DNA from: Nocardioides piscis
Lineage (GTDB): Bacteria; Actinomycetota; Actinomycetes; Propionibacteriales; Nocardioidaceae
Reading direction: 5' to 3'
Length of the DNA: 64,000 bases
NCBI RefSeq assembly: GCF_011300215.1
Contig: NZ_CP049866.1
Coordinates: 2,848,501-2,912,500, forward strand
Part shown: piece by piece, positions 1 to 64,000 of the stretch
Layout of the letters: each line of letters starts with the position of its first letter
How positions within the stretch are numbered: position 1 is the first letter of the stretch
Notes under the pieces: model-generated
What the model saw: the letters and a program-made list of their open reading frames with translations, nothing else
Database searches by the model: none
What the model was told of the DNA's origin: nothing
Translations under genes and position numbers: made by a program

Positions 1-1194
1 GCCGACCTCGCGGGTGGCGAACGGCACTGCCGCCGTCATGGCCGTGATGATGAAGCCGGGAGCCACGGCGTTGATGGTGATGCCGTTGCCGAGCTCGTCG
101 GCGAGGGAGTCGACGAAGCCGATGACGCCGGCCTTGGACGCGGCGTAGTTGGTCTGGCCCACGTTGCCGGCGATGCCGGCGATGGAGGCGACGCCGATGA
201 CCCGGCCGTTGTCGTTGATGACCTTCTCGTCGAGCAGCGCCCGGGTGATCCGCTCCGGGGCGCTCAGGTTGACCCCGATCACGCTGGCCCAGCGGTCCTC
301 GGCCATGTTGGCGAGCTTCTTGTCGCGGGTGATGCCCGCGTTGTGCACCACGATGTCGACCCCGCCGTGCTCGGTGGAGAGGTGGTGGGCGATCCGCTGG
401 GGTGCGTCCTTGCCCGTGATGTCGAGCGTGAGGTGGTCGCCGTCGAGCTCCTTCATCAGGACCTGCAGCTCGCTGGCCGCCTGGGGAACGTCGACTCCGA
501 CCACCTTGGCGCCGTCGCGGTGGAGCACGCGTGCGATCTGCTCGCCGATCCCACGGCTGGCGCCGGTCACGAGGGCGACCTTGCCCTCGAGCGGCCGGGT
601 CCAGTCGGCAACGGGGGCTGCGTCCTTCTCCTGGTGGGCGCCGATGCGCACGACCTGGCCCGACACGTAGGCCGACTTGGGGGAGAGGAAGAACGCAAGG
701 GTCGAGGTCGTCGCGTCGTCGGCGCCCTCGGTGACATAGACGAGCTGGACGGTGCCGCCCTTGCCGATCTCCTTGCCCAGCGACCGGGTGAATCCCTCGA
801 GGGCGCGCTGCGCGACCCGCTCCGAACCACTGACCGACTCAGGCGTCGTGCCCAGCACGACGACCCGCGGGCACGTCTCGAGACTGCGCATGAGCGGGGT
901 GAAGAACTCCTGCAGCGCGATCAGGCCGTCGGCGTCCGTGATCCCGGTCGCGTCGAAGACGAGGGCCTTGTACTTCTCGCCGGCGGTCGGGAGGCTCCAC
1001 GCGATGCCGAGGTCGTCGAGGACCGTCGGCAGCGAGCCGCTGAGACGCCCGTCGCCACCCAGCGCGACCGTGCCGTCGACCAGAGGGGCGCCCTCGGTGT
1101 AGCGCTCGAGCGCGGTGGGGCTCGGCAGGCCGAGGTTCTTCACCAGCAGCTTGCCGATGGGTGAGGAGACGAAGCCCTGGTAGCGGTCACTCAT
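1..1194 (-). CDS. fabG: FabG-type 3-oxoacyl-ACP/CoA reductase, C-terminus beyond window edge
   Basis: NAD(P)H-dependent short-chain reductase of the long (about 450-residue) FabG4 class. 398 residues are visible. The N-terminal third is the extra non-catalytic region typical of this class. The second half carries the Rossmann fold with the active-site signature NYAASKAG (Tyr and Lys) and ends at AVPFATREVG, so about 55 residues are missing. The ATG at 1194 is preceded by GGAGG at 1205-1209. The divergent thiolase gene next door matches the mycobacterial fabG4-fadA2 arrangement, which suggests a shared role in beta-oxidation or fatty acyl metabolism. The family is certain; the physiological substrate is inferred. 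Confidence 0.9.
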   Translation of the reverse strand, partial: MSDRYQGFVSSPIGKLLVKNLGLPSPTALERYTEGAPLVDGTVALGGDGRLSGSLPTVLDDLGIAWSLPTAGEKYKALVFDATGITDADGLIALQEFFTPLMRSLETCPRVVVLGTTPESVSGSERVAQRALEGFTRSLGKEIGKGGTVQLVYVTEGADDATTSTLAFFLSPKSAYVSGQVVRIGAHQEKDAAPVADWTRPLEGKVALVTGASRGIGEQIARVLHRDGAKVVGVDVPQAASELQVLMKELDGDHLTLDITGKDAPQRIAHHLSTEHGGVDIVVHNAGITRDKKLANMAEDRWASVIGVNLSAPERITRALLDEKVINDNGRVIGVASIAGIAGNVGQTNYAASKAGVIGFVDSLADELGNGITINAVAPGFIITAMTAAVPFATREVG

Positions 1195-1358
1195 GGGTGA
1201 TGGTCCTCCGGAGGTATGGGAGAAGATGACTACGGAAGTTGTAACAAGAGGTGTAACTCAGTGTCCACATTTCGTGATGTGGCGCTCATTGCATTCCCTC
1301 ATCGACATGTTCCGGCAAGGATAGAAGCATCCACCCCCAGCACCCCAGGAGCCCACAC
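1195..1358. promoter_or_regulatory. Divergent intergenic region between fabG-like and fadA-like genes
   Basis: This 164-base spacer must hold both promoters. The fabG-side Shine-Dalgarno (CCTCC on the plus strand) is at 1205-1209. Two direct copies of TGTAAC, at 1240-1245 and 1252-1257, are spaced one helical turn apart (12 bases) and could form a regulator site. No clear -35/-10 pair could be assigned on either strand. Confidence 0.4.
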
Positions 1359-2639
1359 ATGCAGGCAAGCACCCGCCGGGTCGCCGTCATCGGCGGCAAC
1401 CGGATCCCGTTCGCCCGGTCCAACTCGGTCTATGCAGGCGTCTCCAACCAGGAGATGCTCACCGCCGCGATCGACGGTCTGGTCGCTCGCTACGGGCTGG
1501 AGGGCCAGGCGGTCGGCGAGGTCGTCGCCGGCGCCGTGCTCAAGCACGCCCGCGACTTCAACCTGACCCGCGAGTGCGTGCTCGGCTCCAAGCTCGCTCC
1601 CGAGACCCCCGCCACGGACATCCAGCAGGCGTGCGGCACCGGGCTCCAGGCGGCGATCCAGGTCGCCAACAAGATCGCCCTGGGCCAGATCGACTCCGGG
1701 ATCGCCGGCGGCACCGACACCACCTCGGACGCCCCGGTGGCGATCAGCGACAAGCTGCGCAAGAAGCTGATGAAGGTCAACGCGGCCAAGGACACGGCCA
1801 CCAAGCTCAAGGTCTTGGGTTCCATCCGGCCCGGAGACATCGGCCTGGACATCCCACAGAACGGTGAGCCCCGCACCCGCCTGTCCATGGGCGAGCACGC
1901 AGCGTTGACAGCACTCGAGTGGCGGATCACCCGCGAGGCGCAGGACGAGCTCGCCGCGTCGTCGCACCACAAGATGGCGGCGGCCTACGACCGAGGCTTC
2001 TTCGACGACCAGATCACCGCCTTCCGCGGAGTCGAGCGCGACAACAACCTGCGCCCCGACTCCACGGTCGAGAAGCTCGCGACCCTCAAGCCGGTCTTCG
2101 GCAAGGGCGAGGCAGCCACGATGACCGCCGGCAACTCGACCCCGCTCAGTGACGGCGCCTCCGCCGTGCTGCTGGCGTCGGAGGAATGGGCCGAGGAGCA
2201 CGACCTGCCCGTCCTTGCCTGGTTCACCGAGTCGGAGACGGCCGCCGTGGACTACGTCAACGGCGCCGAGGGCCTGCTCATGGCACCGGCCTACGCGGTG
2301 CCCCGCATGCTCGAGCGCGCCGGGCTCACCCTCCAGGACTTCGACTACTACGAGATCCACGAGGCCTTCGCCTCACAGGTGCTCTCGACGCTCGCTGCCT
2401 GGGAGGACCCGGTGTTCTGCAAGGAGCGGCTGGGTCTCGACGCCCCGCTGGGCTCCATCGACCGGGCCAAGCTCAACGTCAACGGCTCCTCGCTCGCCGC
2501 TGCTCACCCGTTCGCCGCGACAGGCGGCCGGATCGTCAGCTCCTTGGCGCACCAGCTGGCGGAGAAGGGCTCGGGGCGTGGCCTGATCTCGATCTGCGCC
2601 GCGGGTGGCCAGGGCGTGGTCGCCATCCTCGAGCGCTGA
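1359..2639 (+). CDS. fadA: Acetyl-CoA C-acyltransferase (thiolase, FadA2-like)
   Basis: A 426-residue thiolase that forms or cleaves 3-ketoacyl-CoA. The nucleophilic cysteine is in QQACGTGLQAA (about residue 92). The catalytic His is in AAHPFAATGGR and the second Cys in CAAGGQG near the C-terminus. The length is at the long end of the thiolase range, as in mycobacterial FadA2. It is divergent from the fabG-like gene, the same arrangement as Rv0242c-Rv0243. Biosynthetic versus degradative direction cannot be told from sequence. Translation starts at ATG 1359. Confidence 0.9.
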   Translation: MQASTRRVAVIGGNRIPFARSNSVYAGVSNQEMLTAAIDGLVARYGLEGQAVGEVVAGAVLKHARDFNLTRECVLGSKLAPETPATDIQQACGTGLQAAIQVANKIALGQIDSGIAGGTDTTSDAPVAISDKLRKKLMKVNAAKDTATKLKVLGSIRPGDIGLDIPQNGEPRTRLSMGEHAALTALEWRITREAQDELAASSHHKMAAAYDRGFFDDQITAFRGVERDNNLRPDSTVEKLATLKPVFGKGEAATMTAGNSTPLSDGASAVLLASEEWAEEHDLPVLAWFTESETAAVDYVNGAEGLLMAPAYAVPRMLERAGLTLQDFDYYEIHEAFASQVLSTLAAWEDPVFCKERLGLDAPLGSIDRAKLNVNGSSLAAAHPFAATGGRIVSSLAHQLAEKGSGRGLISICAAGGQGVVAILER

Positions 2640-2708
2640 GGCGGCGCCGCTCCCCCGCAGGGGTGAAGGTTTCCCCAAATCCGGCCCTCAGCGAGCACCA
2701 TTGCTCGT

Positions 2709-4109
2709 GTGAGGGCTGGAGACACGTTCGACGAGCGCTATGAGCTGGTGGAGATCCTCGGCTCCGGCGGCACCGGAGCGGTGTGGCGCGCGCGGGACAA
2801 GGTGCTGGGGCGCGAGGTCGCGCTGAAGACCCTGCGCGCCGACAGCCCCGACGTCGAGACGATGCGGGCCCGGCGGCGGGCAGAGGCGCAGGTCGCGGGA
2901 TCCTTGGCGCATCCCGGGATCGGATCGGTCTACGACTACGGCGAGACCAGCACCGGGCCATACATCGTGATGGCCGTCGTTCCCGGCGTCCCGCTGTCGG
3001 CCGTCCTGCGGGAGGAGCGAAAGCTCAGCCCTGAACGGGTGATGTCGATCGTGGCGCAGGTCGCGACGGCGCTCGACGCCGCACACCGCGCAGGGATCGT
3101 CCATCGGGACCTGAAGCCGGCCAACGTGATGCTGGACGAGAACGACCGAGCGATCCTCCTCGACTTCGGCATCGCCCGGTCGTCCGACCACGAACCGCTC
3201 ACGCTGACCGGCACACTGGTCGGCACTGTCGACTACATCAGCCCGGAGCAGACCGCCGGCCGATCGGCGACGAGCCGCTCGGACCTGTACTCGTTGGGCA
3301 TGCTCGCCTACGAGTCGCTCACGGGGCTCAAGCCCTTCCGCCGGGAGTCGCAGGTGGCCACGGCGCTGGCACACCTGCAGGAGGAGGCACCGCCCCTGCC
3401 GCCCGAGATCCCCGAGGGCGTACGACTCCTGGTCGAGCGGCTGATGGCCAAGGACCCGGACCACCGGCCGGAGTCCGCCGCACAGGTCGCCGCGCTGGCC
3501 CGCGCCGCACTGCAGGACCCCAGCGACGCGACCGAGGCCCTGGCGGTGCTTGCCCCGTTGCCGCGGGCACAGCCTGCAGCGCGGCAGCGCAGCAGGGTCG
3601 GCCGGCGCAGGGTCGTGCTGCTGGGCGCCCCGCTGGTCCTGGCGATCCTCACGTTCTTCACCTTCCAGGCGGTCGGCGACACCGCCGACAGGACGCGGCG
3701 AGTCGTCGACGTCGTCGGTCTCGCCGCCGCCCAGGCGACCGACCGTCTCGAGGCCCAGGGATTCGTCGTGCGGCGCGAGCCGCTGCGCGGCGTGAAGGCC
3801 CCCCGTGGCGAGGTCATGGACCAGCGCCCGGCGGCCGGGGCGCGGCTCGAGCCGGGTTCGGTCGTCACCCTGGGTGTCGCCGCCGCCGCGCCGCGCCCGG
3901 TCGCCCCACCGACGACAACGCCCAGCCCGACGGCGGTGGTGACTCCGTCGCCGACGCCCGTCACCGGCGGGGGCGGAGGCGCCGGGACCGGCGCGGGCTC
4001 AGGCGGCAACGGGTCCTCCGGCGGAGGCGACAAGTCCTCCCAGGGTGGGCCGAAGAAGTCCGGGGCTCCCGGCAAGTCGACCGGCCGCGGGAAGGGCAGG
4101 AAGAAGTAG
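2709..4109 (+). CDS. Membrane Ser/Thr protein kinase with one PASTA domain
   Basis: A 466-residue Hanks-type kinase. The glycine loop GSGGTGAV is at about 18-25, the ATP lysine in ALKTL at about 40, the catalytic loop HRDLKPAN at about 133 and DFG at about 152. One membrane span (LLGAPLVLAILTFF, about 303-323) follows a basic segment. A single extracellular PASTA domain (about 330-395) comes next, then a Thr/Pro stretch and a Gly/Ser/Lys-rich tail ending RGKGRKK. PASTA domains bind muropeptides or beta-lactams in PknB homologues, but one repeat instead of four makes this a reduced version. The GTG start at 2709 places the kinase fold directly at the N-terminus. Its target is unknown. Confidence 0.9.
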   Translation: MRAGDTFDERYELVEILGSGGTGAVWRARDKVLGREVALKTLRADSPDVETMRARRRAEAQVAGSLAHPGIGSVYDYGETSTGPYIVMAVVPGVPLSAVLREERKLSPERVMSIVAQVATALDAAHRAGIVHRDLKPANVMLDENDRAILLDFGIARSSDHEPLTLTGTLVGTVDYISPEQTAGRSATSRSDLYSLGMLAYESLTGLKPFRRESQVATALAHLQEEAPPLPPEIPEGVRLLVERLMAKDPDHRPESAAQVAALARAALQDPSDATEALAVLAPLPRAQPAARQRSRVGRRRVVLLGAPLVLAILTFFTFQAVGDTADRTRRVVDVVGLAAAQATDRLEAQGFVVRREPLRGVKAPRGEVMDQRPAAGARLEPGSVVTLGVAAAAPRPVAPPTTTPSPTAVVTPSPTPVTGGGGGAGTGAGSGGNGSSGGGDKSSQGGPKKSGAPGKSTGRGKGRKK

Positions 4110-4118
4110 CACGGCTGC

Positions 4119-4124
4119 TAGGGT
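4119..4124 (+). promoter_or_regulatory. -10 box of the pyrR promoter
   Basis: TAGGGT fits the actinobacterial TANNNT -10 pattern and lies 15 bases before the pyrR leader hairpin. The same hexamer occupies the matching place before carA (9465-9470). No convincing -35 is visible. Confidence 0.5.
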
Positions 4125-4137
4125 CATCGCCGTTCGA

Positions 4138-4176
4138 CATCCTTTAAGGAGCCGTCCCGTGAGGCGGAGAAGGAGG
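4138..4176 (+). promoter_or_regulatory. PyrR-binding RNA hairpin overlapping the pyrR Shine-Dalgarno
   Basis: The loop 4155-4164 reads TCCCGTGAGG and matches the PyrR recognition consensus UCCNGNGAGG. It is closed by CCG (4152-4154) and CGG (4165-4167). An outer pairing of TCCTT (4140-4144) with AAGGA (4170-4174) would bury the Shine-Dalgarno AAGGAGG (4170-4176). This predicts translational repression of pyrR-pyrB-pyrC when PyrR binds with UMP, as known for mycobacterial pyr mRNA. Nearly the same 40 bases recur before carA. Confidence 0.85.
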
Positions 4177-4186
4177 TCTGTGGCCC

Positions 4187-4729
4187 ATGACAACAAACAT
4201 GGCCGACCCTCGCATCGTCCTCGACGCCGGTGACATCGCCCGGGCGTTGACCCGCATCGCCCACGAGATCCTCGAGCGCAACAAGGGCGCCGACGACCTC
4301 GTCCTCCTCGGCCTCCACACGCGGGGGGTGCCGCTGGCCCAGCGCATCGCCGACCGCATCCAGTCCGTGGAGGGCTCCTCGGTGGCGATCGGCGAGCTGG
4401 ACGTCACGATGTATCGCGACGACCTGCGCAAGCAGCCGACGCGCAGGGCGCACAAGACCCAGCTCCCGAGCGGCGGCATCGACGACAAGGTCGTGGTCCT
4501 CGTCGACGACGTGCTCTTCTCCGGGCGCACCATCCGCGCCGCCCTCGACGCGCTGGCCGACCTCGGCCGGCCCAGCGCCGTACGCCTCGCCGTGCTTGTC
4601 GACCGCGGACACCGCGAGCTGCCCATCCGAGCCGACCACGTCGGCAAGAACCTCCCCAGCGCGCGCGCCGAGCGGGTCAGCGTCCGGCTGGTCGAGTCCG
4701 ACGACCTCGACGAGGTGACCATCTCGTGA
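4187..4729 (+). CDS. pyrR: PyrR, pyrimidine operon regulator / uracil phosphoribosyltransferase
   Basis: 180 residues, normal for PyrR. The PRPP-binding loop [18 protein letters not shown] is at about residues 101-118, and the basic RNA-binding face contains [11 protein letters not shown]. It binds pyr mRNA hairpins in response to UMP and has residual UPRTase activity. The ATG at 4187 is ten bases after AAGGAGG. It heads the first pyr block and probably controls itself through the hairpin at 4138-4176 and carA through the one at 9486-9524. The last four bases overlap the pyrB start. Confidence 0.96.
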
Positions 4730-5652
4730 AGCACCTCCTGTCCATCAACGACCTGAGCAGCGACCAGGTCCAGGAGATCTTCGAGACCGCCGCGGACATG
4801 CACGACGTCCAGCGACGCGAGGTCAAGAAGCTCCCGGCGCTGCGCGGCCGCACCGTGATCAACATGTTCTTCGAGGACTCCACCCGCACCCGGTCCTCCT
4901 TCGAGATCGCCGGCAAGTGGCTCTCGGCCGACGTCATCAACATCTCGGCCAAGGGGTCCTCGGCCTCCAAGGGCGAGTCCCTGCGCGACACCGTGCTGAC
5001 GGTGTGCGCGATGGGTGTCGACGGCCTCGTCATCCGCCACCCCGCCTCCGGGGCCGCACACCAGGTCGCCCAGTGGGTCGACGCGGCCGTGATCAACGCC
5101 GGCGACGGCATGCACGAGCACCCGACGCAGGCCCTCCTCGACGCCTACACCCTCCAGCACCGCCTCGGCTCGCTCGACGGCAAGCACGTCGCGATCATCG
5201 GCGACCTGACCCACAGCCGGGTGTTCCGGTCCAACGTCTTGTGCCTGACCAAGCTCGGCGCGCGGGTGACGGTGGTCGCGCCGCCGACCCTGATGCCGAG
5301 CGGCATCGGTCCGTGGTCGAAGGAGGCGGGCTTCGCGACGTCCTACGACATCGATGAGGTGCTGCCCGACGCCGACGCGGTCATGATGCTCCGGGTCCAG
5401 CGGGAGCGCATGTCGGGCGGCTACTTCCCCTCGGCGCGCGAATACACCGTCGGCTACGGCCTGACCCGCGACCGCCTCGCGCGGCTGCGGCCCGACGCCC
5501 CCATCTGCCACCCCGGCCCGATGAACCGTGGCCTGGAGATCGCCGCCGACGCGGCCGACGCCGCCCAGTCGGTGGTTCTCGAGCAGGTCTCGAGCGGGCT
5601 CGCGGTGCGCATGGCCGTGCTCTACCACCTGCTTGCCGGAGAGGAGTCCTGA
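4726..5652 (+). CDS. pyrB: Aspartate carbamoyltransferase catalytic subunit
   Basis: 308 residues. It condenses carbamoyl phosphate with aspartate, the first committed pyrimidine step. The carbamoyl-phosphate motif [12 protein letters not shown] is at about 47-58. The HPTQAL motif of ATCases (Thr where ornithine transferases have Cys) is present, and HPGPMNRG lies near the C-terminus. The GTG start overlaps the pyrR stop in GTGA, so translation is coupled. No regulatory pyrI partner is present, as usual in actinobacteria. Confidence 0.96.
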
Positions 5653-6923
5653 TGGCGCTCGTGATCACCGGCGCGTCCGTGCTGGGCGAGAAGACCGCAG
5701 ACCTGTACGTCGACGACGCCGGTCGACTGGTGGACGAGCCACCCGCCGGGGCGCAGACGCTGGATGCCGACGGACTCGTCGCCCTGCCCGGGCTCGTCGA
5801 CCTCCACACCCACCTGCGCGAGCCGGGCCGCGAGGACGCCGAGACGATCCTCACCGGGTCCCGGGCCGCGGCGATCGGTGGCTACGCCGCGGTCCTGGCG
5901 ATGGCCAACACGTCGCCGGTGACCGACACGGCCGAGGCCGCACTACGGGTCTTCGACCTCGGCCGCGAGGCCGGCCTGGTCGACGTCCAACCAGTGGGGG
6001 CCGTCACCAAGGGGCTCGCCGGCGCGGAGCTGGCCGAGCTCGGGCTGATGGCGCGCTCGCGGGCCCGGGTGCGGGTCTTCTCCGACGACGGCAAGTGCGT
6101 GCACGACGCCCGGGTGATGCGGCGGGCGCTGGAATACGTCAAGGCGTTCGGCGGCGTCGTCTCCCAGCACGCACAGGACCCGACCCTGGCGGGGCCGACC
6201 GCCTGCTGTCACGAGGGCGAGATCTCGGGGCGGCTCGGGCTCCCGGGCTGGCCCGGCATCGCCGAGGAGGTCATCGTCGCGCGTGACGTGATGCTGGCTC
6301 GACACACGGCCTCGCGGGTCCACATCGCGCACGTGTCGACGGCCGGTTCCGTGGAGATGGTCCGCTGGGCCAAGGCCCAGGGCATCGGCGTGACCGCCGA
6401 GGTGACCCCGCACCACCTGCTGCTCACCACCGACCTGCTCGAGGGCTTCGACCCCACCTACAAGGTCAACCCGCCGCTGCGGCCGGCCGAGGACGTCGAG
6501 GCCCTCCGCGCTGCCCTGCTGGACGGGACCATCGACGCCGTGGCCACCGACCACGCGCCGCACGCCCGTCACGACAAGGAGCACGCCTTCGTCGACGCGG
6601 CCTTCGGGATGCTGGGTCTCGAGACCGCGCTGGCGGTGGTGCGGACGGCCGTGCCAGACCTCGGCTGGGCCGACGTCGCCCGCGTGATGTCGGCCAACCC
6701 GGCCCGGATCGCCGGACTCGCCGGCCACGGCTCGCTCGACGTCGGCACACCGGCCCATGTCGTCCTGGTCGACCCCACTGCCTCGGTGACGGTCGATCGC
6801 GATGCCTCGGTGTCGCTGTCGCGCAACAACCCCTGGCACGGCCGCTCGCTCACGTCCCGGGTCGTCCACACGGTCTATGCCGGTCGCGTGACCGTCCGCG
6901 ACGGGGTGCTCGTCGCGCCGTAG
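5652..6923 (+). CDS. pyrC: Dihydroorotase
   Basis: A 423-residue type I dihydroorotase that cyclises carbamoyl aspartate to dihydroorotate. Metal ligands are visible: HTHLREPG (about 54-61), the bridging Asp in FSDDGKC, His in SQHAQDPTL, His in HIAHVSTAG, and the catalytic Asp in ATDHAPH. The ATG overlaps the pyrB stop by one base. It is the last gene of the first PyrR-controlled block; a separate promoter (TAGTGT) follows at once for the next gene. Confidence 0.95.
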   Translation: MALVITGASVLGEKTADLYVDDAGRLVDEPPAGAQTLDADGLVALPGLVDLHTHLREPGREDAETILTGSRAAAIGGYAAVLAMANTSPVTDTAEAALRVFDLGREAGLVDVQPVGAVTKGLAGAELAELGLMARSRARVRVFSDDGKCVHDARVMRRALEYVKAFGGVVSQHAQDPTLAGPTACCHEGEISGRLGLPGWPGIAEEVIVARDVMLARHTASRVHIAHVSTAGSVEMVRWAKAQGIGVTAEVTPHHLLLTTDLLEGFDPTYKVNPPLRPAEDVEALRAALLDGTIDAVATDHAPHARHDKEHAFVDAAFGMLGLETALAVVRTAVPDLGWADVARVMSANPARIAGLAGHGSLDVGTPAHVVLVDPTASVTVDRDASVSLSRNNPWHGRSLTSRVVHTVYAGRVTVRDGVLVAP

Positions 6924-6926
6924 TGT
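6921..6926 (+). promoter_or_regulatory. -10 box of a likely leaderless promoter (gene at 6933)
   Basis: TAGTGT overlaps the pyrC stop codon and ends six bases before the ATG at 6933. No Shine-Dalgarno is seen, consistent with a leaderless transcript starting at or next to the ATG. Confidence 0.45.
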
Positions 6927-6932
6927 CGGGGC

Positions 6933-7376
6933 ATGACCGCCTACGACCTCCCAGCCGGTGTCGCGCGCGGCACGTGCGCGTTCCGGTTGATGCCTGGTGA
7001 CGATCTCGCGGACGCGCCATCGAGCGTGTCGGTGGCCGCCACCGCCGCCGACCGGGCCGTCGTCCTGTCATACACCTGGGAGCACCCGTCCGACGGTGCT
7101 CAGTCGGGCACGCTGCTTCTTGGCGCACCGGACGAGCACGGCACTGTCTCGGCGGCCTGGGTGGACTCGTGGCACCAGCCGACAGTCGTGCTCGTCACCG
7201 GCACGGGGAGCGAGGCCGGCGCGGACGTGGGCTATGAGTACGCCCCCGGCTGGCTGTGGCGGGTTGTCGTGCGCCGCGAGGAGGACGGAGCCTCCTTGGT
7301 GATGCGCAACGTCGTCCCGGAGGGCCAGGGCGGTCCCGCAGGGGCCTACGACGTCATGCAGGCCACCTGGTCCTGA
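6933..7376 (+). CDS. Uncharacterised protein resembling DUF1579-type small lipocalin-like proteins
   Basis: 147 residues, no signal peptide, no membrane span. Alternating beta-strand-like segments carry scattered Trp residues (YTWEHPSDG, AAWVDSWHQ, YAPGWLWRVVVR). This resembles DUF1579-like beta-barrel proteins, but only weakly. It sits between pyrC and carA but appears to have its own leaderless promoter, so a pyrimidine role is not implied. It converges with the acetyl-CoA hydrolase gene. Confidence 0.75.
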   Translation: MTAYDLPAGVARGTCAFRLMPGDDLADAPSSVSVAATAADRAVVLSYTWEHPSDGAQSGTLLLGAPDEHGTVSAAWVDSWHQPTVVLVTGTGSEAGADVGYEYAPGWLWRVVVRREEDGASLVMRNVVPEGQGGPAGAYDVMQATWS

Positions 7377-7387
7377 GCCGGCTCAGG
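7372..7387. terminator. 16-base perfect palindrome between convergent genes
   Basis: CCTGAGCCGGCTCAGG contains both stop codons of the converging genes (TGA at 7374-7376 and TCA at 7383-7385). It is self-complementary without a loop or a T tract, so its function as a bidirectional terminator is only a possibility. Confidence 0.25.
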
Positions 7388-8612
7388 CCAGTCCGAGCTC
7401 GGCTGCCTCTTCCCACAGCTCCTCCCGGACGTCGGGGTGTGCTGCGTTCTCGATCAGGTTGCGGGCCTGCTCTCGCTCGTCACGGCCCCACATCCAGGCG
7501 ACGCCCTGCTCGGTGACGACTGCGGTGTGCTGGAAGGACGTCACGGGCTCGTCGACGAGCGGCACGATCGTCGAGACGTCGGCCTTGGGGTGCCAGCTGC
7601 GCAGGGCCATGAAGGCCTGTCCGCCGTGCGAGTGGCTGGCCCCCACGGTGAAGTCGGTCTGGCCGCCGAAGCCGGAGTGGATCCGCGCGCGGATCCGCGA
7701 GGCGTTGGCCTGGTCGAGCAGGTCGACCTGCAGGGCGGTGTTGATCGACGTCATCCGGGGCTGCTGGGCGATCCGCGAGGGTGCGTTGGTGGTCTCGGTG
7801 CGTGCCATGTGCACCCGCGGGTTGTCGTCGACCCAGTCATAGAGCTCCTCGCTGCCGAAGACGAAGGACGTCGTGATCGGGACGCCGCGGTCGAGGGCGC
7901 CTGCCTTCTCCAACGTGAGCACGCCGTCGCTGAACATCTCGGTCCAGATGCGGAGGCCACGACGCTCCACGACGCCGGCGATGGTTGCGTCGGGCACCTC
8001 CCCGATGCCGGCCTGCAGGGTCGATGCGTCGCCGATCTGGGCAGCGACGAGGGACCCGATCGCGCGGGCGTCGGCGCCGGGCGGGCGGGCGGCGTGGGTG
8101 ACGAGGGGTGTGTCGACCTCGACACCAAGGTCGATGTCTGCGACGTCGACCTCGGCGTCGCCGAAGGTCCAGGGCATGCGGGGATTGAGCTGGGCGACGA
8201 CGAGCGCCCCGCGGGCGCGGGCCGCCTCGATGGCGGCCGGCAGGACGTTGACCTCGAGGCCGAGGGAGACCTTGCCGTCGCGGGGGAGCGTCGTGTGGAC
8301 GACCACGACGTCGGGAGGCAGCGGACCGCGGAACAGCCGGGGCACCATCGACAACCGGCACGGCACGTAGGAGAGCCGGGGATGGCGCCGGTAGCCCGGT
8401 CCGACGAACGTGGTCTCGGGCACCACCCCGTCATGGAGCGGGAGCCCCGGCTGGGCGTTCAGGGCGTGGAGCCGAGCTCGGGGAAGCTCGGCGAGCAGGG
8501 CGTCGAGGAGGGTGACCGGCGAGGCGAAGTTGCCGCTCGCGACGATCCGGGGCTCGGGGATGCCGAGGGCCGCCACCTTGTGGGCAGCGGCCTCGATCGA
8601 GTCGATGCGCAT
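7383..8612 (-). CDS. Acetyl-CoA hydrolase / CoA-transferase family protein
   Basis: 409 residues from the chosen ATG at 8612, which follows AAGG (8 bases) and starts MRIDSIEAAAHKV; an upstream in-frame start at 8663 would add 17 unconserved residues. Family marks are GIGEVPDA, the catalytic glutamate region WTEMFSDGVL and GFGGQTDF, typical of the acetate/4-hydroxybutyrate CoA-transferase and acetyl-CoA hydrolase fold. It probably moves CoA between short-chain acids. It lies leftward inside the pyr region, unrelated to pyrimidine synthesis. The exact acyl substrate is unknown. Confidence 0.85.
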   Translation of the reverse strand: MRIDSIEAAAHKVAALGIPEPRIVASGNFASPVTLLDALLAELPRARLHALNAQPGLPLHDGVVPETTFVGPGYRRHPRLSYVPCRLSMVPRLFRGPLPPDVVVVHTTLPRDGKVSLGLEVNVLPAAIEAARARGALVVAQLNPRMPWTFGDAEVDVADIDLGVEVDTPLVTHAARPPGADARAIGSLVAAQIGDASTLQAGIGEVPDATIAGVVERRGLRIWTEMFSDGVLTLEKAGALDRGVPITTSFVFGSEELYDWVDDNPRVHMARTETTNAPSRIAQQPRMTSINTALQVDLLDQANASRIRARIHSGFGGQTDFTVGASHSHGGQAFMALRSWHPKADVSTIVPLVDEPVTSFQHTAVVTEQGVAWMWGRDEREQARNLIENAAHPDVREELWEEAAELGLA

Positions 8613-8696
8613 GCCGGACACCTTGCCATCAGGTGCTGACGTGCGGTCGGAGCCCGCACCCACGCGGGCCGGGTCGGCGCCTGCGCGCCGAACTGG

Positions 8697-9326
8697 TCAG
8701 CGACGCCTGTGCAGGGTGACAGCGTTGTCCTGACCACGCACCTTCGCGGAGGTGCCTCCGGCAGCCACGGTGACGGTGTTGGCGTCACCGCGCACCCGGA
8801 GCCGGTCGAGTCGACGGTGGGCAACTGCGTTGTCACTGCCGATCACGCGAGTCCGGAAGCCGCGACGGACGTCGACGGAGTTGCCGGAACCACGCAGGAC
8901 GAGCACGTGGGTGCGGTCTGCAGTCAGGGAGGTCGTGTCGGCCTGGACGACCACGCGCTCGAGCTGACCCGCCACGTCCACCGTCGACCCCGACCCCGTG
9001 ATGGACATCGTGTTGGCCGACGGTGTCGAGAGCGAGTTGGCCGCACCGGTGATCTGGGTGTCGTTGAGCGACTTGGCGGTGACGCTGACCTGGTCGCCGT
9101 TGATGACCAGACGCGTCGCCGTCTGCATGTTCACCGTCGCGTTGTCGGCCTCGACGATCACCGTGCCGCAGGGGCCGACGAGCTCGTAGTCCATGTTGTC
9201 CGCGGTCAGCACCACCTCGTCGGTGGTGCAGCTGATCGGGATCCCCGCGTTCGCCGAGCCAGGCACGAGGAGCAGGCCGGCGGGGAGGAGCAGGGCGGTT
9301 GCGAGGCGAGCGATGGAGCGGGACAC
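8697..9326 (-). CDS. Secreted repetitive beta-rich protein (DUF3060-like)
   Basis: 209 residues from GTG 9326, chosen because it begins a clean signal peptide: MSRSIARL, a hydrophobic core LLLPAGLLLVPG and a SANAG cleavage region. GGAG precedes it. The mature part has about ten short repeats of the form (V/I)xGxxNxVxV, for example ITGSGSTVDV, LRGSGNSVDV, VIGSDNAV, VRGDANTVTV. These suggest a stacked beta-helix like DUF3060 proteins of actinobacteria. Two Cys (about 33 and 53) could form a disulfide. It ends in a basic HRRR. Function unknown. Confidence 0.8.
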   Translation of the reverse strand: MSRSIARLATALLLPAGLLLVPGSANAGIPISCTTDEVVLTADNMDYELVGPCGTVIVEADNATVNMQTATRLVINGDQVSVTAKSLNDTQITGAANSLSTPSANTMSITGSGSTVDVAGQLERVVVQADTTSLTADRTHVLVLRGSGNSVDVRRGFRTRVIGSDNAVAHRRLDRLRVRGDANTVTVAAGGTSAKVRGQDNAVTLHRRR

Positions 9327-9464
9327 GGTGATCTCCGTCGGGTGGGGGAGGTGTACATACCGGAGGTATGTGTCAACCTTGCCCTGAGTTGCTCCGGATC
9401 CGTGCCTCGACGCGACGTGGTCTCGGACACAGTCGCCCTGGCAGGGGTCGCCCGGTCCCGCTGA

Positions 9465-9470
9465 TAGGGT
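9465..9470 (+). promoter_or_regulatory. -10 box of the carA promoter
   Basis: TAGGGT sits 17 bases before the outer stem of the carA PyrR hairpin, the same arrangement as at pyrR. The rest of the spacer 9327-9464 separates this promoter from the divergent secreted-protein gene and shows no other clear signal. Confidence 0.5.
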
Positions 9471-9485
9471 CGGCGCAAGCTTGAA

Positions 9486-9524
9486 CATCCTTTAACGATC
9501 CGTCCTGTGAGGCGGAGAAGGAGG
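9486..9524 (+). promoter_or_regulatory. Second PyrR-binding RNA hairpin overlapping the carA Shine-Dalgarno
   Basis: The loop TCCTGTGAGG (9503-9512) matches UCCNGNGAGG and is closed by CCG (9500-9502) and CGG (9513-9515). TCCTT (9488-9492) can pair with AAGGA (9518-9522), hiding the Shine-Dalgarno AAGGAGG (9518-9524). Compared with the pyrR copy only a few bases differ across about 40, which is strong conservation for non-coding DNA and supports a functional site. Confidence 0.85.
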
Positions 9525-9531
9525 TACGGCG

Positions 9532-10658
9532 TTGCCTTCTCGCGCGCCTGCGCTGCTCGTCCTCGAGGACGGGCGGTCTTTCACCGGATACGCCTTCGGC
9601 GCCGAGGGGGAGACCTTCGGCGAGGCTGTCTTCTCCACCGGCATGACCGGCTATCAGGAGACGCTCACCGATCCCAGCTATCACCGCCAGGTCGTCGTCA
9701 TGACCGCGCCGCACGTCGGCAACACGGGCATGAACGACGAGGACACGGAGTCGTCGAGGATCTGGGTCGCCGGCTACGTCGTGCGTGACCCGGCCCGGAT
9801 GCCGTCCAGCTGGCGCTCGAGTCGCAGCCTGGACGACGACCTGCGCGACCAGGGGGTCGTCGGCATCTGCGACGTCGACACCCGGGCCCTGACTCGCCAC
9901 CTGCGAGAGCGCGGAGCCATGCGCGTGGGCATCTCGTCCACCGAGACCGACCCTCGGGCACTGCTCGCCCGGGTGCTCGAGTCGGGAGAGATGACCGGTG
10001 CCAACCTCAGCGAGGCGGTCTCGACCCCCGAGGCCTACGTCGTGCCGGCGGTCGGCGAGCGGCGCTTCACCGTCGCCGCCATCGACCTCGGCATCAAGTC
10101 CAACACCCCGCGGATGATGAGCGAGCGCGGGATCGACGTGCACGTCCTCCCCGCCACGGCGACGATCGAGCAGGTCGAGGCCGTGGCACCCGACGGACTC
10201 TTCTTCTCCAACGGACCGGGCGACCCGGCGGCCACCACCGGCCAGGTCGAGCTCCTGCAGGCGGCGCTGGAGCGCGAGATCCCCTACTTCGGGATCTGCT
10301 TCGGCAACCAGCTCTTCGGTCGCGCCCTCGGCTTCGGCACCTACAAGCTCAAGTACGGCCACCGGGGGATCAACCAGCCGGTGATGGACCGCACCACCGG
10401 CAAGGTCGAGGTGACTGCCCACAACCACGGCTTCGCCGTCGACGCGCCGCTGGAGGGCGAGACCCAGACGCCGTACGGCAAGGCCAGCGTGAGCCACGTG
10501 TGCCTCAACGACGACGTGGTGGAGGGGCTGGAGCTGCGTGACGACGCGGGCAACCTGAAGTCGTTCTCCGTGCAGTACCACCCCGAGGCGGCGGCCGGGC
10601 CGCACGACGCGGCTTATCTCTTCGACCGGTTCGTATACCTCATGGAAGGGCGTGCCTG

Positions 10659-10659
<1 letters not shown>
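9532..10659 (+). CDS. carA: Carbamoyl-phosphate synthase small (glutaminase) subunit
   Basis: 375 residues. It releases ammonia from glutamine and channels it to CarB. The class I glutamine amidotransferase nucleophile is in [15 protein letters not shown] and the His-Glu pair in QYHPEA near the end. The TTG start at 9532 is seven bases after AAGGAGG; no better start lies nearby and the N-terminus [14 protein letters not shown] is typical. It is first in the second pyr block and is probably translationally repressed by PyrR. Carbamoyl phosphate made here also feeds arginine synthesis (argF at 58.8 kb). Confidence 0.95.
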
Positions 10660-13939
<3,280 letters not shown>

Positions 13940-13943
<4 letters not shown>

Positions 13944-14962
13944 CGGTCCGGCCCTATCGGCTGCTCTTCGACCACGCGCTGGCGCGCACCGACCCCGAGC
14001 GGGCTCACCACGCGGCGTTCGCGGCGCTGCGGGCGGCGGCCCCGGTCACCGGTCGGCTGCCCCGGGTGCGCGGACAGCAGGTCGAGGCAATGGGCTTGCG
14101 CTTCTCGCACCCGCTCGGGCTGGCAGCCGGTTTCGACAAGAACGCCGTCGGCATCGATGCGCTCGGCGCGCTGGGCTTCGGCCACGTCGAGATCGGCACC
14201 GTCACCGCCGAGCCCCAGCCGGGCAACCCCCGGCCCCGGCTCTTCCGGCTGCCGGCTGATCGCGCCGTGGTCAACCGGATGGGATTCAACAACGACGGCG
14301 CCGAGGTCGTGGCTGCCAGGCTGCGCAGCCGTGGCCGACGGCCAGGGCCGGTGCTCGGCGTCAACATCGGCAAGACCAAGGTCGTGCCGGAGGAGCAGGC
14401 CGTCGCCGACTACGAGAAGAGCACGGCCCTGCTGGCGCCGTACGCCGACTATCTCGTCGTCAACGTCAGCTCACCCAACACCCCGGGACTACGAGACCTC
14501 CAGGCCGTCGACAAGCTCGCCCCGCTGCTCACCGCGGTCCGGGCCCGCGCCGACGACGTGACCGAGCACCGGGTGCCTCTCCTGGTCAAGATCGCGCCCG
14601 ACCTCAGCGACGACGACGTGCTGGCCGTCGCGGACCTCGCCCTCGATCTCGGTCTCGACGGGGTCATTGCGACCAACACGACCATCGGTCGCGACGGACT
14701 GGAGACCGACCGCGCGGTCGTCGAGCAGATCGGCGCGGGCGGCCTCTCGGGGGCGCCGCTGCGGGAGCGCGCCGACGACGTCATGCGCCTGCTGCGCGGC
14801 CGTGTCGGCCCAGACCTGACCCTGATCGGCGTCGGCGGGATCACCACCGCAGCCGACGCGCAGGCACGGCTGGCTGCCGGCGCCACCCTGCTGCAGGGCT
14901 ACACCGCCTTCATCTACCAGGGACCGTTGTGGCCCAGGACGGTGGTGAAGGGGCTTGGCTGA
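13940..14962 (+). CDS. pyrD: Dihydroorotate dehydrogenase, quinone-dependent class 2
   Basis: 340 residues from GTG 13940, which overlaps the carB stop. The N-terminal extension [15 protein letters not shown] is the membrane-associated helix of class 2 enzymes. FMN and active-site segments are intact: [18 protein letters not shown], and [11 protein letters not shown] with the class 2 catalytic serine. It oxidises dihydroorotate with quinone. It appears fully functional, in contrast to the second PyrD-like protein at 15767. Confidence 0.95.
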
Positions 14963-15770
14963 CGAGCGCGACCCCCTGCACGTCGCCGGCGAGGTGCTGG
15001 CGACCAGGAAGGCGGGCGCCTACCGACTCCTGACGATCGCCGCCCCCGGCATCCCCCAGCGGTTCCGGGCGGGCAACTTCGTCGCCGTGAGCGTCCAGGG
15101 GGGACGACTGGCGCGCCGGTCGCTGTGGATCCACCGGGTCAAGGAGGCCGGCGCCTTCGGCCCGACCCTCGACGTGGTGGTGCACCCCACCGGCCCCGGC
15201 ACCACCTGGCTCGCCGGACTGCCCGTCGGTGCAGCGATCGAGGTCACCGGACCCCTGGGCCGGCCGTTCGCCCTGCCGCGCGAGCCGGTCGCCTGCGTGC
15301 TGGTCGGTGAAGGACATGGCGCCGCGCCGATGTTTCCGCTCGCCGAGCGGCTGCGCGAGCGTGGGTGCGCCGTCAGCCTGGTGGTGTCGGCACCCGACGA
15401 GTCACGCCTCCTCTCGGCGCTCGAGGCGCGCCGCTCGGCCCGTTCGGTCACGGTCATCACCGGCGACGGGTCGGTCGGCGTGCGCGGCGACGTCGCCGGC
15501 GAGATCCACGGCGTGCTCGAACGGACGGACGCCGACGTGGTCTATGCAGCCGGTTCCCACGCGACGCTGCGGGCCGTGGCCGCGGCCGCCGAGCAGCGAG
15601 GGGCCTGGAGCCAGGTGGGCCTGGAGACGCCGCTGCCCTGCGGCACCGGCCTGTGCCACGGCTGCCCTGTCCCGGTCATCAGTGAGGACGGGGTCTCCCG
15701 CCTGGTCAGGGCCTGCGTCGACGGGCCGGTGGTCCGTGGTGACCGGGTGGACTGGGAGGCCCTGGCGTGA
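14955..15770 (+). CDS. pyrK: PyrK-like ferredoxin-reductase-type electron transfer protein
   Basis: 271 residues. An N-terminal flavin-binding barrel is followed by an NAD-binding region ([15 protein letters not shown], where PyrK usually has GGGIG). A C-terminal [2Fe-2S] motif has all four cysteines: CGTGLCHGC then Cys 17 residues on (RACVDG). In class 1B dihydroorotate dehydrogenases this subunit passes electrons from PyrDB to NAD. The TTG start overlaps the pyrD end by eight bases. The flavin motif (RRSLWI instead of RPxS) deviates from classic PyrK. Its partner below lacks catalytic residues, so its true electron donor is uncertain. Confidence 0.8.
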
Positions 15771-16603
15771 GCGCCTCGACGGACGCGGGCAGGGGCTTCG
15801 GCCCGGTCATGGTGGCGAGCGGCTGCGGTGGCACGGGGCGTGAGCTCGCCGCCTTCGCCGACTTGGCCGGTCTCGACTTCGTGACCCGCTCGATCACCCT
15901 GGACCCCCGCAGGGGCGGCCCCTCGCCGCGCATCGCGGAGACACCCAGCGGCCTGGTCAACGCCGTCGGTCTCGACAACCCGGGCCTGGAACACTTCCTG
16001 GCCACGGAGCTCCCTCTCCTGGTGCGCGCCGGTGCCCGCGTGTTCGTGTCCGTCGCCGGTGCAACGCTGGGCGAATACGCCGACCTCGCCCGCCGGCTCT
16101 CGCGGGCGCCGGGTGTCGGGGGACTCGAGGTCAACCTCGGCGCGCCCGACCAGGTCGGCCAGGGCCTCTTCGAGGTTCGCGAGCCCTTCCACGCCGCCAG
16201 CGTCGTCGCCGCCGTACGCCGTGAGTTCCCGGCCGACCTCCCCGTCCTGGCCAAGCTCCGCCCCGACCTCACGCGGGTCGTGGAGGGCGCCAGGGGCGTG
16301 CTCGACGCCGGCGCCACGGCCGTGGTGATCGGCAACGCCGTGCCCGCCTCGATGCCGGATGGCCGCCCGGCCGGACTGACGGGGCCGGCGATCATGCCGG
16401 TGGCGTTGCGCTGCCTGGCCGAGGTGACTGCCGAGCTGGGGCCCGTGCCGCTGATCGGGGCCGGCGGGATCACCGACGCCGCCGACGCGCGCCGCTTCCT
16501 CGACCTGGGAGCGATGGCGGTGCAGATCGGCACCGCGCTCCTCCACGACCCGACGACCGTGACACGTGTGCGCGCAGCACTGACCCGAGAGGAAACCCGA
16601 TGA
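15767..16603 (+). CDS. PyrDB-like protein with altered active site
   Basis: 278 residues aligning along their length with class 1B dihydroorotate dehydrogenase: ASGCGGTG, ITLDPRRGGPSPRIAETPSG, GLVNAVGLDNPGLE, LPVLAKLRPDLT and a C-terminal GAGGITDAADA flavin-phosphate loop. The active-site motif NxSCPN is NLGAPD here, so the catalytic Cys is Ala and the following Asn is Asp. The FMN/substrate lysine (VKATTL in Lactococcus PyrDB) is Arg (VTRSITL). The flavin-binding shell looks intact, so it may be a flavoprotein with another reaction, a regulatory subunit, or a decaying paralogue. It is coupled to its neighbours by 4-base overlaps on both sides. Confidence 0.8.
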   Translation: MSASTDAGRGFGPVMVASGCGGTGRELAAFADLAGLDFVTRSITLDPRRGGPSPRIAETPSGLVNAVGLDNPGLEHFLATELPLLVRAGARVFVSVAGATLGEYADLARRLSRAPGVGGLEVNLGAPDQVGQGLFEVREPFHAASVVAAVRREFPADLPVLAKLRPDLTRVVEGARGVLDAGATAVVIGNAVPASMPDGRPAGLTGPAIMPVALRCLAEVTAELGPVPLIGAGGITDAADARRFLDLGAMAVQIGTALLHDPTTVTRVRAALTREETR

Positions 16604-17424
16604 GGTTCGGCAGCAGGCTCCACGAGGCGATGGACGCCCGCGGCAGGATCTGCGTGGGCATCGACCCGCACGCGTCCCTGCTGCACGACTGGGGGCTCGA
16701 CGACGACGTGGCGGGGCTCGAGCGGTTCGCCCTCACCGCGGTGGAGGCGATCGCCCCCGAGGTGAGCGTGGTCAAGCCGCAGAGCGCGTTCTTCGAGCGG
16801 TTCGGCTCCCGCGGGGTCGCCGTCCTCGAACGGGTGATCGCCGACTCGCGGGCGGCCGGGGCGCTGGTGCTGCTGGACGTGAAGCGCGGCGACATCGGCT
16901 CGACCAGCCAGGCCTACGCCGACGCCTACCTCGATCCTGCCTCTTCGCTGGCCAGCGACGCGATCACCGTGAGCCCGTTCCTCGGCTTCGGCTCGATCGA
17001 GCCGATGATCGACACCGCCCGGCGCCACGGCGCCGGGGTCTTCGTGCTGGCGCTGACGTCCAACAAGGAAGGCCCCGAGGTGCAGGCTGCGCGGACGCCG
17101 AGTGGGACCGTGGCGGGTGACGTGCTCGCCCGGCTGGCCGAGCTCAACGCGGGCGCCACCCCGATGGGCGACTTCGGAGCGGTCGTGGGCGCCACCATCG
17201 GCAGCACCGACGAGCCGCTCGACTTCAACGGCCCCGTGCTCGCCCCGGGCTTCGGTGCCCAGGGCGGGACCGTGGCCGACCTGCGCCGGATCTTCGGCGG
17301 CGCGGTGCGCAACGTGCTGCCGAGCTCGTCGCGCGAGGTGCTGGCAGCCGGGCCGGACCTGCGTGCGCTGCGGGCCGCCGCCCGGCAGGCAAACGAGGCC
17401 GTGGCCACGCTGGGGGAGGCGTGA
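16600..17424 (+). CDS. pyrF: Orotidine 5'-phosphate decarboxylase
   Basis: 274 residues, the longer type 2 form usual in actinobacteria. It converts OMP to UMP, ending the pathway. The catalytic motif LDVKRGDIGSTSQAYADAYL carries the Lys-Asp network at about residues 91-110, and the phosphate site is in VLAPGFGAQGG. The ATG overlaps the preceding stop (ATGA) and the end overlaps the lipoprotein gene (GTGA). Confidence 0.95.
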   Translation: MRFGSRLHEAMDARGRICVGIDPHASLLHDWGLDDDVAGLERFALTAVEAIAPEVSVVKPQSAFFERFGSRGVAVLERVIADSRAAGALVLLDVKRGDIGSTSQAYADAYLDPASSLASDAITVSPFLGFGSIEPMIDTARRHGAGVFVLALTSNKEGPEVQAARTPSGTVAGDVLARLAELNAGATPMGDFGAVVGATIGSTDEPLDFNGPVLAPGFGAQGGTVADLRRIFGGAVRNVLPSSSREVLAAGPDLRALRAAARQANEAVATLGEA

Positions 17425-17864
17425 GAGGCCCGGTCGGCCTGGTCTCGCTGGTGCTGGCGGCGAGCCTGTTGGTCGGCTGCGGAGGTGACGACCGCGGTGA
17501 CTACTGCCAGGCCGTGGAAGAGCACCAGCGCGAGCTCGGCGAGCTCGATCCGAACACCGACCCAGGGGCGATCTTCACGGCCCTGGAGCACTACCGGGCG
17601 CTTGCCGAGGAGGCGCCGAGCGACATCCAGGACGAGTGGACGCAGGTGATCACCCGGATCGAGGCGGTCGAGACTGCGCTCGAGGACGCGGGCGTCGACC
17701 CCTCGACCTTCGATCCGCAGGAGACGCTCAAGGAGCTCTCCAAGGAGGAGCGTCAGGCCGTCACCGGGGCCGGGCGCGACCTGGGGGACGACCAGACGCG
17801 GCAGGCGATGGAGGGGCTCAAGCAGCAGGCCCTCGACGTCTGCAAGACGCCCCTGACGCAGTGA
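17421..17864 (+). CDS. Putative lipoprotein
   Basis: 147 residues. A lipoprotein signal peptide ends in the lipobox LLVGC (Cys 20). The rest is acidic and helical (EEHQRELGELD, EALEDAGVDPSTF), with two further Cys, one at the N-side (DYCQAV) and one near the end (DVCKTP). No family recognised. The GTG start overlaps the pyrF stop, so it is co-translated with the pyr block, but nothing links it to pyrimidines. Confidence 0.8.
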   Translation: MRGPVGLVSLVLAASLLVGCGGDDRGDYCQAVEEHQRELGELDPNTDPGAIFTALEHYRALAEEAPSDIQDEWTQVITRIEAVETALEDAGVDPSTFDPQETLKELSKEERQAVTGAGRDLGDDQTRQAMEGLKQQALDVCKTPLTQ

Positions 17865-17887
17865 GCGACGTCCAGCGGGTGGGGCAA

Positions 17888-17917
17888 TTGCCTGCCGCGT
17901 CGCGTTCTGACTAGATT
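17888..17917 (+). promoter_or_regulatory. Promoter of mihF
   Basis: TTGCCT (17888-17893) and TAGATT (17912-17917) are separated by 18 bases. Transcription would start near 17924 and leave about 34 bases of untranslated leader with AGAAGGA before the GTG at 17958. Confidence 0.55.
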
Positions 17918-17957
17918 GGCGCCGACCGACGTCCGCGAGCTGAAGAAGGATCTCTAC

Positions 17958-18284
17958 GTGGCTCTGCCCGAACTCACTCCCGAGCAGCGCCAGGCCGCCC
18001 TCGACAAGGCTGCCGCCTCGCGCCGCGAGCGCGCCGAGGTGAAGAACCGCATCAAGAACTCGGGAGCCTCGATCGCCGACGTCCTGCGCGAGGGCAAGGA
18101 GAACGAGGTCATCGGCAAGATGCGCGTCGTCGAGCTGCTGCAGGCGATGCCCGGTCTGGGCAAGGTCCGCGCGCGCCAGGTCATGGAACGGCTGAGCATC
18201 GCCGAGAGCCGACGCGTCCGCGGTCTGGGGATCAAGCAGGTCGCCGCCCTGGAGCGCGAGTTCGGCCCGCACGAGCCCTCGTGA
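17958..18284 (+). CDS. mihF: Actinobacterial integration host factor mIHF
   Basis: 108 residues from GTG 17958 ([18 protein letters not shown]), the conserved family start; an upstream in-frame ATG at 17916 falls inside the promoter. A basic helix [12 protein letters not shown] is followed by the helix-two-turn-helix DNA-binding region [14 protein letters not shown]. mIHF is an essential nucleoid protein that bends DNA and aids phage integration in mycobacteria. It precedes gmk, overlapping in GTGA, as in Mycobacterium (Rv1388-Rv1389). Confidence 0.93.
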
Positions 18285-18862
18285 GCGGCACCCAGCGATC
18301 CCGGTTGATGGTGTTGGCGGGTCCGACCGCGGTCGGCAAGGGAACGGTCGCGGCCGAGGTGCGTCGCAACCACCCCGAGGTGTGGATCTCGGTCTCCGCC
18401 ACGACGCGGCCACCGCGCCCCAACGAGGAGAACGGCGTCCACTACTGGTTCGTCTCCGATGCCGACTTCGACGCGATGACCGAGCGGGGCGACCTGCTGG
18501 AGTGGGCGACCGTGCACGGCACCCATCGCTACGGCACCCCGCGCGGGCCGGTCGAGCTCGCGCTGGCGAGCGGGCATCCCGCGATGCTGGAGATCGACCT
18601 GCAGGGTGCACGACAGGTGCGCGAGACGATGCCGGACGCCTTGTTCGTCTTCCTCAAGCCACCCTCGTGGGACGAGCTGGTGCGCCGGCTGGTCGGCCGG
18701 GGCACGGAGACGCAGGCCCAGCAGGAGCGTCGGCTCGCCACTGCTCGCGAGGAGCTGGCCGCCGAGAGCGAGTTCGACGTCACCGTGGTCAACCATGAAG
18801 TTCACGCCGCAGCCGACGAGTTGGTAGCCTTGATGATGGCCGGGGCACCGGAGCGTTCCTGA
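18281..18862 (+). CDS. gmk: Guanylate kinase
   Basis: 193 residues. It phosphorylates GMP to GDP. The P-loop is GPTAVGKGT (about 11-19). GMP-binding residues are in [21 protein letters not shown], and [13 protein letters not shown] follows. The P-loop has Thr-Ala where SGVGKG is the usual form, a variation seen in actinobacteria. GTG start overlapping mihF; 58 bases separate it from rpoZ. Confidence 0.95.
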
Positions 18863-18920
18863 GCGCCCGTCTACCCCGTTCTCCTGCACCATCTCATCAA
18901 CCCATGAAGAGGCTCGAGCT

Positions 18921-19259
18921 GTGTCTGCCCCCACCATCGCCGCCGAGGGCGTCACCAACCCCTCCATCGACGACCTGCTCACCAAGACCGACAGCAAGTA
19001 CAAGCTGGTCCTCTACAGCGCCAAGCGCGCTCGCCAGATCAATGCCTACTACTCCCAGCTCGGCGAGGGCCTGCTCGAATACGTCGGCCCCCTCGTCGAC
19101 ACCGTCGTCCAGGAGAAGCCGCTCTCGATCGCGCTGCGCGAGATCAACGACGACCTGCTGACCTGTGAGGACGTCGACCCCGCCGAGCTCGCCGCCGAGG
19201 AGGCCGCTGCTGCGGCCGCCCGCGCCGAGGCCCAGGCGCAGTTCAACGCCGTCGAGTGA
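18921..19259 (+). CDS. rpoZ: RNA polymerase omega subunit
   Basis: 112 residues. The conserved core is [18 protein letters not shown], then AKRARQIN and EYVGPLVDT. It assists assembly of RNA polymerase. An Ala/Glu-rich C-terminal tail is typical of actinobacterial omega. GTG start at 18921; the stop overlaps the coaBC start. Confidence 0.94.
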
Positions 19260-20467
19260 ACCCTCGGGTCGTTCTCGGGGTCAGCGGCGGCATCGCGGCA
19301 TACAAGGCCTGTGAGCTCCTGCGCCGCTTCACCGAGTCCGGTCACGACGTCACCGTGGTGCCGACCGCCGCGGCGCTCGCCTTCGTCGGCGCGCCCACGT
19401 GGGCGGCGCTGTCGGGCAAGCCGGTGTCGAGCGAGGTGTGGGCCGACGTCCACGCCGTGCCCCACGTCCAGATCGGTCAGCGCGCCGACCTCGTGGTCGT
19501 CGCACCGGCCACCGCCGACCTGCTGGCCAAGGCCGCTCACGGCCTGGCCGACGACCTGCTCACCAACACCCTGCTGACCGCACGCTGCCCGGTGGTCTTC
19601 GCGCCGGCGATGCACACCGAGATGTGGGAGCACCCCGCGACCGTCGCCAACGTGGCCACTCTGCGCGAGCGCGGTGCCGTGGTCATCGAGCCCGCGGAGG
19701 GGCGGCTCACCGGGGAGGACACCGGCAAGGGACGCCTGCCTGACCCGGCCGAGATCTTCCACCTCGCCCTCGACGTGCTGTCTCGTGGGGTGAGTGCTCC
19801 CGACCTGGCTGGGCGCCACGTCGTGGTCAGTGCCGGCGGGACCCGCGAATACCTCGACCCGGTGCGATTCCTGGGCAACCGGTCGTCGGGCCTCCAGGGC
19901 TATGCGCTGGCCCGGGTTGCAGCCGCCCGCGGCGCCGAGGTCACCCTGGTGGCGGCCAACGTCACCCTGCCCGATCCCGCGGGCGTCAAGGTCGTGGCCG
20001 TCGAGGACACCGCGCAGCTGCGCGATGCGGTCCTCGCGGCCGCTGTCAGCGCCGATGCTGTGGTCATGGCGGCTGCACCGGCCGACTTCCGCCCGGTCAC
20101 GGTCAGCCAGGACAAGATCAAGAAGGCCGAGGACGGCTCGTCGCCCGCCATCGTGCTCGAGCAGAACCCCGACATCCTCAAGCACCTCGCGTCCCAGACC
20201 CCGCGCCGGTCGGTGGTCGTCGGCTTCGCAGCCGAGACCGGCGACCCGTCCGGATCGGTGCTGGAGCTCGGGCGGGCCAAGCTGGCCCGCAAGGGCTGCG
20301 ACCTGCTCGTCGTCAACGACGTCAGCGGGGGTGGGGTCTTCGGCAGTCCCGACAACGAGGCAGTGATCCTCGGCGCAGACGGCAGCCAGGTCAGCGTGCC
20401 CCTGGGCACCAAGAGCGCGCTCGCGCAGGTCATCTGGGACGAGGTCGCACGCCGCCTCGGCCCCTGA
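19256..20467 (+). CDS. coaBC: Bifunctional phosphopantothenoylcysteine decarboxylase/synthetase
   Basis: 403 residues, two steps of coenzyme A synthesis. The N-terminal flavoprotein decarboxylase half has [14 protein letters not shown] and the [11 protein letters not shown] active-site segment. The C-terminal synthetase half begins [20 protein letters not shown] and includes the KIKK strap and a nucleotide region AAETGD. GTG start overlaps rpoZ in GTGA. Confidence 0.95.
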
Positions 20468-20491
20468 GGGCCTGTGATTCGCGCGCTGAGA

Positions 20492-20513
20492 CGCCCATCT
20501 TGCATAGTGGGCG
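20492..20513. promoter_or_regulatory. Inverted repeat upstream of metK
   Basis: CGCCCA (20492-20497) and TGGGCG (20508-20513) form a perfect 6-base dyad with a 10-base centre, directly upstream of the metK -10 candidate. It could be an operator or the terminator stem of coaBC; no T tract follows. No SAM riboswitch features were found in this 93-base gap. Confidence 0.35.
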
Positions 20514-20518
20514 CCCCG

Positions 20519-20524
20519 TATCGT
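20519..20524 (+). promoter_or_regulatory. Candidate -10 box of metK
   Basis: TATCGT fits TANNNT and would start RNA about 30 bases before the GTG at 20561, leaving the Shine-Dalgarno AGGAG (20549-20553) in the leader. A correctly spaced -35 is not evident; TTGCAT at 20500 is only 13 bases away. Confidence 0.4.
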
Positions 20525-20560
20525 TGGGACAACTGAGCACCCCTTGACAGGAGCACCGCT

Positions 20561-21763
20561 GTGGCTGGACGCCTCTTCACCTCGGAGTCTGTGACCGAGG
20601 GTCACCCGGACAAGATCGCTGACCAGATCAGCGACACGGTCCTGGACTACCTCATGGCCAACGACCCCAACCGCGAGAACCTGCGGGTTGCCGTCGAGAC
20701 GCTGCTGACCACCGGGCTGGTCGTCGTGGCGGGCGAGGTGCGCACGGAGGCATACGCCCCGGTGGCCGACCTCGTCCGGGCCAAGATCCTCGAGATCGGC
20801 TACGACTCCTCCGACAAGGGCTTCGACGGCGCCTCGTGCGGTGTCCAGGTCGCCATCGGCGGCCAGTCCGTCGACATCGCGGCCGGTGTCGACGAGGGGA
20901 TCGAAGCGCGTCTCGACGACTCCGAGGACGACCTCGACAAGCGCGGTGCCGGTGACCAGGGTCTGATGTTCGGCTATGCCTGCGACGACACCCCTGAGCT
21001 GATGCCGCTGCCGATCATGATCGCCCAGCGCCTCGCGCAGCGGCTGACCGAGGTCCGCAAGGACGGCACGCTCGCCTACCTGCGTCCCGACGGCAAGACG
21101 CAGGTCACCATCGAGTACGACGAGGCTGACCGCCCGGTCCGCGTCGACACCGTCGTGCTGTCGACCCAGCACGCCGAGGACGTCGACCACGCCACGCTCG
21201 AGGCCGACATCAAGAAGCACGTCATCGACTCGGTCCTCGCCTCCTTCGAGATCCCCTCCGAGGGCTATCGCATGCTGGTCAACCCGACGGGCAAGTTCGT
21301 CGTCGGCGGACCGATGGGCGACGCCGGCCTGACCGGTCGCAAGATCATCGTCGACACGTATGGCGGCATGGCTCGCCACGGCGGCGGTGCCTTCTCCGGC
21401 AAGGACCCGTCCAAGGTCGACCGGTCGGCGGCCTACGCGATGCGCTGGGTGGCCAAGAACGTCGTGGCAGCCGGCCTGGCCAGCCGCTGCGAGGCCCAGG
21501 TCGCCTATGCCATCGGCAAGGCCGCCCCTGTCGGGGTCTTCATCGAGACCTTCGGGACCGGCATCGTCTCCGACGAGGCGATCCAGCAGGCCGTCCTCGA
21601 GGTCTTCGACCTCCGTCCGGCCGCCATCATCCGCGACCTCGACCTGCTGCGGCCGATCTACGCCAAGACCTCCGCCTACGGCCACTTCGGCCGTGAGCTG
21701 CCCGAGTTCACGTGGGAGACCACCGACCGGGCCGAGAAGCTCAAGGCCGCGGCCGGCGCCTGA
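20561..21763 (+). CDS. metK: S-adenosylmethionine synthetase
   Basis: 400 residues. It makes SAM from methionine and ATP. Signature segments are [13 protein letters not shown] (metal and ATP), the methionine-loop hexapeptide GAGDQG (here [13 protein letters not shown]), and [16 protein letters not shown], the phosphate-binding P-loop-like motif. GTG start, seven bases after AGGAG. It stands alone between coaBC and priA with its own likely promoter. Confidence 0.97.
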
Positions 21764-21833
21764 GCATTCCTTCCTCGTTCACCACGGCCCACAGGGCGAG
21801 CCGGTGTCAGCCCCCGCTGGTTGAATGCGGCGC

Positions 21834-23846
21834 ATGACCAAGCACGAGGCCGGGCAGGCAGAGATGCTGCCCGGCCTGCGTGCGTCGGTGGCCGATGCGC
21901 GGTCCAAGGCGGCGGCGACCAGGGCCCGCAAGGCTGCGGAGTTCGAGCCCGCCGCGGTGGACCCGGTCGCGCGGGTGCTGGTCGACATACCGCTCGCGCA
22001 CCTCGATCGACCCTTCGACTACGCAGTCCCGGCCAGGGACGCCCGGGCCGCGGTGCCCGGTTCCCGGGTCAAGGTCCGCTTCGCCGGGCAGGACGTCGAC
22101 GGCTTCGTCGTCGAGAGGGTGGCGACGAGCGACCACACCGGTCGCCTGCAGCCGATCCGCCGAGTGGTGAGTCCCGAGCCGGTCCTGCACCCCGAGATCG
22201 CGGCGTTGACTGCGAGCGTCGCCGAGCGATATGCCGGAGCCCGCGCCGACGTCTTGAGGTTGGCAGTCCCACCCCGCCACGCGGGTGCTGAGAAGGAGCC
22301 CTCGCCGGCCCCTGTGCAGCCCCCGCAGGACGCCGACCCGTTGGTCTGGTCGCACGTCGAGCACGGTCCGGCCTTCCTCCAGCACCTGGCCGACGGCGGC
22401 GCCCCGCGGGCGGTCTGGAACGCCGCCCCGGGCGACGACTGGCCGAGCATGCTGGCCCACGCGGTCGCTGCCACCCTGGCCAGTGATCGGGGCGCCCTGG
22501 TCTGCGTGCCCGACCAACGCGACGTTCAGCGGGTCGCCGCTGCGCTCGAGACGACCCTGGGGGAGGGGCACCACGTCGTGCTGGGCGCCGAGAGCGGACC
22601 AGCACAGCGCTGGCGCGACTTCCTGGCCGTCTCCCGCGGCGCCCGAAGGGTCGTGGTGGGGACGCGATCGGCTGCGCTCGCTCCGGTGCGCGACCTGGGG
22701 CTGGTGGTGATCTGGGACGACGGCGACGACCTGCACGCGGAGCCGCGGGCGCCATACCCCCACGTGCGTGAGGTGTTGACCGTGCGCGCCGCTCAGCAGG
22801 ACACGGCGATGGTGATCGGCGGCTTCGCCCGATCCTGCGAGGGCGAGCTCCTGGTCCGGTCGGGGTGGGCCGGCGAGCTGGTCAGCGACCGTGCCACGCT
22901 GCGCCAACGGGCTCGCGTCGACGTGGTGCCGGCCGAGGACCGGGCGGTGGGGGCGCGCATCCCGCGCACCGCCTTCGACGCGATGCGCGACGGGCTCGCG
23001 ACCGGGCCGGTGCTCGTCCAGACACCGCGCGCCGGCTATGCCCCTTCTCTGGCCTGCGAGCGCTGCCGGACCCCGGCGCGGTGTGCCGCCTGCGCGGGGC
23101 CACTCGGGCTCAGCGGCCCGACGACGCCGCCGACCTGCCGCTGGTGTGGTGTCGCCGACCCGGCCTGGGCGTGCCGGGAGTGCGGCCACAGGGGCCTGCG
23201 GGCGCCGGTGCGAGGCGAGGTCAGGACGGCCGAGGAGCTCGGCCGCTCCTTCCCGGGCGTCACGATCCGCAGCTCCAGCGGGGACCGCGTGCTCCCCGAG
23301 GTGACCGGGCGCGCCGACATCGTGGTGGCCACCGTCGGCGCCGAGCCGACGGCCGAGGGTGGGTATGCCGCCGTGGTCATCCTCGACACGTGGCTGACCC
23401 TGGCGCGCGACGACCTGCGTGCCGAGGAGGAGGCGCTGCGCCGGTGGCTGGGAGCGGCCGGTCTCGTGCGGCCGGGGGGACGGGTCGTCGCGGTCGGCGA
23501 TCCCGCTCTGCCGGTCCTGCAGGCGCTGGTCCGCTGGGACCCGGCGGGCTTCGCGGGCCGTGAGCTCGCCGAGCGCTCAGCAGCCCACCTGCCGCCCGCC
23601 GCGCGGATGGCGACGATCACCGGTGAGCCGGGGGCCCTCGACGACGCGCTGACCCTGCTCGCGCTGCCGGAGGTCGCCGAGGTGCTGGGGCCGGTGCCCG
23701 CGGACAAGGACGAGCAGCGCGCGGTGGTGCGCGTGCCCCTCGCCGCCGGTCCGGCTCTGTCGGCTGCCCTCGGCGAGCTCCAGCGCGTTCGCAGTGCGCG
23801 GAAGCTCGATCCCGTGCGGATCCAGGTCGATCCCGGGCAGATCTAG
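21834..23846 (+). CDS. priA: PriA-type primosomal protein N' lacking helicase motifs
   Basis: 670 residues from ATG 21834; an ATG nine bases upstream is the alternative and neither has a Shine-Dalgarno. The N-terminal DNA-binding part has ARVLVDIPLAHLDRPFDYAV. The zinc region is complete with four Cys pairs (CERC, CAAC, CRWC, CREC, about 405-470). The Walker A motif is replaced (NAAPGDDWPSM) and the DEAH box reads WDDGDDLH, so ATPase activity is not expected. Actinobacterial PriA is known to lack helicase domains. A structural role in replication restart is plausible. Confidence 0.9.
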   Translation: MTKHEAGQAEMLPGLRASVADARSKAAATRARKAAEFEPAAVDPVARVLVDIPLAHLDRPFDYAVPARDARAAVPGSRVKVRFAGQDVDGFVVERVATSDHTGRLQPIRRVVSPEPVLHPEIAALTASVAERYAGARADVLRLAVPPRHAGAEKEPSPAPVQPPQDADPLVWSHVEHGPAFLQHLADGGAPRAVWNAAPGDDWPSMLAHAVAATLASDRGALVCVPDQRDVQRVAAALETTLGEGHHVVLGAESGPAQRWRDFLAVSRGARRVVVGTRSAALAPVRDLGLVVIWDDGDDLHAEPRAPYPHVREVLTVRAAQQDTAMVIGGFARSCEGELLVRSGWAGELVSDRATLRQRARVDVVPAEDRAVGARIPRTAFDAMRDGLATGPVLVQTPRAGYAPSLACERCRTPARCAACAGPLGLSGPTTPPTCRWCGVADPAWACRECGHRGLRAPVRGEVRTAEELGRSFPGVTIRSSSGDRVLPEVTGRADIVVATVGAEPTAEGGYAAVVILDTWLTLARDDLRAEEEALRRWLGAAGLVRPGGRVVAVGDPALPVLQALVRWDPAGFAGRELAERSAAHLPPAARMATITGEPGALDDALTLLALPEVAEVLGPVPADKDEQRAVVRVPLAAGPALSAALGELQRVRSARKLDPVRIQVDPGQI

Positions 23847-23871
23847 TCTGCCCTCTGCTCGCCTGCCGCAC

Positions 23872-23877
23872 TATGGT
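23872..23877 (+). promoter_or_regulatory. -10 box of a likely leaderless promoter (gene at 23884)
   Basis: TATGGT ends six bases before the ATG at 23884, with no Shine-Dalgarno. Confidence 0.45.
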
Positions 23878-23883
23878 CAGCCC

Positions 23884-24321
23884 ATGTTCGACATCGGGGT
23901 GGCTGAGCTGTTCGTGTTCGGGGGGACGATGTTGGTCCTCACCCTGGTGTGGCGAGCCTGGCGTGCGCGGTGGGTGCGCGTCTCGCAGGAGTGGCGTCCG
24001 GCCCTGACCCGCGAAGCGGTCGAACAGGTGCTGTTCATGTCGTTCGCGGCCGCGCCGGGCGCGCAGTGGCGCCCCCAGGCCGACGGCTCATGGATCTACA
24101 CCGTGCGGCGGGTGCCGTCCTGGGCGATCCTGCTGGGGCTGCTCACGCTGCCCTTCGGCCTGCTCCTGCTGCTGGTCAAGGAGACAGCAGACCTGCATGT
24201 GCGCCTCCTCGACGACGGCGGCGCGTGCCTGGTGAGAGCGGTCGGCCGGACACCCGACGCGACGGCGCAGGCACTGGACACCTGGTTGACCCGGATGGAG
24301 ACGCGGACGCTGTCTGGTTGA
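23884..24321 (+). CDS. Small membrane protein of unknown function
   Basis: 145 residues. Two hydrophobic segments are seen, about residues 6-24 (VAELFVFGGTMLVLTLVW) and 79-100 (WAILLGLLTLPFGLLLLLV). Between and after them lie soluble stretches, including SFAAAPGAQWRPQADGSW. No family recognised. The ATG is preceded by a leaderless-type -10 box. It lies between priA and def without obvious functional link. The gap 24322-24442 holds no gene. Confidence 0.7.
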   Translation: MFDIGVAELFVFGGTMLVLTLVWRAWRARWVRVSQEWRPALTREAVEQVLFMSFAAAPGAQWRPQADGSWIYTVRRVPSWAILLGLLTLPFGLLLLLVKETADLHVRLLDDGGACLVRAVGRTPDATAQALDTWLTRMETRTLSG

Positions 24322-24442
24322 TCACTCGACCACGTGGAGGATTCAGCCACCGACCGTGGCCGACGCCGTGGGTGCGTGACCTGATCGCTCCACGGCATCC
24401 CTAGACTCGGCAGGAGTTCTCGACCTAGGAGTCGCACCAGTC

Positions 24443-24988
24443 TTGGCAGTCCAGCCCATCCGCCTGTTCGGTGACCCGATCCTGCGCAAGCGCGCGATCG
24501 AGGTCGACGACTTCGACAAGGAGGTCCGCACCCTGGTGCAGGACCTCACCGACACGATGCTCGCAGCGCCCGGCGCTGGTCTCGCCGCTCCCCAGATCGG
24601 CGTCGGCCTGCGGGTGTTCACCTGGCACGTCGACGGCGAGCTGGGACACCTCGTCAATCCCGAGCTGACGCTCAGTGACGAGACCCAGGACGGTGACGAG
24701 GGCTGCCTGAGCCTGCCCGAGATCACCTACGAGTGCCTGCGAGCGCTCTCGGTGGTCGCCACCGGTTTCGACATGTATGGCGAGCCGCAGCGCATCGAGG
24801 CATCCGAGCTGCTCGCCAGGGCGATCCAGCACGAGACCGACCACCTCGACGGGATCCTGTTCATCGACAAGCTCGACACGGCGGCTCGCAAGTCGGCGAT
24901 GAAGGAGATCCGCGAGTCCGAGTGGTTCGGCCTCGAGCAGCCGGTCGTGAAGGTCAGCCCGCACTCCACCTTCGGGTTCGGCCGCTGA
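24443..24988 (+). CDS. def: Peptide deformylase
   Basis: 181 residues. It removes the N-formyl group from new proteins. All three metal and active-site motifs are present: [11 protein letters not shown] (about 46), EGCLSLPE (about 90) and QHETDHLDG (about 132, HExxH-type HETDH). The TTG start at 24443 is used, 11 bases after AGGAG (24427-24431); the conserved N-terminus [13 protein letters not shown] supports it. The stop overlaps the fmt start, linking deformylase and formyltransferase. Confidence 0.95.
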
Positions 24989-25917
24989 TGAGGGTCGTGT
25001 TCGCCGGCACGCCCGATGTCGCCATCCCTGCCCTCGACGCGCTGGTCGCGTCCGCGCACGACGTCGTCGGCGTCGTCACGCGACCCGACGCCCCCTCCGG
25101 ACGCGGTCGCAAGCTCGTCGCGAGCCCGGTCGCGCTGCGCGGCGAGGAGCTCGGCCTGCCGGTGCTGAAGCCCGTCCATCCCCGCGAGCCGGAGTTCCAG
25201 GAGGCGCTGCGAGAGCTGCGTCCCGACGTGTGCCCGGTCGTGGCCTACGGCGCCCTGCTGCCGCAGTCGGCGCTCGACATCGCCGAGCACGGCTGGATCA
25301 ACCTGCACTTCTCGGTGCTGCCCGCATGGCGGGGAGCGGCCCCCGTGCAGCACTCGATCTGGGCCGGCGACGAGATCACCGGAGCCACCACGTTCCGCAT
25401 CGTCAAGGAGCTCGATGCCGGGCCGACGTTCGGCGTGATGACCGAACGGATCCGCCCGACCGACACGGCCGGTGACCTGCTGGGCCGACTGGCCCTGGGG
25501 GGTGCCGAGCTGCTGGTCCGCACCCTCGACGGGATCGCGGACGGCTCGCTCGAGGCTCGCGAGCAGTCCGTCGACGGCCTGAGCTTCGCGCCCAAGATCC
25601 TGGTCGAGGACGCCCGCGTCGCCTGGACCGAGCCGGCGGTCGGTGTCGATCGACGCATCCGGGCGTGCACGCCGGGCCCCGGCGCGTGGTCGACGTGGGA
25701 GGGCGAGCGTTTCAAGATCGGCCCGATCACCGTCGCGACCGGCCGTGAGCGACTCGAGCCCGGTGTCCTCGACGTCACCAAGAACGCCGTCTTCGTCGGC
25801 ACCGCCAGCGACCCGGTCGAGCTCGGGGAGGTCAAGCCACACGGCAAGAAGCTGATGCGCGCCGCCGACTGGGCCCGCGGGGTCACGGTGCCGGTGGGGG
25901 CCCGTCTCGGCGATTGA
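24988..25917 (+). CDS. fmt: Methionyl-tRNA formyltransferase
   Basis: 309 residues from ATG 24988, one base overlapping the def stop. [19 protein letters not shown] is the standard start. The formyl-THF site has [15 protein letters not shown] (family HxSLLPxxRG), and the Asn-His-Asp catalytic set lies in INLHFS and [14 protein letters not shown]. It formylates initiator tRNA. Paired with def in one transcript. Confidence 0.95.
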
Positions 25918-25952
25918 GCGACGTGGGACGGCCGGGCGTAACGTCGCGTCCC

Positions 25953-26777
25953 ATGCTTTCCCTCGACATGCGCACGCGCCGACTCACTGCCCTGGTGACC
26001 ACGGCCGTCCTGCTGCTCAGCCCGCTCCTGGTGTCCGGCCCGGCCGGCGCCGACCACGGCGGTGCCGAGCCAGGCCCCGTCCACGCCGGCAAGACCTATG
26101 GCTGGTGGAACAAGGGAGTCGTGTGGCGCGAGGAGTTCGAGACGCCATACACCGGCGCGATGGGTCCGCAGTGGCGCGCCAGCGGACCTGGTCAGGTCTG
26201 GCACCAGAACGGGATGCTGACCCTCAACGCCACCACCGGCGGCAGCCTGAGCGCCACCCTCGCGGGCGCCGGTGCCGAGGTGGGACGCTGGGAGACACGG
26301 CTGCGCAGCCGCCAGTACGGCCGTGGTGATGCCCGCTATCGCGTGCTCGCCGAGCTCGTGCCTGCGGGCGACGCCGACCAGCACTGCGGTGGTCGCAACG
26401 TCGCCCTGGCGAGCTATGCGCCCAACGCCAAGCGGGTCGGCCTCTATGCGCGTACCCTGCCCAACCGCGCCCACAAGGCCGCCCACACCGGCATCGACCT
26501 GGGCCGCGACCGGTGGCACACCTATGCGGTCGAGGTGACCCGGGAGCGGGTGTCGTGGTTCGTCGACGCGCACGTCGTGTTCAGCGAGCCCCGCGACGAG
26601 GCCCTGGCCGGTGTCCCCCTCACGGTGCGCTTCACCATGGCGGCCAAGCCCGGACGGGTGATGAACGTCAGCCGGATGCAGATGGACTGGGTCCGCCACT
26701 GGAGCCTCGCGGCGCCCAACACGCTGCCCATCGACGCGCCCGCCACCCGGGCCGGCGTCTTCAACCGCGCCTGCTGA
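25953..26777 (+). CDS. Secreted GH16-like (concanavalin-fold) protein
   Basis: 274 residues from ATG 25953; ATG 25968 (MRTRRLTALV) is an alternative. A TAACGT box eight bases upstream suggests a leaderless start at 25953. A signal peptide with LVTTAVLLLSPLLV ends near GPAGADHGG. The mature part (VWREEFETPY, VGRWETRLRSRQYG, RWHTYAVEVTRERVSWFVDAHVV) resembles bacterial GH16/laminarinase-type jelly rolls. The ExDxE catalytic motif is not found, so it may bind rather than cleave carbohydrate. It ends in a Cys (FNRAC). Confidence 0.75.
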   Translation: MLSLDMRTRRLTALVTTAVLLLSPLLVSGPAGADHGGAEPGPVHAGKTYGWWNKGVVWREEFETPYTGAMGPQWRASGPGQVWHQNGMLTLNATTGGSLSATLAGAGAEVGRWETRLRSRQYGRGDARYRVLAELVPAGDADQHCGGRNVALASYAPNAKRVGLYARTLPNRAHKAAHTGIDLGRDRWHTYAVEVTRERVSWFVDAHVVFSEPRDEALAGVPLTVRFTMAAKPGRVMNVSRMQMDWVRHWSLAAPNTLPIDAPATRAGVFNRAC

Positions 26778-26793
26778 CCAGGCTCGCGTCCTC

Positions 26794-27210
26794 ATGACCA
26801 GGCCAGCGCGACCCGACGACGTGGACGCGATCTGTGCGGCGCTGCCGCACACGGAGCTCGGCACGTCCTGGGGCGACGTCCCCACCTGGAAGGTGCCGAC
26901 GGGGGAGAAGGGCAGGGGTTTCGTGCTCTATCGCCACCCACACCCGTCCGCCGTCGATCCGGCGACCGGTGAGGAGTACGACGACCTGCTGGTCATCCGC
27001 ACCGCCGACGCGGGTGACAAGGCCGCGCTGGTGGAGGACGACTCCACGCCGTTCTTCACCATCGACCACTTCCGGTCCTTCAACGCCGTCCTCGTCCAGC
27101 AGTCCAGGCTCGGCGAGCTGAGCCTGGCGGAGCTGACCGAGGTCATCCACGAGGCGTGGCTGGCGGTCGCGCCCAAGCGCCTGGCCAAGGAGTTCCTCGC
27201 AGATGGCTAG
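26794..27210 (+). CDS. MmcQ/YjbR family protein, copy 1
   Basis: 138 residues of the MmcQ/YjbR fold (a double-wing DNA-binding-like domain). Typical segments are ALPHTELGTSWGDVPTWKV, FFTIDHFRSFNAVLV and VIHEAWLAVAPKRLAKEFL. A second copy lies at 31193. The end overlaps rsmB by eight bases. Biochemical role unknown; members are usually annotated as DNA-binding without proof. Confidence 0.8.
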   Translation: MTRPARPDDVDAICAALPHTELGTSWGDVPTWKVPTGEKGRGFVLYRHPHPSAVDPATGEEYDDLLVIRTADAGDKAALVEDDSTPFFTIDHFRSFNAVLVQQSRLGELSLAELTEVIHEAWLAVAPKRLAKEFLADG

Positions 27211-28522
27211 CCGACAGCGGGTCGACGCCTCCCGGCTGGCGGCCTACGACGTCCTCAAGGCCGTGCGGGTGGACGACGCCTACGCCAACCTGGCGCTGCC
27301 CCACGTCATCGCCGAGCACGGTCTCTCCGGGCGCGATGCTGCTTTCACCACCGAGCTGGTCTCGGGGACGATCCGTTGGCAGGGCACCTATGACGCGATC
27401 ATCGACGCCTGCCTGACCAAGCCACGTCTCGAGGCGAAGGTGCGCGACGCGCTGCGCCTGGGGGTGCACCAGCTGCTTGCGATGCGGGTGCCCGACCACG
27501 CCGCGATCAGCAGCAGCGTCGAGCTGATCAGGGCCCGCGTCGGCGTCGGCCCGGCGGGGCTGACCAACGCCGTCCTGCGCAAGGTGAGCGGTCACGACCT
27601 CGACGGCTGGATCCGCCGGGTGGCGCCCGACCCGTCGACCGATCCGGTGGGGTTCGCCTCCGTCGCGCACTCCCACCCGCGGTGGGTGGTCGAGGCGTTC
27701 ACCGAGGCGCTCGGCGGCGCCGACGAGCTCGCTGCCCTGCTGGCGGCGGACAACGCCGCTCCCCGGGTCACCCTGGTCGCACGTCCCGGCCAGGCCGAGG
27801 TCGCCGAGCTGCTCGCTGCCGGCGGGGAGCCGGGGAGGCTGTCGCCATACGCCGTCACGCTGGTGGGCGGCGACCCGTCGGCCATCCCCGCGGTGGCCGA
27901 CGGGCGGGCAGGCATCCAGGACGAGGGGTCCCAGCTGGTCGCCCTGACGCTCGCGCAGGCCGACGTGGTCGGTCGCGATGCTCGCTGGCTCGACGTCTGC
28001 GCCGGACCCGGGGGCAAGGCCGCGTTGCTGGCGGCCCTCGCGGCCGAGCGCGGAGCCCTGGTGCTGGCCAACGAGCGACAGCACCACCGGGCGCGACTGG
28101 TCGTGCGCGGCGTCCGCGCGTCCTCAGCCGGTCTGCTCGGGGTGGTGACCGGCGACGGCACCAGACCGCCGTGGCGCGAGGAGTCGTTCGACCGGGTCCT
28201 CGTCGACGCGCCATGCTCGGGTCTCGGCGCCCTCCGTCGCCGGCCCGAGTCACGCTGGCGCCGTACGCCTGCAGACCTCGACGACCTCGTCCCACTGCAG
28301 CGGCGCCTGCTGACGCGGGCGATCGACGCGGTCCGACCGGGTGGTGTCGTCGTCTATGCGACCTGCTCTCCCGTGCTGGCCGAGACGTCCGGGGTCGTGG
28401 ACGCCGTCCTTGCCGAGCGCGAGGACGCCCAGCTCGAAGCGGTGCGTCAGCTCTGGCCCCACCGTGACGGAACGGACGCGATGTTCATCGCGACGATCCG
28501 GCGTACCCACCTTGGGTCTTGA
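27203..28522 (+). CDS. rsmB: 16S rRNA (cytosine-967 C5) methyltransferase
   Basis: 439 residues. The N-terminal NusB-like RNA-binding domain (about 1-150) contains LVSGTIRWQGTYD. The C-terminal SAM domain has DVCAGPGGKAALLA, the motif IV DAPCSGLGALRRRPE and the catalytic Cys in VYATCSP. It modifies 16S rRNA. Position between fmt and rpe matches mycobacterial fmu. Confidence 0.93.
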   Translation: MASRQRVDASRLAAYDVLKAVRVDDAYANLALPHVIAEHGLSGRDAAFTTELVSGTIRWQGTYDAIIDACLTKPRLEAKVRDALRLGVHQLLAMRVPDHAAISSSVELIRARVGVGPAGLTNAVLRKVSGHDLDGWIRRVAPDPSTDPVGFASVAHSHPRWVVEAFTEALGGADELAALLAADNAAPRVTLVARPGQAEVAELLAAGGEPGRLSPYAVTLVGGDPSAIPAVADGRAGIQDEGSQLVALTLAQADVVGRDARWLDVCAGPGGKAALLAALAAERGALVLANERQHHRARLVVRGVRASSAGLLGVVTGDGTRPPWREESFDRVLVDAPCSGLGALRRRPESRWRRTPADLDDLVPLQRRLLTRAIDAVRPGGVVVYATCSPVLAETSGVVDAVLAEREDAQLEAVRQLWPHRDGTDAMFIATIRRTHLGS

Positions 28523-28592
28523 ACCGTTCACCTGGCGGTGGTGTGATGCATGGGTCCGGCAGCTCGGCCGGGCCGAAGGGGAACGGGTCCTG

Positions 28593-29546
28593 GTGTCTCG
28601 ACGTCTCACCGCCACGGTCGCGGCCATGCTGATGGCCTCGTCGCCGCTGCTCGCCGCGGCCCCGGCGCAGGCAGACGGGGCCGTCACGACCATGACCGGC
28701 CCGGGCGCGGCGGGTGACGCCATGTTCGTCACCTACGTGGGGTGCGCAGCGATCGACGGGGCTGCCACGGCGCCGATCTCGCGGCTCAACCTCGGGCCCG
28801 GAGCGGCGCCGATGGGCACCCGCACCCTGGGGATCGTCCCCCGGGGCCAGGCCACCGCCTCAGGTCCCACGGTGTCCTTCGACTCGCTGGCCGGCCTCGA
28901 CATGGGGCTTCACGTCCGGTCCGAGGCGGGCACCGCCGGGGTGTCGCACGTCTGGCTGAGCACCCCCGACGCCGCGACCGGACACGCCTGGCGCGGGAGC
29001 GCTGCACTGTCCGTCCCGCCCGGCACCTGGCAGCACGTCGACACTGCCGCACTGGTGCACCAGTGGTCGCTCGTCGACCTCGCCACAGGCCAGGTCATGG
29101 CGTCCGAGAGCGCGACCCCCGCAGAGTTCGCGGCCCTGCACGGTGACGGCCCCGGGATGGCAGTCACCGGGTTCGGCTGCGACGGGCATGCCTTCAACCT
29201 CGACGCCGTGACCGCGGGGGGTCACATCTGGGACTTCGAGGGACTTGCCCTCACCACCTCGATCCGGACCTCCGCCCCCGACGTGGCGCGGGGTGCCGAG
29301 GTGTCGGTCGAGGGCGTGGTCACCGATGCGTCCCAGCGGGTCACCGGCGACCCGCTGGTCCTGCAGACCCGGGTCCCCGGCACGGAGCACTGGAAGGACG
29401 CCTCTCCGCTGACCTACACGGTCGAGGGCGCCTCCCGGGTGAGCGTCACGATCGATCACACGCAGGAGCTCCGCTGGCTGCGCCCGACGAGCGAATACGC
29501 CGATGCCGGTGCCTCTGAGCCGATCCTGGTGACAGTCACTGACTAG
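28593..29546 (+). CDS. Secreted protein of unknown function
   Basis: 317 residues from GTG 28593, chosen because it starts a signal peptide (SRRLTATVAAMLMASSPLLAAAPAQA). The mature protein is beta-rich with no membrane span. The last third (TTSIRTSAPDVARGAEVSVEG, DPLVLQTRVPG) looks like an immunoglobulin-like or fibronectin-like module. Two Cys are in the first part (VGCAAI, FGCDGH). No catalytic motif seen and no family recognised. Confidence 0.75.
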   Translation: MSRRLTATVAAMLMASSPLLAAAPAQADGAVTTMTGPGAAGDAMFVTYVGCAAIDGAATAPISRLNLGPGAAPMGTRTLGIVPRGQATASGPTVSFDSLAGLDMGLHVRSEAGTAGVSHVWLSTPDAATGHAWRGSAALSVPPGTWQHVDTAALVHQWSLVDLATGQVMASESATPAEFAALHGDGPGMAVTGFGCDGHAFNLDAVTAGGHIWDFEGLALTTSIRTSAPDVARGAEVSVEGVVTDASQRVTGDPLVLQTRVPGTEHWKDASPLTYTVEGASRVSVTIDHTQELRWLRPTSEYADAGASEPILVTVTD

Positions 29547-29549
29547 GGT
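29544..29549 (+). promoter_or_regulatory. -10 box of a likely leaderless promoter (gene at 29556)
   Basis: TAGGGT includes the stop codon of the preceding gene and ends six bases before the ATG at 29556. No Shine-Dalgarno is present. Confidence 0.5.
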
Positions 29550-29555
29550 CGCCCC

Positions 29556-30524
29556 ATGGCGAAGTCACCCGGCATCGAGATCGAGGTCGGCGCGCACGTC
29601 GTGCGTGTGAGCAACCCCGACCGCGTCTACTTCCCCGAGTCGGGGGCCACCAAGCTCGACCTGGTGGAGTACTACCTCGCCGTCGGCGACGGCATCGTCA
29701 ACGCGCTGCGCGAGCGGCCGTGCATGCTGCACCGGTTCCCCAAGGGGCTGGCGGGCGACAAGGTGCACCAGAAGCGGATCCCGGCCGGCGCCCCGCCGTG
29801 GGTGGAGACGGTGCGCCTGCACTTCCCGAGATGGAACCGCACCGCCGACGAGCTCTGCGTGACCGAGCTGGCCAGCGTGATCTGGGCGGTGCAGATGTCG
29901 ACGGTCGAGTTCCACCCGTGGAACAGCCGGCGAGCGGACACCGAGTCGCCCGATGAGTGGCGCATCGACCTCGATCCCGGCCCCGAGTGTGAGTGGGAGA
30001 CCGTGCAGCGGGTCGCCCACATCGCCCACGGGGTGCTCGACGAGCTGGGGGCGGTGGGCTTCCCGAAGACGAGCGGCGGGTCCGGGCTCCACATCTACGT
30101 CCGGATCAGGCCCGACCACGGCTTCGGTGACGTACGCCGAGGCGCCCTCGCCTTCGCCCGCGAGGTCGAGCGGCGTGCCGACGGCGACGTGACGACGGCG
30201 TGGTGGCGCAAGGACCGCTCACCCGACCAGCTCTTCGTCGACTACAACCAGAACGCGCGCGACCACACCATCGCAGCGGCATACTCCGTGCGCGGTGTCC
30301 CCAACGCGCGCGTCTCCGCCCCGGTGCACTGGGACGAGATCGACTCCTGCGAGCCCGACGACTTCACGATGTTCACCATGCCCGCCCGCTTCGCCGGGAT
30401 CGGCGACCTGCATGCGGGCATCGACGACGAGGTCTTCGACATCGCGCCGTTGCTGGAGTGGGCGGAGCGTGACGAGGCCGAGGGTGCCGAGCCTCCCGCC
30501 GACCCGGAGTCGCCCAAACCCTAG
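29556..30524 (+). CDS. Stand-alone LigD-type DNA primase-polymerase
   Basis: 322 residues matching the polymerase domain of the end-joining ligase LigD. The metal-binding pair is in RIDLDPGP (D137, D139). The nucleotide loop SGGSGLHIYVRI and the C-terminal DYNQNARDHTIAAAYSVR are conserved. These archaeo-eukaryotic primase-superfamily enzymes fill gaps and insert ribonucleotides at breaks. No ligase, nuclease or Ku gene is adjacent, as with the separate mycobacterial PolD1/PolD2 (PrimPol) genes. A short acidic Pro-rich tail (EGAEPPADPESPKP) ends it. Confidence 0.9.
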   Translation: MAKSPGIEIEVGAHVVRVSNPDRVYFPESGATKLDLVEYYLAVGDGIVNALRERPCMLHRFPKGLAGDKVHQKRIPAGAPPWVETVRLHFPRWNRTADELCVTELASVIWAVQMSTVEFHPWNSRRADTESPDEWRIDLDPGPECEWETVQRVAHIAHGVLDELGAVGFPKTSGGSGLHIYVRIRPDHGFGDVRRGALAFAREVERRADGDVTTAWWRKDRSPDQLFVDYNQNARDHTIAAAYSVRGVPNARVSAPVHWDEIDSCEPDDFTMFTMPARFAGIGDLHAGIDDEVFDIAPLLEWAERDEAEGAEPPADPESPKP

Positions 30525-30527
30525 GCT
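30522..30527 (+). promoter_or_regulatory. -10 box of a likely leaderless promoter for rpe
   Basis: TAGGCT, including the preceding stop codon, ends six bases before the GTG at 30534. Confidence 0.5.
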
Positions 30528-30533
30528 GACCCT

Positions 30534-31196
30534 GTGGGAATCCAGATCACGCCGTCCATCCTCAACGCCGACTTCGCCAAGCTGGGTGAGGAGATCGGGC
30601 GGATCGGGAGCGCCGACTGGGTGCACGTCGACGTCATGGACAACCACTTCGTGCCCAACCTGACCTTCGGCCCGACGATGATCGAGGCGCTCAGCACGGC
30701 GACCGACATCCCGCTCGACGCGCACCTGATGATCGAGGACTGCGACACCCAGGCCCCTCTCTACGCCGAGGCCGGTGCCAGCAGCGTCACCTTCCACGTC
30801 GAGTCGACCAAGGCACCGATCCGGCTGGCCCGCGAGCTGCGCAACCAGGGCGCCCGGGCCAGCATGGCGCTGAAGCCGGCCACCCCCATCGAGCCCTACG
30901 AGGCGCTGCTGCCCGAGCTCGACATGGTGCTGATCATGACGGTGGAGCCCGGCTTCGGGGGCCAGAAGTTCCTGGACCTGTGCCTGCCGAAGATCCGCAC
31001 AGCCCGCGCGCTGATGCGCAAGCATGGGGTGGAGACCTGGCTGCAGGTCGACGGTGGCGTGAGCCTGGAGACGATCGAGCGCTGCGCGGAGGCGGGCGCT
31101 GACGTCTTCGTCGCCGGTAGCGCGGTCTATTCCGCCGCCGACCCTGACGCGATGGTGCGCGAGCTCAGGGCGAAGGCCGAGGCCGCCGTCCCGTGA
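30534..31196 (+). CDS. rpe: Ribulose-phosphate 3-epimerase
   Basis: 220 residues, a TIM barrel interconverting ribulose 5-phosphate and xylulose 5-phosphate. Signature segments are [33 protein letters not shown] (catalytic Asp and metal His), [19 protein letters not shown] and QVDGGVS. Its substrate ribulose 5-phosphate is also the substrate of RibBA encoded 3 kb downstream. GTG start; the stop overlaps the next gene. Confidence 0.95.
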
Positions 31197-31612
31197 AGCG
31201 GCCGGCCACGCTCGACGACATCCACGCCACGGCGCTGGCGATGCCGCACGTCACCGTGGCTCGAGCGGGCACGCTCCCCGTCTACCAGGTCGGCGGCAAG
31301 TCGTTCGTCTTCTTCCGGACACCTCGCCCCGACGCGTTCGATCCGGAGACGGGGGAGCGCTACGACGACGTGATCGTCCTGTGGGTCGCCTCCGTGGGCG
31401 ACAAGCTCGCACTGGTCCAGGACGAGGCCTCGCCGTTCTTCTCGACACCGCACTTCGACGGCCACCCCTCCGTGCTGCTGCGGGGGTCGCGGGTCTCCGA
31501 GGTGGACCGGGACGAGATCGTGGAGCTGGTCCAGGACGCCTGGCTGGCGCAGGCCTCACGTCGCCGCGCCGAGACCTGGCTGCGGGAGCACGCCCTACCC
31601 GACACCAGTTGA
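31193..31612 (+). CDS. MmcQ/YjbR family protein, copy 2
   Basis: 139 residues, same family as the protein at 26794. Matching segments are [27 protein letters not shown] (compare VDPATGEEYDDLLVIRT), [27 protein letters not shown] and [19 protein letters not shown]. Identity between the copies is moderate, so the duplication is old. GTG start overlaps the rpe stop. Role unknown. Confidence 0.8.
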
Positions 31613-31757
31613 CAGGCGGCGAAGATGCCCCCCGGCGGCACGTCGCGTGGCCGCCGGAGCGGCGGCCGCGGCCGGGCGCGCGCCGGCGTTGCCGACGTCA
31701 CAGCGGACAGGCGCACGAAGACGTCGAGCCGTATGGCAGAGTTCGACCCAGCAAAGA
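31613..31757. other. Intergenic region ahead of the FMN riboswitch
   Basis: 145 bases, no open frame supported. It should carry the rib operon promoter; TATGGC at 31732-31737 is about 20 bases before the aptamer and could serve as -10, but it lacks the final T and no -35 is clear. Confidence 0.4.
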
Positions 31758-31899
31758 GCGTGCTCTGGGGGCGGTGAAACTCCGCACCGGCGGTGACTGG
31801 GTGAAAGTCCGGAAGTCCGCGACCCGGCCACAGCCAGTGGCCGGTTGACCAGGTGGGATTCCTGGACCGACGGTCAAAGTCCGGATGAGAAGAACACGC
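31758..31899 (+). ncRNA. FMN riboswitch (RFN element)
   Basis: Conserved RFN blocks occur in order: GCTCTGGGGGCGGTGAAA, ACCGGCGGTGACTGG, GAAAGTCCGGAAGTCCGCGA, GGTTGACCAGGTGGGATTCC and GACCGACGGTCAAAGTCCGG followed by ATGAGAAGAAC. The closing stem P1 pairs GCGTG (31758-31762) with CACGC (31895-31899). It senses flavin mononucleotide and should repress the rib genes. The expression platform is discussed under findings. Confidence 0.95.
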
Positions 31900-31975
31900 A
31901 CATCGCCAGACGTCCTCCTGATGTCTGCGACCGCGCCCCCGGAGTCCATTTTTCGAAGGACACACGAGGGCAGCG

Positions 31976-33013
31976 ATGACGACCACACCAGCCGAGCAGG
32001 CTGCGATGCGGCGAGCCCTGAAGCTCGCCGCGACTCCTGGCGTGCCGCTCGGCCCCAACCCACGCGTGGGTTGCGTGCTGCTCGACGCCGATGGCGCAGA
32101 GATCGCTGAGGGCTTCCATCGAGGTGCCGGGACCCCGCACGCCGAGGTGGCGGCGCTGACCGAGGCAGGCGAGGCCGCACGAGGCGCGACCGCCGTCGTG
32201 AGCCTGGAACCGTGCAACCACACCGGCCGCACCGGCCCGTGCGTCGAGGCCCTCATCGAGGCAGGCGTACGGCGGGTGGTGTTCGCCCAGCGCGACCCCA
32301 ACCCGGTCGCCGCCGGCGGCGCCGAGGCGCTGCGTGCCGCAGGAGTCGAGGTCGAGGCCGGGGTCATGGCCTCCGTCGCCCGCGGGGTCAACCGTGCCTG
32401 GACCTTCGCCGTCGAGCACGAGCGTCCCTTCGTCACCTGGAAGTTCGCCACCACCCTCGACGGCCGCAGCGCAGCCGCTGACGGGACGAGCCGGTGGATC
32501 AGCGGCACCGACGCCCGCCGTGACACCCACGCGCTGCGCGCCGAGTGCGACGTGCTGATGGTCGGCACCGGCACCGTGCTCGTCGACGACCCCCAGCTCA
32601 CCGTGCGTGACGAGGTCGACCACCCCGTCGCCCACCAGCCACTGCGCGTGGTCATGGGGGAGCGGGAGGTCCCGGCGGCGAGCCGGATCTTCGAGGGCCC
32701 CGGCGAGGCCAGGCACCTGACGACGCGCGACCCGGCCCGGGCGCTGGCGCAGCTCCACGAGGACGGACGTCGCCACGTCTGGCTCGAGGGTGGTCCGACA
32801 CTGGCTGCGGCATTCCTCAGGGCTGATCTCGTGGACGAGGTCATCGCCTACGTCGCGCCGACCTTCCTCGGCGCGGGTGCCAGTGCCGTCGGCGACCTCG
32901 GCATCACCACCATCGGTGACCAGCTGCGCTGGCACCTCAAGCGGGCGGCCGTGATCGGCACTGGCGCCGACGCGACCGTCCGCCTCACCCTCACCCCGAC
33001 AGGAGACAGCTGA
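31976..33013 (+). CDS. ribD: Riboflavin deaminase/reductase
   Basis: 345 residues. The N-terminal pyrimidine deaminase has the zinc set HAE and PCNHTGRTGPC (about 53-87). The C-terminal reductase starts near FVTWKFATTLDGRSA and contains LEGGPTLAAAFL. It converts the GTP-derived pyrimidine toward lumazine precursor. ATG 31976 follows GAGGG (31966-31970), a site that may be hidden by the riboswitch platform. The stop overlaps ribE by one base. Confidence 0.95.
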   Translation: MTTTPAEQAAMRRALKLAATPGVPLGPNPRVGCVLLDADGAEIAEGFHRGAGTPHAEVAALTEAGEAARGATAVVSLEPCNHTGRTGPCVEALIEAGVRRVVFAQRDPNPVAAGGAEALRAAGVEVEAGVMASVARGVNRAWTFAVEHERPFVTWKFATTLDGRSAAADGTSRWISGTDARRDTHALRAECDVLMVGTGTVLVDDPQLTVRDEVDHPVAHQPLRVVMGEREVPAASRIFEGPGEARHLTTRDPARALAQLHEDGRRHVWLEGGPTLAAAFLRADLVDEVIAYVAPTFLGAGASAVGDLGITTIGDQLRWHLKRAAVIGTGADATVRLTLTPTGDS

Positions 33014-33639
33014 TGTTCACAGGCATCGTCGAAGAGCTCGGCACCGTCGAGACGGTCGAACAGCAGGGTGATGCGCTGCGCCTGACCGTCCGCGCCGACG
33101 TGGTCCTCCAGGGCACGGTCCTGGGAGACTCCATCGCAGTCAACGGATGTTGTCTGACTGTCGCAGTGCGCGACGCGGACACCTGGACCGCCGACGTCAT
33201 GCAGGAGACTCTCGACAAGACGTCCCTGGCCGGTGTCGCGCCCGGTGACCGGGTCAACCTCGAACGGGCCGTGACGGTCGAGAAACGACTCGGCGGACAC
33301 ATCGTGCAGGGCCACGTCGACGGCGTCGGAGAGGTGCTGCGCCGCGAGCCCAGCGAGCACTGGGAGCTGGTCGAGGTCGCGATGCCGTCCGAGCTCGGGC
33401 GCTACCTCGTGGACAAGGGCTCCATCACCGTGGACGGCGTCAGCCTCACCGTCGTCGAGGCCAAGGACACCAGCTTCACCGTCAGCCTGATCCCCGAGAC
33501 CCTCGCGCGCACCACGCTCGGGGCTCGGCAGCCCGGCGACCGCGTCAACCTCGAGGTGGACGTCATCGCCAAGCATGTCGAGAAGCTGCTGGCCAGTGGA
33601 TACCTGGACCCGACGGAGAAGTCGAGGCACGACACGTGA
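33013..33639 (+). CDS. ribE: Riboflavin synthase alpha chain
   Basis: 208 residues made of two homologous lumazine-binding barrels. The first begins [13 protein letters not shown]; the second [14 protein letters not shown]. Cys-containing NGCCLTV in the first and DGVSLTVVE in the second are typical. It disproportionates two lumazine molecules into riboflavin. ATG overlaps ribD. Confidence 0.95.
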
Positions 33640-33706
33640 GCCTCGTCGTCCGGTCACGTGCCTCCAGGACCTCTCTACCCACCCCCGAACTGCAAGGAGC
33701 TTCCGC

Positions 33707-35436
<1,730 letters not shown>

Positions 35437-35447
35437 GCTTGCGACCT

Positions 35448-35711
35448 GTGAAGACGTTTGAGGAGCTCTGGGCCGAGCTGAGCGAGAAGGCCGCCACCCG
35501 TCCCGAGGGCTCAGGCACTGTCCAGCAGCTCGACGCCGGGGTGCATGCGATCGGCAAGAAGCTGATCGAGGAGGCCGCGGAATCGTGGATGGCGGCCGAG
35601 CACGAGGGCAAGGACGCGACCGCGCTCGAGATCAGCCAGCTGCTCTACCACGCCCAGGTGCTGATGCTCGCCAGCGGACTCACCCTCGACGACGTCTACG
35701 CCCACCTCTGA
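35448..35711 (+). CDS. hisE: Phosphoribosyl-ATP pyrophosphohydrolase
   Basis: 87 residues from GTG 35448, the usual HisE size. [14 protein letters not shown] and the metal-binding [18 protein letters not shown] and [14 protein letters not shown] show the all-alpha MazG-like fold. Second step of histidine synthesis. It follows ribH by 11 bases and is followed by hisG, an order known from other actinobacteria such as Streptomyces. Confidence 0.94.
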
Positions 35712-35728
35712 GAACCGGTGCCCCACTG

Positions 35729-36574
35729 ATGACCCTCCGCATCGCCGTACCCAACAAGGGTGCGCTGTCCGTGGCCGCGAGCGAGATCCTGCGCGAGGCC
35801 GGCTACCGCCAGCGCAGCGACAACAAGGAGCTCGCCCTGATCGACGCCGAGAACGGTGTCGAGTTCTTCTACCTCCGCCCCCGCGACATCGCCCTGTATG
35901 TCGGTGAGGGGACGCTCGACGTCGGCATCACCGGCCGTGACCTGCTCCTCGACTCCGGCGCCACCGCCACCGAGGTCATGCAGCTGGGGTTCGGCCGGTC
36001 GCGCTTCCACTTCGCGGGGCCGGCGGGGGAGTTCACCACCCTCGAGCAGCTCTCCGGCAAGCGCATCGCCACGTCCTATGTCGGCGTCGTCGAGGCGTTC
36101 CTGGCCGCGCGGGGGATCGATGCCTCGGTGACGCGCCTCGACGGGGCGGTCGAGACGAGCATCAAGCTCGGCGTCGCCGACGTGATCGCTGATGTCGTCG
36201 AGACGGGTTCGACCCTGCGGGCGGCCGGCCTGGCGACGTTCGGAGAGGTGATCCTCGACTCCGAGGCCGTCATGATCGCGCGTGGCGACTCCGACATCGA
36301 GGGCTTCGAGATCTTCCGGAGGCGGGTCGAGGGGGTCCTCGTCGCGCGCAGCTTCGTGATGATGGACTACGACATCGAGCAGACCAGCCTCGAGCGCGCG
36401 GCCGGGCTCGCACCCGGTCTGGAGGGTCCCACCATCTCGCCCCTCGGCAAGGAGGGCTGGGTGGCAGTGCGCGTCATGGTCCCGAGGGCGGGCTCGCAGC
36501 GGCTGATGGACGACCTCTACGAGGTCGGCGCTCGTGCGATCCTGCTCACCGACATCCACGCCTGCCGGCTCTGA
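35729..36574 (+). CDS. hisG: ATP phosphoribosyltransferase, long form
   Basis: 281 residues from ATG 35729. It catalyses the first histidine step. MTLRIAVPNKGALS is the family start; the PRPP site is near DVIADVVETGSTLRAAGL. The C-terminal about 75 residues form the ACT-like histidine-feedback domain of long HisG, so no HisZ is needed. Cotranscribed with hisE. Confidence 0.95.
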   Translation: MTLRIAVPNKGALSVAASEILREAGYRQRSDNKELALIDAENGVEFFYLRPRDIALYVGEGTLDVGITGRDLLLDSGATATEVMQLGFGRSRFHFAGPAGEFTTLEQLSGKRIATSYVGVVEAFLAARGIDASVTRLDGAVETSIKLGVADVIADVVETGSTLRAAGLATFGEVILDSEAVMIARGDSDIEGFEIFRRRVEGVLVARSFVMMDYDIEQTSLERAAGLAPGLEGPTISPLGKEGWVAVRVMVPRAGSQRLMDDLYEVGARAILLTDIHACRL

Positions 36575-36582
36575 GGGCGCTG

Positions 36583-37023
36583 ATGAGCAGCGTCGAGCCA
36601 GTCACCCTGCCGCACACCTGGCGCCCGCTGGGCGTGCGAGTGGCCGTGGTGTTCTTCGGCAGCATGCTGGTCTTGGTGTGCGCCTTCGCGTGGCTCGGGT
36701 TCGACCCCGAGATCCGCGCCAAGTTCACGGTCTTCCAGCGCTCCACGCTGCTCGGCCTCGGGCTGCTCTATGCCGCCGTGGGTCACGCGCTGGCCCGGTC
36801 GCGGGTCGAGGCGTCCCAGCAGGGGCTGCACGTCGTCAACGGCTACAAGTCGCGCGACTACGAATGGGCCGAGGTCGTCGCCATCCACCTGACGGCCGGC
36901 AGCCCGTGGGCCACCATCGACCTCGCGGACGGGACCACCGCCTCGATCCTGGCCCTCCAGGGCTCTGACGGCGAGCGCGCCCGCCTGGCTGTGCGTCAGC
37001 TGCGTGGCCTGATCAACCGCTGA
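36583..37023 (+). CDS. PH-domain membrane protein
   Basis: 146 residues. Two membrane spans (about 19-38 and 54-68) precede a bacterial PH-like domain starting near SRVEASQQGLHVVNGYKSRDYEWAEVVAIHL, as in bPH2-type proteins. Function unknown. It starts nine bases after hisG and its last 11 bases overlap the convergent epimerase gene. Confidence 0.8.
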   Translation: MSSVEPVTLPHTWRPLGVRVAVVFFGSMLVLVCAFAWLGFDPEIRAKFTVFQRSTLLGLGLLYAAVGHALARSRVEASQQGLHVVNGYKSRDYEWAEVVAIHLTAGSPWATIDLADGTTASILALQGSDGERARLAVRQLRGLINR

Positions 37024-37960
37024 GAGCACGGTCGGCGGGAATCGCGCGGATCCCCCACGTCACGGACATCTCGTCCCCGTCCTGGCCGCTCGGCGAGAGG
37101 GTGCGCAGGTCGGTGCCCGACCTGAAGGCGTCGGGTGGGGCCGTCATCGGCTCAACGGCGAGCGATCGGCGCTCCTTGCCCGGCACGTCGTCAGCGCTGT
37201 AGATCTGCAGCCACCGGATCTGCTCGTCGACCCACAGCGCAGTCCCGGGACCGCCGCGAGCCGAGCGGAGGGTGACGGTGGCGACGCCGTCGACCCGGTC
37301 CAGGTCGCCGTACGCCTCGTTGAACTGCGCGGCGCCGATGATCCTGGCCCTGCGGAAGTCGTGCTCGTCATCGACGCCCACGGTCTCGACCGGGATCAGG
37401 CGCTCGTCGTTGACGGTGCGGGTCGCAGCGGGCAGCGTGAGCTCCAGCTGGTCGATGGCACCGTTGGTCGGGGTGTCGAGGCTCAGGTAGGGATGGGCGC
37501 CGCAGGCGTACGGCGCGGGCTGACCGCTGAGGTTCCTCGCGGTCTGCACCACGGTCAGCCCGTCTCCGTCGAGGTGGTAGTCGACGCGCAGCTCGAGCGT
37601 CCACGGATAGCCGGTCTGGGCCATCAGGCGGTGGCGCAGCGACACCGAGTGGGCCGTGTGCTCCTGGAGTCCCCACCCCGCCCAGCGAGCCAGCCCGTGA
37701 GAGGCGTTCGACCGTTTCGGCTCCGTGAGCGCCAGCTGCAGGTCGCGACCGGCGAAGGTGTACTTGCCGTCGCGGATCCTGTTCGGCCACGGCATCAGCA
37801 GCTGGCCGCGTCCGCCGTGCGACATCTCGTCGACGTCGAATCCGTCGACAAGCTGGCGATCGGCGTGTGTCAGGAGCCGCAGGGCCGCACCGCTCTCGGT
37901 GATGACGGCGCGGTAGCCGGCTGCTGCGATCTCGAACTGCTTCCCCGACGGGTGCTCCAT
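37013..37960 (-). CDS. Aldose 1-epimerase family protein
   Basis: 315 residues from ATG 37960 (MEHPSGKQFE), which is six bases after a CAGACT -10-like box; an in-frame start at 37975 is less likely. Galactose mutarotase fold: PWPNRIRDGKYTF, SNASHGLARWAGW with the catalytic His, CGAHPYLSL with the second His, and VEPMTAPPDAFRSG near the end with Glu. It interconverts sugar anomers; the substrate is unknown. Confidence 0.88.
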   Translation of the reverse strand: MEHPSGKQFEIAAAGYRAVITESGAALRLLTHADRQLVDGFDVDEMSHGGRGQLLMPWPNRIRDGKYTFAGRDLQLALTEPKRSNASHGLARWAGWGLQEHTAHSVSLRHRLMAQTGYPWTLELRVDYHLDGDGLTVVQTARNLSGQPAPYACGAHPYLSLDTPTNGAIDQLELTLPAATRTVNDERLIPVETVGVDDEHDFRRARIIGAAQFNEAYGDLDRVDGVATVTLRSARGGPGTALWVDEQIRWLQIYSADDVPGKERRSLAVEPMTAPPDAFRSGTDLRTLSPSGQDGDEMSVTWGIRAIPADRALSG

Positions 37961-37996
37961 GCACCCAGTCTGCACGGTCGTGCGGAGCCGACCAGG

Positions 37997-38551
37997 TCAG
38001 TCGTTGGTGTCGACCACGAGGTCGGCGCGACGGTCGGTGCCCTCCTTGGCCAGCATCGCCTGCTCGTCGTCCTGCCACTGGATCCACTGGTCACGCACCG
38101 CTGCGCCGTCGCGATCGAGACCGCGCTCCAGGCGCGTGGCCTGGGTGGAGTCCAGCCACACGAGGAGCGTGATCAGGTCGCTCCAGGAACGGTGCCCGGC
38201 CCCCACTCCCTCGATCACCAGCAGGGGGGAGGGGTCGACGGTGACCTCCTCGACGAACGCGTCCTGATCCCAGTCCCACCGGCGGTAGGTGCCCGGACGA
38301 CCGGACGCGAGCTCGTGCAGCAGCGGACCCACCTGGTCGGCCACCCGGTCCAGTCCTCGCCAACCCGGATAGAAGTCGTCCAGGTGCAGGACGCGGCACC
38401 TAGCCTGTGCGCGCACAGCGGCAGCGAGCGTCGTCTTGCCCGAGCCGGCGAGACCGTCGATGCAGATCAGCCGGCCCTGGCCGAGGGTCGCGGGTCGAGC
38501 CAGTGCCGACGCCAGGACCCGAGCGGCGATCGAGGCGGGGTCAGAACGCAT
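37997..38551 (-). CDS. Uridine kinase-like P-loop protein
   Basis: 184 residues. Walker A is GLAGSGKTTLA (about 33-43). LHLDDFYPGW has the DDxY motif of the uridine kinase/phosphoribulokinase group, and LLVIEGVGAG is the second nucleotide strand. It probably phosphorylates a nucleoside or sugar; the substrate is unproven. Its start overlaps the end of the upstream aldolase gene by 11 bases. Confidence 0.85.
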   Translation of the reverse strand: MRSDPASIAARVLASALARPATLGQGRLICIDGLAGSGKTTLAAAVRAQARCRVLHLDDFYPGWRGLDRVADQVGPLLHELASGRPGTYRRWDWDQDAFVEEVTVDPSPLLVIEGVGAGHRSWSDLITLLVWLDSTQATRLERGLDRDGAAVRDQWIQWQDDEQAMLAKEGTDRRADLVVDTND

Positions 38552-39758
38552 GCCCGAGGCCGCGATACGTCGGCACCGACGTCACGATGTCGGACCCGCT
38601 GACCAGGTGGGCGGTGTTGACGTGCTCGAACAGCTCGCCCGACTTGGCGTGACGGAACCAGACCAGGTCGCCGATCTGCAGGGATGCGGCCGGGTGACCG
38701 GTCAACGGGGTCTGGACCTCGCCCGCCCCCTCGAGGCCCGTCAGGTGCAGCCCGGCCGGTGCCCACGGGATGGGAGCGCGGTCGTCTCCCACTGGTCCGG
38801 AGGCGATCAGGCCGCCGCCGTGGACCGTCGCCAGCCCGGGGGCGGGCTTGCGGCTGACGCGCAGGCCGAAGAAGGCCGCCGGGCGGGGGGTGAAGGACTG
38901 GTAGTGGTCGAACAGGCCGGGGACGAGGAGGCCGGACCCGGCAGCGATCTCGGTGACTGCCGCGTCGGCGGCCGTGGCCTCGACCGAACCTGATCCACCG
39001 CCGTTCCAGAACTCCAGGTCGACGAGCTGTCGGAGCTCCTGGGCAAGGACCCGCCGTCGCTCCTCCAGCTGCGCCATCGACGCGCGCTTGAGCCGGCGCA
39101 CGACGAGGGACTTCGCCCGCTGGCCGGGCACGTCGTCGGGCACGCCCGCGACCTGGCCCTCGTAGGTCATCACCCCGACGAGGCGGAAACCCTCACGTGC
39201 CTGCACAGCGCGCGCCAGCTCGAGGATCGGTGCCTTGTCGTGGAGGGGTGACCGCTTCGGGCCGACGTGCTGGCTGCCCAGACGCAGTCCGGCGTCGATG
39301 TCGAGCGCAACCCTGACCTGCACCGCCTTGGACGTGCGGACCGAGTCGATGAGCTCCAGGTGAGCCCGGTCGTCGATCATCACCGTGATGGCGGCGGCAG
39401 ACGAGGGGGAGGCGACCAGGTCAGCGATCGCGCCGCGGTCGACCGTCGGATAGGCGACCACCACGTCATCGGTGACGCCCAGGTCGTGGAGCACGAGCGC
39501 TTCTCGAAGCGTGTAGGCCAGGACGCCGTGGAAGCCCGGCAGGGCCAGGGCGCGCTCGATCAGGGCGGGCACCCGCAGCGACTTCGACGCGACGCGGATC
39601 GGCTTGCCCCCGGCACGGCGCGCCAGGTCCGCAGCATTCGCGTCGAAGGCGTCGAGGTCCACGATGGCGATCGGCGTGGACAGGGGGTCGCGATGGCCTG
39701 CGACCGCAGCGTTGAGCCGGGCCGTGAGGCGGTTTCGCGCGATGAAGTCCGCCGTCAT
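38541..39758 (-). CDS. PLP-dependent amino acid deaminase/aldolase (alanine-racemase fold)
   Basis: 405 residues from ATG 39758, overlapping the membrane-protein gene in ATGA. The N-terminal alanine-racemase barrel carries the PLP lysine in PIRVASKSLRVPAL (about 54). The C-terminal domain has the metal-type end FRHAKSGELFEHVNTAHL, as in D-threonine aldolase / D-serine deaminase relatives. It likely acts on a beta-hydroxy D-amino acid. Precise activity not determinable. Confidence 0.85.
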   Translation of the reverse strand: MTADFIARNRLTARLNAAVAGHRDPLSTPIAIVDLDAFDANAADLARRAGGKPIRVASKSLRVPALIERALALPGFHGVLAYTLREALVLHDLGVTDDVVVAYPTVDRGAIADLVASPSSAAAITVMIDDRAHLELIDSVRTSKAVQVRVALDIDAGLRLGSQHVGPKRSPLHDKAPILELARAVQAREGFRLVGVMTYEGQVAGVPDDVPGQRAKSLVVRRLKRASMAQLEERRRVLAQELRQLVDLEFWNGGGSGSVEATAADAAVTEIAAGSGLLVPGLFDHYQSFTPRPAAFFGLRVSRKPAPGLATVHGGGLIASGPVGDDRAPIPWAPAGLHLTGLEGAGEVQTPLTGHPAASLQIGDLVWFRHAKSGELFEHVNTAHLVSGSDIVTSVPTYRGLGHAF

Positions 39759-40153
39759 CTGTCTCCCCGCTTCTTCAGCAGGGCCTCGATGTCCGCCAGG
39801 TCGCGGTCGATCGGCGCGGGAGTCACCCGGTCTCGGCTCGATGCTGCGATCCCCAGCTGCCGGTCGCGCAGGAACCCGCCCGTGATGATGAGGAGCACCC
39901 CCGTGGCGCCGAGCACGATCCCGGCCCAGGTGATCGGGCTGAGGACCAGGCCAGCGGCCCAGTCGGCGACTGCGGTGGCCGTGCGGGTGACGAGCTCGAG
40001 GGTGCCCGTGAGCCAGGCTGCGGCCGGGAGCATGGAGAATCCGAGTGTGCGTATGCCGCTGGGCAGGCCGCGCCGGCGATAGGACACCCAGGTCCAGGCG
40101 AGTCCCAGCAGGGTCAGGGTGGCGGCGAATGCCGCCCACGTTGCCTCGTCCAC
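39755..40153 (-). CDS. Small membrane protein of unknown function
   Basis: 132 residues with three hydrophobic spans (about 6-24, 36-54 and 70-92) and a charged C-terminal tail (DRDLADIEALLKKRGDR). GTG start at 40153. It begins the leftward group ending at 37997, with coupled overlaps suggesting one operon. No family recognised. Confidence 0.75.
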   Translation of the reverse strand: MDEATWAAFAATLTLLGLAWTWVSYRRRGLPSGIRTLGFSMLPAAAWLTGTLELVTRTATAVADWAAGLVLSPITWAGIVLGATGVLLIITGGFLRDRQLGIAASSRDRVTPAPIDRDLADIEALLKKRGDR

Positions 40154-40185
40154 GTGGCCAGACTTCCACAGTGGACAATGGCGGC

Positions 40186-40686
40186 GTGGACAGACTCATC
40201 CCCGATCCTGGCTTCGCCGGCGACGACGGCAGCGCCGACGCAGGCCTGGAGCGTGCACTCGCCGGCTACGCCCGCGACGAGCTGACCCACGCCGACGTGC
40301 TGCTCGAGCTCCAGGGGGCCAGGCTGCTCGTCCCCGTGGTCGCCACCCTGGGGGAGGTCGAGATCGACGAGCACGGGCTCGCCCACGACAAGACCAGTGA
40401 CATGGCCGCCGTCCTGATGAGGGGTGCCGACGGCCGGCTCGCCCTGCTGTCGTTCACCTCGACGCAGACCCTGGCCCGGTGGAACCCCGAGGCCAGGCCG
40501 GTGCCGGTCCACGCGCGACTGGCAGCCCAGTCGGCCGTCCAGGACGGTGCAGCCGCACTGGTGATCGACATCGCCGGGCCCGTACGACTGGTGGTCGAAG
40601 GGGATGACCTCGTGGCGCTGGCCGCGGGGTGGCGTGCAGCCAAGGTGGGGGAGGACATCGCCTGGATTGGCCGGGGACAGGAATGA
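40186..40686 (+). CDS. SseB-like N-terminal domain protein
   Basis: 166 residues from GTG 40186; GTG 40171 is an in-frame alternative. A GACAAT box ends six bases before 40186, suggesting a leaderless start. ALAGYARDELTHADVLLELQ, ARLLVPVV and DGRLALLSFTSTQTLARWNPEARPVPV match the SseB N-terminal fold common in actinobacteria. Cytosolic, function unknown. It lies directly upstream of the infC promoter, whose -35 is within its last codons. Confidence 0.75.
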   Translation: MDRLIPDPGFAGDDGSADAGLERALAGYARDELTHADVLLELQGARLLVPVVATLGEVEIDEHGLAHDKTSDMAAVLMRGADGRLALLSFTSTQTLARWNPEARPVPVHARLAAQSAVQDGAAALVIDIAGPVRLVVEGDDLVALAAGWRAAKVGEDIAWIGRGQE

Positions 40687-40697
40687 TCGGCTAACCT
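40667..40697 (+). promoter_or_regulatory. Promoter of the infC-rpmI-rplT operon
   Basis: TTGGCC (40667-40672) and TAACCT (40692-40697), spacer 19 bases. Transcription would start near 40704 and leave a leader of about 240 bases. Confidence 0.55.
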
Positions 40698-40703
40698 TCG
40701 GTG

Positions 40704-40941
40704 TTGACCGATCAGTCCCGCTTGCGGGGCAGATCCACCAAGCGGAGACAGCAGTTCGTCTCCCACCCGCACCGACCGCCTGGTCGTCGGGTTCCGGTCC
40801 GGATCAGGCGTTGAGGATTTCCACCAGGATTTCTCCGACTCCCTGACGCTGGCTTCCGCTTGGGCAGAGCGGGAGCCATTGGTGTTTCTAGGCCATTGTC
40901 CTCCCCGGGTCAGACCACAACCCACAGTCACTGGAGGACAC
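40704..40941 (+). promoter_or_regulatory. Long structured leader of infC with attenuator-like hairpins
   Basis: Hairpin 1 pairs CCGCTTG (40718-40724) with CAAGCGG (40739-40745). Hairpin 2 pairs GGAGAC (40744-40749) with GTCTCC (40758-40763) and overlaps hairpin 1. Hairpin 3 pairs GGCTTCCGCT (40851-40860) with AGCGGGAGCC (40868-40877), ten pairs with one G-T, followed by a T-rich stretch ATTGGTGTTTCTA: terminator-like. The first hairpin's arms can pair with hairpin 3's arms, allowing a switch. No coding gene is supported here. Confidence 0.6.
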
Positions 40942-41625
40942 ATCAGCACCGAGCTGCGCATCAACGAGCGGATCCGCGTTCCCGAGGTCCGGCTTGTCGG
41001 GCCAAACGGCGAGACGGTCGGCATCGTGCCGACCGACCAGGCGCTGAAGCTTGCCCAAGAGGCAGACCTCGACCTGGTCGAGATCGCGCCCCAGGGCCGG
41101 CCGCCTGTCTGCAAGCTCATGGACTTCGGCAAGTTCAAGTACGAGAACGCCCAGAAGGCCCGTGAGGCTCGACGGAACCAGACGAACGTCATCATCAAGG
41201 AGATGAAGCTTCGTCCCAAGATCGACGCGCACGACTACGAGACCAAGAAGGGTCACGTCGTGCGCTTCCTCAAGGCCGGCGACAAGGTCAAGATCACGAT
41301 CATGTTCCGTGGCCGCGAGCAGCACCGCCCCGAGCTCGGGTTCAGGTTGCTGCAGCGCCTGGCCGAGGACGTGAGCGAGCTGGGCTTCGTCGAGTCGACT
41401 CCCAAGCAGGACGGTCGCAACATGATCATGGTGCTCGGCCCGCACAAGAAGAAGGCCGACGCCAAGATCGATGCCGCCGCGGCCAAGGAGGAGAAGATGG
41501 CCGAGCGTGCAGCGGTCGTCGATGCCGAGCGCGCCGAGCGCGAGGCCGCCCACGCGGCCGGTCCCGTGGCAGCCAAGAAGGAGCGCGGCCGCTCCGAGAA
41601 CCTCGATCCGGAGATCGAGGCCTGA
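40942..41625 (+). CDS. infC: Translation initiation factor IF-3, starting at an ATC codon
   Basis: 227 residues counted from ATC 40942, which follows GGAGG (40933-40937) and begins the conserved [20 protein letters not shown]. Upstream in-frame TTG/GTG codons (40879, 40882) would add about 21 unconserved residues and have no Shine-Dalgarno. The N-domain, linker ([15 protein letters not shown]) and C-domain ([22 protein letters not shown]) are complete. A long Ala/Glu-rich charged C-terminal tail of about 45 residues is typical of actinobacteria. Rare start codons are known for infC and permit IF3 autocontrol. Confidence 0.9.
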
Positions 41626-41687
41626 GGGTCCCCCACCGCTCGACCCCCCCAAGTTTTCGAACCACTGATCAGGAAGTAGAGGCAGAC

Positions 41688-41882
41688 ATGCCCAAGAACA
41701 AGACCCACTCGGGTGCCAGCAAGCGCTTCCGCGTGACCGGCTCGGGCAAGATCCTTCGCGAGAAGGCTGGCAAGCGCCACAACCTCGAGAAGAAGCCCTC
41801 GAAGGTCACTCGTCGTCTCAGCGGCACCGTCGAGGTCGCCAAGAACGACACCGCACGTGCCAAGAAGATGCTGGGTCTCTGA
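41688..41882 (+). CDS. rpmI: Ribosomal protein bL35
   Basis: 64 residues, highly basic. [20 protein letters not shown] and the C-terminal AKKMLGL are diagnostic. Second gene of the infC operon; 62 bases after infC. Confidence 0.97.
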
Positions 41883-41942
41883 GTCCTTCCGACTCGACCC
41901 TTCACTGCACCCACACTGAGTTTTTGAGCAAGGAGTAAAGAA

Positions 41943-42329
41943 ATGGCACGCGTCAAGCGGGCAGTAAACGCCCAGAAGAAGCGCCGGGTCGTCCTCGAGC
42001 GGGCCTCCGGCTACCGCGGTCAGCGCTCGCGCCTCTACCGCAAGGCCAAGGAGCAGGTCACCCACTCGCTGGTCTACAGCTACAACGACCGCCGCAAGAA
42101 CAAGGGCAACTTCCGCAAGCTGTGGATCCAGCGCATCAACGCCGCTGCCCGCGCCAACGGGATGACCTACAACCGCTTCATCCAGGGCCTCAACCTGGCC
42201 GGTGTCGAGGTCGACCGCAAGATCCTGGCCGAGCTCGCCGTCAACGACGCCCCGGCGTTCGCCGTGCTGGTGGAGACCGCCAAGGCTGCGCTTCCCGAGG
42301 ACGTCAACGCCCCCAAGGTCAGCGCCTGA
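41943..42329 (+). CDS. rplT: Ribosomal protein bL20
   Basis: 128 residues. [20 protein letters not shown] and the basic helix [20 protein letters not shown] identify it. ATG follows AAGGAG by seven bases. L20 represses this operon in other bacteria; no obvious L20 site was recognised here. Confidence 0.97.
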
Positions 42330-42333
42330 TCCG

Positions 42334-42339
42334 CAGGGT
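42334..42339 (+). promoter_or_regulatory. Possible -10 box for the SpoU methyltransferase gene
   Basis: CAGGGT ends six bases before ATG 42346, a near match to the TANNNT leaderless arrangement. Confidence 0.3.
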
Positions 42340-42345
42340 CCGACG

Positions 42346-43128
42346 ATGAGCGTGCCCCTCACCGCGGGCAACACTCGCGTCAAGGAAGCTCGCAAGTTGA
42401 GCCGCCGTTCGGTTCGCACCGAACGGCGGCTCTTCCTCGCTGATGGGCCCAAGGCCGTCGAGGGCGCCGCCCGGCTGCCCGGCTGCGTGGTCGAGGTCTT
42501 CGTCACTCCCACCGCGCGCGCGGCGTACGCCGATGTGCTGGTCGCAGTGGAACAGGTCACCGTCGTCGACGACCGTGCGATGGCGTCCCTCTCGGACTCG
42601 GTGAGCCCCGCGGGTCTCGTCGCGGTGTGCCGACACCTCGACGTCCCGCTCGAGACGGTCACCGCCGGACGGCCCCAGCTGCTGGTGATCTGCGCTGACA
42701 TCCGCGATCCGGGCAATGCAGGCAACGTCATCCGGACGGCCGATGCGGCCGGCGCGGACGCGGTGATCCTGGCTGGCCGCTCGGTGGATATCTACAACCC
42801 CAAGACGGTGCGCGCGAGCGTGGGTAGCGTCTTCCACATGCCCCTCGCCCTCGTGCCCGACCCTGCTGCTGCGGTGGCTGCTGTGCGCGACGCCGGGTGT
42901 GCGGTCCTGGCTGCCGACGGGGCTGGTGAGGTCGACCTGTTCGAGGCCGACCTGCGCGGCCCGACGGGCTGGCTCTTCGGCAACGAGGCGTGGGGGCTGC
43001 CGGGCCACCTGGCCTCGCTCGCCGACCATCGGGTGTCGATCCCGATCCACGGGCGGGCCGAGAGCCTCAACCTCGCCACGGCCGCCGCCGTGTGTCTCTA
43101 CACCAGCGCCGCATCGCAGCGGCGCTGA
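42346..43128 (+). CDS. SpoU/TrmH-family RNA 2'-O-methyltransferase
   Basis: 260 residues from ATG 42346. An N-terminal RNA-binding part (RVKEARKLSRRSVRTERRLFLADG) is followed by the trefoil-knot SPOUT domain: ADIRDPGNAGNVIRTADAAG (motif 1), WLFGNEAWGLP (motif 2) and IPIHGRAESLNLATAAAVCLY (motif 3). It methylates ribose in rRNA, often 23S; the target base is unknown. It follows rplT by 16 bases, as in many actinobacteria. Confidence 0.92.
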   Translation: MSVPLTAGNTRVKEARKLSRRSVRTERRLFLADGPKAVEGAARLPGCVVEVFVTPTARAAYADVLVAVEQVTVVDDRAMASLSDSVSPAGLVAVCRHLDVPLETVTAGRPQLLVICADIRDPGNAGNVIRTADAAGADAVILAGRSVDIYNPKTVRASVGSVFHMPLALVPDPAAAVAAVRDAGCAVLAADGAGEVDLFEADLRGPTGWLFGNEAWGLPGHLASLADHRVSIPIHGRAESLNLATAAAVCLYTSAASQRR

Positions 43129-43144
43129 GACCGGGTCGACAGTC

Positions 43145-44710
43145 GTGGGCCTGCGTGTGCGTCAAGCCGTTGGCTTGCTCCTGATCCTGGCCGCCACCTA
43201 CGGCAGCGGCGCGTTCTCCTCCGGCATGATCGGCGCCTACGACTGGCTGGCCGCCCCCGGGATCGCTGCCTGCCTGCTGGTCATCTCTCCGAGGCGCGAG
43301 GTGCCCTGGCTGGTGCTCGGCACCGCCGTGGCGGCGGCCGTCGGGGGCTCGCTGGTCGATGACGACGTCGCGATCGGGGTGAGCAGGGGAGTCGCCTACG
43401 GGCTCGAGGCCTATGTCATCGCTCGGTTGATGACCCGCAACTGGTTCCGTGCGCCGCGACTCCGCTCGTGGAACGACCTGCGTCGCTACCTCGTCGCCGT
43501 CACGGCCGGCAGTGCGGTGCCCGCCGTCCTGGCGTTCGTGGGCGCGGCGGCGCTCGGGGACGGCCGCTATGCCGACGCGGCCACGTGGGTCTTCTTCAAC
43601 CACGCGGCGTGCAACCTCGTCCTGCTCCAGCTGGTCACCGAACGCCTGCGGGCGCCTCGGATCTCGTGGGTGGAGGCGGCTGCCCATGCAGCCCTCGTGG
43701 GCGTCGCGCTCACCCTCAACTACGGTCCGGGCTCAGGCACGTCCGGCGTCTTCCTCCTGACGGCGGTCGTCGTGTGGGCCGCGTCCAGGTTCCCCAAGCG
43801 ACTGGGCATCCTCGAGCTCGCGGTGCTCGCGATCTTCATGTCCTGGCAGGCGAGCCGCGGAGTCGGCCCCTTCTCGTCCCTCGACCTGCAGTCGAGCCCT
43901 GTCCTGGTGATGACCGGAATGCAGAGCTTCCTGGTCGTCAGCGTGGTCATCGCGCTCGCCGTGGCGACCAGCCTCGGCCTGGAGCGCCAACGAGCCCTCT
44001 CCACGCACCGCGCGAAGGACGCGCTCATCAACACGCTCAGTCACGAGCTCCGGACCCCCCTGACCAGCATCGTCGGGTCCGTCGAGCTGCTCACCGGGGA
44101 CATGGACATGGCGGCGGACGAGCGTTCCGACCTCCAGTCCCGGGTCTCGCGCAACGCCGAGCGGCTGCTGTCGATGGCCGACAACATGCTCACCCTGGCG
44201 GCGATGGACCAGCGGGAGTGGACGCCGGACAGGCGGCTGACCGACCTGCGCGAGTGCGTGCTCGCGGCTCGGGAGGCCGTCGCCGTACCCGCCGAGCGTG
44301 TGTCCGACCTGCGCGTGCACTTCGACGTCCCCGACGAGCCGGTGCCGGTCGTGGCGGACTGCCGCGCCATCGAGCGAGTGGTCTTCAACCTGCTCTCCAA
44401 CGCGATCAAGTACACCCCCGGCCCGGGGAGCGTGCACGTCCGCCTGACGACGAGCGAGTTCGCCGCTCGAATCTCGGTGGCCGACGACGGCATGGGCATC
44501 GCCCGCGAGGACCAGCGGCACCTCTTCGAGCGCTTCTATCGCACCTCCACGGCCAAGCAGCACGTCGTGCCCGGCACCGGCCTGGGCCTGAGCATCGTCC
44601 GCTCGATCGTCGCTGCGCACGGGGGCGAGATCCGCGTCGACTCCGTCGTGGGTGTCGGCTCGACGTTCTCGGTCGACCTGCCCCTGCATCCGGTCACGGT
44701 GTCTCGATGA
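43145..44710 (+). CDS. Membrane histidine kinase with MASE1-like sensor
   Basis: 521 residues from GTG 43145. The first about 280 residues are multi-spanning (seven to eight hydrophobic helices), resembling the MASE1 integral sensor domain. HisKA has the phospho-His in LSHELRTPLTSIVG (about 300). The ATPase domain has NLLSNAIKYTPG, VADDGMGI and GTGLGLSIVRSIV. No adjacent response regulator of its own; the nearest is at 46151. The stop overlaps the DUF4031 gene. Confidence 0.88.
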   Translation: MGLRVRQAVGLLLILAATYGSGAFSSGMIGAYDWLAAPGIAACLLVISPRREVPWLVLGTAVAAAVGGSLVDDDVAIGVSRGVAYGLEAYVIARLMTRNWFRAPRLRSWNDLRRYLVAVTAGSAVPAVLAFVGAAALGDGRYADAATWVFFNHAACNLVLLQLVTERLRAPRISWVEAAAHAALVGVALTLNYGPGSGTSGVFLLTAVVVWAASRFPKRLGILELAVLAIFMSWQASRGVGPFSSLDLQSSPVLVMTGMQSFLVVSVVIALAVATSLGLERQRALSTHRAKDALINTLSHELRTPLTSIVGSVELLTGDMDMAADERSDLQSRVSRNAERLLSMADNMLTLAAMDQREWTPDRRLTDLRECVLAAREAVAVPAERVSDLRVHFDVPDEPVPVVADCRAIERVVFNLLSNAIKYTPGPGSVHVRLTTSEFAARISVADDGMGIAREDQRHLFERFYRTSTAKQHVVPGTGLGLSIVRSIVAAHGGEIRVDSVVGVGSTFSVDLPLHPVTVSR

Positions 44711-44978
44711 TCCTGGTGGATCCCCCGCGGTCGAGCGCTGGGGCCGGAGCTGGTCCCACCTGGCCAGTGACGTCTCGTTCGACGAGCTCCACGACTTCGC
44801 GCGCAGCAACGGGATCCCGGCCCGAGGCTTCGACCGGGACCACTACGACGTGCCGTCGGAGAGGTATGCCGATGTGCTGGCCGCCGGTGCCGTGCCGGTC
44901 AGCTCCCGCGAGCTCGTGTCGAGACTGCGCGACGCCGGCCTGCGCCGGCCCAAGGGCGACTCCCGACGCGGGGACTAG
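44707..44978 (+). pseudogene. DUF4031 protein gene with a one-base deletion
   Basis: The ATG at 44707 overlaps the kinase stop (ATGA) and begins MILVDPPR, the family start. After base 44730 the family sequence continues in another frame: VERWGRSWSHLASDVSFDELHDFARS, then DRDHYDVPSERYADVLAAGAVPV and SRELVSRLRDAGLRRPK. One extra base near 44726-44730 (CCCCCGCGG run) restores a 90-residue protein of normal length. It may be a sequence error, a recent mutation or, less likely, programmed frameshifting. DUF4031 has no known function. Confidence 0.85.
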
Positions 44979-44981
44979 GGT
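44976..44981 (+). promoter_or_regulatory. -10 box of a likely leaderless promoter (kinase at 44988)
   Basis: TAGGGT, overlapping the DUF4031 stop codon, ends six bases before GTG 44988. Confidence 0.5.
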
Positions 44982-44987
44982 GGACCG

Positions 44988-46058
44988 GTGACCTGGGTCG
45001 ACTCGAAGCCATCCCGCTTGAGGTCGCTCAGCGACCACCATCCTGACGGAACGGTCGGAGTCACCGTCGAGGGCGAGGTCAGCCTGATCAACCGCCAGGC
45101 CGCCCGGTTGCTCTGCCTGTCCGACGAGCACGTGATCGGCGGCCGGGTCGAGGACGTGCTGAGGCTCCAGGACCAGGACGGCAACAACTGGTGGCAGTTC
45201 AACGACCCCGCCAACAGCCTGTCCACCCGCACCGGGATCCCGGAGCAGTCCTGGTTGAACTCCCGCGGCGAAGAGGTGCTCACCACCGCGCGCCTGGTCC
45301 GCGAGCGCCCGCTGGCGCCTGTCCAGGCCATCGCCATCGGGATCCGCAGCGGGCGGGGGCGCGCCCGTCTCGACCGCGAGAGGTCAGACCTGGTCGCCAC
45401 CGTGGCCCACGAGCTGAGGTCGCCGCTGACCGGCGTGAAGGGCTTCGTCCAGGCGCTGTTGAACCGCTGGGACAAGCTCAACGACGACCAGCGCAAGATG
45501 ATGCTCGAGACCGTCAACGCAGATGCCGACCGCCTGGTCCGGTTGATCGCAGAGCTCCTCGACGTCGCGCGCATCGACACCGGGCGGTTGTCGCTCTATC
45601 CCCGCGACTGCAACGCGGTCGTCCTCACGCAGCGGGTGGTCGACTCGGTCAGCGCGGGCACCAGCCGGACCATCGAGCTCGAGGCCGCCGACGACCTCCC
45701 GGAGATCTTCGCCGATCCCGACAAGTACACCCAGGTCGTCACCAACCTCGTCGAGAACGCCGTGCGCCACGGGCAGGGTCGCGTCCTGGTCTCCCTGGAC
45801 CGGTCGCCGCAGGACGCCACGCCCGTCGGTGTGCGCGTGTGCGTGGACGACCAGGGCGAGGGCATTCCCAAGGAGATGCGCAACCGCGTCTTCACCAAGT
45901 TCTGGAAGCACGGGTCCAGCGGTGGCTCCGGTTTGGGGATGTACATCGTCGGGGGCCTCGCCCGGGCCCACGGCGGCCACGTGCTCGTCGACGATGCGCC
46001 CGGAGGCGGCGCCCGGGTCATCGTCGACTGGCCGTGCGAGGACCTGCGGCCGGAGTGA
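44988..46058 (+). CDS. Soluble PAS-type histidine kinase
   Basis: 356 residues, no membrane span. A PAS-like sensor (about 20-115, GVTVEGEVSLINRQAARLL) is followed by HisKA with VAHELRSPLTGVKGF (His about 140). The ATPase domain has TNLVENAVRHGQG, VDDQGEGIP and GSGLGMYIVGGLA. It likely senses an intracellular ligand or redox state. It may phosphorylate the regulator at 46151, 92 bases downstream. Confidence 0.88.
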   Translation: MTWVDSKPSRLRSLSDHHPDGTVGVTVEGEVSLINRQAARLLCLSDEHVIGGRVEDVLRLQDQDGNNWWQFNDPANSLSTRTGIPEQSWLNSRGEEVLTTARLVRERPLAPVQAIAIGIRSGRGRARLDRERSDLVATVAHELRSPLTGVKGFVQALLNRWDKLNDDQRKMMLETVNADADRLVRLIAELLDVARIDTGRLSLYPRDCNAVVLTQRVVDSVSAGTSRTIELEAADDLPEIFADPDKYTQVVTNLVENAVRHGQGRVLVSLDRSPQDATPVGVRVCVDDQGEGIPKEMRNRVFTKFWKHGSSGGSGLGMYIVGGLARAHGGHVLVDDAPGGGARVIVDWPCEDLRPE

Positions 46059-46138
46059 CCGCGCCCGGGCGCGTCCAGCCGACCACATCTCCACACAACC
46101 TCCACGAGTCGTCCCCGGCTCCTGCGCGCCTCCGCTCC

Positions 46139-46144
46139 TAGGCT
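46139..46144 (+). promoter_or_regulatory. -10 box of a likely leaderless promoter (response regulator at 46151)
   Basis: TAGGCT ends six bases before ATG 46151; no Shine-Dalgarno. Confidence 0.5.
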
Positions 46145-46150
46145 TCCGAC

Positions 46151-46852
46151 ATGAGCGACCGAAGAGTCTTGGTGGTCGAGGACGACAGAGTCATCAACGA
46201 CCAGCTCGCCGAGCGTCTCCGCGCCGAGGGCTATGCGGTCGACCAGGTCTTCGACGGCCCGACGGCCGTCACCGCGGTCGCCGAGACCCGTCCCGACGTG
46301 GTGCTCCTCGACGTCATGCTGCCGGGCCTCGACGGCCACGAGGTGTGCCGCCGGATCCAGTCCGAGCGGCCCGTCCCCGTCCTGATGCTCACGGCCCGCG
46401 ACGACGAGTCCGACATCCTCGTCGGCCTCGGTGTCGGCGCGGACGACTACCTCACCAAGCCGTTCCGGATGCGCGAGGTCGTCGCCCGGGTGGCCGCCCT
46501 GATGCGCAGGGTGGACCGTGCTGCAGAGCTGGCGGCCACGACCGAACGGTCACCCATCAGCGTCGGTCGCCTGGTCGTGGACCCCGGACGTCGCCGTACG
46601 GCGATGGGTGGGACACAGATCCACCTGACCCCCACCGAGTTCGACCTGCTCGTGTGCCTGGCCCGCGAGCCCGGCCAGGTGCTCACCCGCGAGCGGCTGC
46701 TCAGCGAGGTGTGGGGCTGGGGTGAGGCGGCCGTCAACGGCGTGGCCTCCCGCACGGTCGACAGCCACGTCAAGGCACTGCGCCACAAGCTCGGGGCAGG
46801 GTGGATCCGCACCGTCCACGGTGTCGGCTATGCCTTGGAGGTGCCCGCGTGA
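46151..46852 (+). CDS. OmpR/PhoB-family response regulator
   Basis: 233 residues. The receiver has acidic residues EDDR, the phospho-Asp in VVLLDVMLPG (D54), Thr in LMLTARDD and Lys in DDYLTKPFRM. The C-terminal winged helix has LTPTEFDLLVCLAREPGQVLT, TVDSHVKALRHKLG and IRTVHGVGYAL. It activates or represses unknown targets. The stop overlaps the fused kinase gene in GTGA, its probable partner. Confidence 0.94.
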   Translation: MSDRRVLVVEDDRVINDQLAERLRAEGYAVDQVFDGPTAVTAVAETRPDVVLLDVMLPGLDGHEVCRRIQSERPVPVLMLTARDDESDILVGLGVGADDYLTKPFRMREVVARVAALMRRVDRAAELAATTERSPISVGRLVVDPGRRRTAMGGTQIHLTPTEFDLLVCLAREPGQVLTRERLLSEVWGWGEAAVNGVASRTVDSHVKALRHKLGAGWIRTVHGVGYALEVPA

Positions 46853-49461
46853 AAGCACTCCTCGACGCGGCCTCGAGCATCAAGACCAAGCTGGGGGTCC
46901 TCGTCGCCGTCTCGGTCGTCGTCGCCGCGCTGCTGGCGACGCTGGGCTCGGCGTCCGGCGTGCCGGTGTGGCTCACCCTCCCGGTCGCCGTCGCCCTGGC
47001 GCTCGGTGTGACCCAGCTCCTCGCCGCCGGGATGGTGGCGCCGTTGCGCCAGATGACACAGGTGGCGCAGCGGATGGCGCGCGGCGACTACTCAGGCCGG
47101 GTGCGGGCCACGTCCAGCGACGAGGTGGGTCGGCTTGCGGCCGTGTTCAACCGGATGGCGGCGGACCTGGAGCAGGTGGAGACCGAGCGGCGCGACCTGA
47201 TCGCGACGGTCTCGCACGAGCTGAGGACGCCGTTGGCTGCGATGACTGCCGTCCTGGAGAACCTTGCCGACGGTGTCGTGCCCGCTGACTCCGAGCACCT
47301 CGAGGGGGCCCTCGCGCAGGCGGAGCGCCTGCGCCGGCTCGTCACGGACCTCCTCGACCTGTCGCGCCTCGAGGCGGGCGTGACCCGGCTGCAGCCCGGT
47401 GACGTGACCGTGGACGAGCTGGTCGGCGACTGTGTGCGGGAGGTGGCGGCGGCCGGGAGGGCCGGAGACTTCGACGTCGACATCGAGGCGGGGCTGGTCG
47501 TGGTGGCCGACGAGGCCCGGTTGCGTCAGCTGTTGGTCAACGTGCTCGACAACGCCGCCCGGCACGCCCCGCCGGGCACCCCGGTGCGGGTGACCGCCGG
47601 CCGGGCGGGGGCCGGCTGGTGGCTGGCTGTTGCCGACAGCGGCCCGGGCGTCGCGGCGGACGACCGGGAGCGCGTCTTCCAGCGGTTCGGCACCGACCCT
47701 GCCGGCGGCGGCACGGGGCTCGGCCTCGCGGTCGCGCGCTGGGTCGCGCAGCTGCACGGCGGGACCCTGCGCTTCGTCGACCCGGAGCCCGGGAACGACG
47801 GCGCCCTCCTGCGTCTCGAGCTGCCGGGTGAGGTTCCGACCACCTCCGCTGCGGCCCCGGTGAGCCCGAGTCAGGTGAGCCCGGTCCCCACCGCAGTCGC
47901 GGCGCGCGCGATCCCCCCGCTGGTCCTGCCGGCCGCCGACGCGGCCTCCCCGGGCATGGACTCGGTCTTCGGCGCCTTCTGGCCAGAACGTCCCGGTCTG
48001 GTGGGCCTGCGGGTGGTGGTGGCCTGCGCGCTCGTCGGCGTGCTTGCCGGAGCCGTCATGACCTTCCACGGGCCGGGCCTGGCCTGGACCCTCGTCCTGT
48101 TGGCGGCCGGCGCGTCGGCATACGTCACCGCACACCACCGTCGCAGTGCGTTCACGATCACCTGCGTGGTGCTGGCGGCTCTTCTCGTCCTGCCGCTGAC
48201 CCTCCTCGACAACGAGGGCGTCGTGCTGCTCGGCGTCCTGGTGGCGGCGGGGGTCTTCCTGATCGGCGTGACCGACGCACGGACCCCGCTCGGCTTCCTG
48301 CTGGCCGGCTTCTCCTGGCCGTTGTCGTCCATGCGCGGCCTGCCGTGGTTCGGCCGCAGCCTGCGGGTGGTCGGCACCGGCGGTCGCGCTCCGGCGGTGG
48401 TGCGGACGGCCGTCATCTCGTTCGTCGCCCTGGCGGTGTTCGGGGGGCTCTTCGCCTCGGCCGACGCGCTGTTCGCCACCTGGGTGGACGCGATCGTGCC
48501 GAGCCTGAGCTTCAACGACCTGGTGACCAGGATCTTCGTCGGCTGCGTGGTCTTCGGGCTGACCCTGGCCGCGGCCTACCTCGCGCTCAACCCCTCCCAG
48601 GTCGAGCCGGTCCGTCGGCCCGTCGAGGCGCTCGGCAACCGGTTCGAGTGGTTGATCCCCGTGCTCCTGGTCGATGCGGTGTTCGCGGTGTTCCTGCTGG
48701 CGCAGGCGACGGCGTTCTTCGGCGGACGCAGCTATCTGGAGAGCACGACAGGCCTGACGTATGCCGACTACGTCCACCAGGGCTTCGGGCAGCTGACCTT
48801 CGCCACCGCACTGACCCTCTTCGTGGTGTGGGCTGCGGCCCGCAAGGTCAAGGACGAACCGACCGACCGGCTCTGGATGAGGATCTCGCTCGGCCTGCTC
48901 TGCTCGTTCACGCTCGTCGTCGTGGCCTCCGCGCTCTATCGCATGCACCTCTACCAGGAGGCCTACGGCTTCACCACGCTGCGGGTGACGGTCGACGTCT
49001 TCGAGGGCTGGCTGGGCGTCGTCGTCCTGCTCGTCATGGTCGTGGGCGGTGCCGGTCACGGACGCTGGCTGCCGCGCCTGGCGCTGCTGAGCGGAGCCAT
49101 CGCGTTCCTCGGCCTGGCTGCGATCAACCCGGATGCCTGGGTCGCCGGTCGCAACATCGACCGCTACGAGGCGACCGGCAAGCTCGACATCGCCTACCTC
49201 CAGAGCCTGTCCGCCGACGCGGCGCCCGTCATCGCCGAGCGGCTCCCGGCCGACGTCGCGGTCTGCGCCCTGCGACCGCGACGGCCCGCTGATTCGGGGG
49301 AGGCGGGCGAGGCCAGGGACTCGGTCCTCGACTGGAACCTGGGCAGGTCCCGGGCGCAGGACGCGGTCGCCGACCTGGATACCGACGCGGCGCGGCCGAC
49401 CAGCGCCGGGGACCCGTGTGGCCCGGTCATCGACGCCTACAGCGAGGGCGGTGCGCGTTAG
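46849..49461 (+). CDS. Histidine kinase fused to a DUF4173-like multi-span membrane domain
   Basis: 870 residues from GTG 46849. Two N-terminal spans (about 17-60) without a large outside sensor lead to a HAMP segment (PLRQMTQVAQRMARGDYSGR). HisKA follows with VSHELRTPLAAM (His about 123), then the ATPase domain (LVNVLDNAARHAPPG, VADSGPGV, GTGLGLAVARWV). A Pro/Ala/Ser-rich linker (about 330-380) leads into about 12 hydrophobic helices with DUF4173 marks: FASADALFATWVD, YADYVHQGFGQLTFATALTL, AAINPDAWVAGRNIDRY. A short soluble tail ends it. Fusion after the kinase is unusual; see findings. Confidence 0.85.
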   Translation: MKALLDAASSIKTKLGVLVAVSVVVAALLATLGSASGVPVWLTLPVAVALALGVTQLLAAGMVAPLRQMTQVAQRMARGDYSGRVRATSSDEVGRLAAVFNRMAADLEQVETERRDLIATVSHELRTPLAAMTAVLENLADGVVPADSEHLEGALAQAERLRRLVTDLLDLSRLEAGVTRLQPGDVTVDELVGDCVREVAAAGRAGDFDVDIEAGLVVVADEARLRQLLVNVLDNAARHAPPGTPVRVTAGRAGAGWWLAVADSGPGVAADDRERVFQRFGTDPAGGGTGLGLAVARWVAQLHGGTLRFVDPEPGNDGALLRLELPGEVPTTSAAAPVSPSQVSPVPTAVAARAIPPLVLPAADAASPGMDSVFGAFWPERPGLVGLRVVVACALVGVLAGAVMTFHGPGLAWTLVLLAAGASAYVTAHHRRSAFTITCVVLAALLVLPLTLLDNEGVVLLGVLVAAGVFLIGVTDARTPLGFLLAGFSWPLSSMRGLPWFGRSLRVVGTGGRAPAVVRTAVISFVALAVFGGLFASADALFATWVDAIVPSLSFNDLVTRIFVGCVVFGLTLAAAYLALNPSQVEPVRRPVEALGNRFEWLIPVLLVDAVFAVFLLAQATAFFGGRSYLESTTGLTYADYVHQGFGQLTFATALTLFVVWAAARKVKDEPTDRLWMRISLGLLCSFTLVVVASALYRMHLYQEAYGFTTLRVTVDVFEGWLGVVVLLVMVVGGAGHGRWLPRLALLSGAIAFLGLAAINPDAWVAGRNIDRYEATGKLDIAYLQSLSADAAPVIAERLPADVAVCALRPRRPADSGEAGEARDSVLDWNLGRSRAQDAVADLDTDAARPTSAGDPCGPVIDAYSEGGAR

Positions 49462-49464
49462 ACT
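49459..49464 (+). promoter_or_regulatory. -10 box of the pheST leader transcript
   Basis: TAGACT lies at the end of the kinase gene and ends seven bases before GTG 49472, so RNA could begin at that codon. No good -35. Confidence 0.5.
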
Positions 49465-49471
49465 GGGCCGC

Positions 49472-49540
49472 GTGAGCCTCCGCCAGCGATTTCTGTGCCC
49501 CGGACCCGTGCGGTGTCCGGGGGCCGGTCGACCTTTCTGA
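49472..49540 (+). CDS. Putative leaderless leader peptide of pheST
   Basis: A 22-codon frame starting at the expected transcription start: VSLRQRFLCPGPVRCPGAGRPF then TGA. The last sense codon is Phe (TTC), with another Phe (TTT) at position 7. The stop lies inside a small hairpin GTCGA (49527-49531) / TCGAC (49541-49545). This arrangement fits ribosome-mediated attenuation in response to charged tRNA-Phe, but coding is not proven. Confidence 0.4.
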   Translation: MSLRQRFLCPGPVRCPGAGRPF

Positions 49541-49640
49541 TCGACGCTGCTTCGCTGGCAGGAGCTCCTGTTCGTCGCCGGGTCCGGGGAGACCCGCCCG
49601 ACGACCCTCTGGAACAATCGCGTCGTCCATCGTGCGACGC
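49498..49640 (+). promoter_or_regulatory. Structured leader of pheST
   Basis: Stem A pairs CCCCGGAC (49498-49505) with GTCCGGGG (49515-49522). Stem B pairs TCGTCG plus CGGGTC (49572-49584) with GACCCG plus CGACGA (49591-49604), about 12 pairs with a small internal loop. Stem C pairs GCGTCG (49620-49625) with CGACGC (49635-49640), just before the Shine-Dalgarno. Arms of B and C share CGTCG/CGACG and can exchange partners. No U tract, so control may act on translation. Confidence 0.45.
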
Positions 49641-49653
49641 AAGAAAGGGAGCC

Positions 49654-50751
49654 ATGTCCGGCCCCAACACCGACTACGACCCTGTCGAGGTCACCCCGCT
49701 CAAGGCCGAGGAGGTCGAGCGGATGCGCGACGAGGCGATCGCCGCGATCGCCGGCGCGAAGGACCTCGCCGAGCTCAAGCAGGTGCGTCTCGACCACGCC
49801 GGCGACCGGTCGCCACTGGCCCTGGCCAACCGCGAGATCGGCGCGCTGCCCCCGCAGGCCCGCAAGGAGGCCGGAGCACGCGTCGGTCAGGCGCGCGGCG
49901 CCGTCAACAAGGCGCTGGGGGAGCGCACCCTCGTGCTCGAGGCCGAGCACGAGGAGCGGATGCTGGTCGAGGAGACCGTTGACGTCACGCTCGCGACGCA
50001 GCGGCGGCCCCGCGGCGCACGCCACCCGATCACCACCTTCTCCGAGCGTCTCGCCGACGTGTTCCTGGCCATGGGCTGGGAGGTCGCCGACGGACCCTGG
50101 GTGGAAGCGGAGTGGCTCAACTTCGACGCCCTCAACATGGGCCCTGACCACCCGGCCCGGACCATGCAGGACACGTTCTGGCTCGAGCCGGCCGAGGCTG
50201 CGCTGGTGCTGCGCACCCACACGTCCCCGGTCCAGGCGCGCACGATGCTCACCCAGCAGCCGCCGATCTACGTCGTCTGCCCGGGCCGGGTCTATCGCAC
50301 CGACGAGGTCGACGCGACCCATTCGCCGGTGTTCCACCAGATCGAGGGCCTGGTCGTCGACAAGGGCATCACCATGGCCCACCTCAAGGGCACCCTCGAC
50401 CACATGACGACCGCGCTCTTCGGCTCGGGGATCACCACCCGGTTCCGCCCCTCGTACTTCCCCTTCACCGAGCCGTCGGCGGAGATGGACATGGTCTGCT
50501 TCGTGTGCCGTGGCGTCGATCCTGACGCGTGCCGCACCTGTCGCGGCGAGGGCTGGATCGAGCTCGGTGGCTGCGGCGTGGTCAATCCCCGCGTCCTGAC
50601 CGCCTGCGGCATCGATCCCGAGGTCTACTCCGGGATCGCCTTCGGCTTCGGCATCGACCGCATGCTGATGTTCCGTCACAACGTCGAGGACCTGCGCGAC
50701 GTCTTCGAGGGCGACGTCCGCTTCGCCAGCGCCTTCGGAACGGAGATCTGA
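49654..50751 (+). CDS. pheS: Phenylalanine-tRNA ligase alpha subunit
   Basis: 365 residues from ATG 49654, preceded by AAAGGGAG. The N-terminal coiled coil binds tRNA. The class II catalytic core has HPARTMQDTFWL, LRTHTSPVQARTM (motif 2 region), CPGRVYRTDEVDATHSPVFH and the motif 3 GFGIDRMLMFRHN. It works as an alpha2-beta2 tetramer with PheT. An internal cluster of Cys (CFVCRGVDPDACRTCRGEGW) is the usual bacterial feature. Confidence 0.96.
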   Translation: MSGPNTDYDPVEVTPLKAEEVERMRDEAIAAIAGAKDLAELKQVRLDHAGDRSPLALANREIGALPPQARKEAGARVGQARGAVNKALGERTLVLEAEHEERMLVEETVDVTLATQRRPRGARHPITTFSERLADVFLAMGWEVADGPWVEAEWLNFDALNMGPDHPARTMQDTFWLEPAEAALVLRTHTSPVQARTMLTQQPPIYVVCPGRVYRTDEVDATHSPVFHQIEGLVVDKGITMAHLKGTLDHMTTALFGSGITTRFRPSYFPFTEPSAEMDMVCFVCRGVDPDACRTCRGEGWIELGGCGVVNPRVLTACGIDPEVYSGIAFGFGIDRMLMFRHNVEDLRDVFEGDVRFASAFGTEI

Positions 50752-50754
50752 ACG

Positions 50755-53237
50755 ATGAAGGCGCCACTGTCCTGGATCCGTGACTACGTCGACCTGCCGG
50801 CCGACGTCACCCTGGGTGCACTCACCGACCGGCTGACCATGCTCGGCCTCAAGCTCGAGGCGGTGACCAACCCCGCGGACGCCATCACCGGCCCGCTCGT
50901 GGTGGGCCGGGTCCTCACCCTCGACAAGGAGCCGCAGAAGAACGGCAAGACGATCAACTGGTGCACCGTCGACGTCGGTCCTGCCAACGGCACAGGCGAG
51001 CCCCAGGGCATCGTCTGCGGTGCCCACAACTTCGTCGAGGGTGACCTCGTCGTCGTCTGCCTGCCCGGGGCCGTGCTGCCGGGCAACTTCGAGATCAGTG
51101 CCCGCAAGACCTACGGTCACCTCTCCGCGGGGATGATCTGCTCGGCCGCCGAGCTGGGTCTGGGCACCGACCACGACGGCATCATCGTCCTGCCCCCGGA
51201 CGCCGGTGCCCCCGGCGACGACGCCTTCGACGTGCTCGGCATGGACGACCCGGTGGTCGAGTTCGAGATCAACCCCGACCGTGCCTACGCCCTGTCGCTG
51301 CGGGGGATCGCCCGCGAGACGGCTCTCGGTCTCGGCCTGCCGTTCACGGATCCGGCCGAGCGCTCGACCCCCGCTGCCGACGGCGCCGGCCACCCGGTCG
51401 TGGTCGATGACAGTGACGGCTGCCCGGTCTTCGTCGCTCGCACGGTCAGTGGCTTCGACCCCGGTGCGCCGACACCGTCGTGGATGGCGACCCGTCTCGA
51501 GCAGGCCGGCATGCGACCGATCAGCCTCGGTGTCGACATCTCCAACTACGTCATGCTCGAGCTGGGTCAGCCCAACCACTGCTACGACCGCGCCACGCTG
51601 TCCGGCGCGCTGCAGGTCCGTCGTGCGCGCGCAGGAGAGCGGATCACCACCCTCGACGGAGTCGTTCGCCCGCTCACCGAGGCCGACCTCCTGATCGCCG
51701 ACGACAGCGGACCGATCGGCATCGCCGGCCTCATGGGCGGGGAGGCCACCGAGCTCTCCTCCTCCACCACCGACATCGTCGTCGAGGCCGCCCACTTCGA
51801 CCCGGTCACGATCTTCCGGGCCGGCAAGCGGCACAAGCTCCACTCCGAGGCCTCCAAGCGCTTCGAGCGGGGCGTCGACCCGACACTGCCCCCGGCAGCG
51901 GCAGACCGTGTGGTCGAGCTGCTCGTCGAGCTCGGCGGCGCGACGGCCGACGCGGGCGTGACCGTCGTCGGCACCGAGCCGTCACCGGTGTCGGTCACCA
52001 TCCCGATCGACCTGCCGGCGCGGGTCAGCGGCATCGACATCACCACCGAGACGACCGTCGCGCACCTCACAGCTGTCGGTTGCGAGGTCATCGTCGAGGG
52101 CGAGAGCCTGACCGCGGTCGTGCCGCCCTGGCGCCCCGACCTGACCGACCCCTACGACCTCGTCGAGGAGGTCGTCCGGATCGTCGGCTACGACAAGGTG
52201 CCCTCGGTGCTCCCGCCGGCCCCGGCCGGTCGGGGCCGCAGCGAGGCCCAGCGCCTGCGCCGCCGTGTCGGGCTCACGCTCGCGGGTGCCGGCCTGGTCG
52301 AGACGATCAGCTATCCCTTCGTGGGGGAGGACGACTGGGACCGGCTCGGGCTGCCGGAGGACGACGACCGCCGTACGGCGCTGCGTGTGGTCAACCCCCT
52401 CAACAACGAGGAGCCGCTCCTCACCACGACGCTGCTGCCGGGACTGCTCAAGGCGCTGGCCCGCAACGTCGGCCGCGGCAACGCAGACGCGGCGCTGTTC
52501 GAGACCAGCCTGGTGTTCGCGCCCACCGGCGACGAGCACGCCCCGATCCTGGGTGTCGAGCGACGACCGACGGCCGAGGAGTGGGCCAGCATCGAGAAGG
52601 CCGTGCCGCGCCAGCCGATGCATCTCGCCCTCGCGCTGACCGGCCACGTCGAGCTCGGCGGCTGGTGGGGTGCCGGTCGTGCGGCCTCCTGGTCGGATGC
52701 CATCGCGACGCTGCGCACCCTCGCTGTCGAGCTGGGGTCGAGCTCGACGTGGTGGCCGCGGCCAGGGCGCCGTGGCACCCGGGTCGCTGCGCGGAGCTGC
52801 GCATCGGTGACCGGGTCATCGGCCACGCCGGCGAGCTGCACCCGCGGGTGTGCAAGGCCTACGCCCTGCCCGAGCGCTCGGCCGTGGCCGAGATCGACCT
52901 CGACGCGCTGCTCGAGCACGCTGCGGCCATCACCGCCGCTCCGAGGTTCTCCTCCTATCCGGTCGCCAAGGAGGACGTGGCGCTGGTCGTCGACGCCGGT
53001 GTCCCGGCAGCCGACGTGGAGGCCGCCCTGCGAGAGGGTGCAGGCGAGCTGCTGGAGTCGGTCCGGCTCTTCGACGTCTACACCGGCGACCAGGTGGGCG
53101 ACGGCAAGAAGTCGCTGGCCTACGCGCTCCGGTTCAGGGCGCCCGACCGCACGCTCAAGGAGGGGGAGGCCGCCGCGGCGCGTGACGCAGCAGTGGCCCT
53201 CGCTGCCGAGCGGACAGGGGCAGTCCAGCGCACGTGA
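50755..53237 (+). pseudogene. pheT: Phenylalanine-tRNA ligase beta subunit gene with a one-base deletion
   Basis: From ATG 50755 one frame encodes 661 normal residues: tRNA-binding domain, B3/B4 editing domain (about 210-390), B5 ([13 protein letters not shown] onward) and core up to TLAVELG. At the GGGG run 52734-52737 the family sequence shifts to another frame and continues [20 protein letters not shown] to the end, including the anticodon-binding FDX-ACB domain ([35 protein letters not shown]). One added G gives 827 residues, the normal length. Being essential, the gene is probably intact in the organism and the deletion a sequence error. Confidence 0.93.
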
Positions 53238-53247
53238 GGCCGACCGG

Positions 53248-55589
<2,342 letters not shown>

Positions 55590-55593
<4 letters not shown>

Positions 55594-56741
55594 CCGTCAC
55601 CCATCCCGCCGGCTTCACCGCAGCCGGCGTCGCCGCAGGCCTCAAGTCGACTGGCGCCAAGGATGTCGCGCTCGTCGTCAACCACGGTCCGCGCTTCGAC
55701 TCGGCCACCGTCTTCACCGCCAACCGCTGCAAGGCCAATCCCGTGCTGTGGAGCCGGGAGGTCGTCAAGGACGGCACGGTGAAGGCCGTCTTCCTCAACT
55801 CGGGGGGCGCCAACTGCTACACCGGCCCGGAGGGGTTCCAGACCACCCACGCCGTCGCCGAGCGCGTCGCCGAGCACCTCGGCATCGGATCGATCGACGT
55901 CGTCGTGTGCTCCACCGGCCTGATCGGGCTGGCCAACTCCCGCGAGGACCTCCTCGACGGCGTCGACGCGGTCCATGCCGCCCAGTCGACTGACGGGGGA
56001 GCCGAGGCCGCCGAGGCGATCATGACCACCGACTCGGTCGCCAAGCAGGTCGTCGTCGAGGGCGCGGGCTGGACGATCGGTGGGATGGCCAAGGGTGCCG
56101 GCATGCTTGCGCCCGCGCTGGCCACGATGCTGGTCGTGATCACCACCGACGCCGTCGTGTCGGCCTCCGACCTCGACGCTGCGCTGCGAGCCGCGACCAG
56201 GGTCTCCTTCGACCGGCTCGACTCCGACGGGTGCATGTCGACCAACGACACCGTGACGGTGATGGCCAGCGGAGCCAGCGGGATCACCCCGCCACTCGCT
56301 GACTTCACCGAGGCGCTGACCCAGGCCTGCAGCGACCTCGCGATGCAGCTGCTCAAGGACGCCGAGGGCGCCGACCACGAGATCGCCATCACGACGCTCA
56401 ACGCCGCGAGCGAGGACGAGGCCGTCGAGGTCAGCCGGAGCGTGGCCCGGTCCAACCTCTTCAAGGCTGCCGTCTTCGGCCAGGACCCCAACTGGGGCCG
56501 CGTGCTCGCCAGCATCGGCACGACCCAGGCCGCCTTCGACCCGGCCGACCTCGACGTCGCCATGAACGGGGTGTGGGTCTGCCGCAGCTCCGTGCCCGCC
56601 GAGGACCCCTCCAAGGTCGACCTGAGCGCGCGCGAGGTCTCGGTCACGATCGACCTCAAGGCGGGCGATGCCCGGGCCACGGTCTGGACCAACGACCTGA
56701 CCCACGCCTACGTCCACGAGAACAGCGCCTACAGCTCATGA
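55590..56741 (+). CDS. argJ: Bifunctional ornithine acetyltransferase / N-acetylglutamate synthase
   Basis: 383 residues from ATG 55590. The self-cleavage site is in [20 protein letters not shown], with the nucleophilic Thr about residue 179, giving alpha and beta chains. SVSCMSTNDT-type segment [16 protein letters not shown] and the terminal NSAYSS are conserved. It recycles the acetyl group from acetylornithine to glutamate, so argE and a separate acetylglutamate synthase are not needed here. Confidence 0.95.
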
Positions 56742-57649
56742 AGACCGACGCGAAGACCCTGGCCGCGGCGCTTCCGTGGCTCAAGCGCTACCACGGCAAG
56801 ACGATCGTGGTGAAGTACGGCGGCAACGCCATGACCGACGAGTCGCTCAAGACTGCCTTCGCCGAGGACATCGCCTTCCTGCGCTTCGCCGGCTTCCGCC
56901 CGGTCGTCGTCCACGGTGGCGGGCCCCAGATCTCGGCGATGCTCGACAAGCTCAACATCGCCTCGGAGTTCCGCGGCGGGCTGCGCGTCACCACGCCCGA
57001 GGCGATGGACGTCGTCCGGATGGTGCTGGTGGGCAAGGTCCAGCGCGAGCTGGTCGGACTGATCAACCAGCACGGTCCGCTCGCAGTCGGTCTCTCGGGC
57101 GAGGATGCCGGCCTGTTCACGGCTGAGGCGACCAACACCGTCGTCGACGGTGAGGAGGTCGATCTCGGACTGGTGGGAGAGGTGGCGCACGTGCGCCCCG
57201 AGTCGGTGCTCGACCTGATGGATGCCGGCCGGATCCCCGTCATCTCCAGCGTGGCCCCCGATGTCGACGGCACCGTGCACAACGTCAACGCCGACACGGC
57301 CGCCGCCGCCCTCGCCATCGCGCTCGGCGCCGAGAAGCTCCTCGTCCTCACCGACGTCGAGGGCCTCTACCGCGACTACGGCAACTCCGAGGACGTCATC
57401 CAGGAGATCAGCCCCGAGGCGCTCGCCGGGATGCTGCCGACCCTGGATGCAGGCATGGTCCCCAAGATGAAGGCGTGCCACCAGGCCGTGACCAACGGCG
57501 TCCCGCGTGCCACCGTGGTCGACGGACGCGAGCCGCACGCAGTCCTCCTGGAGATCTTCACCGACGAGGGCGTCGGCACCCAGGTGCTGCCCGGCGTCGA
57601 GACCAAGCTCAAGAATGCCCAGACGCCCACCACCGGAGGTGACGCATGA
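56738..57649 (+). CDS. argB: Acetylglutamate kinase
   Basis: 303 residues from ATG 56738. [25 protein letters not shown] and the C-terminal [21 protein letters not shown] identify it. The N-terminal helix ([19 protein letters not shown]) is typical of arginine-inhibited hexameric enzymes. Second step of arginine synthesis. Overlaps argJ (ATGA). Confidence 0.95.
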
Positions 57650-58815
57650 CCTGGCAGCAGCGCTACGAGTCCTCGTTGATGAACACCTTCGGCACCCCGA
57701 AGCTCCTCCTCGCCCGCGGCGAGGGCTGCCACGTGTGGGACTCCGACGGTCGCGAATACGTCGACTTCCTCGGTGGCATCGCCGTCAACTCGCTCGGTCA
57801 CGCGCACCCCGCGGTCGTCGCCGCCGTGACGACCCAGCTCCAGACACTCGGACACGTCTCCAACCTCTTCACCTCCGAACCGCAGATCGCGCTGGCCGAG
57901 CGGTTGCTCGCGCTGCTCGGCGCCGACGGCAGGGTCTTCGTCTCCAACTCCGGCGCCGAGGCCAACGAGGCCGCGTTCAAGCTCACCCGACGGACCGGGC
58001 GCACCCACGTCGTCGCCGCCGAGGGCGGCTTCCACGGCCGGACGATGGGTGCCCTGGCGCTGACCTCCAAGGCCGCCTACCGCGAGCCGTTCGAGCCGTT
58101 GCCCGGCACCGTCACCTTCGTGCCGTACGGCGACGCCGCTGCCCTGGCAGCAGCGGTGACCGACGAGACGGCGGCCGTGCTGCTCGAGCCCGTGCAGGGC
58201 GAGGCCGGTGTCCGCGTCCCGCCCGACGGCTACCTGTCCGCGGCCCGCCGGGTCTGCGACGACCACGGGGCCCTGCTCTGGCTCGACGAGGTGCAGACGG
58301 GAATCGGACGGACCGGCACCTGGTTCGCCCACCAGCTGGCGAGCGGGCAGGGCGTGACACCCGACATCATGACCCTGGCCAAGGGCCTGGGCGGTGGCTT
58401 CCCGATCGGCGTCACCATCGGCGTGGGAGCCACTGGCGCACTGTTCGAGCCGGGGAACCACGGCACGACGTTCGGTGGCAACCCGGTGGCGTGCGCGGCT
58501 GCGCTGGCCGTGCTCGAGACGATCGAGAAGGACGGCCTCCTCGACTCGGCGTCAGCGCTCGGGAAGACCCTGCGTGACGGGCTGCCGGACCCCCGCGTCG
58601 TTGAGATTCGCGGCGAGGGCCTGATGATCGGTCTCGAGCTCAGCGTCGATGCGCCACGCACCGTGAGCGCCGCGCTCGACCAGGGCTTCGTGATCAACGC
58701 GACCGGTCCGAGCACCATCCGGCTCCTGCCACCGCTCGTGCTGACCGACGCCGACGCGACGGCGCTCATCGACGCATGGCCGCGCATCCTCGACGCGGCG
58801 GAGCGGTCCTCGTGA
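57646..58815 (+). CDS. argD: Acetylornithine aminotransferase
   Basis: 389 residues, PLP class III transaminase. [43 protein letters not shown] and the PLP lysine in [14 protein letters not shown] (about 246). It aminates acetylglutamate semialdehyde. ATG overlaps argB. Confidence 0.95.
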
Positions 58816-59747
58816 CCCGCCACCTCCTGGCCGACGACGACCTCAGCCCTGCCGAGCAGGCAGAGGTGCTCGCGCTGGCCGCCGAGCTCAAGGCGTCGCC
58901 ATACGCCGCGAAGCCGCTGGCCGGCCCGCTGACCGTCGCGCTGGTCTTCGACCGGCCCACCCTGCGCACCCAGGTCTCCTTCACCGCCGGCATCGCCGAG
59001 CTCGGCGGCAACCCGATGACCGTCGACGGCGGTCTCGCGGCCATGGGTTCGCGCGAGTCGGTCGAGGACGTCGCCCGGGTGCTGGGACGTCAGGCCTCCG
59101 CGATCGTGTGGCGAACCGCCCACCAGGCAGACCTCGCCACCATGGCGGCCCGTGCCGGTGTGCCTGTCGTCAACGCGTTGACCGACGACTTCCACCCCTG
59201 CCAGCTCCTGGCCGACCTGATGACCGTGGCGGAGCGGCGCGGTGCGCTCGCCGGCACCCGTGTGGTCTTCGTCGGTGACGGGTCCTGCAACATGGGCAAC
59301 TCGTGGGTGCTGGCCGGTGCCACGGCGGGGATGCACGTGGTCGTGGCCTCGCCCGACGGCTATGCGCCGCACGAGCAGGTCCTGGAGCGGGCGCGGGCGA
59401 TCGCCGACTCCACCGGTGGCAGCGTCGCGGTCACGACCGACCCACGCGCTGCGGCGGCCGGTGCCGAGGTCGTGGTGACCGACACCTGGATCTCGATGGG
59501 TCGCGAGCAGGAGGCGGCCGAGCGCGAGCAGCTGTTCGCGCCCTACGCCCTCACCTCGGACCTCCTCGCTCATGCTGACCCCGGTGCCGTCGTGCTCCAC
59601 TGCCTCCCGGCCTATCGCGGCAAGGAGATCAGCGCCGAGGTGCTCGAGGGGCCCCAGAGCGCGGTCTGGGACGAGGCGGAGAACCGCCGCCACGCCCAGA
59701 AGGCCGTGCTGACCTGGCTGCTCGAGCAGGATCGGGACCCGTCGTGA
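58812..59747 (+). CDS. argF: Ornithine carbamoyltransferase
   Basis: 311 residues from GTG 58812, overlapping argD (GTGA). The ornithine-side motifs are normal: [21 protein letters not shown] and [11 protein letters not shown]. The carbamoyl-phosphate motif STRTR is TLRTQ here ([12 protein letters not shown]), keeping the central Arg-Thr. It makes citrulline, drawing on CarAB product. HPCQ and SMG favour ornithine over aspartate or acetylornithine. Confidence 0.93.
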
Positions 59748-60274
59748 ACGGCTCGGCGGTCAGCCCCATGACGAAGAACGCCCGCCACCAGCGGATCATC
59801 GACCTGATCACCCACCACTCCGTGAGGTCGCAGGCCGAGCTGGCCGAGCTGCTGGGGGAGCACGGTGTCCACGTCACCCAGGCCACGCTGAGCCGCGACC
59901 TCGTCGAGCTCGACGCGGTGAAGGTCAGGAGCCCGCGCGGCCCGCTGGTCTACGCAGTGCCCGCCGAGGGCGGCGACCGGGGGCTCACCGGCCCACGCGA
60001 GTCAGCCGGCGCGCGCGAACGTCTCGCGCGCCTGTGCTCGGAGCTGCTCGTCAGTGCCGACGCGAGCGCCAACCTCGTCGTGCTGCGCACCCCACCGGGG
60101 GCCGCCCAGTTCCTGGCGAGCGCCTTCGACCGCGCCGATCTCGGTGACGTGCTCGGCACCATCGCCGGTGATGACACCGTGCTCGTCATCGGACGTGACC
60201 CCCAGGGCGGCGACGCCCTCGCCACCAGGTTTCTCGAGTTCGCGAACCACCAGACTGCAAAGGATGACCACTAA
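59744..60274 (+). CDS. argR: Arginine repressor
   Basis: 176 residues from GTG 59744; ATG 59768 is an alternative. The N-terminal winged helix has [27 protein letters not shown] in two parts and [19 protein letters not shown]. The C-terminal hexamerisation and arginine-binding domain ends [19 protein letters not shown]. It should bind the operator at 54111-54136 when arginine is plentiful, including control of its own gene. Confidence 0.95.
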
Positions 60275-63742
<3,468 letters not shown>

Positions 63743-63756
63743 AACTTCACCCCGAG

Positions 63757-63786
63757 TTGGCGCGCTCGGCGTGCAGGGTCTAGTGT
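63757..63786 (+). promoter_or_regulatory. Upstream rRNA operon promoter
   Basis: TTGGCG (63757-63762) and TAGTGT (63781-63786), spacer 18 bases. First of two tandem promoters before the rRNA leader. Confidence 0.5.
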
Positions 63787-63882
63787 TCTCACTGTCGCCG
63801 AAACGCGATCGCCCACTTCTGGCCGTCAGGTCGAACCACCGGGCGGCGCACGGCCAGCTTGACCCACTGCGGAGCAGCGAGT

Positions 63883-63911
63883 TTGACTCGCTGAGCCGAG
63901 ACGGGTAAGTT
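63883..63911 (+). promoter_or_regulatory. Main rRNA operon promoter
   Basis: TTGACT (63883-63888) and TAAGTT (63906-63911) with an exact 17-base spacer, close to the vegetative consensus and the strongest promoter in the window. Confidence 0.75.
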
Positions 63912-63923
63912 TTTGCAGGTTGT

Positions 63924-64000
63924 CCCAAGACAAGTCCAGCCCTGCTGGAGGCGCTTGGGTGCGTGTGATGTTTGAGAACTCAACAGTGTGTCATAGTCGA
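63924..64000 (+). other. Start of the rRNA operon leader
   Basis: A nested hairpin pairs CCCAAG (63924-63929) with CTTGGG (63954-63959) around TCCAGC (63935-63940) / GCTGGA (63944-63949). It is followed by TTTGAGAACTCAACAGTGTG, the conserved element found upstream of 16S rRNA in actinobacteria and thought to act in antitermination and processing. The 16S gene itself is beyond the window. Confidence 0.8.

Follow-up and report, generated by a model that had tools for sequence, protein, structure and literature searches.

In Bacillus subtilis, binding of L20 to the L20 leader stabilizes the terminator, and the distribution of this leader is given as narrow, within Firmicutes, in the part of the source drawn on here (PMC6097659). 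In Escherichia coli, IF3 controls infC, which has an unusual start codon, and L20 represses rpmI-rplT, to go by excerpts of two papers (PMC10931766 and PMC5472188), the second of which also describes Streptomyces infC as a target of SigR that starts with ATC. L20 leaders with differing scaffolds exist, and the hallmarks stated for them are an AA dimer and two consecutive G-C pairs, both conserved; r-leaders across phyla are unusual, and among the 20 new leaders of Eckert and Weinberg, the sole L20 leader is deltaproteobacterial (portions of PMC7247131). No actinobacterial L20 or infC attenuator appeared to be described among the literature matches listed, which were considered mostly at listing level and with the subscription literature outside the scope. 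Here, we describe a leader preceding actinobacterial infC-rpmI-rplT that is probably an L20-responsive transcription attenuator and a divergent L20 leader of actinobacterial type.

The window, by which we mean the whole 64-kb stretch of DNA that was analyzed, carries these genes on its forward strand, as it does all window features of the leader given below. According to the open reading frame list and Pfam, the gap at 40687-40941 lies between an sseB-like gene, ending at 40686, and infC (40942-41625; IF3; Pfam IF3_N and IF3_C), followed by rpmI (41688-41882; L35; PF01632) and rplT (41943-42329; L20; PF00453), the last of which encodes the proposed leader ligand. infC has an AUC start codon, the start being ATC in 149 and ATT in 1 of 150 loci, and is preceded by the Shine-Dalgarno sequence GGAGG (40933-40937), with similar sequences in relatives. 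By IF3 comparison, the closest named relatives belong to Nocardioides. A candidate promoter at 40680-40705 combines GGAAT-N18-GTT, which we take to be a SigR/SigH-like motif, with an overlapping -10 element of the form TAnnnT (TAACCT, 40692-40697), and the transcript start is predicted at about 40704-40713. GGAA[TC]-N17-19-GTT was found in 40 of 79 Nocardioidaceae leaders, and TAnnnT ahead of GACCGA in 74 of them. Elsewhere in the window, an FMN riboswitch (RF00050) was matched at 31756-31901 with 96.7 bits.

The 238-nt leader folds at -104.3 kcal/mol (z -3.35), a value as low being reached by none of 200 shuffles. Its outer helix, P1, pairs GACCG (40706-40710) with CGGTC (40795-40799), as do at least 51 of 80 Nocardioidaceae leaders, counted from the 15 commonest combinations listed, which represent 59 leaders; since its sequence varies little, P1 gains little support from covariation. 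The P2 hairpin (40710-40735), closed by GATC (40710-40713) and GATC (40732-40735), has a variable interior according to a by-eye comparison. P1 and P2 flank the core in Nocardioidaceae leaders; judged by eye, they were not seen in Aeromicrobium-type leaders, which start shortly ahead of the AAG, provided that their -10 box was read correctly. The conserved core itself (40738-40792) was matched by model R1 with 59.6 bits (E 2e-13), the runner-up in the 64-kb window reaching only 11.8 bits. It includes an unpaired AAG (40740-40742), invariant in alignments A1 and A2, with an AA dimer that is the putative L20 contact; the P3 hairpin (40744-40763; GGAGAC 40744-40749 with GTCTCC 40758-40763), supported by covariation and a candidate anti-antiterminator; and P4 (40765-40792), with the base ACCCG (40765-40769)/CGGGT (40788-40792), the ACC/GGU of which contains two consecutive G-C pairs, and the upper helix CGACC (40773-40777)/GGTCG (40782-40786). 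Beyond the 3' end of the core, leaders vary in sequence up to a terminator, such as GGCTTCCGCTTG..AGCGGGAGCC-TTTTTT. The one in the window (40850-40889) has the makeup of an intrinsic terminator, with a G+C-rich 12-bp stem at 40850-40878 (TGGCTTCCGCTT, 40850-40861, with GAGCGGGAGCCA, 40867-40878) and then the U-rich tail TTGGTGTTTCT (40879-40889), whose U-tail score of 4.0 is about average for the family (median 3.8, n = 80). We infer that transcription may actually terminate at this site.

Conservation was assessed in infC upstream regions drawn from 80 named records and from 70 of the family genomes in which IF3 was detected (145 of 149); locus L119, in which infC was not located, was excluded. 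About 150 infC leaders share one core layout: an unpaired AAG followed by Y, P3 (GGAG../..CUCC), one C, and P4 opening with ACC/GGU. The pattern AAGNGG[AG]..TC+CACC occurs in 146 of 146 distinct infC upstream regions of at least 200 nt and in 0.24% of dinucleotide shuffles, figures to be read with the pattern having been composed after inspection of the same loci and fitting four Kitasatospora-type loci loosely. These four loci (L112, L113, L115, and L117) were left out of A1 and of the antiterminator analyses as pattern misfits. A1 is a sequence-only alignment of 60 of the 139 distinct cores, hand-chosen for diversity and shorter loops. Because cores were located by AAG and CCACC patterns, a requirement satisfied by 145 of 149 loci, and their ends by GGT, the method itself accounts for part of the invariance of AAG and ACC/GGU in A1: the AA dimer is present in 60 of 60 cores, and the two G-C pairs of ACC/GGU, partly imposed by the ACC/GGT anchors, in 60 and 59 of 60. 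The next P4 pair, free of anchors on its 5' side, is C-G in 40, U-G in 14, and U-A in 6 cores. Paired cells amount to 85.4% in A1 versus 80.1 +/- 0.6 after shuffling, double-change cells to 66 versus 24.8 +/- 5.3, and the covariation score to 0.234 versus 0.147 +/- 0.009 for shuffled and 0.045-0.140 for slid alignments. P3 pairs changed on both sides number 4 of 6 in A1 and 6 of 6 in A2, to which L221 and L226 were added partly by eye (R1 gives 12.1 bits for L221 and nothing for L226 at E <= 1). A sequence-only reading of this DNA had proposed hairpins in the leader, with covariation across relatives as the check, and P3 and P4 do covary. An SD-like GGAGG in P3 was considered as a ribosome-binding device and rejected, as it is missing from variants such as AAGCGGGAAC (L004 and L021).

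The same reading had suggested an attenuator/antiterminator switch ahead of infC-rpmI-rplT, and this architecture is well supported by comparison of the leaders, which combine a terminator, covarying hairpins, and a competing, mutually exclusive pairing of the terminator 5' arm. Since this arm is complementary to the AAG and the P3 5' strand, that strand can form either P3, with the terminator on, or an antiterminator. In the window, the predicted antiterminator strand CCAAGCGGA (40738-40746) pairs with TCCGCTTGG (40855-40863), excluding P3 and the terminator alike. All heptamers that had been named as switch elements lie where they were placed, namely, CCGCTTG at 40718-40724 and 40856-40862, CAAGCGG at 40739-40745, TCCCGCT at 40716-40722, and AGCGGGA at 40868-40874. 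Their triple pattern is weak alone: 181 of 2,000 dinucleotide shuffles hold a repeated 7-mer plus its complement, and in 35 of 2,000 the complement falls between the copies. Across 79 other distinct Nocardioidaceae leaders, the core CAAGCGG is present in 67, and 51 carry CCGCTTG at some point from the core to the start codon. Thus, the idea that CAAGCGG can pair with either CCGCTTG survives for the downstream copy, the pairing of 40739-40745 with 40856-40862 being conserved, whereas the upstream copy is found in 1 of 79 relatives. The proposed pairing of TCCCGCT with the 3' arm of the terminator fared no better, with a perfect 7-nt upstream complement in 2 of 79 relatives, a count that rests on automatically called 3' arms. 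It is therefore the first of these pairings that is conserved and not the two involving 40716-40724. A role of CCGCTTG at 40718-40724 or of TCCCGCT as a second switch strand would explain their perfect 7-nt complementarity in the window, but given this rarity among relatives and the position of both inside the variable P2 hairpin, it is exceedingly improbable.

For the antiterminator, the 16-nt AAG and P3 5' strand was scanned against everything from core to start codon in 145 loci. The best target overlaps the terminator 5' arm or loop by at least 5 nt in 124 loci, and the mean energy is -20.2 kcal/mol versus -15.3 kcal/mol for shuffled targets. A locus's own target is stronger than all 60 shuffles in 50 loci, and no more than 3 of 60 shuffles are as low in 95; in the other 50 loci, over 3 of the 60 shuffled downstream regions do as well as the real one, which counts against the antiterminator. 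Terminators called blind to the antiterminator strand were obtained in 129 of 145 loci (112 distinct). The 112 distinct own strand/arm pairs average -19.6 kcal/mol, versus -17.4 +/- 0.23 kcal/mol when permuted and -18.5 +/- 0.18 kcal/mol when permuted within clades, the labels of which we assigned from locus order; none of 2,000 within-clade permutations was as low as the own pairs. Two further results count against the antiterminator: the own pair is stronger than the average swapped pair in 92 of 112 cases, and for Streptomyces and Kribbella strands, Nocardioides arms are on average better partners than the arms of the same leaders.

Taken as free duplexes, with interstrand loop closure left out of the energies, the antiterminator is stronger than P3 in 112 of 112 cases (means of -19.6 versus -6.8 kcal/mol). 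P3 thus plausibly needs help to hold on to its 5' strand, for example, from a bound protein. Failing this, the antiterminator may be able to win as long as the terminator 3' arm has yet to be transcribed. The window has energies of -20.5 kcal/mol for the antiterminator duplex, -9.5 kcal/mol for P3, and -20.9 kcal/mol for the terminator hairpin. Forcing the antiterminator upon the whole window leader gives -99.6 kcal/mol, i.e., 4.7 kcal/mol above the minimum, and the minimum-energy fold is the terminated form. This last result would suit a fixed, unregulated terminator with a structured leader, the effect of which is just to reduce expression of infC or to end the transcript of the sseB-like gene upstream. 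Such an arrangement needs neither complementarity between terminator 5' arm and P3 5' strand across clades nor a conserved core, and we consider it very unlikely.

If the leader is an L20-responsive attenuator, the nascent RNA would fold P3 and P4 around the unpaired AAG. With free L20 scarce, the AAG and the P3 5' strand would leave P3 and pair with the emerging terminator 5' arm (40738-40746 with 40855-40863), and with this antiterminator formed, RNA polymerase would continue into infC-rpmI-rplT. With L20 in excess, the protein would bind the ACC/GGU helix as well as the AA dimer and lock P3, so that the antiterminator could not form, the terminator would form instead, and transcription would end at about 40885-40890. 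L20 as the ligand is suggested by homology, operon content, and the L20-leader hallmarks, and the direction of control is proposed by analogy with B. subtilis. The same switch might instead sense IF3, L35, or another factor binding P3/P4: the argument for L20 binding is purely comparative, infC is the first gene and starts with AUC, and IF3 thereby controls its own translation according to the authors of PMC5472188, as excerpted. Sequences bridging to the L20 leader family RF00558, together with the AA and two-G-C hallmarks, favor L20, and another ligand appears quite unlikely to us.

The core is widespread in the class. R1 detected it in 172 of 296 genomes and 84 of 114 genera (E <= 0.01, strict filters that lose weak matches), and in all 30 R1-matched loci that were retrieved, the core pattern precedes an infC with an ATC start by 174-265 nt. 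Of the genomes with a weak match or none, 22 were inspected further (8 with a weak match and 14 of the 124 without any), three of which are only 1.3-1.4 Mb in size. IF3 was found in 20 of the 22, and the core pattern lies upstream of infC in 18 of these 20, including 11 of 12 without an R1 match; in L190 and L194, the infC upstream region lacks the pattern as written. Phylum-wide, R1 matched 24 of 296 genomes. Ten of these matches are weak and outside the class, six of them sitting 109-232 nt before a same-strand IF3 match and four on other contigs.

The sequence-only reading had set this leader apart from the known L20 leader of Firmicutes. That distinction finds no support: order and spacing of the core match the RF00558 consensus (AAG plus 1 nt, a 6-bp hairpin, one unpaired nucleotide, a 3-bp helix containing two consecutive G-C pairs, an upper hairpin, and a terminator), and sequences from other actinobacterial classes bridge both. 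RF00558 had no match at 40500-41200 of the window at E <= 10 and none in 39 genomes of the same genus and order, the own genome included; the controls in B. subtilis, Thermotoga maritima, and Lactococcus lactis were matched. Scanned over 17 infC loci from other classes, RF00558 matched L220 with 65.6 bits (cutoff, 58.7), L232 with 36.1 bits (E 0.002), and L219 with 25.0 bits (E 1.2), and the remaining 14 gave no match. Model R2, built from 23 cores of the class and 6 from other classes without L219, L220, and L232, recovers L220 within the RF00558-matched stretch (30.1 bits, E 4e-5), as well as L225, L223, L224, and L216; it misses 7 of 12 other-class loci, including L219 and L232, and R1 reaches neither L220 nor L232. 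The R1-matched locus L217 and the RF00558-matched L220 have the P4 stretch ACCyUACGGCGCAU in common, in the same place before infC. The core also carries both L20-leader hallmarks, the AA dimer and the two consecutive G-C pairs, which are partly imposed by the locating pattern. In the 14 other-class loci that were tested, a P3-strand antiterminator is clear in 3 (L216, L220, and L232; no more than 1 of 200 shuffles reached so low a value) and absent in some, e.g., L225 and L228.

The shared layout and the bridging sequences suggest that the core is probably a diverged L20 leader; its homology to RF00558 is likely, at scores below Rfam's own threshold. An independent r-leader that converged on the layout demanded by L20 would be in keeping with the variety of L20-leader scaffolds noted above, with the failure of RF00558 on the 39 genomes, and with the R1 misses at L220 and L232. 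The other-class intermediates share the layout, however, and L217 and L220 share the P4 stretch and its location, and we regard convergence as unlikely. L220 also contains a T-box leader match on the minus strand (633-866, 92.3 bits; cutoff, 93), at the locus that holds its actinobacterial L20 leader. Subthreshold cspA thermoregulator matches near infC in L216 (406-747, 47.1 bits) and L221 (1133-1318, 27.1 bits; cutoff, 78) may merely cover cold-shock protein genes.

The 23S rRNA of the own genome has a GGu/aCC helix and CCCUAAG, in an order permuted relative to the core, and this region is presumably where L20 binds. In this region, neither R1 nor R2 found anything at E < 1, so that 23S mimicry is a lead, not a result. 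The best 23S match of the two models, at 4474-4515 of L152 near the 3' end (11.1 and 12.6 bits, E ~0.03), is probably due to chance. An 8-mer, ACAAGCGG, common to the leader core and 16S rRNA (L152:410) was likewise set aside as probable chance. A second 23S rRNA copy, in three matched pieces, lies just past the right end of the window (G000:C1:2915001-2917771).

The leader also meets a catalogued Streptomyces small RNA. Rfam family RF02830 (Scr1601) matches four of five Streptomyces/Kitasatospora infC loci (L111, L114, L131, and L149, at ~1198-1415) with 169-194 bits, the exception being the Kitasatospora locus L112, and the match spans from ~300 to ~90 nt before the infC start, the Rfam model ending in AUUUUUU. 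Scr1601 shares the AAGUGGAG..CUCCCACC core with the window leader, on which the model scores 12.6 bits, below the Rfam cutoff of 100 bits. Rfam lists it among sRNA genes rather than among leaders. In the excerpted part of PMC8388888, the Streptomyces ambofaciens homologue was found among untranslated regions, not among predicted sRNAs. Scr1601 is most simply read as the infC leader in its terminated form.

It is tempting to speculate that a single L20-sensing attenuator, predating the split of Firmicutes and Actinomycetota or transferred between them, governs IF3-L35-L20 across large parts of the two phyla, with the actinobacterial AA-dimer strand serving as the antiterminator and Scr1601 as the terminated product; we see the chances of this broader proposal as evenly balanced. 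If the AA-dimer strand itself is the antiterminator, L20 binding and read-through would be directly exclusive. If the leader works as proposed, feedback by L20 would be common to antibiotic-producing and other actinobacteria, Scr1601 would gain a function, a simple two-state switch would be open to tests in common laboratory strains, and there would be grounds to widen or split RF00558.

Set beside the described systems, the proposed actinobacterial control differs from that of E. coli, where, in the excerpts cited at the outset, L20 acts on translation of the two ribosomal protein genes and infC is outside L20 control. The deltaproteobacterial L20 r-leader, compared with the core by its description in part of PMC7247131, resembles it in the AA dimer and in two consecutive G-C pairs, with a helix in between; 23S mimicry is proposed for that r-leader, which belongs to another lineage and another gene context. 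With RF00558, the actinobacterial core shares layout, spacing, and the position before infC-rpmI-rplT. The actinobacterial form is distinguished by a GC-rich P3, by Y after the AAG, and, in many leaders, by the outer P1/P2 domain, and its AAG/P3 5' strand would itself be the antiterminator, a feature proposed here for the actinobacterial leaders, to which this comparison was confined.
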